A stretch of DNA of 64,000 bases. Source: Bacteroidota bacterium. Lineage in GTDB: Bacteria > Bacteroidota > Bacteroidia > B-17B0 > Aurantibacillaceae. Every line of letters begins with the position of its first letter. The first letter of the stretch is position 1. The notes beneath the pieces were generated by a model. That model saw only the letters and a list, made by a program, of their open reading frames with translations, had not been told where the DNA came from and did no database searches. Shown here in pieces: positions 1 through 64,000 of the stretch. The stretch is from the NCBI GenBank assembly GCA_025362395.1, contig JANYGK010000011.1, positions 1-64,000 on the forward strand, written 5' to 3'. The translations under genes and the position numbers were made by a program.

Positions 1-1793
1 TTCTCCTGGCGTTTACGCTCTGTCTCATCCAACAAAACTTTAAGCATGCGTATAGATCCCGGAGTGATTTCAACATACTCATCGATTTGAATATATTCCA
101 TCGCTTCTTCTAATGAAAAATTAATTTTCGGTGCGATTCTCATTTTATCATCCGTACCGGATGCACGCATGTTGGTTAATTTTTTCTCTTTGGTAATATT
201 TACAACGATATCATCCTGGCGGTTGTTTTCACCAATCACTTGTCCGGTGTAGATCGGTTCACCCGGATCAACGAAAAATTTACCGCGATCCTGTAATTTA
301 TCAATAGAATACGCTACTGCCGTTCCTTTATCTTTACTGATTAATACACCTGCAATACGACTGGGGATTGGCCCTTTCCAAGGCTCGTAATCTTTAAAAC
401 GGTGAGCCATAATAGCCTCGCCCGCTGTAGCTGTTAATACATTGTTACGTAAGCCGATAATGCCACGGGCAGGAATTTCGAACTCAATATGAGTTAAATC
501 TCCTTTAGCTTCCATCAGCATTAAATTACCTTTACGTTGTGTTACCAGGTCAATTACTTTTGAAGCTGATTCCTGGGGAACATCAACCGTTAACACTTCA
601 ATCGGCTCACATTTTTTACCGTCAATTTCTTTAACAATAACCTGCGGCTGACCTAATTGTAACTCATACCCTTCACGGCGCATGGTTTCAATTAAAACTG
701 ATAAATGGAGAATACCACGACCGAATACTAAATAAGAATCCGGTGAAGCAGTTTCTTCCACACGCATTGCTAAATTTTTCTCTAATTCTTTATATAAACG
801 ATCACGTAAGTGACGGGATGTTACAAATTTACCGTCTTTACCGAAGAAGGGAGAGTTGTTAATCGTAAACAACATACTCATCGTAGGCTCATCAATTTTC
901 ATGGTTGGCATTCCTTCCGGATTTTCAAAATCGGCCACAGTATCACCGATTTCAAAACCTTCAATTCCAGTAAATGCACAGATATCGCCTGTTTGAACTT
1001 CGGTAACTTTAACTTTACCTAAACCTTCAAACACATACAATTCTTTAATACGGGATTTCTGAATCCTGCCATCACGTTTTACAACGCTTACCGGCATGTT
1101 TTCTTTAATAATGCCACGGAATACACGACCCACGGCAATACGGCCGATAAACGAAGAGTAATCCAATGATGTAATTTGAATTTGTAACGTTCCAACGCGC
1201 TCAGGAGCTGTAGGAATGTTTTCTAAAATAGTATCTAATAAATAGGTTACATCCGTAGTTGGTGTTTTGTAATCAGCACCCATCCAACCGTTTTTACTCG
1301 ACCCGAATACCGTCGGAAAGTTTAATTGGTCTTCTGAAGCATCTAAGTTAAAGAACAAGTCAAATACTTGATCATGGACTTCATCAGGACGACAATTTGG
1401 CTTATCCACTTTATTGATCACAACAATCGCTTTTTTACCTGCTGCAATGGCTTTTTGTGTTACGAAACGCGTTTGAGGCATAGGGCCTTCAAAAGCATCC
1501 ACTAATAAAATAACGCCATCGGCCATATTTAATGTACGTTCAACCTCGCCTCCAAAGTCCGCGTGACCCGGTGTATCAATAATGTTGATTTTTGTGCCTT
1601 TGTACATAACAGAAACGTTTTTAGCCAAAATGGTAATACCACGTTCACGCTCTAAATCGTTATTATCAAGGATTAATTCTCCTGATGCTTGATTTTCTCT
1701 GAATAAATTACATTGATGTAAAATTTTATCCACTAAGGTTGTTTTGCCGTGATCGACATGGGCAATGATGGCAATGTTTCTAATTTCTGACAT
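1..1793 (-). CDS. typA: GTP-binding translational GTPase TypA/BipA (partial, C-terminus beyond window)
   Basis: Reverse-strand translation from ATG at 1793 reads MSEIRNIAIIAHVDHGKTTLVDKILHQ...ERERGITILAKN...DTPGHADFGGEVERTL...NKVDKPNCRPDEV; G1-G4 motifs of the translational GTPase family with the TypA pattern. Not in the ORF track because the frame is open at the window edge. Confidence 0.95.
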   Translation of the reverse strand, partial: MSEIRNIAIIAHVDHGKTTLVDKILHQCNLFRENQASGELILDNNDLERERGITILAKNVSVMYKGTKINIIDTPGHADFGGEVERTLNMADGVILLVDAFEGPMPQTRFVTQKAIAAGKKAIVVINKVDKPNCRPDEVHDQVFDLFFNLDASEDQLNFPTVFGSSKNGWMGADYKTPTTDVTYLLDTILENIPTAPERVGTLQIQITSLDYSSFIGRIAVGRVFRGIIKENMPVSVVKRDGRIQKSRIKELYVFEGLGKVKVTEVQTGDICAFTGIEGFEIGDTVADFENPEGMPTMKIDEPTMSMLFTINNSPFFGKDGKFVTSRHLRDRLYKELEKNLAMRVEETASPDSYLVFGRGILHLSVLIETMRREGYELQLGQPQVIVKEIDGKKCEPIEVLTVDVPQESASKVIDLVTQRKGNLMLMEAKGDLTHIEFEIPARGIIGLRNNVLTATAGEAIMAHRFKDYEPWKGPIPSRIAGVLISKDKGTAVAYSIDKLQDRGKFFVDPGEPIYTGQVIGENNRQDDIVVNITKEKKLTNMRASGTDDKMRIAPKINFSLEEAMEYIQIDEYVEITPGSIRMLKVLLDETERKRQE

Positions 1794-1941
1794 GGTATAT
1801 TTTAATAAGGGCGCAAAAGTACTAAATTTTACGTAAAAAACCAATTTATCTCATTGAAAATGTTGACTTTGGCATTAAATAATCGTTAATAAAGCAGTTT
1901 TTGTTCTGAATTTTAAGAATTGCCGGTTTTACAAAATTGTT

Positions 1942-4083
1942 ATGTTTAATTTTGAATACTTAGTTTACGATTTGGCTTCCATAAAATATATAAGTTTATT
2001 TACTTTAATCATGATCGGCCTGATCATTTTTTCATGTCATATCCCGGAGGGAAATAAAACGCAAATTTCAGTAACAAAAAAAGACACTTTGCTTTATTTG
2101 AATCATTCCGATTCGGCAAAATACGTGGGTATAAACACCTGTAAGCTCTGTCACCAAAGCATTTACAACAGTTTTATAAAAACAGGCATGGGTAAATCGT
2201 TTGATATTGCCACTAAGCAAAAGTCTGCAGGAGACTACCATACCTCGGTGGTGCATGATAAGGTAGGCGATTTTTATTACAAAGCATTTTGGCAAAATGA
2301 CAGTCTGCGTTTTTTAGAATACCAGTTAAAAGGAAAAGATACCATTTACAAAAGGCAGGAAACAGTTAATTACATTATAGGTTCAGGGCAACATACTAAT
2401 TCGCACATACAATCCATTAACGGGTATTTGAATCAAATGCCGATGACATTTTACACTCAAAAAAAACAATGGGACCTGCCGCCGGGTTTTGAAGACGGAC
2501 ATAACAGCCGTTTTATGCGCAAGATAGGATTGGAATGTATGAGCTGCCATAATTCCTACCCTGATTTTGTATTGGGATCGGAAAATAAATACAACTCCAT
2601 AGAAAAAGGGATTGGCTGCGAACGTTGTCATGGACCCGGAAGCATACATGTGGCTCAACGCCAAACAGGAAGCAAAATTGATACGGCCAACTATATTGAT
2701 TACAGTATTGTGAACCCGGCTAAGCTAAGTATTGACAGGCAGTTTGATGTATGCCAAAGATGCCATTTACAAGGTAACACTGTTTTAAAAGACGGGAAAT
2801 CGTTTTATGATTTTAAACCGGGAATGGTATTAAGCGATTATATGACAGTGTTTTTACCGAAGTATAAAAACGCGGATGATGAATTTATTATGGCTTCGCA
2901 TGCAGACCGGTTAAAGCAAAGCCAATGTTTTATTAAATCGATGGAGAAAGCAAAAGGTTCCCATTCTTTAAAGCCTTACCAAAATGCGATGACCTGCATT
3001 ACCTGCCACAACCCGCATGTGAGCGTTAAAGAAACCAACAAGGAAGTGTTTAATGATGCGTGTAGGAAGTGTCATTTGGGAGAGACTAAAGGGAGTAAAG
3101 AGACAGAAGGGATTAAAGGGAAAGAAGAGATTGCAGAGACAAAAGATAGAAGATTAAAGATTAAAGACAGTTTAAGTTTTGGATCTGAAATATTTTGCAG
3201 TAAAAAAGGCATTACTAAAACATCTAATTGCGTAAGTTGCCACATGCCCAATTCGGGCTCTATTGATATACCTCACGTAACGGTGCATGATCATTATATT
3301 CGCAAACCTTTGAATAAAAAAGAAAAGCAAGGCATTAAGGAGTTTATTGGATTGTATGCGATCAATGAAAAAAGTCCGACACCTTTTATAAAGGCAAAAG
3401 CCTATTTAAATCAGTACGATAAATTTGACAGTAAGCCTTACTACCTTGACAGTGCCGCGTTTTACTTAAAGGATAAACCTGAAATAAACCTGAAAACAAA
3501 TATTGAATTGTTAGTGCAACTGAATTTTACAAAAAATAATTTTAATCAAATCATTATTTACACGAATGCGTTAAGCGATACTTACTTATTAAATACAAAG
3601 CTGGTAACAATATCCTATTCAAATGATAACGCTTGGACCTGTTACCGGATAGGTGAGGCTTTATATAAAACAGGTAACGTTCCGCGGGCGACCGTTTATT
3701 TTAAAAAAGCAGTTAACCTTGCGCCTTTTGTATTAGATTTTAAAAATAAACTGGGATCTGCTTATGCATCAAACAATGATTTAAAGGAAGCCGAGAACCT
3801 GTATAATGAGATCTTAAAAGAAAATCCGAAACACGTTTCCGCATTAACCAATTTAGGGTATGTGAAATTGGCAGAAGGTAGGCCGCAAGAAGCTGAAGCC
3901 CTATATACAAAGGCTTTAAAACTTGATCCTGATTATGAGCCATTACTTCTAAATTTAGCCGGTTTATACGCTTATAAAAAAGATTTCAATACTTCAAAAA
4001 CTTATTTGGCACGCATTATTACTTTAAACCCCAATAATCAACAAGCTAAACAAGCATTAACGCAAATAAGCGGAATGCATTAA
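1942..4083 (+). CDS. Multiheme c-type cytochrome with C-terminal TPR repeats
   Basis: Seven CxxCH motifs (CKLCH, CMSCH, CERCH, CQRCH, CITCH, CRKCH, CVSCH) followed by TPR-like repeats; lipoprotein-like/hydrophobic N-terminus (IIFSCHIPEG). Confidence 0.85.
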   Translation: MFNFEYLVYDLASIKYISLFTLIMIGLIIFSCHIPEGNKTQISVTKKDTLLYLNHSDSAKYVGINTCKLCHQSIYNSFIKTGMGKSFDIATKQKSAGDYHTSVVHDKVGDFYYKAFWQNDSLRFLEYQLKGKDTIYKRQETVNYIIGSGQHTNSHIQSINGYLNQMPMTFYTQKKQWDLPPGFEDGHNSRFMRKIGLECMSCHNSYPDFVLGSENKYNSIEKGIGCERCHGPGSIHVAQRQTGSKIDTANYIDYSIVNPAKLSIDRQFDVCQRCHLQGNTVLKDGKSFYDFKPGMVLSDYMTVFLPKYKNADDEFIMASHADRLKQSQCFIKSMEKAKGSHSLKPYQNAMTCITCHNPHVSVKETNKEVFNDACRKCHLGETKGSKETEGIKGKEEIAETKDRRLKIKDSLSFGSEIFCSKKGITKTSNCVSCHMPNSGSIDIPHVTVHDHYIRKPLNKKEKQGIKEFIGLYAINEKSPTPFIKAKAYLNQYDKFDSKPYYLDSAAFYLKDKPEINLKTNIELLVQLNFTKNNFNQIIIYTNALSDTYLLNTKLVTISYSNDNAWTCYRIGEALYKTGNVPRATVYFKKAVNLAPFVLDFKNKLGSAYASNNDLKEAENLYNEILKENPKHVSALTNLGYVKLAEGRPQEAEALYTKALKLDPDYEPLLLNLAGLYAYKKDFNTSKTYLARIITLNPNNQQAKQALTQISGMH

Positions 4084-4093
4084 TACAATTTGT

Positions 4094-5149
4094 ATGTCTA
4101 TTATTAAATCCACAACGTATTCTGTTTATATCGGCGATAAAAGCTTTGACGCACTCAATAACTTTTTAAAGAAAAAAACATATTCAAGTTATTTTTTAAT
4201 TTGTGATGAACATACGTTTCAATATTGTTTGCCGAACCTTTTATTTAATTGCCCCATCCTTAATGAAGCGGAAATTATTGAATTGGAAAGCGGAGAACAG
4301 CATAAGCATTTGGAGACATGCATACAGGTATGGGGCGCTTTAACGGATTCGGGAGCCGATAAAAAAAGCTTAATTATAAATTTAGGCGGCGGTGTTATTA
4401 CGGACCTTGGCGGTTTTGTAGCATCAACTTTTAAACGCGGCATTGACTTTATAAATATTCCCACAACACTATTAAGCATGGTAGACGCAAGCGTTGGCGG
4501 AAAAACGGGAGTTGATTTTGAAGGTATAAAAAATCATATTGGCACTACCTATGAACCAAAAGGCGTTTATGTTAACCCGGTTTTTTTAGAAACGCTATCT
4601 GAAAGGCATATCAGGAACGGGTATGCTGAAATTATAAAAATTGCTTTAATTGCTGATCCGGCTTTTTGGAATGACATTAAACAATCATCTACGACTCCTC
4701 ACTTTTATTCCGAAGAATTAATTATACATGCCATTGAATTAAAAAATGCAATTGTAAAAAAAGACCTTTATGAAAATGATTTACGTAAATCACTTAATTT
4801 CGGGCACAGTGTAGGCCATGCCCTGGAAAGCTCTTTATTAAAGCTTAATAAGGATATTTTACACGGCGAAGCCATTGCTTTTGGCATGATCATAGAAAGC
4901 ATTATAGCTTATGAATTTAAGCGAATTACAAAGAAGGAATTAAATGAAATATGTAACTACATTAATTCTATTTACCCGAAAATTAAACTGAACAACGAAG
5001 TTAAAAAATGGATGTTTGAGTATATTTTTCACGATAAAAAAAATGATAACGGTTCATTAAACTTTGCCTTGCCTGATTCTATCGGCTATTATAAATTACA
5101 AGCAGGAATAAAAGATGAGCAGATCAAAGCTGCTATTGCCCGATATTAA
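4094..5149 (+). CDS. aroB: 3-dehydroquinate synthase
   Basis: NLGGGVITDLGGFVASTFKRGIDFINIPTTLLSMVDASVGGKTGVD and NFGHSVGHALE motifs typical of AroB. Confidence 0.95.
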   Translation: MSIIKSTTYSVYIGDKSFDALNNFLKKKTYSSYFLICDEHTFQYCLPNLLFNCPILNEAEIIELESGEQHKHLETCIQVWGALTDSGADKKSLIINLGGGVITDLGGFVASTFKRGIDFINIPTTLLSMVDASVGGKTGVDFEGIKNHIGTTYEPKGVYVNPVFLETLSERHIRNGYAEIIKIALIADPAFWNDIKQSSTTPHFYSEELIIHAIELKNAIVKKDLYENDLRKSLNFGHSVGHALESSLLKLNKDILHGEAIAFGMIIESIIAYEFKRITKKELNEICNYINSIYPKIKLNNEVKKWMFEYIFHDKKNDNGSLNFALPDSIGYYKLQAGIKDEQIKAAIARY

Positions 5150-7626
5150 TTAGTAATCAATTTAAAAACAGTTCGCCTGTTTTGCTTATGCTCCGCATCT
5201 GAGCAATCCACACCGTTTGCACAACGATTGGTTAAGTCTGTTTCACCCATGCCTTTTGCAATTAAACGTTTTTTATCTATTCCTTTAGATTGAATGTAAT
5301 CCACTACACTCATCGCTCTTTTTTGAGAAAGGTCTAAATTAAATTCATCACCGGCTACAGCATCTGTATGTGACTCTACCTGCAGCGTTAGTTTAGGATT
5401 TGCTTTTAACGCTTCAATGGCACGATCCATAATGGGTTCGGCTGATTTAGGAACTACAAAAGCGCCGGATTCGTAATAGATGTTTTCAATAATAGAGACT
5501 TCTTTTTTAGCTTTAATAGAAAATGTAAGGTTGTCCCATGGGTCGGGCTCTGTAATAGAACTCAGTTGTGTTCTTTCTAAATCCAATAGTTTATATTCAA
5601 AAAAGCCGGCGTCGTTCTTTGAAATTATTTTTAAGACCTGCCCTTTATAATCAAGAATAATAATTTTATTGGTATTAATTTTTTTTGCTTCTTCTATATC
5701 TATCTTAAATGAATAATTTTCGCCAGGTTTTAAATTGGTAAAATTAAAATAACCGTTCTCATCTGTTTTTTTGGTAATAACTTCGTTATTACTCTTAACC
5801 AGTTGTAACGCCACATTTGGCAACGGAACCTGTGTTCCCGATACTGCCATTAAGCGACCTGCTATATTGATCATTAAAGGCATATCGTCAATCGACATAA
5901 GGCTCATGGTTGAAGCATCAACCTGTAATAACTCGAACGCGAAGCTGTTTGGATTGTTTGCAGACTGCGCCGATTTCATAACCTGTTTACCGGTTTTATC
6001 AGCCAATATAAAACCGGTTTGTCTCAGCTTCACATCAGGCTCTTCCACTTGGATCAAATAGTCTTTATCCATGGGCAAATCTTCAAATCTAAAATAACCC
6101 TTACTGTCTGTTTTACCGGCATAAAATTCTTCCCCTCTTTCATTAGTTAAATAAATGGTTTTATTTATTAAAGGTTTACCGGAGCCGTCGTTACTTAAAA
6201 TGATCCCTTCAAGGCTGGCAATAGCCCTTGTTTCGCTCACAATACGACCTATTTTAATGGTTTTAGTTGTAGCGTTATTATAAATATCCGTTACGGTAAT
6301 ATCTACTTTTTTTAAATTTTCCGTTTGTAACGTAAATTTAAAATCAGGGTTAAGAGCTTCTTTATCGAATTCTTTTTCCAAGTCATTAACTACAATCGAT
6401 TTAACGGTGCTTTTATCTATAATTTGGCCTTCAATGATCAATGTAATTTGATTAACATAAATATTTGTGAAATTATTATAATCAATAGCAGGATAAGCAA
6501 TCTTTACCTGGGGAGGATCACTTTCTTTATTGGCAACATAGAACTTAGAGTCTGCCTGCCTTAATAAATTTTTAGCTTCATTGTTATTAGAATCTAGCTT
6601 TAAACAGGTTTTGAAATCTTTAATTGCATTTTTAAAATTACCGAGTTCCATCTCACATTGACCTTTATACAAATAGGTTAGCGGATTTTTTTCATCTAAT
6701 AAAGATGCTTTAGTGAAATCGCTGATGGCGCTTTGGTATTGACTTGTAGACCTATATACAATACCTCTTTGAAAAAAGAGTACAGGGCTTTTCCCGTTAA
6801 GCACAATTGCTTTATTAAGATTGCCGATAGAATTATTATGATCGGATTTCGCAAAATAAGATAAGCTGTTATAGTAATACACTTCAGCATTAGCCGGTTT
6901 AACGGTATCAGGAATGTCCAATGAAATAGCAATATCAAAATTTTGTATGGCTTCATCATAAGAACGTGTCGTATTTTGAAGCTTTCCAAGGTTTACATAA
7001 TAAGGTTTGTATTTTGGCAATGCTTTTAGGCGATTAAGCTCTCTTGTTTTTAAAATTACAATGGCTCTTTTGTATGACGTTAAAGCTGCTGTATTATCAT
7101 GTAAGCTGTCTTTCGCCAATGCTCTATAGTAATGGGACACATCGGTTAATTCGCCGTCATCTTTAGAATCTTCTTCAATAGCCAAATCTGCTTTTACAAC
7201 CGCTTTATTAAAATCCTTTAACATAATAAGGCAGTAAGCAGACCGTTGTAAACCGGGGACATTATCTTTATCAAAGGCTAGAAGTTTTTCTAAAATATCA
7301 TTTGCCTCTTTATATTTATTAAGCTTCATATAAAGGTCAACAATTTTAAGATGAAGGTCTTTATCTTTTTTTTCAAGTTCTAAACACACCGAAAAATCTT
7401 TTATGGCTAACTCAGGTTGGTTTGTCTTTTCGTAGCTAACGCCCCGGTTGTAAAACACATCAAAATCTTTAGGTATGATTGAAGTCAACTTTGAATAACC
7501 GGTAATAGCTAACTCATATTTTTTAAGTTTAAAGTCAGCATCTGCCTGTTTCTTAATAACTTTAGGCTCCTGTGCAAACGCACAAAAACACAACATCAAT
7601 AAAAAACATTGTAAGTAAAATTTCAT
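5146..7626 (-). CDS. OmpA-family outer-membrane protein with N-terminal TPRs and carboxypeptidase-regulatory-like domains
   Basis: Signal peptide, TPR array, two CRD-like beta domains, C-terminal OmpA peptidoglycan-binding motif (LQVESHTDAVAGDEFNLDLSQKRAMSVVDYIQSKGIDKKRLIAKGMGETDLTNRCANGVDCSDAEHKQNRRTVF). Confidence 0.85.
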   Translation of the reverse strand: MKFYLQCFLLMLCFCAFAQEPKVIKKQADADFKLKKYELAITGYSKLTSIIPKDFDVFYNRGVSYEKTNQPELAIKDFSVCLELEKKDKDLHLKIVDLYMKLNKYKEANDILEKLLAFDKDNVPGLQRSAYCLIMLKDFNKAVVKADLAIEEDSKDDGELTDVSHYYRALAKDSLHDNTAALTSYKRAIVILKTRELNRLKALPKYKPYYVNLGKLQNTTRSYDEAIQNFDIAISLDIPDTVKPANAEVYYYNSLSYFAKSDHNNSIGNLNKAIVLNGKSPVLFFQRGIVYRSTSQYQSAISDFTKASLLDEKNPLTYLYKGQCEMELGNFKNAIKDFKTCLKLDSNNNEAKNLLRQADSKFYVANKESDPPQVKIAYPAIDYNNFTNIYVNQITLIIEGQIIDKSTVKSIVVNDLEKEFDKEALNPDFKFTLQTENLKKVDITVTDIYNNATTKTIKIGRIVSETRAIASLEGIILSNDGSGKPLINKTIYLTNERGEEFYAGKTDSKGYFRFEDLPMDKDYLIQVEEPDVKLRQTGFILADKTGKQVMKSAQSANNPNSFAFELLQVDASTMSLMSIDDMPLMINIAGRLMAVSGTQVPLPNVALQLVKSNNEVITKKTDENGYFNFTNLKPGENYSFKIDIEEAKKINTNKIIILDYKGQVLKIISKNDAGFFEYKLLDLERTQLSSITEPDPWDNLTFSIKAKKEVSIIENIYYESGAFVVPKSAEPIMDRAIEALKANPKLTLQVESHTDAVAGDEFNLDLSQKRAMSVVDYIQSKGIDKKRLIAKGMGETDLTNRCANGVDCSDAEHKQNRRTVFKLITN

Positions 7627-7751
7627 TCGTCTTTAAATTTAGAAGATTAAATATACAAAAAAAATAAAAGTGATCTTTCTCCCTCTTTTAAAGGATATTG
7701 TTAAATCAATTAAGTGTATTATATTTATTGACAATAGTATTAATTTACTCT

Positions 7752-8402
7752 ATGAAATTACCAATAAGAAAAATAAATATTTTTATCCTTTGCTTGCTGT
7801 TAACAAGCAATCTTTTCTCACAGGTAAGTAGTTTTTCTGCAACGCCCCAAACAGCGGCAAATTGCTCATCCTGTTCTGGGGATACATGGACAGTTACACC
7901 ATATTATTACATTTTATATTCCACCGCAACAGCGCCTTCCAAAGATCTAAACTTAACAAACTTAGGGTTTAATATTCCTGTTAACGCAGTTATAAAAGGC
8001 ATCACATTAGCGATATCATCCTTTTCCTGTATGCCTGAGGAATATTATGATTCAGATGTAAAGCTTTTATTAAATAACATTCCATCCGGTTCAAATAAAG
8101 CTACTTTAAACAACTTTTTAGCTTATCCATCCTATAATAATATTTTATATGGAGATACAAACGACTTATGGAGTAATACGCTCACGCCGTCAATTGTAAA
8201 TGATATAAATTTTGGAGTAACTTTTAAGGTTATACATTCTGTTCCTTCCTCTTTCAGTTGCTTTCAATTAAATGGAACATTTTCAGCAATTGGGCCTGTT
8301 TCTTATTATCCGGTTATAACGGTTTATTATACATCTGCACCTACCAATAGTAATACGCCTGCTACAGGCATAGTCTCAAACTTCCAGTCCGGAAAAAATT
8401 AA
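7752..8402 (+). CDS. Secreted hypothetical protein, N-terminal part of a probable T9SS cargo (start moved to MKLPIRKINIFILCLL)
   Basis: Signal peptide MKLPIRKINIFILCLLLTSNLFSQ; frame ends just upstream of a T9SS sorting domain in another frame. Confidence 0.55.
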   Translation: MKLPIRKINIFILCLLLTSNLFSQVSSFSATPQTAANCSSCSGDTWTVTPYYYILYSTATAPSKDLNLTNLGFNIPVNAVIKGITLAISSFSCMPEEYYDSDVKLLLNNIPSGSNKATLNNFLAYPSYNNILYGDTNDLWSNTLTPSIVNDINFGVTFKVIHSVPSSFSCFQLNGTFSAIGPVSYYPVITVYYTSAPTNSNTPATGIVSNFQSGKN

Positions 8403-8424
8403 TGCTTTTTCTTTTGAGGGTAAA

Positions 8425-8646
8425 ATGTATGTAAATAACACTTCCTCAGAAATAATCGAAAATGCTAAAATAAAAATCTATAATTCAGTTGGAGAAATTA
8501 TTTATTTGGACGAAAAAACAATTGCTCCACAAGAAACTGAGTCTCTGTTAATAAATGCACCCGCTACAGGTTTTTATATTTTCACCCTAACAAGCAGTAA
8601 TGATAGATTAATTTATACAAAAAAAATATTTATAAACTCAGGTTAG
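8425..8646 (+). CDS. T9SS type A C-terminal sorting domain fragment
   Basis: KIKIYNSVGEIIYLDEKTIAPQETESLLINAPATGFYIFTLTSSNDRLIYTKKIFINSG has the typical T9SS C-terminal domain pattern; lacks its own signal peptide, so probably belongs to the upstream ORF. Confidence 0.6.
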   Translation: MYVNNTSSEIIENAKIKIYNSVGEIIYLDEKTIAPQETESLLINAPATGFYIFTLTSSNDRLIYTKKIFINSG

Positions 8647-8648
8647 AA

Positions 8649-9521
8649 TTATAAAATTTTATAGTTACGGTACTCTCCTGCTTTCCAACCGGTGGTTCTT
8701 TCAATGAACAACAAAAATTTATCTTTCGCACTTATTTTTATCTGCGATTTATCAAATTTAAAATTCCAATTTGCTGCATTTACCCTTGTCTGCATTACTT
8801 GTGGGTGGGTTTCTTTAAATTCTTCTAAACTGTCTATTTGCGAGTAATCAAACTCTTCAACCTCCGCTATATTTTTTTTCATCCACTCGTCGTCATGCCA
8901 CATCTTGTGAAAATTTTCCTGTTTTGCCTGCTGTGCTTTTGGCGACTTTACCCAGCCGTAATGGTAAATTTCTGCATTGATCGGTTTTACGTTTAGTTTG
9001 GAATTATCGGTTTTACGAAAGCCCTGCGCATCTTTATAAGAGCGGATACTTTTATTGTTTTTAATGATCCGGATTTCTTTTCTGTACCATCGGCGTGAAT
9101 TGCCAACGTAATTATATGTGCCGTAAAAATGAACGTAATTAAACAGCAAGCCGTCTACGTATTGATCATCTTTATATTGTTGCATGGCCTCTTTAATGCC
9201 GGCTAAATGTTTTTCATGAACACATTCGTCACTTTGTATGTAAAAACACCAATCGGTGTCGGCACTAATGGCATCAAATGCTTTATTGGTTTCAATAGCC
9301 AATACCTTCCCTCCCTGTCTTAAAGAATCGTCCCAAACAGTTTCAATGATCTTTATTTTAGGAGAATTAATGTTTTTGATGAGCTGTAAGGTCTCATCTT
9401 CACTATTGCCAACAGCTACCACAAACTCATCGCATACAGGCAAAATAGAAGTAATGGCTTCCACTACGGGGTAATCGTACTTAATAGCGTTGCGTATAAT
9501 GGTGAAACCGGTTACTTTCAT
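8649..9521 (-). CDS. Glycosyltransferase family 2-like protein
   Basis: MKVTGFTIIRNAIKYDYPVVEAITSILPVCDEFVVAVGNSEDETLQLI...DWCFYIQSDECVHE: GT-A fold N-terminus. Confidence 0.8.
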   Translation of the reverse strand: MKVTGFTIIRNAIKYDYPVVEAITSILPVCDEFVVAVGNSEDETLQLIKNINSPKIKIIETVWDDSLRQGGKVLAIETNKAFDAISADTDWCFYIQSDECVHEKHLAGIKEAMQQYKDDQYVDGLLFNYVHFYGTYNYVGNSRRWYRKEIRIIKNNKSIRSYKDAQGFRKTDNSKLNVKPINAEIYHYGWVKSPKAQQAKQENFHKMWHDDEWMKKNIAEVEEFDYSQIDSLEEFKETHPQVMQTRVNAANWNFKFDKSQIKISAKDKFLLFIERTTGWKAGEYRNYKIL

Positions 9522-9817
9522 TATAATGCTTGCTTTATTCTTTTAGAAGTTATAAAGTATAATAATGTTAATTTATCGGGCTCCAACTTAAAAAATACAG
9601 TATGTTGTTGATATGAAAAATAGTAGATGCCTTTGCTGTTTTTATAATTCACCTGCTTACCCGGAAATGTTTCCTGTTCACTTATTACAATAATTTTAGC
9701 TGTAATTATCCGAAGTTTTCTTATGTAATGTTGCAGATCCTCGATCGAGGTTATTTTATATTCCTGCCAATTTTTAAGCTGTTTTACGAAGCTTTTTGTT
9801 CTTGTTATTTTTCTCAT
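9521..9817 (-). CDS. RelE/ParE-like toxin of a type II toxin-antitoxin system
   Basis: MRKITRTKSFVKQLKNWQ... about 99 aa with the RelE/ParE size and C-terminal pattern (YFSYQQHTVFFKLEPDKLTLLYFITSKRIKQ); overlaps an upstream small antitoxin-like ORF. Confidence 0.55.
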   Translation of the reverse strand: MRKITRTKSFVKQLKNWQEYKITSIEDLQHYIRKLRIITAKIIVISEQETFPGKQVNYKNSKGIYYFSYQQHTVFFKLEPDKLTLLYFITSKRIKQAL

Positions 9818-10010
9818 AAAAATCAGCTTCAATTTCTTTTATTGTTTGCTCCATATCATTAATAAATTGCTGCTTATTTATATTGTTAACAGCCTTACTA
9901 TTTGATTTCTTTGAAGCAACCGGGCTTTCTGTTTTTACAAAGGAAAAATTATTTAATAATTCCATTATAAAATCAACCTTGCTGTCTTTTATGTCTATTA
10001 CAATTTTCAT
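9774..10010 (-). CDS. Antitoxin-like small protein
   Basis: 78 aa, charged/Lys-rich C-terminus, overlaps the start of the toxin-like ORF (operon architecture of type II TA). Confidence 0.5.
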   Translation of the reverse strand: MKIVIDIKDSKVDFIMELLNNFSFVKTESPVASKKSNSKAVNNINKQQFINDMEQTIKEIEADFYEKNNKNKKLRKTA

Positions 10011-10050
10011 TTAATTTTTGTACAGTAAATATACTAAAAATGGCTTAAAT

Positions 10051-11406
10051 TTAAAACTCAGGATTTTTACCCACAAAATTTTGAGGGGTAATTTGCAACA
10101 GCTCTTGTTTTATGTCATCACTTATGTTTAGTCCGTTAATAAAAGTTTGTATCGATTCTTTGGTGACATGCGTATTTGTGCGCGTTAAGTCTTTTAAAGC
10201 TTCATAAGGTTTTGGGTAACCTTCCCTGCGCAAAATAGTTTGTATCGCTTCCGCTACTACAGCCCAGTTATTCTCAAGGTCACGGTTAAAGATCTCTTCA
10301 TTTAAGATCAATTTATCTAATCCTTTTAAAATACTTTTGTAAGAAATTAAACTATGCGCGATCGGTACACCGATATTTCTTAATACAGTACTGTCTGTTA
10401 AATCCCTTTGCAAGCGCGATAAAGGAAGCTTAGCGGCAAGGTGTTCTAATATGGCATTTGCTATACCTAAGTTTCCTTCCGCATTTTCAAAATCAATAGG
10501 GTTTACTTTATGCGGCATCGCAGACGAACCTATCTCTCCCGCTTTCAATTTTTGTTTAAAATATTCCATACTCACATAGATCCACACATCCCTGCACAAA
10601 TCCAACAATATAGTATTGATTCGTTTTAAAGCATCACAATAAGCAGCAATATTATCATAGTGTTCAATTTGTGTAGTGAACCGGCTGCGGTTTAAACCCA
10701 ATGTACTATTTACAAAATCATCACCGAATTTTATCCAGTCATGTTTTGGATAAGCTACATAATGGGCATTAAAATTACCGGTTGCTCCGCCAAATTTAGC
10801 GGAAAAAGGAATGGCTTTCAAATGATTGATTTGTGCTTGTAACCGCTCAACAAATACGTAAATCTCTTTTCCTAAACGGGTTGGTGATGCAGGTTGACCA
10901 TGGGTTCTGGCTAACAAGGATACGTTTTTCCAATCTCTTGATAAGGTGGTTAATCTTTCTGTAAGTAAATTTAAATTTGGCAGTACAACGTCTGTTGTTG
11001 CTTGTTTTAAAGATAAAGGAACAGACGTGTTATTAATATCCTGGGATGTCAACCCAAAGTGTACAAACTCTAAGTAATTTTCTAACCCCTGTGCGTTTAA
11101 TTTTTCTTTAATAAAATATTCAACTGCCTTCACATCATGGTTGGTTATTTTTTCCGTTTCCTTAATAACTTCCGCGTCGGCAAAAGAAAAATGTTGGTAC
11201 ACTGACCTTAAATTGTTGATTTGTAAATCGATTAATTGCGGCAATTGCGGTAAGCCTTGTTGTGATAACAAAATAAAATACTCTATTTCAACTTGTACGC
11301 GGTACCGTATCAATCCAAACTCAGAGAAATAAGCGGCTAGTTCTTTGGTTACTTTCCTGTAACGACCGTCAACAGGCGAAATAGCAGTAAGTGCATTTAA
11401 TTCCAT
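10051..11406 (-). CDS. purB: Adenylosuccinate lyase
   Basis: MELNALTAISPVDGRYR...GSSAMPHKVNPIDFENAEGN signature of fumarase/aspartase-type lyases, PurB N-terminus. Confidence 0.95.
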   Translation of the reverse strand: MELNALTAISPVDGRYRKVTKELAAYFSEFGLIRYRVQVEIEYFILLSQQGLPQLPQLIDLQINNLRSVYQHFSFADAEVIKETEKITNHDVKAVEYFIKEKLNAQGLENYLEFVHFGLTSQDINNTSVPLSLKQATTDVVLPNLNLLTERLTTLSRDWKNVSLLARTHGQPASPTRLGKEIYVFVERLQAQINHLKAIPFSAKFGGATGNFNAHYVAYPKHDWIKFGDDFVNSTLGLNRSRFTTQIEHYDNIAAYCDALKRINTILLDLCRDVWIYVSMEYFKQKLKAGEIGSSAMPHKVNPIDFENAEGNLGIANAILEHLAAKLPLSRLQRDLTDSTVLRNIGVPIAHSLISYKSILKGLDKLILNEEIFNRDLENNWAVVAEAIQTILRREGYPKPYEALKDLTRTNTHVTKESIQTFINGLNISDDIKQELLQITPQNFVGKNPEF

Positions 11407-11484
11407 ATTTTTAAATAAAGGGTAAATATAAGCAATTTAATGCTTCTTCATTCCCACAATTTCCAAATCACAGAATCATATTCG

Positions 11485-14298
11485 TCAATCGATCAGCACT
11501 ATTTTTTTTAACGATGATGTATCGTTTCCTATAAGCTTAATCATGTAAACTCCCGGTGCAATATCTTGCACGTTAACTATTTCTTTAGCTTCCTTTATAG
11601 GTTGCTTATAAACTAGCTGTCCGCTTACATTATACAGTTCAAGCATCGTATATTTTTTACCGGATTGCGTTATGGTAAATTCATGCTTAGCGGGATTTGG
11701 ATACACCCGCATTTCATCGGCACTATTTAGTTCGTTAATAGCATTAGGCTGAGCAGGTACTATTAAATGATTGTAAAGTGTATCGGCTTGGTGTGCCGCT
11801 GCAATTAGTGATTCCAGGCTGTCGGCACCTATCAAAGCAAATGCAACCTTAACCATTTGGCCGGGAGGTATACGGAAAGGACCACTGCTCATAACATTAA
11901 TAATATCATTACCGGTTCCTCCAACCCCTGCTTGTAAACGTTGCGTGCTCATGGCTTTATATTTTTCTTTGGTATCAACACCGTTCGTAAAATCCAAACC
12001 GCCGTTACCGCTGTTAAAATTATCAACTGCATAAAAATCGGAAGGTGCGGTATGGGTCAATAATTTAATTCCCGCATATTTCCCTACTGCTCCCGTATAA
12101 AAGCTATAACCCATTTTTGTAGCGGTATCATAGTTACTCCTGTTTTGTCCGTATGTAGAGCCATCGATATCCCAATCGGCAAAAATACCCGCGTATAACG
12201 TTTTAAGTGTGTCCGTTGCATGGGTATTTTTAATATAGTATTCCCAAATAACAAATTGCTTATACGGATTGGCGTTCCATGCGTATGTATTTTGTTGTAC
12301 CTCTACAGGTATTGGGGCTATGGAATTATTATCATTGATCTTGGCTTGCGTATCAAAATCAGAGGTTAAGGCCGGTAACAATTTTGCAATACGACTTAAT
12401 GTTGCAAAATCAACATCGGCCGCATTTACATTGGTCCCCCTTACACAGTCTGATACCGCTGCTGTATCTTTCCCTATCATTAAGCCTGCTTCATATAAAA
12501 AATCGTTTCCTTTATATTTAAATCCTAACCCCTGTGCCTGTGCATCAAGGTTATAGCCTATTTTCCCCTTACCTGTAGCAGTAGTGTAAACGTCGTTAAT
12601 TTTAATATCTATATAATCTATATTAATAAATACACTGAAATACTGTCTTGCCGAATAGCTTCCATCCTGCATCAACACTTCAAAATCAATAGATTGATTA
12701 ATAGGAATACTTCCGCTGAGCTTAAAGGTAAAAGGATCCAACGTATTGGTTTTACTTGCCAATGTATTAATAAACCCTAATGATGTGGTATTATCCATTA
12801 CGGTTGAATAGGAAGATAAGGGGGTAACCGTTACATTTAACGCCGCGGTAGGATTAAGGTAATTTGTAAATTTTCCGGTAATACGCAACGTATCGCCTAC
12901 ATTATATATATCATCATTGTGATCGGTAATACTTATATCGCTCAATACAACGCTTGGTAATGGCGGATCGGTAAGAGCCCTGTATAAATTAATTCTTCCT
13001 GCTCCCAGTTTATTAATATATGAAGGGTTTACAGGATAAATATTATCGGAAGTTACTTTTAACCGTTCCCCAAGCTGTAAACCGTTATACGCCGGAAATT
13101 GTTTTTTAACAATACCTGCGGCACCTGCCGTTAAGGGCGATGACATGGATGTGCCGGTTAATGTAATATAAAAGCTGCCGGGCCAGGTAGAATTAATATT
13201 GTCTCCCGGAGCGCATACATCCACAAAATAGCCGTAGTCGGATGTAGAATGCTTCACATCGTTAGAGGACGTGTTAGCGACGGCCAATACATAGTTATAA
13301 GCACCGGGGAAAAAATCACCGTCTGTTCCATTGTTGCCTGCCGCAGCCACTACCAAACAATTTTTATTAATGGTTGCGTAATCTATAATATCCTGCCCGT
13401 ATTGGCTTCCGCCTCCGCCACCCCAGGAACAATTAATAACTGCACAACCATGGTCGGCCGCGTATTTAATGCCTTCATACGCTGCTATTAAAGAACCGCT
13501 TGCATCACCGATTTTTACCGGTAAAAATTTACAATTAAATCCTACACCTGCTCCGCCAATAGCGTTATCCGCGCTTGCGCCCGCTATGCCGCATACATGA
13601 ACTCCATGGGCATTGGCTTCCCAAGTTGGGTCATTATCATTTACCCCTAAATCCCACCCCATATAATTATCAATGTAGCCGTCGCCATCGTTATCTACAC
13701 CATCAATTACATCCGCATAATTACGTTTAATGTTGTTAAACAAATCACTGTGAGTGGGGTCTGTGCCTGTATCTGTAATACCTATCACAATTGATGAATC
13801 TCCCTTACTGATGTTCCAGGCGCCAAATGCATTAACCGTTTGTAAATGGTATTGATTGGTAGCATTAGCCAAAGGATCGTTTGGCATATAGGTTGTCTTC
13901 GGAATAAAGTGCGGCTCGGCATATACTAAAATTCCTGAAAGCAATAATTTACTGACGGCCTTTTCAATAAGCAGATCTGATGTATAGTTAAGCTCATAGA
14001 TCAAAGAAAGATCAGCAAATTTTTGTCCTGTTTCATTGGTTGGCTTATCGGGAGTTTTATCTGAAGGAAATTTTTTATGGAGGTTTGTAATGCCCACGGC
14101 AGCAGCCATAGCATTAAATAAAGGATTATCTATTTTACTCAGATCACAATTTGCCGCGTAGGCGGGTTTAACTTTAATGATAATTGTTTTCGGCAAATAA
14201 TCGGCGTCTGTAATGTTTTTACTTAGCTTGTATAGTTTTTGCGAATTTACACTTTGGCATAAAAGCAGAAATGGAAAAATGATTAAAAATGATCTCAT
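11485..14298 (-). CDS. S8 subtilisin-like serine protease with T9SS C-terminal sorting domain
   Basis: Catalytic triad contexts IGITDTGTDPTHSDL, NAHGVHVCGIAGA, GTSMSSPLTAGAAG; C-terminal VYPNPAKHEFTI...GVYMIKLIGN...KKIVLID. Confidence 0.92.
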   Translation of the reverse strand: MRSFLIIFPFLLLCQSVNSQKLYKLSKNITDADYLPKTIIIKVKPAYAANCDLSKIDNPLFNAMAAAVGITNLHKKFPSDKTPDKPTNETGQKFADLSLIYELNYTSDLLIEKAVSKLLLSGILVYAEPHFIPKTTYMPNDPLANATNQYHLQTVNAFGAWNISKGDSSIVIGITDTGTDPTHSDLFNNIKRNYADVIDGVDNDGDGYIDNYMGWDLGVNDNDPTWEANAHGVHVCGIAGASADNAIGGAGVGFNCKFLPVKIGDASGSLIAAYEGIKYAADHGCAVINCSWGGGGGSQYGQDIIDYATINKNCLVVAAAGNNGTDGDFFPGAYNYVLAVANTSSNDVKHSTSDYGYFVDVCAPGDNINSTWPGSFYITLTGTSMSSPLTAGAAGIVKKQFPAYNGLQLGERLKVTSDNIYPVNPSYINKLGAGRINLYRALTDPPLPSVVLSDISITDHNDDIYNVGDTLRITGKFTNYLNPTAALNVTVTPLSSYSTVMDNTTSLGFINTLASKTNTLDPFTFKLSGSIPINQSIDFEVLMQDGSYSARQYFSVFINIDYIDIKINDVYTTATGKGKIGYNLDAQAQGLGFKYKGNDFLYEAGLMIGKDTAAVSDCVRGTNVNAADVDFATLSRIAKLLPALTSDFDTQAKINDNNSIAPIPVEVQQNTYAWNANPYKQFVIWEYYIKNTHATDTLKTLYAGIFADWDIDGSTYGQNRSNYDTATKMGYSFYTGAVGKYAGIKLLTHTAPSDFYAVDNFNSGNGGLDFTNGVDTKEKYKAMSTQRLQAGVGGTGNDIINVMSSGPFRIPPGQMVKVAFALIGADSLESLIAAAHQADTLYNHLIVPAQPNAINELNSADEMRVYPNPAKHEFTITQSGKKYTMLELYNVSGQLVYKQPIKEAKEIVNVQDIAPGVYMIKLIGNDTSSLKKIVLID

Positions 14299-14308
14299 TT
14301 AAATTAAT

Positions 14309-15262
14309 TTAATGAAGTAAATAGCCCCGGTGTTTATCGAATTTTTCGAGCGTACGAATGCCTGAAGAGCTGATGTGTTCAAACTCCTTATCACAAAATA
14401 CATTCACGATCTTAATGTCCGGTTTCAGTTCTTGTATATAACGGTATTGATTTTGTTCGTATTGAAAGTCGGTTGAATTACGTAAACCGCGTACTACCGT
14501 AACACTGTAGCCTAAAGAATCAACACAGTCAGTTAACAAACCGTTATACTCTGTTTGCTGCCTATTGGCAATGGTTTTAGGAACGTCCCAGGTTCGTTCT
14601 GCTTTATCCGAATTTTTGCCAAAGGCTATTATTACTTTATCAAACAGCTTTTCCGCCTTTTGCAAAACGTTGTAATGACCTTTATGGAACGGATTAAAAC
14701 TGCCTGCGAACAAACCGATATTGGGTTCTACGGAATTAACATAATCAATTAAGTGAGTTAAATTCCCGTTTGTATTGAAGTGTTTTAATATTTCGATCCG
14801 TTTTACTTTATACTCTTTATAATCGATAAATTGAAATTCTTTAAAAATTTGTTTTTCGTAAACGATCAATTTATCAAATGAAGCATTTAAAATTGATAAG
14901 TCTGCTTTTATAAATTCCTCCGAAAACGGCACACTTGGCTTATGGTTTTTTGTATCAAGGATCAATTGCCGGATGTGCTGTTTTTGCTCTGTGGTTAACC
15001 CGGATAACTTAGCGGCATTTAAAAAGTATTCTGCCGAATCTTCTTCATTGGTTGCTGATTGAGGGTTATAGATAATATCGTGAAATACAGCCGTTAAAAA
15101 TAATTCATCGTGCATTAACATATCCGCGCTGTGTAATTGTTTCAACACCTCTTCAATATGCGTTAAAGTGTGATAAAAACGATGCGGCTCATCATAAAGG
15201 TTTATCACATCAGAGTTGAACTGAAGATGATTTAAGCGATGTGATATTTCGGCAATGGTCAT
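14309..15262 (-). CDS. coaD: HD-domain / pantetheine-phosphate adenylyltransferase (CoaD) fusion protein
   Basis: N-terminal HD motif (FLTAVFHDIIYNP) and C-terminal nucleotidyltransferase GLFAGSFNPFHKGHYNVL...VVRGLRNSTDFQYEQNQYRYIQ...ISSSGIR. Start moved to MTIAEISHRL. Confidence 0.88.
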   Translation of the reverse strand: MTIAEISHRLNHLQFNSDVINLYDEPHRFYHTLTHIEEVLKQLHSADMLMHDELFLTAVFHDIIYNPQSATNEEDSAEYFLNAAKLSGLTTEQKQHIRQLILDTKNHKPSVPFSEEFIKADLSILNASFDKLIVYEKQIFKEFQFIDYKEYKVKRIEILKHFNTNGNLTHLIDYVNSVEPNIGLFAGSFNPFHKGHYNVLQKAEKLFDKVIIAFGKNSDKAERTWDVPKTIANRQQTEYNGLLTDCVDSLGYSVTVVRGLRNSTDFQYEQNQYRYIQELKPDIKIVNVFCDKEFEHISSSGIRTLEKFDKHRGYLLH

Positions 15263-15307
15263 AATTAATAATGTTGGCCCGCAGATCACGCGGATTTAGC
15301 AGATTTT

Positions 15308-15525
15308 TTATAAATTATTTACTTTTCTATAAATTGATTTCGATATATCATCACAAATAAAATTAATTAATAAACCTAGTTTTAATCCCGTCAATCTTAA
15401 ATATGAGTAGCTTCATAAACTGATTCTAATAAACCCGGCCCAAGTTCATTATATACATCAAACACACATCCTCTTATAGTATAAGAAATGTCATTTTCAG
15501 TTAGTATAGTTACTTTAGACTCCAT
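15308..15525 (-). pseudogene. Internally deleted GxxExxY-family protein remnant
   Basis: Reverse translation: MESKVTILTENDISYTIRGCVFDVYNELGPGLLESVYEA (GxxExxY motif), then a frame change and YLRLTGLKLGLLINFICDDISKSIYRKVNNL, resembling the C-terminus of the same family; the middle of the protein is missing. Confidence 0.75.
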
Positions 15526-15553
15526 TTTTTAATCTTTTCTAATCTGCGAGAAG

Positions 15554-16792
15554 CTATTTCTTTTTCAAATAAAACAAGGTCGAACAATTTGTTTTTCGCA
15601 AGATCTTATTTGCCTGTTCTTTTATTTGTTCTGCCGTTACTTTTTGGTAATTCTCAATTTCTAAATTAATTAAATTAGCGTCTCCCAAAAGTTCAGATAT
15701 AGCAAGGTTTGTAGCCTTATTCAATACATCTGTTTCACTAAATGTTACAGTCGATTCTACTTTATTTTTACATTTCTGTAATTCGGTATCGCTTACTAAT
15801 TCAGTTTGTAATTTTAATATTTCAGCGTCAATTCCGGCTTCCGCTTGTTCAATACTTACCCCATCGTTAATTTTACCTGATATAACAAATAAACCTCTAT
15901 CAAAATCGCCCATTACATAAGCGTTCAAATCAGAAAATAATTGCTTGTCTTTTATTAATGTTTTGTATAGACGTGATGAATTTCCTCTCGATAAAATATC
16001 AGAGATCAGATCAATCGTATGGTATTCCGGATCTACTCTTGAACACATTCGGTAAGCCCTGTAAATGGAGCTAATGGGCACATCGCGCTCAACGGTTAAG
16101 CTTCTGTACTCTGTTTGCGCAGGTTCGGCAGGCAAATTACGTTGCAGCTTTATACCTGCATCAATCGGTTCAAACCATTTTTCTGCCAAACGTTTTACAT
16201 GGTCCACATCCACATCACCCGCAATTACTAATATAGCATTGCTCGGATTATAATGCGCTTTAAAAAATGCTTTCACATCTTCCATCGTCGCATCTTCAAT
16301 ATGTTTAATTTCTTTACCGATGGTGGCCCATTTATAAGGATGTACTTTATAAATTAACGGGCGTAATAACAACCAAACATCGCCGTACGGCTGGTTTAAA
16401 TAACGTTGCTTAAATTCTTCAATAACCACGTTTCGTTGCACATCCAAACTCTTTTTATCAAAAGCCAGGCTCAACATTCGGTCACTTTCCAACCAAAAAG
16501 CGGTTTCTAAATTTTCAGCGGGCACTGTGCAGTAATAGTTGGTAATATCGTTGGTGGTAAACGCATTATTTTCGCCTCCAACAAGCTGCAGAGGCTCATC
16601 GTAATTGGGTATATTAATGCTGCCGCCAAACATTAAATGTTCAAATAAATGAGCAAAGCCGGTTTTATTTTCATCCTCATCGCGCGCTCCAACGTCGTAA
16701 ATAATATTTAAGCAGGCCATCGGCGTACTTTTATCCCGGTGAACAATAACTGTAAGATTATTTTTAAGTCTAAACTTTTCGAATTGGATCAT
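15554..16792 (-). CDS. M16-family zinc metallopeptidase
   Basis: HxxEH motif in GFAHLFEHLMFGGSINIPNYDEPLQLVGGENNAFT; ERNVVIEEFKQR (downstream Glu). Confidence 0.92.
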   Translation of the reverse strand: MIQFEKFRLKNNLTVIVHRDKSTPMACLNIIYDVGARDEDENKTGFAHLFEHLMFGGSINIPNYDEPLQLVGGENNAFTTNDITNYYCTVPAENLETAFWLESDRMLSLAFDKKSLDVQRNVVIEEFKQRYLNQPYGDVWLLLRPLIYKVHPYKWATIGKEIKHIEDATMEDVKAFFKAHYNPSNAILVIAGDVDVDHVKRLAEKWFEPIDAGIKLQRNLPAEPAQTEYRSLTVERDVPISSIYRAYRMCSRVDPEYHTIDLISDILSRGNSSRLYKTLIKDKQLFSDLNAYVMGDFDRGLFVISGKINDGVSIEQAEAGIDAEILKLQTELVSDTELQKCKNKVESTVTFSETDVLNKATNLAISELLGDANLINLEIENYQKVTAEQIKEQANKILRKTNCSTLFYLKKK

Positions 16793-16877
16793 AAAATGTT
16801 TTGAGTACTAAATTATGTTTAAAGATACTAAAAAGGGGGTTAAATAAATACAAAAACCTTATTTTTAAACCCATATA

Positions 16878-17222
16878 ATGGAGTTTACCCAAAACATAAA
16901 AAAGCATGAAAACCTGCACGTTGTTTTTTGGCTCATCAAAGATAGTTGTTGGATGCTGCAATTAAGATGGCTTGGAGTAGTGATGATTATTCCAACCTTA
17001 ATTATAGCGGCTGTTATTGTATACGCTACCCGAAAAACAACGGATGTTTATATAAACTTTGCCGTTTTATTTTGGATTTGCGCTAACAGTTTTTGGATGT
17101 ATACTGAGTTTTTTACAACCGGCAAATATAAACTGTTAGCTGCTATCCCCTTTGTATTTGGGTTTATGTGTGTTGGCATTTATTACTACAAAACGCTGTT
17201 TGGAAAGCAAGCCGGGTCTTAA
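16878..17222 (+). CDS. Small hypothetical membrane protein
   Basis: About three predicted hydrophobic helices; no recognised family. Confidence 0.5.
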   Translation: MEFTQNIKKHENLHVVFWLIKDSCWMLQLRWLGVVMIIPTLIIAAVIVYATRKTTDVYINFAVLFWICANSFWMYTEFFTTGKYKLLAAIPFVFGFMCVGIYYYKTLFGKQAGS

Positions 17223-17306
17223 TTTTTTCCAGGCTAAATCGACTAATTCTTGTCTCAAAACCGGAAAAACTACTATATTAGTCAACTCTATTTAACTCAA
17301 TTTCCA

Positions 17307-20300
17307 ATGGAAACTACCCCATACCACTCTAAACATAAAATTCGTATTGTAACTGCTGCTGCTTTGTTCGACGGGCACGATGCCGCTATAAATATTATGC
17401 GCCGTATTATCCAGTCGAGCGGTGCCGAAGTAATTCATTTAGGCCACGACAGGAGCGCACAGGAAGTAGTAAATTGCGCCATACAGGAAGATGCGAATGC
17501 AATTGCCGTAACAAGCTACCAAGGCGGGCACGTGGAATATTTTAAATACATGTACGACCTTTTAAAAGAAAAGAATTGTGAACATATTAAATTATTCGGC
17601 GGCGGCGGCGGTGTAATTTTACCAACAGAAATTGAAGAATTACATAATTACGGAATTACAAAAATATATTCTCCCGATGACGGGCGTTCCCTTGGCTTAC
17701 AAGGAATGATAAACGATTTGCTGCGTCAGTGCGACTATGCAACGGGCACCAATATTAAACAAGACGTTGCTAAAATAGCAGACCGTGATTATAAATCAAT
17801 AGCACGAATTATTTCGGCAGCCGAAAATTTTAATGAAGAAAATCTAAGCTTATTAAATGAGCTGAAAGAAAAAGCAGGTAAATCACACACCCCTGTGCTT
17901 GGCATAACGGGCACGGGAGGTTCAGGAAAATCGAGCCTTGTAGACGAACTGGTACGCCGCTTTTTAATTGATTTTAAAGATAAGCAAATCGCTATTATTT
18001 CGGTTGATCCGTCGAAGCGTAAAACCGGCGGTGCATTATTAGGTGACAGGATCCGGATGAACGCTATAAATAATGACCGTGTGTATATGCGTTCATTGGC
18101 AACACGACAAAGCAATTTAGCCTTAAGTAAATATGTACAGGATGCGGTTAATATTTGTAAGGCTGCTAATTTTGATCTGATCATTTTAGAAACATCAGGA
18201 ATAGGACAAAGCGATACAGAAATTATTGAGCACTCTAACATGAGTTTATATGTAATGACGCCTGAATATGGCGCTGCTACACAGTTAGAGAAAATTGACA
18301 TGTTGGATTTTGCCGATATTATTGCGCTGAATAAATTTGATAAGCGCGGTGCATTAGACGCTATTCGTGATGTAAAAAAACAATACAAACGCAATCATAA
18401 CTTATGGGAGATTGCAGATGAAGACATTCCTGTTTTCGGAACTATTGCTTCTCAATTTAACGACCCGGGCATGAACCGTTTATACAAAGCGGTCATGAAT
18501 AAAATGGCAGAGAAAACAGGCAATAAAAACCTGGCTTCTCAATTTCACATTACGGAAGAAATGAGTGAGAAAATTTATATCATTCCTCCTTCCAAAACAC
18601 GTTATTTAAGTGAGATCTCTGAAAACAACCGCAGCTACGATAAACGTGCGAGCCAACAGGCGGAAGTGGCGCAAAAATTATATGGCATCCAAAAAACTAT
18701 TGAAACAATTAGTGAGTCAAAGATGGACGATAAAGATCGCTTGATTAAAGGTTTACAAGAGGCTTTTGAAAAAACGAAATTAGATTTGGATCCTCGTAAT
18801 TTGCTAGTGATCGAAAACTGGGAAGCAAAAAAGAAATTATTCAGCAGCGAGTTTTACGAATTTAAAGTGCGTGACAAAGTGTTGAAGATCGCGACACATT
18901 ATGAATCTTTATCTCATTTACAGATCCCTAAAATTGCTTCGCCGAAATACACTTCCTGGGGCGATATTTTAAAATGGAACTTGCAGGAAAATTTCCCGGG
19001 AGATTTTCCTTACACTGCCGGTATTTATCCGTTTAAACGTGAAGGGGAAGACCCTACCCGTATGTTTGCCGGCGAAGGCGGACCTGAGAGAACCAATAAA
19101 CGGTTCCACTACGTCAGTAAAGGATTGCCTGCAGCCCGCCTGAGTACAGCGTTTGACAGTGTGACACTTTACGGCAACGACCCCGATTACCGCCCTGATA
19201 TTTACGGTAAAGTTGGGAACAGTGGGGTAAGTATTTGTTGCTTGGACGACGCTAAAAAATTATACAGCGGTTTTAATTTAGCTGATCCTAAAACATCGGT
19301 GTCGATGACCATTAACGGTCCGGCCCCTACCCTTGCCGCTTTTTTTATGAATGCCGCTATTGATCAGCAATGCGAATTTTATATTAAAGAACACGGTTTA
19401 GAAAAAGACGTTGAAGAAAAAATAAAAGCCATTTATAAAGTTAAAGGAACGGTTCGCCCGACCTATCAAGGCGAATTACCGGAAGGCAATAACGGCTTAG
19501 GCTTAATGTTACTAGGTGTTACAGGCGACCAAGTGTTACCGCATGATGTATACGAAAAAATTAAAGCAACCACTTTATCGCAAGTGCGCGGGACTGTGCA
19601 AGCTGATATTTTAAAAGAAGATCAGGCACAGAACACCTGCATTTTCAGCACAGAATTCAGCTTACGCGTTATGGGCGATGTACAGCAATACTTTATTGAT
19701 AAGAAAGTGCGTAACTTTTATTCGGTAAGCATAAGCGGTTATCATATTGCTGAAGCAGGGGCCAATCCTATCTCCCAGTTGGCTTTTACATTGGCAAACG
19801 GGTTTACGTTTGTTGAATATTATTTAAGCCGCGGAATGAACATTGATGATTTCGCCCCTAATTTATCCTTTTTCTTTAGTAACGGTATTGACCCGGAGTA
19901 CAGTGTCATTGGCCGCGTAAGTCGCCGTATTTGGAGTAAAGCGATGAAGCTGCGTTACGGCGGAAATGAGAGAAGCCAGATGTTAAAATACCATATTCAA
20001 ACATCGGGTCGTTCGTTACACGCACAGGAAATTGATTTTAATGACATTCGTACAACCTTGCAGGCCTTGTATGCTATTTATGACAATTGTAATTCACTGC
20101 ACACCAACGCTTATGATGAAGCTATTACCACGCCTACAGAAGAATCTGTTCGTAGGGCTATGGCTATCCAGTTAATTATTAACCGTGAATTAGGCTTAGC
20201 GAAAAATGAAAATCCGTTACAGGGGTCCTTCATTATTGAAGAGCTAACCGACCTTGTAGAGGAAGCCGTGTTAACCGAGTTTGACCGTATTTCTGAACGC

Positions 20301-20687
20301 GGCGGGGTATTGGGAGCTATGGAAACAATGTACCAACGCGGACAAATTCAGGAAGAAAGCTTGTATTACGAAACACTGAAACATACCGGGGAATATCCTA
20401 TTATCGGCGTAAACACGTTTTTATCAAGTAAAGGCAGCCCTACCATCATTCCTAAAGAAGTGATTCGCTCAACATCGGAAGAAAAAGAATACCAGATAAA
20501 TATGCTTAACGAATTACAGAACTCACATAAAGAAAAACATACTGAGTATGTAAAAAAGCTACAGCATGCGGCCATACAAAATAAAAATATTTTTGATGAA
20601 TTAATGGAAGCCGTTAAGTACATGAGCTTAGGGCAGATTACACGCGCCTTGTTTGAAGTAGGCGGCCAGTACAGGAGAAATATGTAA
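17307..20687 (+). CDS. icmF: Fused isobutyryl-CoA mutase-type protein (B12-binding domain, MeaB-like GTPase, acyl-CoA mutase)
   Basis: B12-binding [33 protein letters not shown]; Walker [22 protein letters not shown]; mutase domain [50 protein letters not shown]...; start moved to METTPYHSK. Confidence 0.92.
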
Positions 20688-20690
20688 GTA

Positions 20691-21089
20691 ATGATCAAAA
20701 AAAACTTACTTATTCTTTTTATTTTATACTTGTCATTATGCGATGCTGCTGATTTTATTCCAAAAAAAACAAAAACATATCCTGCCGGTTTGAGCGCGCT
20801 AACCTTGAGTTATTATAATAAAAAATTTAATGTATCTTTTTTAGAACATAAGAATAATTATGAAATATCTTTTAAAGAATATACTTTCAGGAGATTTGAT
20901 TCCGCAAAAAAATTTAATAAAGTAAATTTTGTTTCTGTAAATATAGATGAGAATGGACATTCTGAAAAAAGGATCATTGATGAAAATAATACCGCGCATT
21001 TATTTCCTTGGCTAAATGATAACCATCAACATAAAGTACATAGTTTTGAAAGTCGGTCTTTTATTCCGTTAGAATTTTTATTCAACTAA
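20691..21089 (+). CDS. Hypothetical secreted protein
   Basis: Signal-peptide-like N-terminus (MIKKNLLILFILYLSLCDA), no recognised family. Confidence 0.5.
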   Translation: MIKKNLLILFILYLSLCDAADFIPKKTKTYPAGLSALTLSYYNKKFNVSFLEHKNNYEISFKEYTFRRFDSAKKFNKVNFVSVNIDENGHSEKRIIDENNTAHLFPWLNDNHQHKVHSFESRSFIPLEFLFN

Positions 21090-21368
21090 TATAAGCTGGA
21101 AAGGAAGTGTTAGAACGTGTACTGTGTAGTGTGCGAAATTTAATTAATAAAAATCAGGTTTATGTAGATGCTCTTAATATATAACCAAAATTCTCTCAAA
21201 TACTTAAACCAAACTAATTACTCCGGAACTTCAACGTTAAATCACTGTTCCTGATCAAAAAAACATCTTAAATTTTAGGCTATTTGCAAAAATGGCTTAC
21301 TTTTGTTAAAATTTAGATCCTATACATAACTTGACATTTTTAGGGTAGTTGATAAATACAATTATTAT

Positions 21369-22109
21369 ATGAAATTAATATATACCATTCTTTTCTTTAT
21401 TTTATTTTTGGCTTCCGGCCTACAAGGAACTGCACAAATAAAAAAGGCGGCAAAAAAAAATTCCAAGAGTCAGTTTTGGAGAAACGTAGAACGTTCCACT
21501 ATAAGATCGCCCTGGACTGTAGGTTTAGGTTGGAATGTAATTGACGATGACGGAAAACCTTTTAATAAATTATTTAATGCAAGCAATTCATGGAACGTTG
21601 TTCCTTATCCTTCTAAATTAAGCTGCGAAAAAGACCTTATTCAAGGTTGGAGTGTAGAAGTGGCAGTTAATTATAATCAACTAAAAACCGGCAAAACGGT
21701 TAATAACGATGTTTTAAAAAGTACAGGCTCTTTTATTTCAGCTGATATTAATGGGAAATTCAGCTTTTTGGACCTTATTAAAAATAAAATACCTTATTTT
21801 GATCCTTATGTACTACATGGTTACGGTTACACTTACAGAGGTGTGGGCAAATATAGCAGCGTACCTACCGCTAACATTGGTTTGGGATTTAATGTTTGGG
21901 TGTATGATGATATGATCGGTATCAACGTTCAGTCTCAGGCTAAATTTGCTATTAATTCTCCTTTCATTAAAACAGGGGGTAATTATTTACAACATTCGTT
22001 AGGTATTGTGTATAAATTTGAAACAGGATCTTCGCGTTACGGACAAAAACCCGGGCGCAGTGGAAGCAAGTATAAATTTTTTAAAACCCGAAAGAAAAGC
22101 GTGAAGTAA
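21369..22109 (+). CDS. Hypothetical outer-membrane/secreted protein (paralog 1)
   Basis: Signal peptide; WNVIDDDGKPFNKLF...KTGGNYLQHSLGIVYKF shared with the next gene. Confidence 0.7.
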   Translation: MKLIYTILFFILFLASGLQGTAQIKKAAKKNSKSQFWRNVERSTIRSPWTVGLGWNVIDDDGKPFNKLFNASNSWNVVPYPSKLSCEKDLIQGWSVEVAVNYNQLKTGKTVNNDVLKSTGSFISADINGKFSFLDLIKNKIPYFDPYVLHGYGYTYRGVGKYSSVPTANIGLGFNVWVYDDMIGINVQSQAKFAINSPFIKTGGNYLQHSLGIVYKFETGSSRYGQKPGRSGSKYKFFKTRKKSVK

Positions 22110-22267
22110 TTTTCATTTACTGCTTTACTTTTTCTTCATATCATTTAAAATAATCCTATTCCTAAATTTTTAACACATCTCTTGTTTGTTAACACCCAAA
22201 AAAGTCTTATAATTGTTAATAATTAGTTCATAACCTGAATTTATAAATTATTGAAACAATCTTATTT

Positions 22268-22963
22268 GTGAGAAAATCCGGATTTTGCCTTTTTGTAATA
22301 TTTACTATTTGCCTGTGTAATTCTTTGTTTGCGCAAAAAAAGCACCCGATGCTTGTTCCTTGCTTTGTGCCTTTGCATTCCTTTAAGCACTTTATTACTA
22401 AAACCCCTTGGATCATTCAATTGGGAGGAAATGTGGTAGATGATGACGGGAAGCCTTTTAATAAAGTGTTTGATGTTAAAAATACATGGAATGTTCCTCC
22501 CTTCCCTACAAAACTTGCCATAGAAAAAGAATTAAACTACAATTGGAACCTAGAGTTGGCATTTACTTATAATAATTTTAAACCCGGTAAAACCATTAAT
22601 AACGATGTGTATACAACTGCCGGAACATTTTTTTCGGTTGATATAAACGGGAAAAAGATTCTTACTAAATTATACAGGATCGAACCCTATTTATTTTCGG
22701 GCTTCGGCTATACGCTGCGCACTGTATCAAAATACTCAAATAGTGTAACACTTAATGCCGGCTTTGGTTTTAATATATGGGTGGTTGACAATGTATTGGG
22801 AATAAATATACAGGGTTCGGGAAAGTTCGGGCTTACAAGCCCTATAGTAAAAACAGGCGCTAATTATTTACAGCATTCATTAGGTATTATTTATAAGTTC
22901 AGCGGCAACTACAAAAAATTAAAAGCTGCACGTTTACACATTCGTAAAATTTACACTAAATAA
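22268..22963 (+). CDS. Hypothetical outer-membrane/secreted protein (paralog 2, GTG start)
   Basis: GNVVDDDGKPFNKVFDVKNTWNVPPFPTKL...KTGANYLQHSLGIIYKF aligns along its length with the upstream ORF. Confidence 0.7.
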   Translation: MRKSGFCLFVIFTICLCNSLFAQKKHPMLVPCFVPLHSFKHFITKTPWIIQLGGNVVDDDGKPFNKVFDVKNTWNVPPFPTKLAIEKELNYNWNLELAFTYNNFKPGKTINNDVYTTAGTFFSVDINGKKILTKLYRIEPYLFSGFGYTLRTVSKYSNSVTLNAGFGFNIWVVDNVLGINIQGSGKFGLTSPIVKTGANYLQHSLGIIYKFSGNYKKLKAARLHIRKIYTK

Positions 22964-22989
22964 TTTATTATATTTTTTTAAATTTAATT

Positions 22990-24114
22990 ATGAAACTTAC
23001 TTTATTTATTTTATTATTCAGCTGTTTTTTAATGAAAGGGTTTTCGCAAACTGTTTACAGTAATGAACAGGTTATTAAGATCTCTGATTACCTGACGAAG
23101 CTTGAAAAGCAGGATTCTTTGATCAGAACTATGTTATCAGGTCTGGATGTATCATTATCTGCCACAAAGGAAGAACCTAAACCTAAAACGGTAAACCTCT
23201 GCGGAAAGCTTACCGGGCTTAACAAAACACAATTTCCCATAACCGATATTAATTTAATGTTGGTGAAAGAAAATGGAGAAGTCATCAGTCAGAAAACTTC
23301 TAACAACGGTAATTTTAATTTCTTAAATATTAACCCTACCGAAAATTACAGCTTTAAAATAAGTTCTGAAGACACTAAAGTATTGGAAGCAGGTAAGCTT
23401 ATTATTTCGGATTGCAATGGAAAGACTGTAAAAATAATTACTAAAAATGCCGCCGGGCTTTTTGAGTATAAATTGTTGGATGTTGAAAAAACACAGATGA
23501 GCACAGAAGGCTCGGGTGAAGTAACAAGCGGTTCTATGGATCCTTTAGCAAAGGTAACGACATTAATAACAAACTTCGAAAAGTTGAAAGCTGATACAAA
23601 AACCTGTGAGGCAAATGTAGCAGACCTGCAAAAAAAATTCAGTGAGCTTGAAAAAATATTTGATGCGCTTAAATCAAAACCTCAGGATATGGACACAGAC
23701 CTGCAGTTGTATGATGGCAACTTATTATCAAAGTATTTAAAGCTGATCAATTTTAAATCGAACGATGCTACTTTAGATGAGGAAGCTTACAAATCGTTAG
23801 ATGCCTTAACGGTACAGTTAAGAAAGTTTACTAAAGTAAAATTTGTAATACAAGGACATGCTGATAATTCGGGTACTGACGAAAAAAACCTGAAGCTGTC
23901 GCAGGAAAGAGCTGACGTGGTTAAAGCGTATTTAGTTTCTAAAAAAGTAGATGTTAAACGGATCTCTACACAGGCTATGGGTTCAGCTTATCCTATTGCC
24001 AACAACGAGGTAGAAGAAGGCAGAGCGAAGAACCGTCGTGTAGAAATTAAAGCGAATAATAATTCGGCACCGGTTGCTTCAAAAAGCAAAGCTAAAGGAA
24101 AAAAGGGGCAATAA
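22990..24114 (+). CDS. OmpA-family peptidoglycan-associated protein
   Basis: Signal peptide; C-terminal OmpA domain (KFVIQGHADNSGTDEKNLKLSQERADVVKAYLVSKKVDVKRISTQAMGSAYPIANNEVEEGRAKNRRVEI). Confidence 0.88.
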   Translation: MKLTLFILLFSCFLMKGFSQTVYSNEQVIKISDYLTKLEKQDSLIRTMLSGLDVSLSATKEEPKPKTVNLCGKLTGLNKTQFPITDINLMLVKENGEVISQKTSNNGNFNFLNINPTENYSFKISSEDTKVLEAGKLIISDCNGKTVKIITKNAAGLFEYKLLDVEKTQMSTEGSGEVTSGSMDPLAKVTTLITNFEKLKADTKTCEANVADLQKKFSELEKIFDALKSKPQDMDTDLQLYDGNLLSKYLKLINFKSNDATLDEEAYKSLDALTVQLRKFTKVKFVIQGHADNSGTDEKNLKLSQERADVVKAYLVSKKVDVKRISTQAMGSAYPIANNEVEEGRAKNRRVEIKANNNSAPVASKSKAKGKKGQ

Positions 24115-24226
24115 ATTATTTTATTGACGGCGTAAAATAATGTTTATAGGTTATTGCTCCGGGTAAGTGTATACGATGTTATTTACGGAATTTTAGAATA
24201 GAGAATGTGAATCAAAAACTCAACGC

Positions 24227-26644
24227 TTATTTGCCTCCTTTGCCCTTTGGTTCTATATCTTTTACCCGGCGTTGTTCCACTTTTAGTTTACCGAAATTGT
24301 AATTCACGCTAATGTTTATTCGCCTCGTATCATAGGTTTGTCGCCCGGTCATGTGTAAGTTTTGGTAATTTACAATTGTATTTCTTATTAAACCATAACA
24401 TATATCGTTAAAAGCTAAGGCTACCGAAAGCTTATCTCCTAATAGTGTTTTTTTGAAAGCCACATTGATATAAGACCTTGCTTTCGTATGATAAATGCCT
24501 TCCAAAAACGGACTCAGGTAAAAAGCATTCAATTCTATTGAATACCCTTTTGAAAATGTTATTCTGCTAAACAAATTAGGATTAACTGCCACAGTGGAAA
24601 TAGCATACGGCAAATTATTAATACTGCCTTTGGCATTAATATGAAATACGGTTACATTTAAATTAACCGACCACCATTTAAACAAATCTCTTTGTATAAA
24701 TAAAGAGTAAGAATAAACATCTGCATATTTTAAATTGGCAGTTGTGTTCACATACGATTTACTTGAATCGTTTTGAATATTATAGGCCATAAAATTGTTG
24801 TAGATCCTGCTAAAGTTAATACTGTTGCTTAACCATGTTTTATACGAGTGTGTTAAGCCAAAATCATGACTGTACTCCGGCTTTAAAAAAGGATTGCCTT
24901 TATTGGAGGCTAATGTACTTATAAAAATAACAAAGGGATTAAAGGAGTTATAGTCAGGGCGATTTACCCGCTTATTATAAGAAAGTGAAAAAGCATGATT
25001 ATCCGACTTTTTATAATCTACAGTCACTAATGGAAATAGATTAAAGTATTGCCTGTTAAATCCTAAACCATTACTTTTACTTATGGTGTTAATAACCGTG
25101 TTTTCAGCTCTTACACCTGCCTGCAACGATACTTTTTTGTATTGCTTGTTAATGTTAATATAGCCTGCGCTTATGTTTTGCTTATAATTAAACACATTGG
25201 TGTAGTTACTGTCTGTTATATATTCGCCGGTTGTATAATTTTGGTTTTGTAAATTATAATCACTGATCATTTTCTGGTAACTGTGTTTTATGCCGGCTTC
25301 CAACTTAAACTCTTTTTTAAATTCTTTTTCAAAATCAAGTATGGCAGAACCGGTGGTGAAATATAAGGTATTAGATGTTTTAAAAATAGCAGGCGTTGTC
25401 GCATCATTATTATTGGCGTCTAAAAAATGATTATCGAAGTTGGCAGCATAAATATCCCAATACGGTTTATAATCGGCCGAAAACCGAAGCGCTGTACCCA
25501 GTGTATCAAATAAATGTTCAGCGTTTATGTTAAACTCAGGATAAATCCATGGGTTTGGTTTTTGAGATATAAGTTTCAGGTTTTGATATCCTAAGCTGTT
25601 ATCACCCATTGCTGTGGTAGCTACATTATCTACATTGCCCATGCCAAAGGCACCGTTCATTTTTACACTAACAGAATTAGATCTATTAATAAACCAGTCT
25701 GCACCAAGATCATAGGTTTCGGAATGGTGATGTTGTTTGGTAATGTATTTTGACTGAAGTGTTGATCGGGTTCCGTTATAGTTAACAGAGTTTTTAAAAT
25801 CTTCATTCACCCTTAGCCATTCTTTAGTAGCCGTAAACCCTGAAAAAAAGTTCATTTTTCGCCCTTTATAATTTAAGCTGAAGCCACCCGACGGGTTTCC
25901 GTAAAATCCTTGCGAATAACTGCCAAATATATTGCCGCTGATGCCAACGAGTTTTAATTTATTGGTTTTAATATTAATCATACCACCTGTGCCGGCGGCA
26001 TCATATTTAACGGGTGGTTTTTTAAGAACTTCTATTTTTTCTATCCGGGAGGCATTCATGCTTTTTAAAACATTAATTAATTGCTGCCCGGATAATTGTT
26101 GAAGCTTGCCATCAATTAAAATTTTTACGCCAGACTTTCCTTGTATGGAAATGTTACCGTCTGAAACTGTGACACCGGGCAATCGTGATAATAAATCATA
26201 AGCCGTATTGCCCATGGCTAAAGCTGTACCCTCTACATTTACAATGATATTGCCATTTTTAAATTCAACAGTTTTCTTTTGACCGGAAACTGATATTTCA
26301 TTTAAGTTAATACCTGTAGGGTGTAGGTTAATGACAGGCACTGAAACAGTACCGGTGCTGTCATACTCTATTTTACCGGAGTAATACATATTGAAACCCA
26401 TTGCTGAGATTTTTAACCGGTAGCTCCCTTTTTTTATGGCTTCAAAACAATAATTTCCATCTCCATCGGACATTACACCTTTTACAATACTACTGTCGCT
26501 ATAGTTAAGTAAACCTATTGGCGTATAAGGAATAACGGACTGCAGTGTGTCCGTTAATTTTCCTTTCAGGGAACATTGCGAATGTAAGGCATACGTAGCA
26601 GCAAGTAAAAAAATAAATAAAATAAGATTTTTACTAAGCTTCAT
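24227..26644 (-). CDS. TonB-dependent-receptor-like outer-membrane beta-barrel protein
   Basis: Carboxypeptidase-regulatory-like N-terminus, plug-like region (NTAYDLLSRLPGVTVSDGNISIQGKSGVKILIDGKLQQLSGQQLINVLKSMNASRIEKIEVLKKPPVKYDAAGTGGMINI), long barrel. Confidence 0.88.
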   Translation of the reverse strand: MKLSKNLILFIFLLAATYALHSQCSLKGKLTDTLQSVIPYTPIGLLNYSDSSIVKGVMSDGDGNYCFEAIKKGSYRLKISAMGFNMYYSGKIEYDSTGTVSVPVINLHPTGINLNEISVSGQKKTVEFKNGNIIVNVEGTALAMGNTAYDLLSRLPGVTVSDGNISIQGKSGVKILIDGKLQQLSGQQLINVLKSMNASRIEKIEVLKKPPVKYDAAGTGGMINIKTNKLKLVGISGNIFGSYSQGFYGNPSGGFSLNYKGRKMNFFSGFTATKEWLRVNEDFKNSVNYNGTRSTLQSKYITKQHHHSETYDLGADWFINRSNSVSVKMNGAFGMGNVDNVATTAMGDNSLGYQNLKLISQKPNPWIYPEFNINAEHLFDTLGTALRFSADYKPYWDIYAANFDNHFLDANNNDATTPAIFKTSNTLYFTTGSAILDFEKEFKKEFKLEAGIKHSYQKMISDYNLQNQNYTTGEYITDSNYTNVFNYKQNISAGYININKQYKKVSLQAGVRAENTVINTISKSNGLGFNRQYFNLFPLVTVDYKKSDNHAFSLSYNKRVNRPDYNSFNPFVIFISTLASNKGNPFLKPEYSHDFGLTHSYKTWLSNSINFSRIYNNFMAYNIQNDSSKSYVNTTANLKYADVYSYSLFIQRDLFKWWSVNLNVTVFHINAKGSINNLPYAISTVAVNPNLFSRITFSKGYSIELNAFYLSPFLEGIYHTKARSYINVAFKKTLLGDKLSVALAFNDICYGLIRNTIVNYQNLHMTGRQTYDTRRINISVNYNFGKLKVEQRRVKDIEPKGKGGK

Positions 26645-26823
26645 ATCTAAGGGATATTTAAATATAAACTAAAATATAATACGCATACTTTTGTATTAAC
26701 ACTTTTTGGTGAATATGCTTTAATAACCAACGTCTAACTATAGCTATGGGGAGCAATCAATAAAAAAATAAAACAAGTTATTCCTAAGCACCAAGCCTTC
26801 TCATTCATAATTTATAACCCATA

Positions 26824-26855
26824 AAAAAATCCCGGCAAAAGTTCCGGGATTTTTA
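26824..26855 (-). terminator. Rho-independent terminator-like hairpin at the 3' end of the polysaccharide cluster
   Basis: AAAAATCCCGG-CAAAAGTT-CCGGGATTTTT inverted repeat immediately downstream of the wzc stop codon. Confidence 0.8.
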
Positions 26856-26873
26856 TTTTATGTTATTCTTTTT

Positions 26874-29246
26874 TTAAAGTTCTTTTTTTTGCCACCATTT
26901 TTTTGGACTGTCCTTTCCGTAATTTCCATAGCCGTAGCCATAACCGTAACCGTAGCCATAACCATAGCCACGCTTATAATCAGAACCATTAATTAATACC
27001 GCCATATTAGGTAAACGTTTTTCTTTGTTAAGCGATTCTGCAATACGCAGCAGGCGTTTATCAAGGTAGTTGGCACGTGCTACAAATACAGTACAGTCGG
27101 CATACATATTAATCAGCAATGTATCTGTTACCAAGCCTACCGGTGCTGTATCAACAATTATATAATCATACCCGGCTTTTACCTGTTCAAATAACCCTTT
27201 AATGCGCGGGTTCATTAATAACTCAGCCGGGTTAGGCGGTATAGGGCCTGATGGCAAAATATCAAAGTTATTTATATTTGAAGCATTAAAAACAACATCC
27301 TTTAGTTCCAGCTCTGCATCGGTAATATAATTAGTCAATCCTTTTTTATCCGCTAAACCCAAATAAGCTAATATTTTAGGGGCGCGCAAATCGGTACCAA
27401 TCAATAATGTTTTTTTACCCGAAAGGGCGAAACTTGCCGCCAGGTTTAAAGCAATGTATGATTTTCCTTCTTTACCAATAGTAGAGGTAACAAATACGGT
27501 TTTGCTTTTAGTGGCGTTAACAGTAGTAATAAATTCGACATTGGTTCGTAATAACCTAAAAGCTTCCGCAATATGTGAGCTGTTATTTTCTAATACAACG
27601 AGCCTTGTTTTTGAAGTGGATTGAGGAATATCGCCCAGGAACGGAATTTTCACTTTATCAATATCTTTTTTACCATGCACTTTAGTATCTAACAGGTCCA
27701 ATATATACAGGATAACAATAGGAATAATTAATCCTATTAAAAAAGCCGACAAATAAATAATTTGTTTTTTTGGAGCCACGGCCTCACCCGTGCTGTAGGC
27801 GGAATCGATAATTTTAGCATTTGCTACAGTTACCGCTAAAGCAATATTTGTTTCTTCGCGCTTTTGTAGTAAGTATAAGTAAAGGGCTTCTTTAATTTGT
27901 TGCTGTCGTTGTATGATCCGGTATTCGCGTTCATATTTAGGAACGGAGCCTATTTTGGTGTTGATCTCCCCTTCTTTTTTTGCCAATTCTTTTGCGCGAA
28001 TTTGTAAGGCAGCTTTTAAATTGATAAGGCTTTCTTTGATGGCACTTTTTAAACCAACCAACTGATTCTCTAAATTTTCCACTACCGGATTTTTCTCACC
28101 GGAGCTTTTTAGCATCCTGTTACGCTCCAATACCAGCTTATTATATTCTGCAATCTGCATTGATAATGGCGCATCATTTAATCCCAGGTTAGTCGGGATT
28201 AAATCACCGGGTAAGCCGTGCTTTTGCAGATACTCATTCATAAATTCAGAGATACGCATCTGCGTATTTGCCTCTAATACACTGGCTTCGCTTTCACTAC
28301 CGTTTTCAAGAAACAATTTTGCTTCCGACTCTACATCTGTTAATTTATTTCGGGTTTTAAAATCCTGTGCTTCTCCTTCCACTACAGAAAGCTCACCTGT
28401 AATAAATTTAATGCGTTCATTAATAAATTCTGCTGTATTACGGCTCACCTGATTTTTATCGGCAACCGCATCCAAGTTATGCTGCTTAATTAAATTATTA
28501 ACGATATCAGCTGCTTTAGCAGGAATGGCATCCCTCAAGCTAATGGTAATAGCATTAGCCGTTTTATTAACCGGATTTACTTTAACGGAACCAAGGTATC
28601 TGTCAACCACTTCATTAATGGGAGTTATAATTACTCTGAAGTCTGTATTTATATAAGTATCGCTGAAAAAAGAAGTGGTCGTAAAAATTATCTTTCCGAA
28701 CTCTGTCATAACAGCATCGCCGAAGTTATAACTCCCCAAAGTTTCATCCCCTTTACCTGTCTTTAAAATAAAGTGTTTTGCAGATTCAGGAATTACCAGC
28801 CAATTACCTGTAATGGAAATTAAACTGTCCTTTACAATATAATGCGCGATAATGGGTGTATCATAATACCGCTCATGTTCAATAGGCCTGCCTTGTGAAA
28901 AGTAAGAAATATTAAGATCCAATTCCTTCACAACCATCGTCATTAAAGTGCGTGATTTTAAGATTTCTATTTCATTATCAATATTTTTATTATTCTTTAA
29001 AATCCCCAGGTCTTCAAAAGCAGAAAGCTCAGAAGAGATCTCTCCTTTTTTATCGTCTTTAATTAAAATAGTAGCATTTACTTCGTATAAAGAAGTTTGG
29101 TATCTCAAGTATACAAAACCAAGTAATAAGCTTGCTATCAGGCTTACTATAAACCATTTCCACTGGTAGAGATACTTAATTAAAATATCCTTTAAAGAAT
29201 GTTCCGTGGTTTCCTCAACCGAAAAATTATATTGTTCTAATTCCAT
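26874..29246 (-). CDS. wzc: Polysaccharide biosynthesis tyrosine autokinase / chain-length determinant (Wzc-like)
   Basis: Wzz-like N-terminus, BY-kinase Walker A (VTSTIGKEGKSYIALNLAASFALSGKKTLLIGTDLRAPK), Tyr-rich C-terminal tail GYGYGYGYGYGYGYGNYG. Confidence 0.93.
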   Translation of the reverse strand: MELEQYNFSVEETTEHSLKDILIKYLYQWKWFIVSLIASLLLGFVYLRYQTSLYEVNATILIKDDKKGEISSELSAFEDLGILKNNKNIDNEIEILKSRTLMTMVVKELDLNISYFSQGRPIEHERYYDTPIIAHYIVKDSLISITGNWLVIPESAKHFILKTGKGDETLGSYNFGDAVMTEFGKIIFTTTSFFSDTYINTDFRVIITPINEVVDRYLGSVKVNPVNKTANAITISLRDAIPAKAADIVNNLIKQHNLDAVADKNQVSRNTAEFINERIKFITGELSVVEGEAQDFKTRNKLTDVESEAKLFLENGSESEASVLEANTQMRISEFMNEYLQKHGLPGDLIPTNLGLNDAPLSMQIAEYNKLVLERNRMLKSSGEKNPVVENLENQLVGLKSAIKESLINLKAALQIRAKELAKKEGEINTKIGSVPKYEREYRIIQRQQQIKEALYLYLLQKREETNIALAVTVANAKIIDSAYSTGEAVAPKKQIIYLSAFLIGLIIPIVILYILDLLDTKVHGKKDIDKVKIPFLGDIPQSTSKTRLVVLENNSSHIAEAFRLLRTNVEFITTVNATKSKTVFVTSTIGKEGKSYIALNLAASFALSGKKTLLIGTDLRAPKILAYLGLADKKGLTNYITDAELELKDVVFNASNINNFDILPSGPIPPNPAELLMNPRIKGLFEQVKAGYDYIIVDTAPVGLVTDTLLINMYADCTVFVARANYLDKRLLRIAESLNKEKRLPNMAVLINGSDYKRGYGYGYGYGYGYGYGNYGKDSPKKWWQKKEL

Positions 29247-29255
29247 TATAAATGA

Positions 29256-30071
29256 TTATCGCTTCAGCAATACTGCCATAGTAATCAATAAAGATACTAT
29301 AGAAACTACCAAGCTTATGTTGCCGGTATTAACGACTGATGAATTTATTTTAGCACGGTTCGGTTCAACATACACCACATCATTTTGGCTAAGGTAATAA
29401 ACAGGTGATGAAAATAAGGCTTTAGAGGTAAGGTCAATTCGTGTTTCCGTTTTTTTACCATCTACATCTCTTATTACTAATACATTTTTACGAACTCCTG
29501 TAATTAATAAATCCCCGGCTATACCAAGGGCTTCCGGTAAGGTAATGCGTTCGTTAGGTATAGTAAACGTACCCGGGTTTCGCACTTCACCCAGCACCGT
29601 TACCTTATAATTTAAAATTCTCAGCAAAACAGTGGGTTGTGTTAAGTAAGATTTAAGGCGGTTTTTTAAAGTATCGATAGCCACACTACGACTTAAACCT
29701 CCTAATTTAATTTTACCTGCAACCGGAAAATCCACATATCCTTCTGCATCAATTAAATAACCGGCGGGCGTTGGGGTTCCTTGGCTATATCCTCCCATGG
29801 ATTGACTGACAAAGGTTACAGGAATATTAAAGGGTTTAATGGCTTCGGGGTCTAAACCTAAAACGGTAATGGATAAAATGTCATCCGATTTTAATACAGG
29901 GTTATAACTTTTGTTTGCGTCTGAACCACTTATGGCTTCAGGAGTATTGAAGTAAACGAGTTTTTTCTTTGAAGTGCAGGCCTGAAAAAGCAGGCATACT
30001 AGTATTACCGGCAAATAAATAAAAGGAATTACTTTTTTTAGAAAGCGCATTGTTATTTTTTTATAGTGCAA
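29256..30071 (-). CDS. wza: Polysaccharide export outer-membrane lipoprotein (Wza-like)
   Basis: Lipobox-like LLFQACTSKKK; DDILSITVLGLDPEA...VDFPVAGKIKLGGLS and SLBB-like VTVLGEVRNPGTFTIPNERITLPEALGIAGDL. Confidence 0.9.
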   Translation of the reverse strand: MHYKKITMRFLKKVIPFIYLPVILVCLLFQACTSKKKLVYFNTPEAISGSDANKSYNPVLKSDDILSITVLGLDPEAIKPFNIPVTFVSQSMGGYSQGTPTPAGYLIDAEGYVDFPVAGKIKLGGLSRSVAIDTLKNRLKSYLTQPTVLLRILNYKVTVLGEVRNPGTFTIPNERITLPEALGIAGDLLITGVRKNVLVIRDVDGKKTETRIDLTSKALFSSPVYYLSQNDVVYVEPNRAKINSSVVNTGNISLVVSIVSLLITMAVLLKR

Positions 30072-30158
30072 AAGTATAAAAAAAAGCCTTTTAACCTACC
30101 GTTTTTCCTATTTCACCGATACGATAGTAGTTCAGCATCTGTTAATGACAGCGATAAA

Positions 30159-31571
30159 TCAGTACACATTTTTATTCTTAAAGAAAACCAATGTAATAGT
30201 TTTTAAAATAATTTTAAGGTCCAATAAAAATGACCAGTTTTCAATATACCAGATATCAAACTCTACCCTCTTTTCCATTTCTTCTACATTTTTAGTTTCT
30301 CCTCTAAAGCCATTTACCTGGGCCCATCCTGTAATTCCCGCTTTCGCAAAATGCCTCACCAAATAATTATTAATAAGGTCAGAATATTCCTTTGTATGCT
30401 TTAACATGTGCGGGCGCGGACCCACAATCGCCATGTCGCCTTTTAATACATTAATGAACTGCGGCAGCTCATCCAGACTTGTTTTACGCATAAATTTACC
30501 GACAGCAGTTATACGTAAATCTTCTTTAGTAGCCTGTAATTCATCGCTTAATTCATTAACCCGCATGGTACGGAATTTATAACACCAAAATGTTCGATTG
30601 TTTTTACCGGAACGTTGCTGCTTAAAAAATACCGAACCTTTAGAGCTTAATTTTACCGCAACTATTAATATAGGGAATAGCCACCAAAATACTAACATGA
30701 TTAATATAGCAGTGAACATTACATCAAAAAAATATTTAAGAATCCTGTTGGGTGCATACTCTAAGGGTTCTTTACGTAAGGACACCACCGGAATATTACC
30801 ATAAAAGCTCACTTCGAGTTTACGACTTTTAGTAAAATTCCTGAAATAGGGCACAAAACGGATCCGTATAAAATGATGCTCACAGTAATTAGTCAACTCC
30901 CGTATTTCGGGTGTATCGTAATTTTGCACAGCCATATAAATCTCATGCACCGGCTTATCGGCTATATATTTAATAACTTCATTAATTTTGCCGAGCACTC
31001 CCGGCACATTGAGCTCGTTATCAAAAAAACCAAGCACCCTGTACCCGTAGCTTAAATCTCCCGAAAGAGTTTCCCGTATTTCGAAACCGGTTTTATCGGC
31101 GCCTATAATAATAACGTTACGAAAGTTATATCCTTTGCGCCTTAATTTTTTTAAAAGAGAAATAAAGCCGATTCGTCCGAAAAAAATTACTAAAAAAAAT
31201 AAGCTGCAAAAGGCTAAAAGGCGGGTACGTGACACCTCATTATATTTTAAGCCTACAATAAATATAAACATGAGGGCCATCAGATAAAAAACCAGCTTAA
31301 ATGTACGTCCTAACATTTTTTCCATGGGCTCTAACCTTACAAACCGGTAAGCGTGAAAATAGCTCGCTAAAAAACACCAGGTAATGTTTGAAAACAATAA
31401 TACAGTTTTAGCATCCTGCGAATGAAATTCGGAAAGCCTTTCGTTACTTATAAAATAAGAAAAAACGTATGCCAGGTTAAGCAACACTAAATCTATTACC
31501 AACCCAATAAGCTTTATATAACGTGAATAACCGTATATGTAATCGCTCCGTTTCTTTTTTGCCATCCTCAT
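30159..31571 (-). CDS. Undecaprenyl-phosphate sugar phosphotransferase (WcaJ-like initiating transferase)
   Basis: Membrane N-terminus, CoA-binding-like middle, FKQQRSGKNNRTFWCYKFRTMRVN...RKTSLDELPQFINVLKGDMAIVGPRPH. Confidence 0.93.
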   Translation of the reverse strand: MRMAKKKRSDYIYGYSRYIKLIGLVIDLVLLNLAYVFSYFISNERLSEFHSQDAKTVLLFSNITWCFLASYFHAYRFVRLEPMEKMLGRTFKLVFYLMALMFIFIVGLKYNEVSRTRLLAFCSLFFLVIFFGRIGFISLLKKLRRKGYNFRNVIIIGADKTGFEIRETLSGDLSYGYRVLGFFDNELNVPGVLGKINEVIKYIADKPVHEIYMAVQNYDTPEIRELTNYCEHHFIRIRFVPYFRNFTKSRKLEVSFYGNIPVVSLRKEPLEYAPNRILKYFFDVMFTAILIMLVFWWLFPILIVAVKLSSKGSVFFKQQRSGKNNRTFWCYKFRTMRVNELSDELQATKEDLRITAVGKFMRKTSLDELPQFINVLKGDMAIVGPRPHMLKHTKEYSDLINNYLVRHFAKAGITGWAQVNGFRGETKNVEEMEKRVEFDIWYIENWSFLLDLKIILKTITLVFFKNKNVY

Positions 31572-31575
31572 TTAG

Positions 31576-32610
31576 CTATGCACTTCGTTTGCGTTTAAAT
31601 ATGATATTAAATATGGCCGCAAAAAAGTATTTGGTATCAGTCGTATAAGATTTCTTTAATTTTTCAATTAAATATTTTCTTTCTGCTTCCAACACTTCTT
31701 CTACATTCCCTTTCATATTTAAGGACACATAGGGTGGTATACAACCGGGCTTTTGCGCAAGCCTAAGAGAAAGTAAGTCTTTAGGGATGTCTTCTGCATA
31801 ACGACTGCTGATAGGCCTTACTCCAACCAGTCTTAAATCACCTTTTACTACATTAATTAATTGGGGCAGCTCATCCAACCAATACCTTCTTAGGTATTTT
31901 CCCCAAGGTGTAAGCCTAAAATCGTTAGCAGGCTTGCCGGTGTCCGCATAACCGTGTACTTTTAAAATATAATCCTGCAAGTACTCTGCATAAGGATGCA
32001 TGGTACGAAATTTATAAACATAAATTATTTTCCCGTGTTTTCCTAAACGCGGCATTTTATATATAGGACCATAGCTTGCATTCATATTAAAGTCCGGTTC
32101 TTTTATTTTTTTGGAAACTACATACATTAAGCCGTTGAAGGTTTCATAATCCACAATTTCAAAACCACAGCTTGCTAAGCGCCCAAAGGTTTCTGCCTTG
32201 GAAAGTAAACGGTTTCTGCCACGGGTCAATAAAAAATAAATTTTTTTGAAGCCCCATAGCTTAGGAAGAACCCGCATAAAAATAAACTCCGTCCCAAAAT
32301 ACAAAGAACGCAACAACGGAATTTTACCTATCGGTTTTCTATGTTGCCTTGCATTAAAGGTTTCAAAGCGGCATATAAATAAATGGTCTTTATTGAGCTT
32401 TGAATTAACGCTCTCGAAAAATTTATTAATAAAACGAATGTCATTTACGCGGCTCAAATTAATAATAGCGTTACATAAACTTACATGGTTTAATATATTA
32501 AAATCGTTCGTAGTAGATACGACTAAGGTTTCTGCCGACTCCGGAGAAATATAACGTGATATATAATCATACGCCTCTTGACTCGACTTCCCAATAATTA
32601 AATTCTTCAC
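31576..32610 (-). CDS. Second bacterial sugar transferase-like protein
   Basis: GKIIYVYKFRTMHPYAEYLQDYILK...YLRRYWLDELPQLINVVKGDLRLVGVRPISSRYAEDIP. Confidence 0.85.
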   Translation of the reverse strand: MKNLIIGKSSQEAYDYISRYISPESAETLVVSTTNDFNILNHVSLCNAIINLSRVNDIRFINKFFESVNSKLNKDHLFICRFETFNARQHRKPIGKIPLLRSLYFGTEFIFMRVLPKLWGFKKIYFLLTRGRNRLLSKAETFGRLASCGFEIVDYETFNGLMYVVSKKIKEPDFNMNASYGPIYKMPRLGKHGKIIYVYKFRTMHPYAEYLQDYILKVHGYADTGKPANDFRLTPWGKYLRRYWLDELPQLINVVKGDLRLVGVRPISSRYAEDIPKDLLSLRLAQKPGCIPPYVSLNMKGNVEEVLEAERKYLIEKLKKSYTTDTKYFFAAIFNIIFKRKRSA

Positions 32611-32637
32611 TTAAGTTCTTTTTTTATAAAAAATATG

Positions 32638-34659
32638 CTACTTTTTGTGTACATCATATAATTTTGGCATTTTATTAATTGTATGGATCACGCGTTTAAA
32701 ATCCAGTCCTATTATTTCAAGATACCATCTTAATGTTTCGTAACGCACTTTATTTTCTTCATTTACTTTTACCAATGCTTTTTCTCTTGTAATCATTCCT
32801 TCCCTGATTTGATTACTTCTAAATGTATCATTTTCAGTGAAGCCGGCAACGGTATAATAAATGTAATTGTAAAAGCTTACTGTACCATCACCTATACGCC
32901 ATGTAGAATCCGTATCAATCGCTTTTTCCCAATTATACTTTTCTTTAATCAGCTTCTCTAACTCCTCCTCATCCCACTTATAATAATCGAATAAATGAAA
33001 ATAGTCTTTTTTAGGCATCAGGTAGCGCACAGCAAAGGAACCTAAACTATCAAAGACAGATTGATTTATGTAGCCCGGACTTTGAATAATGTTTTTACCC
33101 ACAAACCCAAAAAGCTTTAAATAATTTGGACCCGTTAATGAATAAATTCTTTTTTTATCAAACTTTGGTCTAAGCCCCGCGAAGCCTGTTTTGAAGTTTG
33201 TGTTTTCTAAATTATTTATTCCCCAAATGTTTAAATCAATACCGGTTTGTTTTTTCACACGGTTACAATAATAAAAAAAATATTTATCGCCTGCCATAAA
33301 CAAAGGGATCATACCCAGCTCGGGTTTTTTTAACCATGCCGTAACGTTTTTCTGTATATTCTCCCGTTTCCATTTAATATCCGCTGAAACAACTATGTTT
33401 TCCACACCCAGTTTACCGCATACTTTAGCGATATTCCTTCTTGCTAAATCGGTAACCATACCCCAATCATACGTAAAAGCGATAGGGTTTAAGCCTAGTT
33501 CCTCTTTTACTATATGCAGAGAATAAGTACTGTCCCTGCCACCGCTGAAAGGGACAATACAATCAGGGCTTCCGTCTTTACTTTTATAAGGTGTTACCAA
33601 TTTTTTCAGTTCATCAAAATTTTGAATTTGATTTTGAGTTTTATGATTTTTACAATAATTACATTGGCCTGCTATATCAAATTCAATAAAAGGAAATGTT
33701 TCAGGTAACACGCAAATGGTACAACGTTTTAATTTACTGATAGCATCAAGGTTGTTTTCAAGAATTGAATATAATTCAGATTCTTTACCCCTGTCAATAA
33801 ATTCCATAGGATCAATAACAACCTCTTTATCAAATGATCCTTTCAAATTAATACATTTAATGCTGTATTTTTTATGATTTTCAATTTTATAATTTCCTGT
33901 AAAAGCCTCCTTTTGTTTGAACAAGGTAGTTTCAAAAGAAACTGTATTTAAAATAAATCCCGTAAACGCTTTCAATTGAACAATTTTAAAATTGAGTGAA
34001 AGTTTTGATAATACTTCTTCTAAAAAATGTTTTTCAGAAGCAAACATTAAAACGTCCTTGTCTAAAACATAAAATAGCGAGCCATTATTAGTAAACAATG
34101 CGAGTTCATGCCTGTCATCAAAAAGCAAAGCGCTTGATACGGTTCCTTCAATTTTGTTTAGTGAAATTTGTATGGCTTCCGGTAGTGTTTTTATACTGAG
34201 TTCTTGTGCAATCAGACTTAATAAAACTTCGGTATCAATATCGAATTCTCTTGTAATATTCCGGTTTTCGTGCCATAAAACGTTATGGTTTACAATAATA
34301 CCATTATGTATCCCTATTAACCCGTCTTTTACAACAGGCTGGTTATTTTCCTCTTTAAGTTGTGAGCCATTAGTAACAAGCCTTGCATGACCTATTGCCC
34401 GGAATGCCTGCCCCTTGTCGTAAAGTGAAAGAGATTCTTTTAAACACTCAGAATATTCTTTGCTTTTAAGTAACTTTGTTACGGGTATATCTCCCTTAAC
34501 TAAATTAAACGTTCCGCTACTCTCATTTTTAAATACAATACCTGACGAATCATTACCGCGCGCAATAGAAACTGACGCAAGCTTGTTTAACGCAGTTTTA
34601 ATAAATGATGATGAACGACTCGAATTCTCCTTAACTATTATTCCAAAAATGCCACACAT
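32638..34659 (-). CDS. Class II glutamine amidotransferase fused to a PP-loop N-acetyl sugar amidotransferase-like domain
   Basis: N-terminus MCGIFGIIVKE (Cys1 nucleophile), HARLVTNG, NNQPVVKDGLIGIHNG; C-terminal half RCTICVLPETFPFIEFDIAGQCNYCKNH and PP-loop VPFSGGRDSTYSLHIVKEELGLNPIAFTYDWG. Confidence 0.85.
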   Translation of the reverse strand: MCGIFGIIVKENSSRSSSFIKTALNKLASVSIARGNDSSGIVFKNESSGTFNLVKGDIPVTKLLKSKEYSECLKESLSLYDKGQAFRAIGHARLVTNGSQLKEENNQPVVKDGLIGIHNGIIVNHNVLWHENRNITREFDIDTEVLLSLIAQELSIKTLPEAIQISLNKIEGTVSSALLFDDRHELALFTNNGSLFYVLDKDVLMFASEKHFLEEVLSKLSLNFKIVQLKAFTGFILNTVSFETTLFKQKEAFTGNYKIENHKKYSIKCINLKGSFDKEVVIDPMEFIDRGKESELYSILENNLDAISKLKRCTICVLPETFPFIEFDIAGQCNYCKNHKTQNQIQNFDELKKLVTPYKSKDGSPDCIVPFSGGRDSTYSLHIVKEELGLNPIAFTYDWGMVTDLARRNIAKVCGKLGVENIVVSADIKWKRENIQKNVTAWLKKPELGMIPLFMAGDKYFFYYCNRVKKQTGIDLNIWGINNLENTNFKTGFAGLRPKFDKKRIYSLTGPNYLKLFGFVGKNIIQSPGYINQSVFDSLGSFAVRYLMPKKDYFHLFDYYKWDEEELEKLIKEKYNWEKAIDTDSTWRIGDGTVSFYNYIYYTVAGFTENDTFRSNQIREGMITREKALVKVNEENKVRYETLRWYLEIIGLDFKRVIHTINKMPKLYDVHKK

Positions 34660-35447
34660 TATTTATTAAGGTATTTAAAAACGATGTTAAAATTCTTTTT
34701 TTGTAACACAACTCTATTGAAAAATGTAATTGGCAATATTTTAAAAAAAATTTCCAATATCATCCTGGTATGAGGAATAAATAACCTTCTAGGCTCCTGT
34801 ATAATTCTGAAAGGCGTTGCAAATCCCATTTTTTTTACCCATGGAGGGCTTTGCTTTGCATATCCCGAATACACATCTATCATACCACCGCATGGGATTA
34901 TAATGTTAGAGCTTAGCTCAGCTCTATAGGTGTGAACAAACTTTTCTTTTATAGGTGTTGAAATACCGATTAAAAGAATGTGAGGTTTTTGATGTTTTAT
35001 TCGTGCAACAATTTCCTTCTCTTCCGTTTGTTTATAGTAACCGTTAATACCGGGAAGCATTTTTATATTCGGATATTTTTTTTGAAGGTTCTCCATTGCC
35101 TTTCTATTTATTTCTTCTTTTGCTCCAAACAATAAAACACTTAACCTATTAGTGTTGGCGTACTCAAGTGTATAGTTAGTAATATTTGGAATGGAAATAA
35201 CAGTTTTTAATTTAAAACCGTTTAAGTAACAATACCAATTAAATTGGGTGCCATCGCAAACTAACAGATCAAATGAATTGGTTATTTCGTAAAGCCCCGG
35301 ATATTTTTTAAATAACGTAATATACCCAAGTGAATGTCCGAATAACACGATGCTGTTTTTGTTATGGATCGTTGAATAAAAAAATTCATCAATTTCTTTT
35401 AATTCGAAGTTGCTTACTTTTAATCCAAAAACGTTTAAGTGTTCCAT
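34659..35447 (-). CDS. WecG/TagA/CpsF-family glycosyltransferase
   Basis: NSFDLLVCDGTQF...LLFGAKEEINRKAMENLQKKYPNIKMLPGINGYY...PHILLIGISTPIKEKFV...CGGMIDVYSG...ATPFRIIQEPRRLF. Confidence 0.88.
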   Translation of the reverse strand: MEHLNVFGLKVSNFELKEIDEFFYSTIHNKNSIVLFGHSLGYITLFKKYPGLYEITNSFDLLVCDGTQFNWYCYLNGFKLKTVISIPNITNYTLEYANTNRLSVLLFGAKEEINRKAMENLQKKYPNIKMLPGINGYYKQTEEKEIVARIKHQKPHILLIGISTPIKEKFVHTYRAELSSNIIIPCGGMIDVYSGYAKQSPPWVKKMGFATPFRIIQEPRRLFIPHTRMILEIFFKILPITFFNRVVLQKKNFNIVFKYLNK

Positions 35448-36580
35448 TATTTAACGCCGTTCCAGAGGTTGCTTAGCTTTGCATTACCCATAATTAATTT
35501 TAATACCCTCCAAGATGTGTTGTCAATATCATAATCACTTGCAATTTTTGAATATCCTTTAGTTAATTCAAACTCTTTAATTACTAAGCGAATGCTGTCT
35601 GACACCACCTGCGGGTTAAAACCCGATAAAATAATAGTTCCCACATCCTGTGCTTCGGGCCTTTCCATAGATTGACGCAAAGAAATAGCCGGAAAATTCA
35701 GGATAGAAGATTCTTCGCTAATGGTACCGGAATCAGAAACCGTACATAACGCATTCATTTGAAGATTCACATAATCTAAAAAGCCGAACGGTGTCATGAA
35801 ATTTATGAAGGCATTCATTTTTATATCCGTGATATCTTCCAAGCGTTTTCGGGTTCTGGGGTGAGTAGATACGATCACCGGCAAATTATATTCTTCCGCC
35901 AAATGATTTAAAACTGTCATGATCTTACGCAAATTATCGGGGTTATCTACATTTTCTTCGCGATGAGTAGAAACAACAAAATATTTTTTTTCTTTTAACT
36001 TTAAAGTCTCTAGCGCCTGCGATGCTTTGATCTTAGGCATATAATGATGCAATACCTCTTTCATCGGGCTGCCTGTTAAGTAAATTCTCCGATGCGGCAA
36101 ACCTTCCGCTATTAAATGCCTGCGGGCATGCTCGGTATATACTAAATTAAAATCGGCAATGTGGTCAATTATTCTGCGATTGGTTTCTTCCGGTACATTA
36201 AAATCAAAACAGCGGTTACCTGCTTCCATGTGGAACACGGGAATGTGCATACGTTTAGCAATGTAAGCGGCCAGGCATGAGTTTGTATCTCCTAAAACCA
36301 GAAATGCATCGGGCTTTTCCAACTTTAAAACTTCTTCTGTTTTACGCATAATGTCACCAACCGAAGTACCCAAAGAAGATGTATCTACATTTAAAAAATG
36401 GTCAGGTTTTCGAAGCTCCAATTCATCAAAGAAAACCTGGTTCAACGCATAATCATAATTTTGGCCGGTATGCACAATAATATGATCAAGGTGATCATCT
36501 AACAACGACATTACACGCGATAACCGAATTATTTCAGGGCGTGTACCAACTACCGTAAGCACTTTTAATTTTGCCTTCAT
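35447..36580 (-). CDS. wecB: Non-hydrolysing UDP-N-acetylglucosamine 2-epimerase-like protein (CapG/FnlC type by context)
   Basis: LTVVGTRPEIIRLSRVM...HTGQNYDYALNQVFFDEL...HMEAGNRCFDFNVPEETNRRIIDHIAD. Confidence 0.92.
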   Translation of the reverse strand: MKAKLKVLTVVGTRPEIIRLSRVMSLLDDHLDHIIVHTGQNYDYALNQVFFDELELRKPDHFLNVDTSSLGTSVGDIMRKTEEVLKLEKPDAFLVLGDTNSCLAAYIAKRMHIPVFHMEAGNRCFDFNVPEETNRRIIDHIADFNLVYTEHARRHLIAEGLPHRRIYLTGSPMKEVLHHYMPKIKASQALETLKLKEKKYFVVSTHREENVDNPDNLRKIMTVLNHLAEEYNLPVIVSTHPRTRKRLEDITDIKMNAFINFMTPFGFLDYVNLQMNALCTVSDSGTISEESSILNFPAISLRQSMERPEAQDVGTIILSGFNPQVVSDSIRLVIKEFELTKGYSKIASDYDIDNTSWRVLKLIMGNAKLSNLWNGVK

Positions 36581-36597
36581 GATTTTACTTTTAATTT

Positions 36598-37719
36598 TTA
36601 AACTGTTACAAAAAAAGTATCCGGATCGTTCTGATCATAAAATTCATTGATCCAAAAAATAGTATAGAGCTCCTCTGTACCAATATTTTTAATATTATGA
36701 GTATACCATACCGGCATATCCACAAAAGAAGGATTTTCTCCGTCGAGCTCAAAAGACAGTATTTCACTTGTTCCTATTTTTCTTAATTCAATTAACGCTT
36801 TACCTTTTATAACTGCGAATCGTTCGACCTTGCGTGTATGAAAATGATTACCGCGCGTTATACCGGGAACGGTAGTTGAAAAAGAAACCTGCCCGCCACT
36901 GTTTAGCTTTACGGTTTCTACAAAGGAGCCGCGCGGGTCTGTATTTTTGGTAAGGTGAAAAGGGAAAAATGTTTTATGTTCGATATAACATAAAAAAGTT
37001 ATAAATAAATTTTTTTCAAAAGGCGAATTCAGATCGGGGAACATTCCCTTTTCAAAATAATTCTCCTTAAAACTTTTAAGCTTCTGTAATAAATCAGACA
37101 CCTTAACGGTAGCCGTGTGCTCAATTACTTTATGTGTCACCTGCGAAGCATCATCGGTAATAGAGGTTATAAATTCCTTTATTAATTCTGCCACGTAAAT
37201 CAATTTTACTTCTGCGTCTACATCAATTTTTGGTGTTTCGTTATGTGTAAGCCGGTGACAGAATGTTGCCACCACTGAATTGTAATATGGATGCCCAAAC
37301 GGGCCAAAAACATTAGGGATTACTAAGCCGGTAAATTTAGCGTTATTGGTTTTTGCCCAATTTTCAAATAATAACCGTCCTTCTTTTTTTGATTTCCCGT
37401 AAGGGTTATCACGTTCTTCCTGCGATGAGGAAGAGAAAAGTACATGCGGCTTAGAATTTGTTTTTTCGAGAGCGGTAATTAATTTCTTAACTAAGCTGAT
37501 ATTTGTATCATAAATAACAGTTGCATCATTATGCCGGTTCATGGCTGCCAGGTGAATAATAACATCGCAACCGGAAACAAAGTTCTCAAGTTTAAGCTCG
37601 TCCTCAAAAAAATCTTTTTCAAACAGCACACAGGTATACTGTTCTGTTTGCAGCGCCAGGGTATTATAGAGGTGGTAACCCATAAATCCTTTTTGCCCCG
37701 TAATTCCAACTTTCATCAT
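36598..37719 (-). CDS. capF: Capsular polysaccharide reductase CapF/FnlB-like (SDR + C-terminal cupin)
   Basis: GITGQKGFMGYHLYNTL... and C-terminal cupin TDPRGSFVETVKLNSGGQVSFSTTVPGITRGNHFHTRKVERFAVIKGKALIELR. Confidence 0.9.
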   Translation of the reverse strand: MMKVGITGQKGFMGYHLYNTLALQTEQYTCVLFEKDFFEDELKLENFVSGCDVIIHLAAMNRHNDATVIYDTNISLVKKLITALEKTNSKPHVLFSSSSQEERDNPYGKSKKEGRLLFENWAKTNNAKFTGLVIPNVFGPFGHPYYNSVVATFCHRLTHNETPKIDVDAEVKLIYVAELIKEFITSITDDASQVTHKVIEHTATVKVSDLLQKLKSFKENYFEKGMFPDLNSPFEKNLFITFLCYIEHKTFFPFHLTKNTDPRGSFVETVKLNSGGQVSFSTTVPGITRGNHFHTRKVERFAVIKGKALIELRKIGTSEILSFELDGENPSFVDMPVWYTHNIKNIGTEELYTIFWINEFYDQNDPDTFFVTV

Positions 37720-37732
37720 AGTATATTAATCT

Positions 37733-38173
37733 TTATAATGTCCATGTATCTTTATCAAATCTATACATATCCCCGATCGATTCTTCCAAAGTTAAATCAG
37801 AAAAGACCACAACTTTTGAATCTTCCTCTAACGCTTTAAATCCGTTAGCATAACCTGCCTCAATAGTTAACACACAGGGTTCTTGTGCTTGCAACACCTG
37901 TTTTGCAACCTGTATTCTTGCTGATGGTGTTTCCCAATGATCAGGCTTAACCCAGCCAAAAAGAAAAGAACCTTTAGTTACAAAAAAGTGTTTCCGTTCA
38001 ATTTTATGACCTTGCCATGCTCTTATTATAGATACGTCGGGGTGCGTAACTGTATAAAACCGTTTTACGTTTTGTAAATTAAACTCATTTACAAAACTAA
38101 GCGTTCCTCTTTCATCCGTATGTTTATTTCCTTTGATTAACATTTTTCCGTTATAATTATTTAATATCGTCAC
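37733..38173 (-). CDS. Cupin / WxcM-like or RmlC-like sugar epimerase-isomerase family protein
   Basis: HTDERGTLSFVNEFNLQNVKRFYTVTHPDVSIIRAWQGHKIERKHFFVTKGSFLFGWVKPD; cupin fold pattern. Confidence 0.75.
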   Translation of the reverse strand: MTILNNYNGKMLIKGNKHTDERGTLSFVNEFNLQNVKRFYTVTHPDVSIIRAWQGHKIERKHFFVTKGSFLFGWVKPDHWETPSARIQVAKQVLQAQEPCVLTIEAGYANGFKALEEDSKVVVFSDLTLEESIGDMYRFDKDTWTL

Positions 38174-39167
38174 GGATTATATCAAGCCTCAATAATAATT
38201 GCTTAGTTTCTTCTATATTTAACCGTTTTGTATTGTGCGAATGGTACTCCTCAATTTTGGACATATCTTCCAATCCTTCCGAAAAAAAACTTTCATAATT
38301 AAGATCTCTTGTGTCAGCAGGTACACGGTAATAGTTTCCCATGTCCTCTGCCTTCACCATATCTTCGCGGTTCACCAATGTTTCATATAACTTTTCGCCG
38401 TGTCGTGTGCCTATTATTTTAATTTCGTTGGTAGCTTTATATAGTTCCAACAATGCTTTTGCTAAAGTTTCAATGGTTGCAGCAGGCGCTTTCTGCACAA
38501 ATATATCTCCCGGCTTGCCATGTTCAAAAGCGTATAATACTAAATCTACGGCATCTTCCAACGTCATCATAAATCGTGTCATATTAGGGTCGGTAAGCGT
38601 TAAAGGTTTCCCCGCTTTAATTTGCTCTATAAATAAAGGAATAACGGAGCCTCTTGATGCCATAACGTTCCCATAACGCGTTCCGCAAAAAACAGTCCCT
38701 TCCTCGAGGTTCCGCGATTTCGCCACCATTACTTTTTCCATCAATGCTTTCGACATTCCCATAGCGTTAATAGGGTACGCTGCCTTATCGGTGCTTAATA
38801 CCACTACATTTTTTACATGGTATTTTTCGGCAGCTGTCAATACGTTTTCAGCCCCTATAATATTTGTTTTAACCGCTTCCATCGGAAAAAATTCGCAGGA
38901 AGGCACTTGCTTTAAAGCAGCCGCATGAAAAATGTAATCCACTCCTTTTATAACATTCTCTACTGCCTGCGCATCTCTTACATCGCCGATATAAAATTTT
39001 ACTTTGTCACTGTTTAAAGCCTTTCGCATATCATCCTGCTTTTTTTCATCACGACTGTAAATCCTGATCTCACTAAATGTATCTGAATTTAAAAACCGCT
39101 TAAGTACAGTATAGCCGAAGGAACCTGTTCCCCCGGTGATTAATAATTTTTTACCGGTGTTTGTCAT
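38157..39167 (-). CDS. capE: UDP-GlcNAc 4,6-dehydratase/5-epimerase, CapE/FnlA-like
   Basis: LLITGGTGSFGYTVLKRFLNSDTFSEIRIYSRDEKKQDDMRKAL...HAAALKQVPSCEFFPMEAVKTNIIGAENVL. Confidence 0.92.
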   Translation of the reverse strand: MTNTGKKLLITGGTGSFGYTVLKRFLNSDTFSEIRIYSRDEKKQDDMRKALNSDKVKFYIGDVRDAQAVENVIKGVDYIFHAAALKQVPSCEFFPMEAVKTNIIGAENVLTAAEKYHVKNVVVLSTDKAAYPINAMGMSKALMEKVMVAKSRNLEEGTVFCGTRYGNVMASRGSVIPLFIEQIKAGKPLTLTDPNMTRFMMTLEDAVDLVLYAFEHGKPGDIFVQKAPAATIETLAKALLELYKATNEIKIIGTRHGEKLYETLVNREDMVKAEDMGNYYRVPADTRDLNYESFFSEGLEDMSKIEEYHSHNTKRLNIEETKQLLLRLDIIRDDIK

Positions 39168-39169
39168 AA

Positions 39170-40285
39170 TTAAGCAAGCTCTTTTAAAGTGGTATTAAAA
39201 ACATGCAGCATGTTTTTTTCAAATTTTTCAATAGTAAATTTTTCAAGATAAATCAATTTGCCTCTTTCTCCGAATTCTTTAGCGAGTGTTGGATTATTGA
39301 TGAGTTCAGACATATATTTTTGCAGATCAGCCTTGTTTTCTTTTTTATAAATATAGCCTGATTTACCGATTTCAACAATCTCAGGTATAGCGCCTTCATC
39401 AGTAGCAACTACAGGCAAAGAAAACTGCATAGCTTCCAAAAGCACCAAACCGAAAGCTTCGTTTTGAGTAGGGAATACAAAGGCATCGGCATTCTTAAAA
39501 TACTGTATTTTATCTTCATTATATTTTGGTCCGTGATAAAAGACATAGTCCGTTAATTCATAATTCTTTATTTTATTGAGTAATTCTATTTTACTGATGT
39601 CGCCTTCATTTCCAACTATATCAATACTAAAACTATGACCTGTTTCTTTAAGCTGTAAAGCACTTTTAAGCAAATCAAAAACACCTTTACTTTCTAATAA
39701 GTTAGATAAAAAGAGAAATTTAAAGACTCGACTTACACGTTTTGTTTCAATTAATTTTGAGCCGTTCAATAAACCAATACCGTTATTCACCACCATTATT
39801 TTTTTAGGATTTAAAAAAACAACGTCGCTTTTTTGCTTTTCGGATAATACAATGAGATACTGATTATTAAATCCTAATTTATATAAAATAGCATTGAGCT
39901 TTCGTTTTTTAAATGATTCTGATATTCCTTTACCATGCAAATGCAGAATAAATTTTTTACCGAAAAGCTTGCCGGTTAAAATAAGAAGCAGATCTCTGTA
40001 ATAGGTTAATCCCGTAATGGAAGGTTGAAAGTAAATGATATCCGGCCTTTTAAAAATAAGTGATTTTAAAAATTTGTAAAAAGTTAATAAAAAAATGCCT
40101 GCTTTTCTTATTTGAAAGGAGCCGAGCTCCTTTACACTTTTAGAATAGCTTATACCGATCTTATGAATTGCAAAAGAATTGTTAAGCAGCTTACTGTTAT
40201 ATACAATGCCATTCATAAAAGTTGCACCGGTTAAAGGGGGCGGCATTTTTAAAAGAAATAGTAATTTGTTATTATCTCTCATCAT
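39170..40285 (-). CDS. Glycosyltransferase family 4-like
   Basis: C-terminal ADAFVFPTQNEAFGLVLLEAMQFSLPVVATDEGAIPEIV. Confidence 0.9.
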   Translation of the reverse strand: MMRDNNKLLFLLKMPPPLTGATFMNGIVYNSKLLNNSFAIHKIGISYSKSVKELGSFQIRKAGIFLLTFYKFLKSLIFKRPDIIYFQPSITGLTYYRDLLLILTGKLFGKKFILHLHGKGISESFKKRKLNAILYKLGFNNQYLIVLSEKQKSDVVFLNPKKIMVVNNGIGLLNGSKLIETKRVSRVFKFLFLSNLLESKGVFDLLKSALQLKETGHSFSIDIVGNEGDISKIELLNKIKNYELTDYVFYHGPKYNEDKIQYFKNADAFVFPTQNEAFGLVLLEAMQFSLPVVATDEGAIPEIVEIGKSGYIYKKENKADLQKYMSELINNPTLAKEFGERGKLIYLEKFTIEKFEKNMLHVFNTTLKELA

Positions 40286-41136
40286 ATTTTAAGTCCAAAT
40301 TTTTCCTTAAGGTTTTGAATAAAGTTCTTATTTAAATAAACAGGATCTTCGATAGATTTACTGGTTGAATAATTGGAAAACGTCTTTAGCTTAAAATCAA
40401 AACTATATGGTCCATCAAAATTATGATCAGTCAGGATAGAATGTACCTTATCATGATTTTCGCTAATTTCTATCAAAAAAACTTTCACCTCACTAAGTTT
40501 ATTACCAAAACCTTGCAAAACATCCAATTCAAATCCTTCAACATCTATTTTTACAATTTCAGGAGAGACTCTATTTTCATTACAGAAATCAGAAATTTTA
40601 CATGACTCAATTTGTATTGAATTACCGGTGGTTTGGTTCAATATTTTGTTTATTGAACTCCCGGCATCGTTAGTAAATGAAACCATTTCGTTACTATTAC
40701 TAACTGCCTTATTAATTGGAAAGATATTGCTGCGACTATTTAACCTGATTTGTTCCTTTAAAATATCAAATGTATATGGATGCGGCTCAAATGAATAAAC
40801 TTTTGAAGTTATAGCTTCGGATGCAATTATACTATAAATCCCAATATTTGTGCCAATATCCAACATATAAACTATTCCACTATCTAAAAGAAATTTAATT
40901 AAACTCATATTATTGAAATCATACATCCCCTGTGTATATATTTTTGTTCCTCCTTCGAGAGATAATTTTTTATTTCTTATTTCAATAATGGAATTTGAAA
41001 CTTTTATTTTTTGAGGGAAAAAATTAAAAATTTTTATGAGCTGCCAAATAAAATAATTAAGCAGTGCTTTTGTTCTATTAACATTTTTGTTTTTTAGAAT
41101 ATGGTTAACAGAGTAATATATAGATTTAAGGCTCAT
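40282..41136 (-). CDS. FkbM-family methyltransferase
   Basis: MLDIGTNIGIYSIIASEAITSKVYSFEPHPYTFDILKEQIRLN...EIVKIDVEGFELDVLQGF. Confidence 0.88.
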   Translation of the reverse strand: MSLKSIYYSVNHILKNKNVNRTKALLNYFIWQLIKIFNFFPQKIKVSNSIIEIRNKKLSLEGGTKIYTQGMYDFNNMSLIKFLLDSGIVYMLDIGTNIGIYSIIASEAITSKVYSFEPHPYTFDILKEQIRLNSRSNIFPINKAVSNSNEMVSFTNDAGSSINKILNQTTGNSIQIESCKISDFCNENRVSPEIVKIDVEGFELDVLQGFGNKLSEVKVFLIEISENHDKVHSILTDHNFDGPYSFDFKLKTFSNYSTSKSIEDPVYLNKNFIQNLKEKFGLKI

Positions 41137-42188
41137 ATATTTTTTAAATAATTTACAGCGTTAACTAACCCTTCAGCGGCTTCAGAAGGAGCATACCTTT
41201 TTATATGGGTTAAACAATTTTTGGAAAAAACAGTGTACTTATCTGTATCTCTCAATAATAGATTAATATGTTCTACCCATATTTCTGCATTCAGAGGCAA
41301 TACATATCCATTATAATTATCTATTACCAAATCACCAGCCGATCCCGCATTTTCACAAGTTATTACAGGTGTTCCTACAGCACAGGCATCATTAGCTACA
41401 ACGCCCCAGGAATCTAGTCTTGTAGGGAACAAAAACAATCGGGAAGAAGCATAGTAAGATGGCAATTCACTCTTTTGTATAAAGCCAGGGTAAGTAAAGT
41501 CGATATTGTTATTTTTAAATCTGGTAATTACCTGATCTCTTAATTCACCATCTCCAATTAATAAAACTTTTAAATCTTTCTTGCTTTTAGCAAGAAGTTC
41601 CACAACTTCGCAGAAAAAAAATGGCATCTTTCTATCAATAAACTGTCCGGAAAACATAAGATCAAACTTCTTTTCCGAATTAATAAATTTAAAACTGTAA
41701 TCATTATCTATAGCATAGTGTGAAATAAAAATCTTTTCCTCAGAAATTTTGTATCTCTTAAAGTTATTATACCCATTCATACTTACCGATACAAATGCTC
41801 CCATGCGTTTGTACATAACTTTTCTTATTAATATATGAAAAAAAGAATAGTTCCTTTCATTTAACTCCCAGGCATCTGTATTAGCAATTCTTTTCTTTCC
41901 AAACAAAAAAGTATATATTATTGCTTTAATCATTACCAGATTAAAACCGCAAGTAATGATTATATCAGGATTATATAATTTCAATTTTCTATATAAAGAC
42001 TCATCAGGATTATCTGAAATGTATTTATGATTATGATGTAATACCTCTTCATTCCAATTAAAAGAAGGATGTTTTTTTGCTACATAAAAAACCATAAAAT
42101 CATTCCCCAATATCTTATCTATTTCGTTAAATACAGTAACTCTATAAGGAGAAGGTATGCTTGTTAATATAAGTGTTTTACAAGTCAT
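41133..42188 (-). CDS. Glycosyltransferase family 4-like
   Basis: SRLFLFPTRLDSWGVVANDACAVGTPVITCENAGSAGDLV. Confidence 0.88.
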   Translation of the reverse strand: MTCKTLILTSIPSPYRVTVFNEIDKILGNDFMVFYVAKKHPSFNWNEEVLHHNHKYISDNPDESLYRKLKLYNPDIIITCGFNLVMIKAIIYTFLFGKKRIANTDAWELNERNYSFFHILIRKVMYKRMGAFVSVSMNGYNNFKRYKISEEKIFISHYAIDNDYSFKFINSEKKFDLMFSGQFIDRKMPFFFCEVVELLAKSKKDLKVLLIGDGELRDQVITRFKNNNIDFTYPGFIQKSELPSYYASSRLFLFPTRLDSWGVVANDACAVGTPVITCENAGSAGDLVIDNYNGYVLPLNAEIWVEHINLLLRDTDKYTVFSKNCLTHIKRYAPSEAAEGLVNAVNYLKNI

Positions 42189-43048
42189 TAATCAATTACT
42201 CTTTCTCTATTATATTCCGTAAGCTCAATTCTTTGTTTTAGAAAATGTAAATGAATTATCCTAAGCATAATTCGAACAAAATGAAATGGCCATCTTATTA
42301 TTGCCGAATATTTATATGGGATTAATTTAGAAATTAATAAACGCTGATAGGCATTGATCCTTTCAAAACTTACTTCATTTTTAACTATTAGATCCCAGTT
42401 ATTATTCTTTTCTGCCGCTTTAGAGTGGGGCTGTTTTCTGAAATTAGCAAAAGCAATTTTTAGTTTTTCTACTTTCATATTTCTCGTCAATCTAGAGTAG
42501 AAATCGCCATCCATATTACACTTTAGCTCTTCATTGAAATATCCGTTTATTATCATTGCTTCTTTTTTCCAAAAAACAGCATTGGAACTTAATACAGTTG
42601 TAAATCCTAATATACATCCGGTAACATAATTAAAATTCAGATGCCTCCTTCTATAAATAAATTTTCCATTCAAATCCACAATATTCATATCTCCAAATAC
42701 AATATCTATATCACTATTGCTTTTAAACTTATCTGCTACTTTTGAAAACAATGCTGAGCAAAAAGTATCATCAGAATTTATCCAACACACTATATCACCT
42801 GTTACTTGTTTCATACCAACATTAATTGCAGTTGTTTGTCCTCTGTTTTCCTGTTGTATTAAAAAAATATGATCAGGAAACAGCTTTACATATCTATTTA
42901 TAACCTCAACAGAATTGTCTGTAGAACCATCATCTATAATAATATATTCGTAATTAGAGTAGGATTGAGCAGTGACACTTTCAATGGTAGCTCCAATAAA
43001 TTTTGCATAATTGTAATTAGGGGTTACGACTGATATTTTCATTAGCAA
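42188..43048 (-). CDS. Glycosyltransferase family 2
   Basis: MKISVVTPNYNYAKFIGATIESVTAQSYSNYEYIIIDDGSTDNSVEVI...CWINSDD. Confidence 0.92.
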   Translation of the reverse strand: MLMKISVVTPNYNYAKFIGATIESVTAQSYSNYEYIIIDDGSTDNSVEVINRYVKLFPDHIFLIQQENRGQTTAINVGMKQVTGDIVCWINSDDTFCSALFSKVADKFKSNSDIDIVFGDMNIVDLNGKFIYRRRHLNFNYVTGCILGFTTVLSSNAVFWKKEAMIINGYFNEELKCNMDGDFYSRLTRNMKVEKLKIAFANFRKQPHSKAAEKNNNWDLIVKNEVSFERINAYQRLLISKLIPYKYSAIIRWPFHFVRIMLRIIHLHFLKQRIELTEYNRERVID

Positions 43049-44303
43049 CTATGCTTAGCGGTTTGTTATCTTTCAAAATTACTTTTTTGGTAGAAAAATC
43101 AAACCCGGCATATACCATCGTAAGATAAACAACCGAATAAAAAGGATTTTGCCCCATAGCTATCGCTAATATTGAAAGGAAAAAAAATAATGGGTAAAAT
43201 TTATTTAGTTTTTTATGAGGAGGATTTATTAATTTATGATATTTGTACAAAAATTTCAGCAAGAAAAACATATAAAAAAACCATAAGATTAGTCCATAAC
43301 GGGACGCCAGGCCTACTATGCCCAAATAACTGTTACTATAACCTATTTCTCTTTCTTCCTCATTTAAATACCTAACATCATTATAAATACCTCTGCCTAT
43401 CAGCGGATTATCTTTTATAATATCCAAATCGACTCGCGCGCTTAAAAAACGGCCTTTTCTTGCCGGATTTTTAGTAGAATGGTATACATTCATTTCATCG
43501 GTATATGCCTTATTTACTTTTTCAAACATAAAGGGTAATTCTTTTACCACATATATGCCCATTAAAGCCATAACAGGTAGTAAAAGCGCGACAATCACTT
43601 TGCTTTCCATATTTACTACTGCAAATAATAAAAAAATCAATAGTGAAACATAGCCGGCCGTAGAGGATGTAGTAATAATGGCTGCTATTAGTACTAGGTT
43701 AGTTTTTTTAAATAACTTAAATTCTCTGATGTTGTTTAGATATAATGCTGGTATTAAAAATGTACAGAAAACTCCTCCTTCTGCTGTAAAACCGGAGTTT
43801 TTAATAAACCCGATTGATGATCTGCTCAATTCAACATTATATAAAATAATACTCTCATTACTTTCAGGATCCAATCGTAAAGCTTTTGAAATAGACTGTA
43901 AAGCTACGCCTACAGCCGGCGAAATATTAATTAACACCCAAAATACTAATGATACAACCGCTAAAAAATAAATGATCTTTATAAAGTATTGAAAATAATT
44001 TAAGCCTATTGTTCTATAGGCAAAATAGGGGATAAGAAAGATAAGGAAGATGCCACCGAAATTATATAAATTAAAAGTTTGAAAAACAAAAGTTTGTCCT
44101 AACCCTATAAATAATAAAAGCATAATGATTAAAAAAAAGAGGCTATCAAGCTTCCCTATTCGTGACAAATAAAAATGTGCTGATATTATTGCGAAGAGTA
44201 TATTGAAAACACTATATGTAGCGAATGTTACATTTGCCAAAGCAATAGAAAATATCGCCAAAGGAAACTTAACCGACTGAATATATTTATTGTAAAGAAT
44301 CAA
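43017..44303 (-). CDS. wzy: O-antigen polymerase/ligase-like membrane protein (Wzy candidate)
   Basis: Many predicted TM helices; position within a Wzx/Wzy cluster; motif NPLIGRGIYNDVRYLNEEEREIGYSNSYLGIVGLASRYGLILW. Confidence 0.75.
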   Translation of the reverse strand: MILYNKYIQSVKFPLAIFSIALANVTFATYSVFNILFAIISAHFYLSRIGKLDSLFFLIIMLLLFIGLGQTFVFQTFNLYNFGGIFLIFLIPYFAYRTIGLNYFQYFIKIIYFLAVVSLVFWVLINISPAVGVALQSISKALRLDPESNESIILYNVELSRSSIGFIKNSGFTAEGGVFCTFLIPALYLNNIREFKLFKKTNLVLIAAIITTSSTAGYVSLLIFLLFAVVNMESKVIVALLLPVMALMGIYVVKELPFMFEKVNKAYTDEMNVYHSTKNPARKGRFLSARVDLDIIKDNPLIGRGIYNDVRYLNEEEREIGYSNSYLGIVGLASRYGLILWFFYMFFLLKFLYKYHKLINPPHKKLNKFYPLFFFLSILAIAMGQNPFYSVVYLTMVYAGFDFSTKKVILKDNKPLSIVANENISRNP

Positions 44304-45463
44304 TTAAAATAAATCTTTAACAGTTTATCGCCATAACGCTCCATATCACAAAATTCTTTTATCATTTTATAGCCATTATGGCCCATTTCTGAACGAAGTT
44401 GTTCATCAAAAATCAGTGTTGTTATCTTTGAAACGAGTTGTTCAATATTACCTGCCTCTATTAAAAAACCATTAACGCGATCTTTGACATAAAAAGTGGA
44501 AGAGCCGGTCGCAATTACCGGCTTTTTTAATGCCATTGCTTCTATAATATCTCTGCCCCAAGGGTTTCCTGATAAATCAGGCCTTACGTAAACGTCCAAT
44601 AAAGAAACCTCCTCCAAAACATTAAACGTAAAAGGAACCAATTGGAGATTTTTAATTGAATTCTTAAGGATAAGGGTATCTACTTTCTTCTTATAGCTTC
44701 TATTAAAAATCCATTTTAATATTCCTTTTATCGACGTATCTCTATGAGGATAACCAATAATACAAAACTCTACTTCAATGTTTTTGTTAATTAAAATATC
44801 ATTAATTCGTTTAATTGCTTCAATAAAAACCAAGTGCCCTTTAATCAAAACAAAATTAGCGCACATGCCTATTTTTATAGATTTCGATTTCTTTCTTGTT
44901 TTTTTCAGTATCAGGTCTGTAAGATTAAAATCATGAGGATTTGACAATATACTTGTTTTATTCGACTCAGGAAAAAAACGTAATTCATTTGGTGAAATTG
45001 CGATTATTTTATCAGCATACTTCAATGTGTTTTTAATAATATATTCATCTATTTTATGAGAAGGGCCGAAAGGGAGCATTTCTCTAAAATGCACTATAAT
45101 TTTACACGTGGTTTTCTCCTTGATATCGCGTAAAATATTAGAAAAAACACTTGTATTTATATGAAAAATATCTATTTTTTCTCTTTTTATAAATTCAATT
45201 ATTTTTGTTGGATAATATGTAATGTTGTTTTCAAACTCTGTAAAAGAAATAGTTCCTTCTGAATAGCTATATACGCCGGGTATATCTATTTCCGTAATGG
45301 ATTTTGAATGAATAAATTGTTTACTCAAAACCTTATTCAGTCTTTTATTTCTTTTTAAAACCATGTGCATTTCTACCTTATTGCCCAATGCCTGCTGCAT
45401 TACAAGAAGGCTTTTAGTAGCGCCTCCATAACCTAAACCGTGTTGCAAAAATAAGACTTTCAT
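44300..45463 (-). CDS. Glycosyltransferase family 4-like
   Basis: FLQHGLGYGGATKSLLVMQQAL...VYVRPDLSGNPWGRDIIEAMALKKPVIATGS. Confidence 0.88.
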   Translation of the reverse strand: MKVLFLQHGLGYGGATKSLLVMQQALGNKVEMHMVLKRNKRLNKVLSKQFIHSKSITEIDIPGVYSYSEGTISFTEFENNITYYPTKIIEFIKREKIDIFHINTSVFSNILRDIKEKTTCKIIVHFREMLPFGPSHKIDEYIIKNTLKYADKIIAISPNELRFFPESNKTSILSNPHDFNLTDLILKKTRKKSKSIKIGMCANFVLIKGHLVFIEAIKRINDILINKNIEVEFCIIGYPHRDTSIKGILKWIFNRSYKKKVDTLILKNSIKNLQLVPFTFNVLEEVSLLDVYVRPDLSGNPWGRDIIEAMALKKPVIATGSSTFYVKDRVNGFLIEAGNIEQLVSKITTLIFDEQLRSEMGHNGYKMIKEFCDMERYGDKLLKIYFN

Positions 45464-46590
45464 TTTTTAAAGAGGGCTCTGTATACGTTCCCGATCTTAT
45501 GCTTTCTTTTAGCGAACGAATTATAATACCAATGATCTTTTTGTTCATTTACCATGATCTTATCAAAATCGCCTTCTGTAATGTTCATCTTTTTTAAAAA
45601 GTAACTCAAATTATTTTTATATGCTTCTTCGGTCAACAAAGGTTTTTTTAATTCTTCCAACGCCTCTTCTCGTGCCATTTGCCCCGAACAGATTAAGCTT
45701 GAATAATGCGCCCTTCTTTTATCCACTTTAAATTTTTTGGTAAGTATTACATCCTGGTAAAACTTTGTAAAGATGGATTCATCATGTTTATTCCCGTAAT
45801 TTTTCCAATCCAACTTTTCTTCCAACACTTTCAAAGCCTCTTTTTTATTATATTCTAAATAATTAAGGATCGGGATCAGCTTCATGCTGTTTTTCCCAAA
45901 AGTAAGGTATTGGTAGAAGTTTATAAACTTAAACGTTGTTAGCTTTAAGCCCGCACCTTCTTTTTTGTAAATACTTTTAATATTTAAGCTATCCATTTTA
46001 TAAGGATAAAGCCATGAAGCAGGCATCACCGATTCGGATTGAAAATTATATCCTGATAAAAAATACTTTATATTATACTCTTTACTGATTCTATAAATAG
46101 TTTCCCCGATCGCATGGTCGGTCAAAAGTTCAAGGTCAATTACGGAAGCTTTTAAAAGGGCTGTTTGCAAAGCCTTAAATTCTTCCCAATTAATAACATG
46201 TGTATTTAAATCAATTTTAAGCTTATCAACTATATTTTCAATGTTTTTAACTGCCTGTTCAGAATTCCATCCATTATCCAGGTGAACCGCCAACGGCCTT
46301 AAACCAAATTGCTTTACTGCAATATATGCTAAATACGAACTGTCAACTCCTCCGCTCAACCCTATTAAGCAATCATAGTTTCTATTGTTTCCCGCTTCTT
46401 TTATTTCTTTTATAATAGCATTAAGTTTATTTGCTTTAACAACGGGATCTATAAAAATTTCTTTGTTTAAACGCTGAATCGCGCCCGTACAGTGGTTACA
46501 ATATCCTTTGTCATTAAACAGTATATCAGGATCAGTTGTATCCATAACACACCTGTTGCATATTTGATAAGATAGAATTTGTTTACTCAT
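45460..46590 (-). CDS. wbpG: N-acetyl sugar amidotransferase (WbpG-like)
   Basis: QICNRCVMDTTDPDILFNDKGYCNHC and PP-loop CLIGLSGGVDSSYLAYIAVKQFGLRPLAVHLDNGWNSE. Confidence 0.9.
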   Translation of the reverse strand: MSKQILSYQICNRCVMDTTDPDILFNDKGYCNHCTGAIQRLNKEIFIDPVVKANKLNAIIKEIKEAGNNRNYDCLIGLSGGVDSSYLAYIAVKQFGLRPLAVHLDNGWNSEQAVKNIENIVDKLKIDLNTHVINWEEFKALQTALLKASVIDLELLTDHAIGETIYRISKEYNIKYFLSGYNFQSESVMPASWLYPYKMDSLNIKSIYKKEGAGLKLTTFKFINFYQYLTFGKNSMKLIPILNYLEYNKKEALKVLEEKLDWKNYGNKHDESIFTKFYQDVILTKKFKVDKRRAHYSSLICSGQMAREEALEELKKPLLTEEAYKNNLSYFLKKMNITEGDFDKIMVNEQKDHWYYNSFAKRKHKIGNVYRALFKK

Positions 46591-47825
46591 ATTGTTTTCA
46601 AAAAAGAAATAAATTCAGGAAATATAAAACGGGCATCACAAGTTGCTTTCCATTTTTTGGCGGAAGTGTTTTTTTTAGAATCTATAGTTATGTGATCGTT
46701 AATGCATACACTGAAAGCAACTGCAATTTCTTCGGCATCCGGTTCCGAGCTTAAAAGCACACCGTTTGTTTCGTTTACTAATTCAGGAATTCCTCCAACG
46801 GCTGTGCCAATAACCGGAATACCGCAACTCATAGCCTCCATAACAGAAACAGGCCTGCCGCCTTCTGAAGCAGATGTTGTTATAAAACCATCTACGGGGT
46901 TTGTTTTATAAAATTCAATTAATGCATCATTACTCACTTGACCCCAAAATTTAAAATTTACTTGATCCTGTAAATTTTCTTTTGCCATTTTTAATACAGT
47001 ATCCATCATTGAACCGGCTCCAAAATGGTTCCATGTAATTGCCATATCCGGGTGCTGAGCCTTAAATTTTTGCAACCCTAAAATAATAAGATCTACTCTT
47101 TTATTTTCATCAATACCTGAACATGAAACAACTCTCAATCTGTTACCGGAGGACTTTTCGCACATAAACCCGGGATCAGCCGTGCCAATGCCGAAAGTAG
47201 CTAATTTTGATTTTGATATCGCATAGGTATCTTCCACGTATTTTTTTCCGAAAACAGATACGAGAACCAATTTATCGAGCAACTTAATTGTTTTTTTCCT
47301 AAAGGGAATATAATTTTTATTTCTATACTCATAAAGGTCTATCCCATGTGCCCTGCTCATTACTTTTATTCCTGTATTATTTTTTGCGAATAAAGCCGCG
47401 GCTGTTGTAACAGGAGTAAACCAATAGGTGTATATCATGTAATCGCAGTCTTTTTTATTCGAAAAATAAGTGGTAAAAAATTTTAAATAAGACATTGCCA
47501 TTAAATAATCTTTGACCGCTTTTTTAAGATTAACCTTCTTTTTATCTTTTCCTGCACCGGCTAATTCAGATATTAAAAATGCAGGGTTGTCGAATGCGCG
47601 CCATAATAAATCCGGGAATTTTATATGGTTGCGGGTATATTTTATGAGCGCATCATCTATTTCTAAAAAGGGATCCAAACTGTCAGCTGTATCAGAAATA
47701 TAATTAGGCAGTATGGTAACACTCTTAAAGTTACCCTTATAATATTTCACCTCTTTGCTTAAAAAAGTATCTTCTTTCCCTATATGATAAGGATAAGATA
47801 ATGTTACAAGCACTAAGTTTTTCAA
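46587..47825 (-). CDS. Glycosyltransferase family 4-like
   Basis: GFITTSASEGGRPVSVMEAMSCGIPVIGTAVGGIPELV. Confidence 0.9.
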   Translation of the reverse strand: MKNLVLVTLSYPYHIGKEDTFLSKEVKYYKGNFKSVTILPNYISDTADSLDPFLEIDDALIKYTRNHIKFPDLLWRAFDNPAFLISELAGAGKDKKKVNLKKAVKDYLMAMSYLKFFTTYFSNKKDCDYMIYTYWFTPVTTAAALFAKNNTGIKVMSRAHGIDLYEYRNKNYIPFRKKTIKLLDKLVLVSVFGKKYVEDTYAISKSKLATFGIGTADPGFMCEKSSGNRLRVVSCSGIDENKRVDLIILGLQKFKAQHPDMAITWNHFGAGSMMDTVLKMAKENLQDQVNFKFWGQVSNDALIEFYKTNPVDGFITTSASEGGRPVSVMEAMSCGIPVIGTAVGGIPELVNETNGVLLSSEPDAEEIAVAFSVCINDHITIDSKKNTSAKKWKATCDARFIFPEFISFLKTI

Positions 47826-48494
47826 TTATGCTATTTTATTGTATATAAAAAAGTCTGATATGGAAGAGTTTATTTCATCACCGTTATAAGGATATTTGTT
47901 TGGAATGTGCACCATCAATTCATAATTTTTCACATTTTGTTTAATCCATTTTGAAAACTCTCTTTGTTTAACATGTGGAGAAGATTCAACGACAACTTCA
48001 TCACTATCGGATGAATAAATAATAATGTATTTTGTTGATCCGTTAAACAGTTTTTTCATGTACTCATTAAATACACTATCTTCAATTAAATGGTATATAA
48101 CATCAATACTTAACCCTAAATCAAATTTTTCATCGGTGTATTTATCTACTAATTTAAATTTTTTGGTTTTATCATGGCCGAATTCTTTAGTGCAAAGCTT
48201 TATAGATTTACGACTTACATCATAACCCAAATAGTTTTTAAAATCATAATATTTAAGTTGGTTGCCATCCCCGCATCCATATTCTACAACAGAATGTATT
48301 TGATGATCTTTTATAAATAAATTTATTACTTCTGCTTTAAACCGGGCGAGAATATTATATGAACCTGTTCCGGAATTACCACCTTTTTTATATCTTTCCT
48401 GCCAATAAGTAGCTGAATCTTTAAAGAGCTTGTCTTTAAAAAATAAATTTTTAATTGTTTTTCTTACTTTTTTAGGTATAATTTTTCTAATCAT
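47826..48494 (-). CDS. Class I SAM-dependent methyltransferase-like protein
   Basis: SVVEYGCGDGNQLKYYDFKNYLGYDVSRKSIKLCTKEFGHDKTKKFKLVDKYTDEKFDLGLSIDVIYHLIED. Confidence 0.85.
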   Translation of the reverse strand: MIRKIIPKKVRKTIKNLFFKDKLFKDSATYWQERYKKGGNSGTGSYNILARFKAEVINLFIKDHQIHSVVEYGCGDGNQLKYYDFKNYLGYDVSRKSIKLCTKEFGHDKTKKFKLVDKYTDEKFDLGLSIDVIYHLIEDSVFNEYMKKLFNGSTKYIIIYSSDSDEVVVESSPHVKQREFSKWIKQNVKNYELMVHIPNKYPYNGDEINSSISDFFIYNKIA

Positions 48495-49804
48495 TTTAAT
48501 TGAATACCGGTAGTTTTAATTTTTTGTTGAATTAATAAGTGTCTTATCCATAATAGTATAGTTAACATGATTATAATATTAGCAATGGAAAAACCGTAAA
48601 TAGAATTATTTACTCCGATATGAAGTGAACCGGCTAAAAAAATAATTATTATGGGTAATACATTATATATTATTGAGAAAAGGAAAAAGAAATGCTGCTT
48701 ATGTAATATTATTGGAACACTCCCGAACGGCGATGCTACAAAACTAATAAATAACCAGAAAATTAGAATTTCAGAAAATACCCCTGCTTGTTTCCATAAA
48801 TTACCAAATATGATATGAAACATATTGCCGCCAAAAACAAAAATTAGTATTGCGAACGGTAGTCCTATTAAAACCAAATTTAAAAGCGTTCTCTTCGAAA
48901 TGTTCCAAATATCCCCTGTTTCATTATAAATTTTACTGGCCCTCTGATAAAAAACCTGGCTTACCGAACTGCCTATTACCTGTAAAGGCCGCATAATAAT
49001 ACTTTTGGCAAATGAGAAAGAACCAAGTGCCACATTGCCAAAATAAAAGGAAATGATCCATACCAGGCTGCTGTCTTTTAACGCATCTAAAAAACCCTGA
49101 GGCATATTATATTTAGGAAAATCTTTATGGTGTTTTAAAGAATAGATAAGCTGTACTTTGGAGATATGGGAAAATAATGCGCTGTCTACCTTAATAGTTT
49201 GAATAAATAAAATGATAAAGCTGATAGCCTGACCCATGATCAAACTGATTATTAAACCTTTCTCATGGAAGTTTAAATACCCCAACAGCAACGTTAAAGA
49301 AGTTGTAACGGCTGTCATAACAATCCGGTTCGCTGCAAGCCTTTTATACCTCTGCTTGCGGTTGTTCCAAAGATTTAATGTTTGATAAAATCCCTGGAAG
49401 AAAACAGTGCACGGCACTAAATAAAGCCATAACCTGAAACCGGGATTATGAATACGGGTTATAATAAAGCTTTGAAAAACAAGAATGATAAGTATGGAAG
49501 CTAACGTAACACCTATCGTTATCAGTACCGCTAAAGCTCCGGTGTTTACAGCCTGCTCATCTTCCTTATCCAACATTAAAGCCGAATCATACATGCCCGT
49601 TGATATAATTGTAAGTATAATAGTGATGGAGCTGTAAGTAGCAAGCACCGCATAGTCTGTTGGATTGTAAAGTCTGGAAATTAACGGTGCTAAAAGCAAA
49701 GGAATGATTTGAGAAATAACGGTACCTGTTGCAAGCGTTGCAACACTTTTAATAAAATCGTTTTGGGAAATCAGTTTACTTTTTGATTTTATGCGTTCAA
49801 TCAT
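48491..49804 (-). CDS. wzx: Polysaccharide flippase (Wzx/oligosaccharide flippase family)
   Basis: TLATGTVISQIIPLLLAPLISRLYNPTDYAVLATYSSITIILT N-terminus, about 12 predicted TM helices. Confidence 0.88.
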   Translation of the reverse strand: MIERIKSKSKLISQNDFIKSVATLATGTVISQIIPLLLAPLISRLYNPTDYAVLATYSSITIILTIISTGMYDSALMLDKEDEQAVNTGALAVLITIGVTLASILIILVFQSFIITRIHNPGFRLWLYLVPCTVFFQGFYQTLNLWNNRKQRYKRLAANRIVMTAVTTSLTLLLGYLNFHEKGLIISLIMGQAISFIILFIQTIKVDSALFSHISKVQLIYSLKHHKDFPKYNMPQGFLDALKDSSLVWIISFYFGNVALGSFSFAKSIIMRPLQVIGSSVSQVFYQRASKIYNETGDIWNISKRTLLNLVLIGLPFAILIFVFGGNMFHIIFGNLWKQAGVFSEILIFWLFISFVASPFGSVPIILHKQHFFFLFSIIYNVLPIIIIFLAGSLHIGVNNSIYGFSIANIIIMLTILLWIRHLLIQQKIKTTGIQLK

Positions 49805-49807
49805 TCT

Positions 49808-50809
49808 CTACCTTAAATTTTGCCAATACCAATCTACTGACTCTTTCAGGCCTGATTCTAAATTATGCGAAGGTTCATAACCTAATACTGTTTTTGCTTT
49901 TTCAATAGATGCTAAAGAATGTGGAATATCGCCGGCACGTTCGGGGCCATAAGTTACAGCGACATCTGCTATTTTAGGATCGTAAGCGCTTAAGTATTTT
50001 TTAAGTAAAGTGGTCAGTGTTTTAAGATCGGCGCGCTCACCCACCGCTGTATTAAATATTTGCCCTTTAGCTGCCGCATTGTTTGTAGTAGCTGCCAGGT
50101 GGTTCATTTGTATCACATTATCAATATAGGTAAAATCGCGCGAATTAGTACCGTTCCCGTTTATTAACGGCGATTGATAGGCCATGAAAGCCTGTGTAAA
50201 TTTCGGAATAGCGGCAGCATACGCACCGTTAGGATCCTGCCGGCGACCGTATACATTAAAATACCTCAAGCCTATACACTCTAACCCATAGTTTAAATTA
50301 AACACATGTGCGTATAATTCATTTACATATTTAGTGACCGCGTAAGGCGATAAAGGCTTCCCGATTATATCCTCTACTTTAGGCAGGGATTCGGAATCGC
50401 CGTAAGTGGAAGAACTGGCGGCATATACCACCCGTTTTACCTTTGCGTCGCGTGCCGCTACCAGTACATTTAAAAAACCGGTAACATTAACATCATTAGT
50501 GGTTACAGGGTCATTAATAGAACGCGGCACAGAACCCAAAGCCGCCTGTTGCAATACAATATCCACACCTTTTACAGCAGTTTCGCAAACACGGGCATCT
50601 CTTATATCGCCTTCGATTAAGGTAAAGTTTTTGTTATTTAAAAAGGGACTTATATTACCGCGTTTACCGGTTGAAAAATTATCAAGACAAATAACTTCGT
50701 TGGAATATTTAAGTAAATGTTCGCACAAATTTGACCCGATAAATCCTGCTCCACCCGTAATTAATACGCGTGAATTTTCAATTTTGGTATACGTAATTAT
50801 CCTTGACAT
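49808..50809 (-). CDS. NAD-dependent nucleotide-sugar epimerase (SDR; WbpP/UDP-GlcNAc 4-epimerase-like)
   Basis: VLITGGAGFIGSNLCEHLLKYSNEVICLDNFSTGKRGNI...YAASSSTYGDSESLPKVEDIIGKPLSPYAVTKYVNELYA...YGRRQDPNGAYAAAIPKF. Confidence 0.9.
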   Translation of the reverse strand: MSRIITYTKIENSRVLITGGAGFIGSNLCEHLLKYSNEVICLDNFSTGKRGNISPFLNNKNFTLIEGDIRDARVCETAVKGVDIVLQQAALGSVPRSINDPVTTNDVNVTGFLNVLVAARDAKVKRVVYAASSSTYGDSESLPKVEDIIGKPLSPYAVTKYVNELYAHVFNLNYGLECIGLRYFNVYGRRQDPNGAYAAAIPKFTQAFMAYQSPLINGNGTNSRDFTYIDNVIQMNHLAATTNNAAAKGQIFNTAVGERADLKTLTTLLKKYLSAYDPKIADVAVTYGPERAGDIPHSLASIEKAKTVLGYEPSHNLESGLKESVDWYWQNLR

Positions 50810-51909
50810 ATCAAAAAAAGAAAATATTATTTATTGTAAGTTTACGGCTTCGCTTGCTTAATCCCGGTAAAAGGATTAAGCAAGCCGCGTAAATCTACTC
50901 AAAATTTGCTAAAATGTGATGGTTTGAAAGGGTTCAGAAGGCTATTAGAGCAAAAAAAAACGATTTTATAAAGATTTTCAGGATTTTACCGGGGCTGTAT
51001 TTTTTAACAGGGGCATACAGTATATTTATTAGGCACAAGACGTCATTAAATAAGCCCGATCCGGAGTTTATGCCGGACATTATTTAATTCAGTAACAGCT
51101 CCCTGTAGTTAATGATGGGCATACTTTCATTAAAGTAAAATACACTATGCTTTACGCGTTGCCATGTTTAATTAAAAATGGGTAAACCATCGTCGGGTAC
51201 GAACCGGGTATACTTTGAAACAAATTAATTTTAATTAGAGATGAGCTGATTATAAATAAAACCAAACGGATTATTACCCGCATAAGACTAACAGTAATTA
51301 GATATAAGTAAATTATAGTTAAGGCCGACTCACAAATATTAACACACGATTAATTACTATTCAACAGAAACGAATGATGCTTTTAACCGGATTAACTATT
51401 ATTAAACATGAGTTAGTTACCGGTAAAACTCGTATCACAATCTTAAACATAGATCTCACAACATTTAAACGATGGGTATTTCTTATTAAAGCACACCCGG
51501 TTATATGAACCTCTGAGATAACGTTTATCAAAAAAGGTTTAACAATCAGGTGGCGCAAGCGATCAACTATTCAAACAGCACTACTTTTCCTTATATACAC
51601 GTTAAAGGATGCTGTGAACAAACGTTAAATAAAATATAAAACACAACATTAAAAAAGTTTCTTCGTTAAACAACTGAAACTCACCCAAAAAATAAAGCTT
51701 ATTCTCAATCTCTACTAAATCCGTGATGCTTTTATTGCATCCGCAAACAAAGTGAAAAGTGCTGCCAATTAACGTTCCATTGTTGAACCGCTTAAACAAA
51801 TTGGTAAAAACTTAATTCTGTTTTTGTAACGGTAAATCATCAAAAAAACAAATACATTCTTGCAGGAGAATGTTAGGCCCCAGCGGAACAATTTAATTTT
51901 AAATTTTCA

Positions 51910-52515
51910 ATGATGAAAAATTTAAAAATTGCCTTTAACTTATATTTATATAAGTTACCGGGAAAAATAAGCAGGTCAAAATATATCCTGCTTCAGATGG
52001 GGGACAACCCCACTGTGTTTACTAATTCCACAACAGAGCTGGCAGACGCCGCTACCTGTATTACAAACCTTGAAAATGCCGTTACGGATGCGGGAGGCAA
52101 GGATGTGTACAAAATTGCGTTCAGGAATGAAAAAAAACAGCAATTAATTGCGGCCATGGACAACGTTGTCGGGTCCGTACAGAGCATGCCAAACCTGACA
52201 GAGGAAATGATAATCCTTGCCGGTTTGGATGTGCGGAAAAAAGGCGGAAGAACACCGCTTGCAGGCTTTAAAGCCATGCAGGGAAGCAGCCCGCAGGAAG
52301 TAAAGCTTTCTGTGGAAGTGCAGAAAGATACGTTCTATAAATGGGAGTACTGTCTTGAACCGTTAGTCGGCAACACTTGGGTGGAAGCCAAAACCACTAA
52401 CAAAAGCACAGCAAAAGTCACAGTGCCCGAAACCGGCATATACTGGTTCAGAGTTGTGTTTGTAAATATTACAGGCGAACATGAACAGGCAGCCGTTAAG
52501 TTTGCGGTGAACTAA
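51910..52515 (+). CDS. Hypothetical protein with C-terminal Ig/FnIII-like segment
   Basis: 201 aa; C-terminal SVEVQKDTFYKWEYCLEPLVGNTWVEAKTTNKSTAKVTVPETGIYWFRVVFVNITGEHEQA resembles a beta-sandwich; followed by a strong terminator hairpin. Confidence 0.65.
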   Translation: MMKNLKIAFNLYLYKLPGKISRSKYILLQMGDNPTVFTNSTTELADAATCITNLENAVTDAGGKDVYKIAFRNEKKQQLIAAMDNVVGSVQSMPNLTEEMIILAGLDVRKKGGRTPLAGFKAMQGSSPQEVKLSVEVQKDTFYKWEYCLEPLVGNTWVEAKTTNKSTAKVTVPETGIYWFRVVFVNITGEHEQAAVKFAVN

Positions 52516-52534
52516 ATTTAATCTCACTATTTTT

Positions 52535-52567
52535 AAAAGAGAAGCTCCTGTAGGCTTCTCTTTTTTT
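52535..52567 (+). terminator. Rho-independent terminator
   Basis: AAAAGAGAAGC-TCCTGTAG-GCTTCTCTTTTTTT directly after the stop of the 51910-52515 gene. Confidence 0.88.
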
Positions 52568-52588
52568 GTTAAAAAATTCCACCAAAAT

Positions 52589-54448
52589 TTACAACAGTTT
52601 ATTTAATTGTAAAAGCGCCCATATAAAATTGCCATTGTCTTTTTTACCTTTTTTGTTTTCTTCTACAATTTTTAAAACCGTTTCGCGATCTAAAATTCCA
52701 TTCACTTTTTGCAGGTTCGCGTCTAGTATTGTATCAAAACCGGTATGCTTAAACCATTCCCTTAAAGGGATGGCAAAGCCGCGTTTGGGAGCCTTTAAAA
52801 CAGAGGCAGGTAAATTTTTCCCGATGCTGTTTCGCAGCACACTCTTCAGTTCCCAAGCCGGCATTTTTACATTTTTATGTACACGGGCCATAAATTCCAC
52901 TAAACGATAATCTAAAAAAGGCAGCCGGGTTTCAATAGAATTAGCCATGCTCATGCGATCCACCTTTACCAAAAAATCGTTTGGCAGACTGTGCATGTAA
53001 TGCACATACATTAATTTATAAAAATCATCTTTAAAGCTGCATTTTTTAAGCAAGGCTTCAAAATAAGTTTCAACAGGAATAACATTTTTTATGTTGCGGG
53101 TAAGTATTTTAATATCACTTAAATCCGTAAATGCAGTTTGCTGCGCCATACGACTATAAAACGGCAACCCGATTGTTTTTAATGAATTATGCATTTTTAA
53201 AAGTTTATACCGCCATGAACCTGTAACGCATTTGCTTAGTGCATAAAGCGCTGCCGTAAGCAGGTGTCTTAAAAATTTGGGTAAATACCTTTGCAGTGTT
53301 TGAGAAACTTTAATTCCCTTATAAGCTGTATATCCGCCTAATGCCTCGTCGCCGCCGTCGCCCGTTAATACCATTTTTACTTTTTGTGAAGCAAAGCGAG
53401 ATACCACATCGGTAGGGATAGCCGATGAATCTCCGAAAGGTTCATCATAATGAAACGCGATGCGATCGATCATCTTTTCAAAATCATCCGGCAACACAGT
53501 GCTCTTGTAATGTTCTGTTTTAAATTTACCGGCTACTTCAGCGGCTAAGTCACTTTCGTCAAAATTTTTATCTTCAAATCCTATTGTAAATGTTTTTATG
53601 GGCGTTGGCGATTGTGCAGCCATTAAAGATACAATGGCAGACGAATCTAAACCGCCGCTTAAAAAAGCCCCGAAAGGCACACTGCTTCGCATTCTTATGT
53701 TAACGGCATCTGTCAGGAGTGTTGCAAATGCAGCATATACGGTTTGTTTATCCGTTAACATTTCTTTTTCGTCAACCTGTGGGAAATCCCAGTATTTTTT
53801 TTCCGAAACCTCTCCCCTTTTCACTATTAAGTAATGCCCGGGCATTAATTTATAAATGTTGTTATAAAATGTATCCGGAGCAGGAATGTTAGTTAAGGCC
53901 AAATAAATTTCTATCAATTCGGTCCTGATCTCTTTTGGCACACCAAATTTTAAAACAGATTTTATTTCAGATCCAAAAATAAATGTATCATGATACACAG
54001 CATAATTTAAGGGCTTTTCACCAAGACGATCCCGCGATACAAAAAGAGATTCCTTAACTTCATCCCATAAAGCGAAAGCCCACATGCCGTTAAATTTATT
54101 CTGGCATTCGTATCCCCATTGCTCATAGGATTTTATAATGACCTCTGTATCCGAATCGGTTTTAAAGAAATGCCCTAACGTTTTAAGTTCTTCTTTCAGC
54201 TCAATATAATTATATATTTCACCGTTAAATATCAGTATTTTTTTACCGTCGGCACTGCGCATAGGCTGGTCACCTGTACTCAAATCAATAATACTCAACC
54301 TTCTGTGACCTAAGGCTATATTATCATTTATATAAAAGCCTTCACCGTCGGGCCCCCTATAAGCAATGCAATCGGTCATGGCTTTTAACAGGGTGCCATC
54401 CGCAGCCTTATCTTTATTAAAATGAATATATCCGGTAATTCCACACAT
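52589..54448 (-). CDS. asnB: Asparagine synthetase (glutamine-hydrolysing)
   Basis: MCGITGYIHFN...YRGPDGEGFY...GHRRLSIIDLSTGDQPM...GAFLSGGLDSSAIVSLM. Confidence 0.93.
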   Translation of the reverse strand: MCGITGYIHFNKDKAADGTLLKAMTDCIAYRGPDGEGFYINDNIALGHRRLSIIDLSTGDQPMRSADGKKILIFNGEIYNYIELKEELKTLGHFFKTDSDTEVIIKSYEQWGYECQNKFNGMWAFALWDEVKESLFVSRDRLGEKPLNYAVYHDTFIFGSEIKSVLKFGVPKEIRTELIEIYLALTNIPAPDTFYNNIYKLMPGHYLIVKRGEVSEKKYWDFPQVDEKEMLTDKQTVYAAFATLLTDAVNIRMRSSVPFGAFLSGGLDSSAIVSLMAAQSPTPIKTFTIGFEDKNFDESDLAAEVAGKFKTEHYKSTVLPDDFEKMIDRIAFHYDEPFGDSSAIPTDVVSRFASQKVKMVLTGDGGDEALGGYTAYKGIKVSQTLQRYLPKFLRHLLTAALYALSKCVTGSWRYKLLKMHNSLKTIGLPFYSRMAQQTAFTDLSDIKILTRNIKNVIPVETYFEALLKKCSFKDDFYKLMYVHYMHSLPNDFLVKVDRMSMANSIETRLPFLDYRLVEFMARVHKNVKMPAWELKSVLRNSIGKNLPASVLKAPKRGFAIPLREWFKHTGFDTILDANLQKVNGILDRETVLKIVEENKKGKKDNGNFIWALLQLNKLL

Positions 54449-54492
54449 GCTTTAGTTTAATATATCAATTTTATAGTTATAAAGATAAGCCG

Positions 54493-56160
54493 TTAAAACT
54501 GAAAATAAATAAACGGTTGCATTTCACCGCTTATTAATTGATACACACAAAATACAGCTACAATAACAACCGCCGCCATAGCCGGTTTAGGGAGTGTTGC
54601 AAAGCGTTCCCTGTAATTCTGTTTGAAACTTTCGGGGATCCAATGAATTAAATAACCCGTTAAAATAACGGCAAATACTACTGCGTAGCCTTTTATAACG
54701 CTAAACGTGAGCTCCAACCCTAAATGGTTTTTAATACGGTCAAAAATTAAGCTCACAGTATCTAAACTATCGCTCCTGAAAAAGATCCTGGTAAAACTTA
54801 TAAATGATAAGGTAATAAATACACAAAACGCTTTTGTGGCAAAGGAGGTGCTATTTTTAAAAGGGGAAATCTTATGCCATAATTTATGAACCACAAGCCC
54901 TAAACCGTTAAGTCCGCCCCAAATAATGAACAGCCAGGAGCTTCCGTGCCAAAGGCCGCCGAGCAACATAGTTACTAACAGGTTTACATTTGTGTTAATG
55001 CTTTGCTTAATCTTCGGGAAAAAGTAAGCGAGTAATACAAATAAAATCGCCACAAACAGTAATGCTAAAAACAACCACATTTCACCTGTAAGCATAACTA
55101 ATACACCCGATATAATAGCAATACAGATATAAGACCCAATCGTTCCTTTTTTATTTCCGCCTAAAGGAATATATAAATATTCTTTAAGCCATGAAGATAG
55201 TGAAATGTGCCAGCGTTTCCAGAATTCGCTTACATCTTGTGCTTTGTAAGGCGATTTAAAATTTGTTTTTAACCTATAGCCCAACAACAATGCTATGCCT
55301 ATGGCAATATCGGTATAGCCGCTAAAGTCAGCATAAATTTGAAGCGAGTAGCCAAAGATGCCAAAAATAGTTTCAACACCCGAATATAAAGTAGGGTTGT
55401 CAAACACCCTGTCAATGTAATTAACAGCAATGTAATCGGCCATTATTTTTTTTGAAAAGCCGTTAATGATCCAGAAGACGGCCAGGCCGAATTCTTTTTT
55501 ACTTAGGTTATAGGGCTGATAAATCTGGTATAAAAACTCATGGGCCTTTACAATTGGCCCTGCCACGAGGTGTGGAAAAAAGCAAACAAAAAAACCATAA
55601 TCGAAAATAGAATTAACCGGCTTTACTTTTTCCCTGTAAATATCGATCGTATAAGAAATAGATTGAAATGTAAAAAAAGAAATACCTACCGGTAAAATTA
55701 ATTTATCAATGGGATCGGCGGTACCAAGAAACGTATTACTAAAACTTGTAAAATGGTTAAAGAATTCGAGGTGTGTGTTACCCATTTGATTTACGCTTTC
55801 TACAAAGAAATAGGCATATTTAAAATAGCAAAGTAAGCTTAGGTTAAGCAGTAAGCTAAACGTTAGGTACATTTTCTTTTTACCGATTGTTTTACTTTCA
55901 TAAATGAGCCGTCCCCAGTTATAATCGCTTACAATTGTAAAAATCAGTAAAATAAGAAAGACCCCGCTTGTTTTATAATAAAAGAAAAAGCTTACCAGCA
56001 GCAAATATACGGTGCGTGCTTTGTTTTGTTTATAGAGCAGCGAATAAATACCCAGTACAACAGCGAAAAATCCCCAAAAGTAAAGCTGCGTAAAAATAAC
56101 AGGCTGTCCTTTAACGTAGCAGAGGTAAGGGGTTAGGTATGTGAGAAGGTCGTTTAGCAT
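54493..56160 (-). CDS. MBOAT-family O-acyltransferase (AlgI-like); start likely at MLNDLLTYLTPYL
   Basis: LPVGISFFTFQSISYTIDIYR...FCFFPHLVAGPIVKAHEF-type region, DFSGYTDIAIGIALLLGYRLKTNFKSPY, SEFWKRWHISLSSWLKEYLYIPLGGNKKG, LLGGLWHGSSWLFIIWGGLNGLGL. Confidence 0.92.
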   Translation of the reverse strand: MLNDLLTYLTPYLCYVKGQPVIFTQLYFWGFFAVVLGIYSLLYKQNKARTVYLLLVSFFFYYKTSGVFLILLIFTIVSDYNWGRLIYESKTIGKKKMYLTFSLLLNLSLLCYFKYAYFFVESVNQMGNTHLEFFNHFTSFSNTFLGTADPIDKLILPVGISFFTFQSISYTIDIYREKVKPVNSIFDYGFFVCFFPHLVAGPIVKAHEFLYQIYQPYNLSKKEFGLAVFWIINGFSKKIMADYIAVNYIDRVFDNPTLYSGVETIFGIFGYSLQIYADFSGYTDIAIGIALLLGYRLKTNFKSPYKAQDVSEFWKRWHISLSSWLKEYLYIPLGGNKKGTIGSYICIAIISGVLVMLTGEMWLFLALLFVAILFVLLAYFFPKIKQSINTNVNLLVTMLLGGLWHGSSWLFIIWGGLNGLGLVVHKLWHKISPFKNSTSFATKAFCVFITLSFISFTRIFFRSDSLDTVSLIFDRIKNHLGLELTFSVIKGYAVVFAVILTGYLIHWIPESFKQNYRERFATLPKPAMAAVVIVAVFCVYQLISGEMQPFIYFQF

Positions 56161-56224
56161 TTTATTATCAGATGTGAGAATTGAGATTGGAGATGTGAGA
56201 TAAACCGGGCTCAATTCTCATATC

Positions 56225-57571
56225 TCAATTCTGTTTATCTTTTACTTTACTATTCCGGTTATAGCTCCTGTCAATAGCTTCATACATCATATTAGCCACC
56301 AACCGGTAGCCCTTAGCATTAAAATGCACTTTATCTTTTGCGGCTAAACCGGCCTTGTACCATTTATAAATAGATTTGTATCCACCCATTACTCCATACA
56401 GATCATACACAGCGCCTTTATGTTTTTCAGCCAATTCATAGGCGGCTTCCGCTGCTTTAATAGGGCGCTTATTAGCTGTTTTACGGTTCATGTAATTATC
56501 GGTAGTGCTTACAAACAAGAACGCGCAATCGGGAGACACCTTCCGGATATTAGCTACCAAACTATCGTACTTGGCAATAAAGGCCTGCTTTGAAAAGTTA
56601 ACATCGTGCGTATCATTTACTCCTAATGTAAAAATGGCCATATCGGGCGGAATGCTTTTAAGTTCGTTTATAAATTCAGGACAACGAAGGAAAGAGCCCG
56701 TAGCAGCGCCGTTCACACCCATTGATGCGTAATAAAACCCGGGGTTGGTGTTTTCCGCACTAATGCCTCTCAACATAAAATCAGGATGCATGCTGTCACG
56801 TTTTATAACCGCAAAATTTAAAGAATCTATAAAGGTTTCGAACGTAAATTCTGTATAGCCTTTCTTTTCATACTCTTTTCTTATATAGTGCAGTGTTGAT
56901 TCATGATTCAACGTCAATTCAAAACTTGAATTAAAATTATGATACACTTTTACCGAATTAAAATTTTTAGGATGACTTGTCGGTAATAATGCAAAACCAA
57001 AGGCTGTTAAGCTGTCGTTTGTAATGGCAGCCATGCCTGATACGCCAAGGTTATTACACATTTCCTTGCTAACAGCGCAGCGGCAGCGCCTCCATTTACC
57101 GTAACCGTACGACCTGTAAAAACTAGGGTTATTTGTTTTAACGATCTTAAAAGGAAAAATAAATAACCCACCGCCTTCATAATTTCCGGTAGACTGAAAT
57201 CCGTTGATCAACACTTCGGGCCAAAAGCCTGCCTGAATGTGGGAACCGCCAAAATGTGCAATGTAAATCCGTTTTGTTTTTCCTTTTTTAAGGTCATCCA
57301 TTTTTTTATAAAAATCCATAAACAGCGAACTGTCTTTAGCATATACTATTTTGCTTTGATCGTAATTTATAAAAGGGTATTGTTGGGAGAAGGAAGGAAG
57401 ACATAAGATGAAAAATATAAGAGACAAAAGTGACTTAAGAGAACCAAGATTTGTGTATGGTGACTGTGATGTTTTTATAGTTCTCTCTTTTATCATTACT
57501 CTTGTTTTAAATCTTTTACTGCTTTCTACTAACTGTGTATTTTTAACTCTTTTTAACTGGTAACTGCCCAT
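56225..57571 (-). CDS. SGNH/GDSL-hydrolase-like protein (exact start uncertain)
   Basis: Block I-like IYIAHFGGSHIQAG and block V-like DKVHFNAKGYRLVANMMYEAI; IFTLGVNDTHD (GxND-like). Confidence 0.8.
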   Translation of the reverse strand: MGSYQLKRVKNTQLVESSKRFKTRVMIKERTIKTSQSPYTNLGSLKSLLSLIFFILCLPSFSQQYPFINYDQSKIVYAKDSSLFMDFYKKMDDLKKGKTKRIYIAHFGGSHIQAGFWPEVLINGFQSTGNYEGGGLFIFPFKIVKTNNPSFYRSYGYGKWRRCRCAVSKEMCNNLGVSGMAAITNDSLTAFGFALLPTSHPKNFNSVKVYHNFNSSFELTLNHESTLHYIRKEYEKKGYTEFTFETFIDSLNFAVIKRDSMHPDFMLRGISAENTNPGFYYASMGVNGAATGSFLRCPEFINELKSIPPDMAIFTLGVNDTHDVNFSKQAFIAKYDSLVANIRKVSPDCAFLFVSTTDNYMNRKTANKRPIKAAEAAYELAEKHKGAVYDLYGVMGGYKSIYKWYKAGLAAKDKVHFNAKGYRLVANMMYEAIDRSYNRNSKVKDKQN

Positions 57572-57632
57572 CCTTTTATTCTCTTTTTCTTACTTTTCAT
57601 CATCTCAAATCGCCTATCTCACTATCTCAGGT

Positions 57633-59081
57633 CTATTTACTTTTATTGTAACTGTTGTAATCATTAATTAACGACGAATACAGCAGCACCGCTATTTTGC
57701 GCGCTCCGCCTGAGCTGAAATGAATGTAATCTTTGGCGGCCACGCCCTGTTCAACCCACGTAAGCATGCTGTTTTTACCACCCATGCAGTTATACATATC
57801 AAAAAAAGCACAGTCTGCATCAAAGGCCGTTCGTTTAATGGCGTCTCTTAAGTTTTCTAACTGAGGATGCGTTACATATTCAGCGCCTTCTTTAACGCTC
57901 ATATCGGCCGGGCCAATGACTAAGATAGATGCCTGCGGAGCCATTTTTTTAATGGTATTGATTTGCGCTTTTAAATACAGCCCGAAGTTATTTGCCTGTT
58001 CCTTAGTTGTAATGTAAGGGAGCGAATTACCGCCAAACTGTAAAATAATAAGCTTGGTATTTAAGTAATCATAAAAGTTTTTTAGTTGGCTGTAATTTAT
58101 TTGGTTAAAAAAAGTACCTGAGCTTCCGCGCAATCCAAAATTATCGACCATAATTCCTTTACTGCCTTCCAATGAAACACCGTAAAAATCGGGGCTGTCC
58201 TTCCCTTTAAATCTAAATTCATGGAGCAACGCCCCTTGGTTTAAATTAAATTCTTTCACATTAAAGGTTCCTCCCGCAATAAGAGAGTCAGAATTATTAA
58301 ATGAGCCGTTCTCATAAAGTTCCACATGTGTTTTTGTTTGAGCGCCTCCGTAAAATAATTTTATTTTAGTAAAAGCCGCTGCCTTAGGGCCGCCGCTTTT
58401 AGTTGTTACAAGCTTTACCCAGGCTGTTTTATACGATGTTGTATCCATTACTGTAATGTAAGGCGCAAACCGCGTAATATGAGCCATAGCACCAAAACTG
58501 TTGTGTTTTACGCGCTTATCCTTTCCGGCAAATGTTTGGTAACGGTCCCAACCGGTGCTCCACGATATTTTATTGATAACGCTTGGTGCTACCGGCATAA
58601 ACGAAATTAAGCCCGGGCCTTCTCCGCCAAATTGTCCTTGTAACTTTAAACGTAAATAATCGCTGATGCGGTCTCCCTCAATCTGTGAATCGCCGTAATG
58701 CAATATCCGTATACTTTTGGGCTCGTTATTAATGTTTGCCAGGGCAGCAAAAAAATTAGTCATCGCCGATTTTGTTGAATTTTTATACTGAATACTTGTG
58801 TTAAGCTTTATGGTCGAATCTTTTGCCTCAATAGCATTTACAACCGCCAAATCTGAATCGCTCTTTAATGTATCTGCATCTTCCGCGTCTGCCAAGGCAA
58901 TAATGTTCGAAATATCCGTTTTTGGCACTTTTTTTTCTAAAAATAAAGAGGCAAAAGTCGGAAAGCGAATAGAGAGTTTTTCATTTATATAAATCCCTCT
59001 TTCCGGGAAAATACAGGTGAGCAAACCCATTACCAAAAAAATTAGGGCCAGGAAAATAAGTGTATGGAAAGGTTTATGCAA
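57633..59081 (-). CDS. SGNH/GDSL-hydrolase-like protein with N-terminal membrane anchor
   Basis: IRILHYGDSQIEGDRISDYLR (block I), ILQFGGNS, DYIHFSSGGARKIAVLLY (block V). Confidence 0.85.
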   Translation of the reverse strand: MHKPFHTLIFLALIFLVMGLLTCIFPERGIYINEKLSIRFPTFASLFLEKKVPKTDISNIIALADAEDADTLKSDSDLAVVNAIEAKDSTIKLNTSIQYKNSTKSAMTNFFAALANINNEPKSIRILHYGDSQIEGDRISDYLRLKLQGQFGGEGPGLISFMPVAPSVINKISWSTGWDRYQTFAGKDKRVKHNSFGAMAHITRFAPYITVMDTTSYKTAWVKLVTTKSGGPKAAAFTKIKLFYGGAQTKTHVELYENGSFNNSDSLIAGGTFNVKEFNLNQGALLHEFRFKGKDSPDFYGVSLEGSKGIMVDNFGLRGSSGTFFNQINYSQLKNFYDYLNTKLIILQFGGNSLPYITTKEQANNFGLYLKAQINTIKKMAPQASILVIGPADMSVKEGAEYVTHPQLENLRDAIKRTAFDADCAFFDMYNCMGGKNSMLTWVEQGVAAKDYIHFSSGGARKIAVLLYSSLINDYNSYNKSK

Positions 59082-59184
59082 AAACTCTATTTTAAGTTAG
59101 CCAAGATGCAAAATACTTTGCAAGGCTGTAACCGTAAAAATAATTAGTTTTTCACAATGAGGTTGTAGATAAGGTTAACATTTC

Positions 59185-59300
59185 ACCACAGAGAAAGGAG
59201 AGAAAATTACAAAGGAAAGGAAACGAACCGCATAGAAAAGAGAGGGCATAAAAAAAGGGAAGGTTTTACCACAGAGAAAAGGAGAGGAAAATAAAAATTG
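59185..59300. repeat. Imperfect duplicated polypurine intergenic repeat
   Basis: CCACAGAGAAAGGAGAGAAAAT (about 59186) and CCACAGAGAAAAGGAGAGGAAAAT (about 59269) in the same orientation, linked by further purine-rich sequence. Confidence 0.7.
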
Positions 59301-59400
59301 ATCATAGAGGGAAGAGTTACCGATCCGGGAAATAATGATCATTTTTTAACCGTGTCAACCTGTTCTATCCGTTTAATCTGTGTTCTATTTTTTTTAAAAT

Positions 59401-60117
59401 CTATAACACGTTTAAGCGATAAAACTCCAACAGCTCAATGGCATTTATACATCCCGTTTTTTGAAGCATTTTCCTGCGGTGTGTATCAATGGTATGTTTG
59501 CTTAAAAATAATTTTGCGGCAATTGCGTGGCTGGTAAATCCTTTATTTATTAGACCAAGTATCTCTAATTCGCGCATTGAAAATATTTTTTGATAAGATT
59601 GGTTAACGTACATCTTAAATTTATGTTGGTCTAAATGAGGCGCATCAAACTTCCATTCTACACGGTTACTGCACTGCATAAAAGAAATATCGGTCAATAT
59701 ATTATAATGGCTTATCATTTGGCTGTCGGCATCATTATAATAAATGGAGGTTTGCCTTAATACTTTAATATAATCTCCATCCTTTTTCCTGATGCGAAAC
59801 GTTACATTCAATATTAATTCAGGCAATATAAAAGTTTGAGTCGTGTAATCAACAATAGCGTACATTAACCGGTTAAAATTAGTAACGTCACCCGGGTGAA
59901 TAAAATCAGTAATAGCGTTAAAGCTAAACTCCTCATCAGAGTACCCTAACAATTCTTTAACTCCGTGCAAGCCCGAAATTTTTTGATCTCTAAAGTTTAA
60001 GGTGTAAGTGCATTGACCTTTAGCATAAGGCATTACAGGCTCGGGCGCATTAGCGCCTTGTTTATTAATTAATATGAGCTGCGAAACATTTAAATCTGTG
60101 TTTAGGGTCGGTATCAT
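59401..60117 (-). CDS. PAS-domain LuxR-family transcriptional regulator
   Basis: C-terminal HTH FSMRELEILGLINKGFTSHAIAAKLFLSKHTIDTHRRKMLQKTGCINAIELLEF; N-terminal PAS-like segment (GVKELLGYSDEEFSF...FIHPGDV). Confidence 0.88.
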   Translation of the reverse strand: MIPTLNTDLNVSQLILINKQGANAPEPVMPYAKGQCTYTLNFRDQKISGLHGVKELLGYSDEEFSFNAITDFIHPGDVTNFNRLMYAIVDYTTQTFILPELILNVTFRIRKKDGDYIKVLRQTSIYYNDADSQMISHYNILTDISFMQCSNRVEWKFDAPHLDQHKFKMYVNQSYQKIFSMRELEILGLINKGFTSHAIAAKLFLSKHTIDTHRRKMLQKTGCINAIELLEFYRLNVL

Positions 60118-60454
60118 AATAAGGTTACATTATTAAATTAGCAAGCATCAAATGATCTTCTGTATAATTTCGTAAAAGTATTAAACGGAAATTCACGTTC
60201 CTAAAAACCGGTGTGCTAAAAACTCCTTTTACGGTAGCAATAATTTAAAATAAATATAGTATTACCGTTATTTATCATGATTTCTCAGGTTCAACATTCT
60301 AAAACTTTCATTACGTTTTTTATAATACAACCGTGTTATAAAAGATACAGTATTTAGACATATATTTTTATGCCGGCAGTTGATGCCGCTAAAGTATAAC
60401 GCTTTTACATTTTTTAAGTAAGTACCGGTGGGTATTTTAGTATTTTGTAAGATA

Positions 60455-60489
60455 TTTGATGGGGTTTTTGTCAAAAAAACGTATTTTTG
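60455..60489 (+). promoter_or_regulatory. Bacteroidota-type promoter candidate upstream of tig
   Basis: TATTTTTG at 60482-60489 fits TAnnTTTG (-7); TTTG at 60455-60458 about 23 nt upstream could be the -33 element. Confidence 0.4.
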
Positions 60490-60519
60490 CACCCCTTATT
60501 ACTAACTAATAAATTGACT

Positions 60520-61860
60520 ATGAATATTATTAAAAAAGACATAGATGCTTTAAACGCAGAATTAAGCATAACACTTACGCCACAGGATTATGAAGAAAAA
60601 GTAAATAACGCTATTAAAAAAGCACAAAAACAAGCTGCTATGCCGGGTTTTAGGGCAGGTAAAGTGCCTGTGGGCTTAATTAAAAAGCAATACGGAAAAG
60701 GTATTTTAGTGGAAGAAATCAATAAAATACTAAACGATTCATTATATAATTACATTAATGATAATAAGCTTGAAATATTAGGAAACCCTATGCCTAAAGA
60801 AAACAGCGCGGTTGATTTTGATACTAAAACCGAATGGACTTTTGAATATGAGTTAGGCTTAAGCCCGAAATTTGATTTGAACCTTGATAAATCACAAAGC
60901 TTTACTTACAATACCGTAAAAATTGATGATGAACTGGTTGAAAAATACCTGAAAGACGTTAAGCGTAACTACGGTAAACCATCGAACCCGGAAGTGGCTG
61001 AAGAAAAAGATGTGTTATACATTGATATTGTAGAATTGGATACTGACGGAAACATTACCCCCGGCGGTGTATTTAAATCAACCAGCATAGGTATTGACCG
61101 TTTAAAAAGCGAAGCGGCTAAAGCTAAATTAACCGGCGCTAAAAAAGAAGATAAGATTATTATTAACGCTAATGAATTATACGATTCGGCGGTAGACAAA
61201 TCCATGTCGTTAGGCATTGATAAAGAAATAGCGGAAAACTTTAATGCTAATTTACAGGTTACCGTTAAAAACATTGCCCGTATGGAAGATGCAGAGCTTA
61301 ACCAGGAATTATTTGATAAGCTTTACGGAGCAGGAATTATTAATTCCGAAGCCGAATTCAGAGATAAGATTAAAGGCGAGTTGGCAGTTATGTTTACGCA
61401 GGATACAGATCGCAAATTTGTTGAAACAGTTGAAAAATCGTTGGTAGAAAAACTTAAGATTACATTGCCCGACAACTTTTTAAAACGTTGGTTAATGGCC
61501 GTTAATGAAAAGCCGTTAACAAAAGAACAGTTGGAATCAGAATACCCGGCATACGCTCGATCTATGCAATGGAAATTAATTGAGAACAAAATTGTAAAAG
61601 ATAATAATATAACGGTTACCCCGGAAGAGGCAAAAGAAGAGGCGGGAACGTTTATCCGCTCACAATACGCGCGTTACGGGCAAGCGCCCGATGAAGCAGA
61701 AGTAGCTAAAATTGCAGAATCAATCTTAACCAAAAAAGAAGAAGCTCAAAAAATAGTGGAAGGATTATACAGTAAAAAAGTATTAGACCTTCTTAAAACA
61801 AACTGTAAGCTTGACAATAAAGAAGTTAGCTACAATGAGTTTTTTGGCATTCCGGCATAA
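60520..61860 (+). CDS. tig: Trigger factor
   Basis: MNIIKKDIDALNAELSITLTPQDYEEKVNNAIKKAQKQAAMPGFRAGKVPVGLIKKQYGKGILVEEINKIL: canonical trigger factor ribosome-binding domain. Confidence 0.93.
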   Translation: MNIIKKDIDALNAELSITLTPQDYEEKVNNAIKKAQKQAAMPGFRAGKVPVGLIKKQYGKGILVEEINKILNDSLYNYINDNKLEILGNPMPKENSAVDFDTKTEWTFEYELGLSPKFDLNLDKSQSFTYNTVKIDDELVEKYLKDVKRNYGKPSNPEVAEEKDVLYIDIVELDTDGNITPGGVFKSTSIGIDRLKSEAAKAKLTGAKKEDKIIINANELYDSAVDKSMSLGIDKEIAENFNANLQVTVKNIARMEDAELNQELFDKLYGAGIINSEAEFRDKIKGELAVMFTQDTDRKFVETVEKSLVEKLKITLPDNFLKRWLMAVNEKPLTKEQLESEYPAYARSMQWKLIENKIVKDNNITVTPEEAKEEAGTFIRSQYARYGQAPDEAEVAKIAESILTKKEEAQKIVEGLYSKKVLDLLKTNCKLDNKEVSYNEFFGIPA

Positions 61861-61924
61861 ACATTTATAGTATTAATCTGTTTTCTTTATATATTTAAAA
61901 TCAATTATTGTACGCTACTAAGTA

Positions 61925-63061
61925 ATGCAAGAAGTTTTTATAACCAAAGCTGCAAAATTTTTACCCAACGATCCTGTTTCTAATGAGGAGATGGAAGAGT
62001 ATTTGGGCATGATAGACGGCGTTCCTTCCAAAGGCAAAAAACTGACGCTTCGCAATAACGGCATTAAAACACGGTATTACTCTATTGATAAACAAGGAAA
62101 CTCAACGCATTCAAACGCGCAAATGACTGCCCTTGCCATTAAAAAATTAACGGATAACGATTTCAAATTAAGTGATATTGAGCTGTTGGCTTGCGGCACT
62201 ACTTCTCCCGATAATTTATTACCGTCGCATGCTGTAATGGTACACGGCGAATTAAAGTGTGGGCCTGTAGAGTTGGTATCAACAGCGGGTGCGTGTTGTG
62301 CCAGTATGCAAGCGCTTAAATACGGTTATAATTCTATTTTAGCCGGCAGCACATCCAATGCGGTGTGTACCGGTTCCGAAAAATTATCATCGCTGATGCG
62401 GGCCGAACATTTTGAAAAAGAAACAGAACGGTTGGTTGAATTAGACCAACATCCCATCATTGCTTTTGAAAAAGATTTTTTACGCTGGATGCTGTCTGAT
62501 GGCGCCGGTGCTTTATTATTAGAAAATAAGCCGCGTAAAGACGCCCTTTCATTAAAAATAGAGTGGTTGGAAATAAAATCATACGCCAACCAGTTTGAAA
62601 CCTGTATGTACGCAGGCTCCGCTAAAAATGAAGACGGCACCACCAAAGGTTGGAAAGAATTTTCGGCAGACGAATGGCTTGATAATTCTATTTTTGCTTT
62701 TAAACAGGACACTAAGTTACTGGGGCGGGAGATAGTACCAACCGGCACCAGGTACCTTAAAGAAATTTTAGACAAAAGAGGATTTGATATTTCAACGATC
62801 GATTATTTTTTACCGCATTTGTCTTCCGAATATTTCAGAGGAAAAATTGCAGAAGAAATTTTAAAATACGATATCCGAATTCCGCAGGAAAAATGGTTTA
62901 CTAACCTTACCGGTATTGGCAATGTAGGATCAGGGTCTATTTTTTTAATGATTGAAGAACTGATGAATTCAGGTAAATTAATAATAGGACAAAAAATATT
63001 GCTTATGGTTCCTGAAAGCGCCCGCTTTACTTACGCCTACTCTTTATTAACCGTTTACTAA
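61925..63061 (+). CDS. 3-oxoacyl-ACP synthase III-family protein (FabH-like)
   Basis: TAGACCASMQALKYG active-site Cys context, FLPHLSSEYF His, NLTGIGNVGSGSIFLMIEEL Asn region. Confidence 0.88.
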   Translation: MQEVFITKAAKFLPNDPVSNEEMEEYLGMIDGVPSKGKKLTLRNNGIKTRYYSIDKQGNSTHSNAQMTALAIKKLTDNDFKLSDIELLACGTTSPDNLLPSHAVMVHGELKCGPVELVSTAGACCASMQALKYGYNSILAGSTSNAVCTGSEKLSSLMRAEHFEKETERLVELDQHPIIAFEKDFLRWMLSDGAGALLLENKPRKDALSLKIEWLEIKSYANQFETCMYAGSAKNEDGTTKGWKEFSADEWLDNSIFAFKQDTKLLGREIVPTGTRYLKEILDKRGFDISTIDYFLPHLSSEYFRGKIAEEILKYDIRIPQEKWFTNLTGIGNVGSGSIFLMIEELMNSGKLIIGQKILLMVPESARFTYAYSLLTVY

Positions 63062-63072
63062 ACCACTTTTTT

Positions 63073-63471
63073 ATGAAAAAAGAAGATGTACCTCAAGACC
63101 CTTCAGCCTTGGTAGGCGTTACGCGCGATGTATGTTACGTGAAGGATAAAAACGGTAAATACACCACCGATTTAAGCATAGGCTGGGATGTAAAAAAACA
63201 AGCGCTCGATAATGCCTGGGACGATATTAAGGAACGCGTGGCAGAAGCAGCCCTAAAAGTAAAGAACGGAGAAACAAGCCCCGTATTTTATTTTATGGAA
63301 GTAAAATTAATGGATGTAACCCTATTGGCAGGCTATACAGGCTTTTGGAAATTTACCGTAAAACGTCATTTTAACCCTGAAGTATTTAAAAATTTAAGTG
63401 GCGAAAAAATGGCTATCTATGCAAAAGCGTTTGATATTAGTGCAGAGGAATTAAAAAACTTTAAAGGATAA
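63073..63471 (+). CDS. Conserved-looking hypothetical protein in KAS III/BtrH operon
   Basis: 132 aa ORF between and co-oriented with KAS III and BtrH-like genes, 11 nt and 1 nt spacing. Confidence 0.7.
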   Translation: MKKEDVPQDPSALVGVTRDVCYVKDKNGKYTTDLSIGWDVKKQALDNAWDDIKERVAEAALKVKNGETSPVFYFMEVKLMDVTLLAGYTGFWKFTVKRHFNPEVFKNLSGEKMAIYAKAFDISAEELKNFKG

Positions 63472-63472
63472 A

Positions 63473-64000
63473 TTGGAACCTTACAAACACATACAATCTG
63501 CACATTGCGAAAACGGTGTGGCAACGGGCTTACTGCAACACCACGGATTAGAGTTCATGACAGAACCTTTAATGTTTGGGCTGGGCTCAGGCATTTTTTA
63601 CATTCACATCCCTTTTTTAATGGTTAACGGAGGCCCGGCTATTTCTTACAGAAGCATGCCCGGTTGGATTTTCAGCCGCGCCAGTAAATTGTTGGGAATA
63701 AAAGTAAACCGCAAAAAATTCAACAGCGAAAAAGAAGCGTTTGAGTATTTGAACAAACAAATACAACTGGGGAACCCCGTAGGTTGCCAGGTAGGAGTTT
63801 ACAATCTGCCTTACTTCCCCACCGAATACCGCTTTCATTTTAATGCGCATAACATTGTAGTGTACGGCAAAGAAAACGGAAATTATTTAGTGAGCGACCC
63901 GGTAATGGAAACGGTTACAACGCTTACCGAAGAAGACATGCGCAAGGTGCGTTTTGCCAAAGGGCCATTGGAGCCAAAGGGACACGTATACTACCCTGAA
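63473..64000 (+). CDS. BtrH-N-terminal-domain-like protein (partial, TTG start)
   Basis: Frame from TTG at 63473: LEPYKHIQSAHCENGVATGLLQHHGLEFMTEPLMFGLGSGIFYIHIPFLMVNGGPAISYRSMPGWIFSRASKLLGIKVNRKKF...NAHNIVVYGKENGNYLVSDPV; HCxxG...EPLMFGLGSG pattern of BtrH-type cysteine proteins. Not in the ORF track because it lacks ATG/stop within window. Confidence 0.75.
   Translation, partial: MEPYKHIQSAHCENGVATGLLQHHGLEFMTEPLMFGLGSGIFYIHIPFLMVNGGPAISYRSMPGWIFSRASKLLGIKVNRKKFNSEKEAFEYLNKQIQLGNPVGCQVGVYNLPYFPTEYRFHFNAHNIVVYGKENGNYLVSDPVMETVTTLTEEDMRKVRFAKGPLEPKGHVYYPE

Follow-up and report, generated by a model that had tools for sequence, protein, structure and literature searches.

Sugar amidotransferases of the WbuX/WbpG/LfnA type are single-domain proteins of about 380 amino acids, often encoded beside HisH- and HisF-like genes. 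These N-acetyl sugar amidotransferases (NASATs) are defined by a PP-loop and a CXXCXn[GN]XCXXC motif, with zinc found in LpNASAT, and activation with ATP, yielding AMP and PPi, has been proposed for them (PMC10607449). In Escherichia coli O145, WbuX is reported to act in FucNAm synthesis (PMC10607449), and its gene lies together with its partners in one cluster (WbuX-HisH-HisF2-FnlA-WbjC-WecB). The sole solved structure of the WbuX/WbpG type is without partners and substrate, and in the literature searched we found no reconstitution of ammonia supply or use by these enzymes.

Fusions of a glutaminase with a PP-loop synthetase are familiar from asparagine synthase and GMP synthetase. Asparagine synthase B and the AsnB-like sugar amidases (such as WbpS) combine a class II glutaminase with a PP-loop ATP domain, the AsnB-type synthetase being an Asn_synthase domain that forms a carboxamide. 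In GlmS, the glutaminase delivers ammonia to a fused C-terminal domain.

The window analysed here, a stretch of 64,000 nucleotides from a Bacteroidota genome, contains, within a surface-sugar gene cluster, a gene that unites features of both groups. Profile and fold comparisons confirm its predicted product as a class II glutaminase with intact catalytic residues joined to a WbuX/WbpG-type NASAT. As far as we have found, this pairing in one chain is apparently undescribed, even if the glutaminase plus PP-loop plan itself is not new. The gene and its parts are as follows.

32638..34659, minus strand: fusion gene, class II glutaminase plus NASAT synthetase, 673 aa, with an ATG start (profiles, alignments and model)
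33916..34659, minus strand: class II (Ntn) glutaminase, residues 1 to about 248 (Pfam and GlmS-type profiles)
32641..33729, minus strand: WbuX/WbpG-type N-acetyl sugar amidotransferase domain, residues 311-673 (TIGR03573, 8WEX)
33652..33723, minus strand: tetracysteine Cys313, Cys316, Cys333 and Cys336, predicted zinc ligands (alignment; zinc in LpNASAT, PMC10607449)
33529..33546, minus strand: PP-loop SGGRDS, residues 372-377, predicted ATP-pyrophosphatase site (invariant in 71 relatives)
32881..32901, minus strand: WRIGDGT motif, residues 587-593, a signature of the fusion subfamily (alignment of relatives)

A sequence-only reading of this DNA had proposed a glutaminase fused to a Cys-rich and PP-loop module, and both halves were recovered by profile and by fold; the motifs that it quoted (MCGIFGI, CTICVLPETFPFIEFDIAGQCNYC and FSGGRDSTYS) are all present in the open reading frame. 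The Pfam scan placed PF13537 GATase_7 (7e-12) and PF13522 (3e-10) at the N-terminus, while the NCBIfam search placed a GlmS-type model on residues 1-216 (3e-18) and confined the match of the asparagine synthase model TIGR01536 to residues 2-253. As in GlmS, the putative Ntn nucleophile is a cysteine directly after the initiator methionine. Cys2, Arg34, Arg93, Thr96, Asn119-Gly120 and Asp142 are invariant in a 71-sequence alignment, and we take them to correspond to GlmS Cys1, Arg26, Arg73, Thr76, Asn98-Gly99 and Asp123, presumably the nucleophile and the glutamine-site residues. The two proteins differ in what follows, as the C-terminal domain of GlmS is a sugar isomerase whereas that of the fusion is predicted to be an ATP-dependent PP-loop synthetase.

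Pfam does not recognise the C-terminal half. The WbuX model TIGR03573 matches residues 311-648 (1.9e-42), with a score of 145.9 bits that lies below the curated cut-off of 203.2 bits (NCBIfam release 20). An ordinary asparagine synthase in this position would have contradicted the sequence-only reading; PF00733 Asn_synthase is absent from the 673 residues in the Pfam scan and the WbuX profile matches in its place, which rules that candidate out. Compared with AsnB and WbpS, the fusion has the same plan, and probably the same logic, but lacks PF00733 and carries the NASAT tetracysteine. It shares with WbuX, WbpG and LfnA (TIGR03573, 8WEX) the tetracysteine zinc motif, which fits CXXCXn[GN]XCXXC (C313-C316, G331-C333-C336), the SGGxDS PP-loop, Asn409, Asn482, Arg625 and the predicted fold. 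N409, N482 and R625 are common to both groups of stand-alone WbuX proteins, and D458, W577 and S615 to the larger group. Among the 71 aligned relatives, all of which match both the WbuX and the GlmS models, the NASAT motif residues are invariant or nearly so.

Among solved structures, the C-terminal half is closest in sequence to Legionella NASAT (8WEX) and the N-terminal half to GlmS, and the predicted structure pairs them likewise. An AlphaFold2 model of the fusion reached a mean pLDDT of 92.7 and a pTM of 0.92, and the domain arrangement is therefore confidently predicted. In Foldseek searches the C-terminal part of the model matched 8WEX (E 7e-15, probability 1.00, TM 0.57 by target length), so that the synthetase half is predicted to have the overall NASAT fold, and the N-terminal part matched GlmS (3e-15). 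Among the matches listed, no PDB entry joined both kinds of domain.

Existing annotation does not capture this architecture. No model of NCBIfam release 20 scores above its cut-off for the window protein, and homologues on plasmids are labelled 7-cyano-7-deazaguanine synthase, glucosamine 6-phosphate synthetase or hypothetical. A QueC (queuosine) or GlmS function, as these labels would imply, was rejected, each name fitting at most one half. An assigned function for the same fusion would likewise have told against the sequence-only reading, and none was found in NCBIfam, in the plasmid labels or in the open-access literature searched.

The fusion is broadly distributed. Within the order, 15 of 87 genomes have a match: a long form of about 673 aa occurs in seven genomes (49-71% identity, the window itself aside) and a form of about 608 aa in nine (46-49%), one genome having both. 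Orthologues in five other genomes of the order are 66-71% identical over residues 1 to about 670, and the maintenance of the frame at this identity, and across phyla, excludes a frameshift or assembly artefact. The sequence-only reading had suggested searching databases for the architecture, and a scan of GTDB species genomes duly found it across numerous bacterial phyla and in a small number of archaea, with 512 confirmed relatives. The best 80 of these 512 carry labels from 19 named phyla (40 Bacteroidota, two archaeal), and almost all align over residues 1 to about 668; as many relatives come from metagenome-assembled genomes, individual phylum labels may be mistaken. An even sample of 395 Bacteroidota genomes has the fusion-clade C-terminal domain in seven (1.8%), six times within frames of at least 609 aa; the seventh is interrupted by an apparent transposase fragment, and apart from this broken gene no fusion-clade synthetase in the sample is without a glutaminase. 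At one locus (L155:7975-8898) a remnant of the fusion gene, from about residue 432 on, is joined to an apparent transposase fragment. A phage collection gave no match to the fusion. Judged from these sequences, the fusion is an old and widespread subfamily and no local accident.

In a quick tree the fused WbuX domains group as a single clan (support 99), which is compatible with a single origin of the fusion. The branch between them and stand-alone WbuX measures about 2.5 changes per column. Their exact neighbour is unsure because the tree warns of long branches. The E. coli O145 protein groups with the WbuX of locus L143, which adjoins HisH, HisF and FnlABC, while the fusions stand apart as one separate clan, so the tree does not indicate the acceptor. 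Given the long branch and the score under the WbuX cut-off, the acceptor or chemistry of the fused domain could differ from those of its stand-alone relatives. With this score, and without the HisH/HisF feature, we class the fusion synthetase as a sister subfamily that would work like NASAT, and not as a classical TIGR03573 member.

Another covalent partnership of WbuX is found in Bacteroidota. Single open reading frames of 687-797 aa (L138:11800-14010, L149:8738-11125, L150:8961-11348, L151:7667-9874 and L152:7391-9451) have a WbuX domain at the C-terminus and, as read by eye, an apparent glycosyltransferase at the N-terminus, GT4-like in L149 and L150 and GT2-like in L152. Here the partner is apparently a glycosyltransferase and the WbuX part is classical, which suggests that amidation may be coupled to glycosyl transfer.

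The surroundings of the fusion gene in the window point to a possible acceptor. The relevant neighbours are listed here.

38157..39167, minus strand: FnlA, UDP-GlcNAc 4,6-dehydratase/5-epimerase (TIGR04130, 5.6e-166)
37733..38173, minus strand: small 146-aa protein encoded between FnlA and FnlB (same position conserved in L030 and L033)
36598..37719, minus strand: FnlB, WbcJ/WbjC-type reductase of UDP-L-FucNAc synthesis (NF047837, 1.7e-78)
35447..36580, minus strand: FnlC/WecB-type UDP-sugar 2-epimerase (Pfam and NCBIfam profiles)
34659..35447, minus strand: WecG/TagA/CpsF glycosyltransferase directly upstream, its stop codon overlapping the fusion ATG by one base
31576..32610, minus strand: PGT-like sugar transferase directly downstream (Pfam Bac_transf)
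45460..46590, minus strand: stand-alone, unfused WbuX paralogue in the same cluster (TIGR03573, 275 bits)

On one strand the order runs FnlA, 146-aa protein, FnlB, FnlC, WecG, fusion, PGT-like, WbaP-like, Wza and Wzc, with one-base overlaps at both the FnlC/WecG and the WecG/fusion junctions. The 146-aa protein has no Pfam or NCBIfam match and gives by eye the impression of an FdtA/WxcM-like protein; its position between FnlA and FnlB is also kept in L143. In the PGT-like protein the Bac_transf match begins at profile position 35, and the N-terminal membrane part of the model is missing; a PGT-like relative of 652 aa in L155 has a hydrophobic N-terminal extension.

A cluster that combines FnlA, FnlB and FnlC with an amidotransferase, like that of E. 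coli O145, is thus present in the window, and the order FnlABC-WecG-fusion is repeated in L029, L030, L033 and L080. Of the 87 genomes of the order, four have FnlB, and in each of them it lies upstream of the fusion at a distance of three genes. As this link consists of four genomes sharing one gene block, co-inheritance of the block is possible. In a sample of the class, FnlB was found in 17 of 290 genomes, four of which have WbuX/WbuZ within about 6 kb (G100, G124, G216 and G291; places compared by eye); the window has the fusion, and most of the 17 have neither the fusion nor the WbuX/WbuZ pair. Since FnlABC stands beside the fusion in some genomes and beside the WbuX/HisH/HisF trio in others, fusion and trio look like alternatives for amidating the FnlABC product. 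Across the family the picture is more varied. Besides the window, FnlB is near only four of 81 fusion loci, and the commonest neighbours within three genes are a PGT-like protein (32 of 81), a DUF354-type protein (27) and a WecB-like epimerase (19). In L110 and L113 (genomes G005 and G015), fusions 66-71% identical to that of the window lie directly after a gene for a 369-aa protein and near AsnB-like genes, without FnlABC. As these are close relatives, the acceptor may change even among closely related fusions, and as most fusion loci elsewhere are without FnlABC, acceptors probably vary across the family.

The probable source of ammonia also distinguishes the fusions from stand-alone enzymes. 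The sequence-only reading had contrasted this protein with WbpG relatives served by HisH and HisF, and the contrast is borne out: of 20 sampled stand-alone WbuX genes, 13 have HisH/HisF genes beside them, whereas among about 86 fusion loci just three have such genes nearby. A separate stand-alone WbuX is also present in two of the three; in the third, L080, HisH/HisF follow just after the fusion gene, and the contig edge falls within HisF. No HisH/HisF genes were found in the window. Elsewhere in its genome, contig C79 carries a HisH/HisF pair at a distance of about 11 kb from a further WbuX, and a separate HisA/HisF pair on C27 looks like the histidine operon. An AsnB-like gene is near four of the seven stand-alone WbuX loci without HisH/HisF (L136, L140, L142 and L146) and four of the 13 with them, which are small numbers to compare; the window has an AsnB gene at 52589-54448. 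At L067:4838-6001, a WbuX-like protein encoded near a fusion gene has apparently lost most of its zinc-binding cysteines (RCTKGIWDITIPGISFDSEGASNYSK).

These observations enable us to propose a model in which one fusion protein does the work of WbuX, HisH and HisF. Glutamine would be cleaved at Cys2 of the N-terminal Ntn domain and the ammonia would be passed within the chain to the PP-loop/zinc domain at the C-terminus. This domain would use ATP, releasing AMP and PPi, to activate an amino sugar at its N-acetyl carbonyl. Nitrogen would then replace the N-acetyl oxygen to give an acetamidino group, each of these chemical steps being drawn by analogy from the two parent families. The acceptor here would most likely be N-acetyl-L-fucosamine made by FnlA, FnlB and FnlC of the same operon, yielding FucNAm, and amidation could take place on the nucleotide sugar or on a lipid-linked unit that the neighbouring WecG and PGT-like enzymes assemble. 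From the sequence evidence we consider it highly probable that the protein is a glutamine- and ATP-dependent sugar amidotransferase. We give the conversion of FucNAc to FucNAm, as the reaction, roughly an even chance, and the statement as a whole, a self-contained glutamine- and ATP-dependent amidotransferase with internal ammonia transfer that converts FucNAc to FucNAm, seems to us somewhat more probable than its negation.

The main competing explanation keeps the enzyme class and changes the acceptor, which could be a different N-acetyl sugar or else the first or second sugar in lipid-linked form; FnlABC would then merely travel alongside to supply another residue of the repeat. The predominance of fusion loci that lack FnlABC and have DUF354-type, WecB-like and PGT-like neighbours agrees with this, as do the absence of FnlB from G005 and G015 and the placement of the fused clade away from E. 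coli O145 WbuX. It accounts less well for the finding that within the order FnlB never occurs without an adjacent fusion, and that elsewhere, when a complete amidotransferase set lies near FnlABC, it consists of the known WbuX/HisH/HisF genes. We regard a different acceptor as a serious but rather unlikely alternative.

It is improbable, by comparison, that the product of the synthetase is the carboxamide of a sugar uronic acid, as is thought for AsnB-like WbpS-type enzymes. Sugar enzymes that form carboxamides usually have a class II glutaminase as partner, and a UDP-hexose dehydrogenase is present at three fusion loci; the C-terminal domain, however, resembles NASAT and not Asn_synthase, and an E. 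coli Ugd query, which distant WecC-type enzymes may escape, found no UDP-hexose dehydrogenase in the window. The sequence-only reading had left the choice between amide and amidine open; an acetamidino group on FucNAc is favoured over a uronic-acid carboxamide because of the FnlABC context, the conserved NASAT residues and the lack of a detected dehydrogenase. That the glutaminase is a relic or a regulator, with ammonia taken up free or received from HisH/HisF encoded elsewhere, is very improbable. The HisH/HisF pair on C79, apart from the HisA/HisF pair on C27, could serve such a purpose, as could the pair in L080, but the catalytic residues are invariant in 71 relatives from many phyla and HisH/HisF are almost absent near fusions.

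Looking beyond the window, we tentatively suggest, at less than even confidence, that the fusions are an old NASAT subfamily spanning many phyla, whose class II glutaminase interface and acceptor range are its own, the latter probably comprising lipid-linked sugars of the neighbouring PGT-like and WecG or DUF354-type enzymes, and that they make amidino or other amidated sugars as yet undescribed in most of these organisms. A single chain with an attached glutaminase would be easier to assay in vitro and to use in structural work on the ammonia route. Its recognition would set right the current annotation of this family as queuosine or glucosamine enzymes, and amidino sugars would become predictable from genomes across many phyla where a HisH/HisF marker would miss them.
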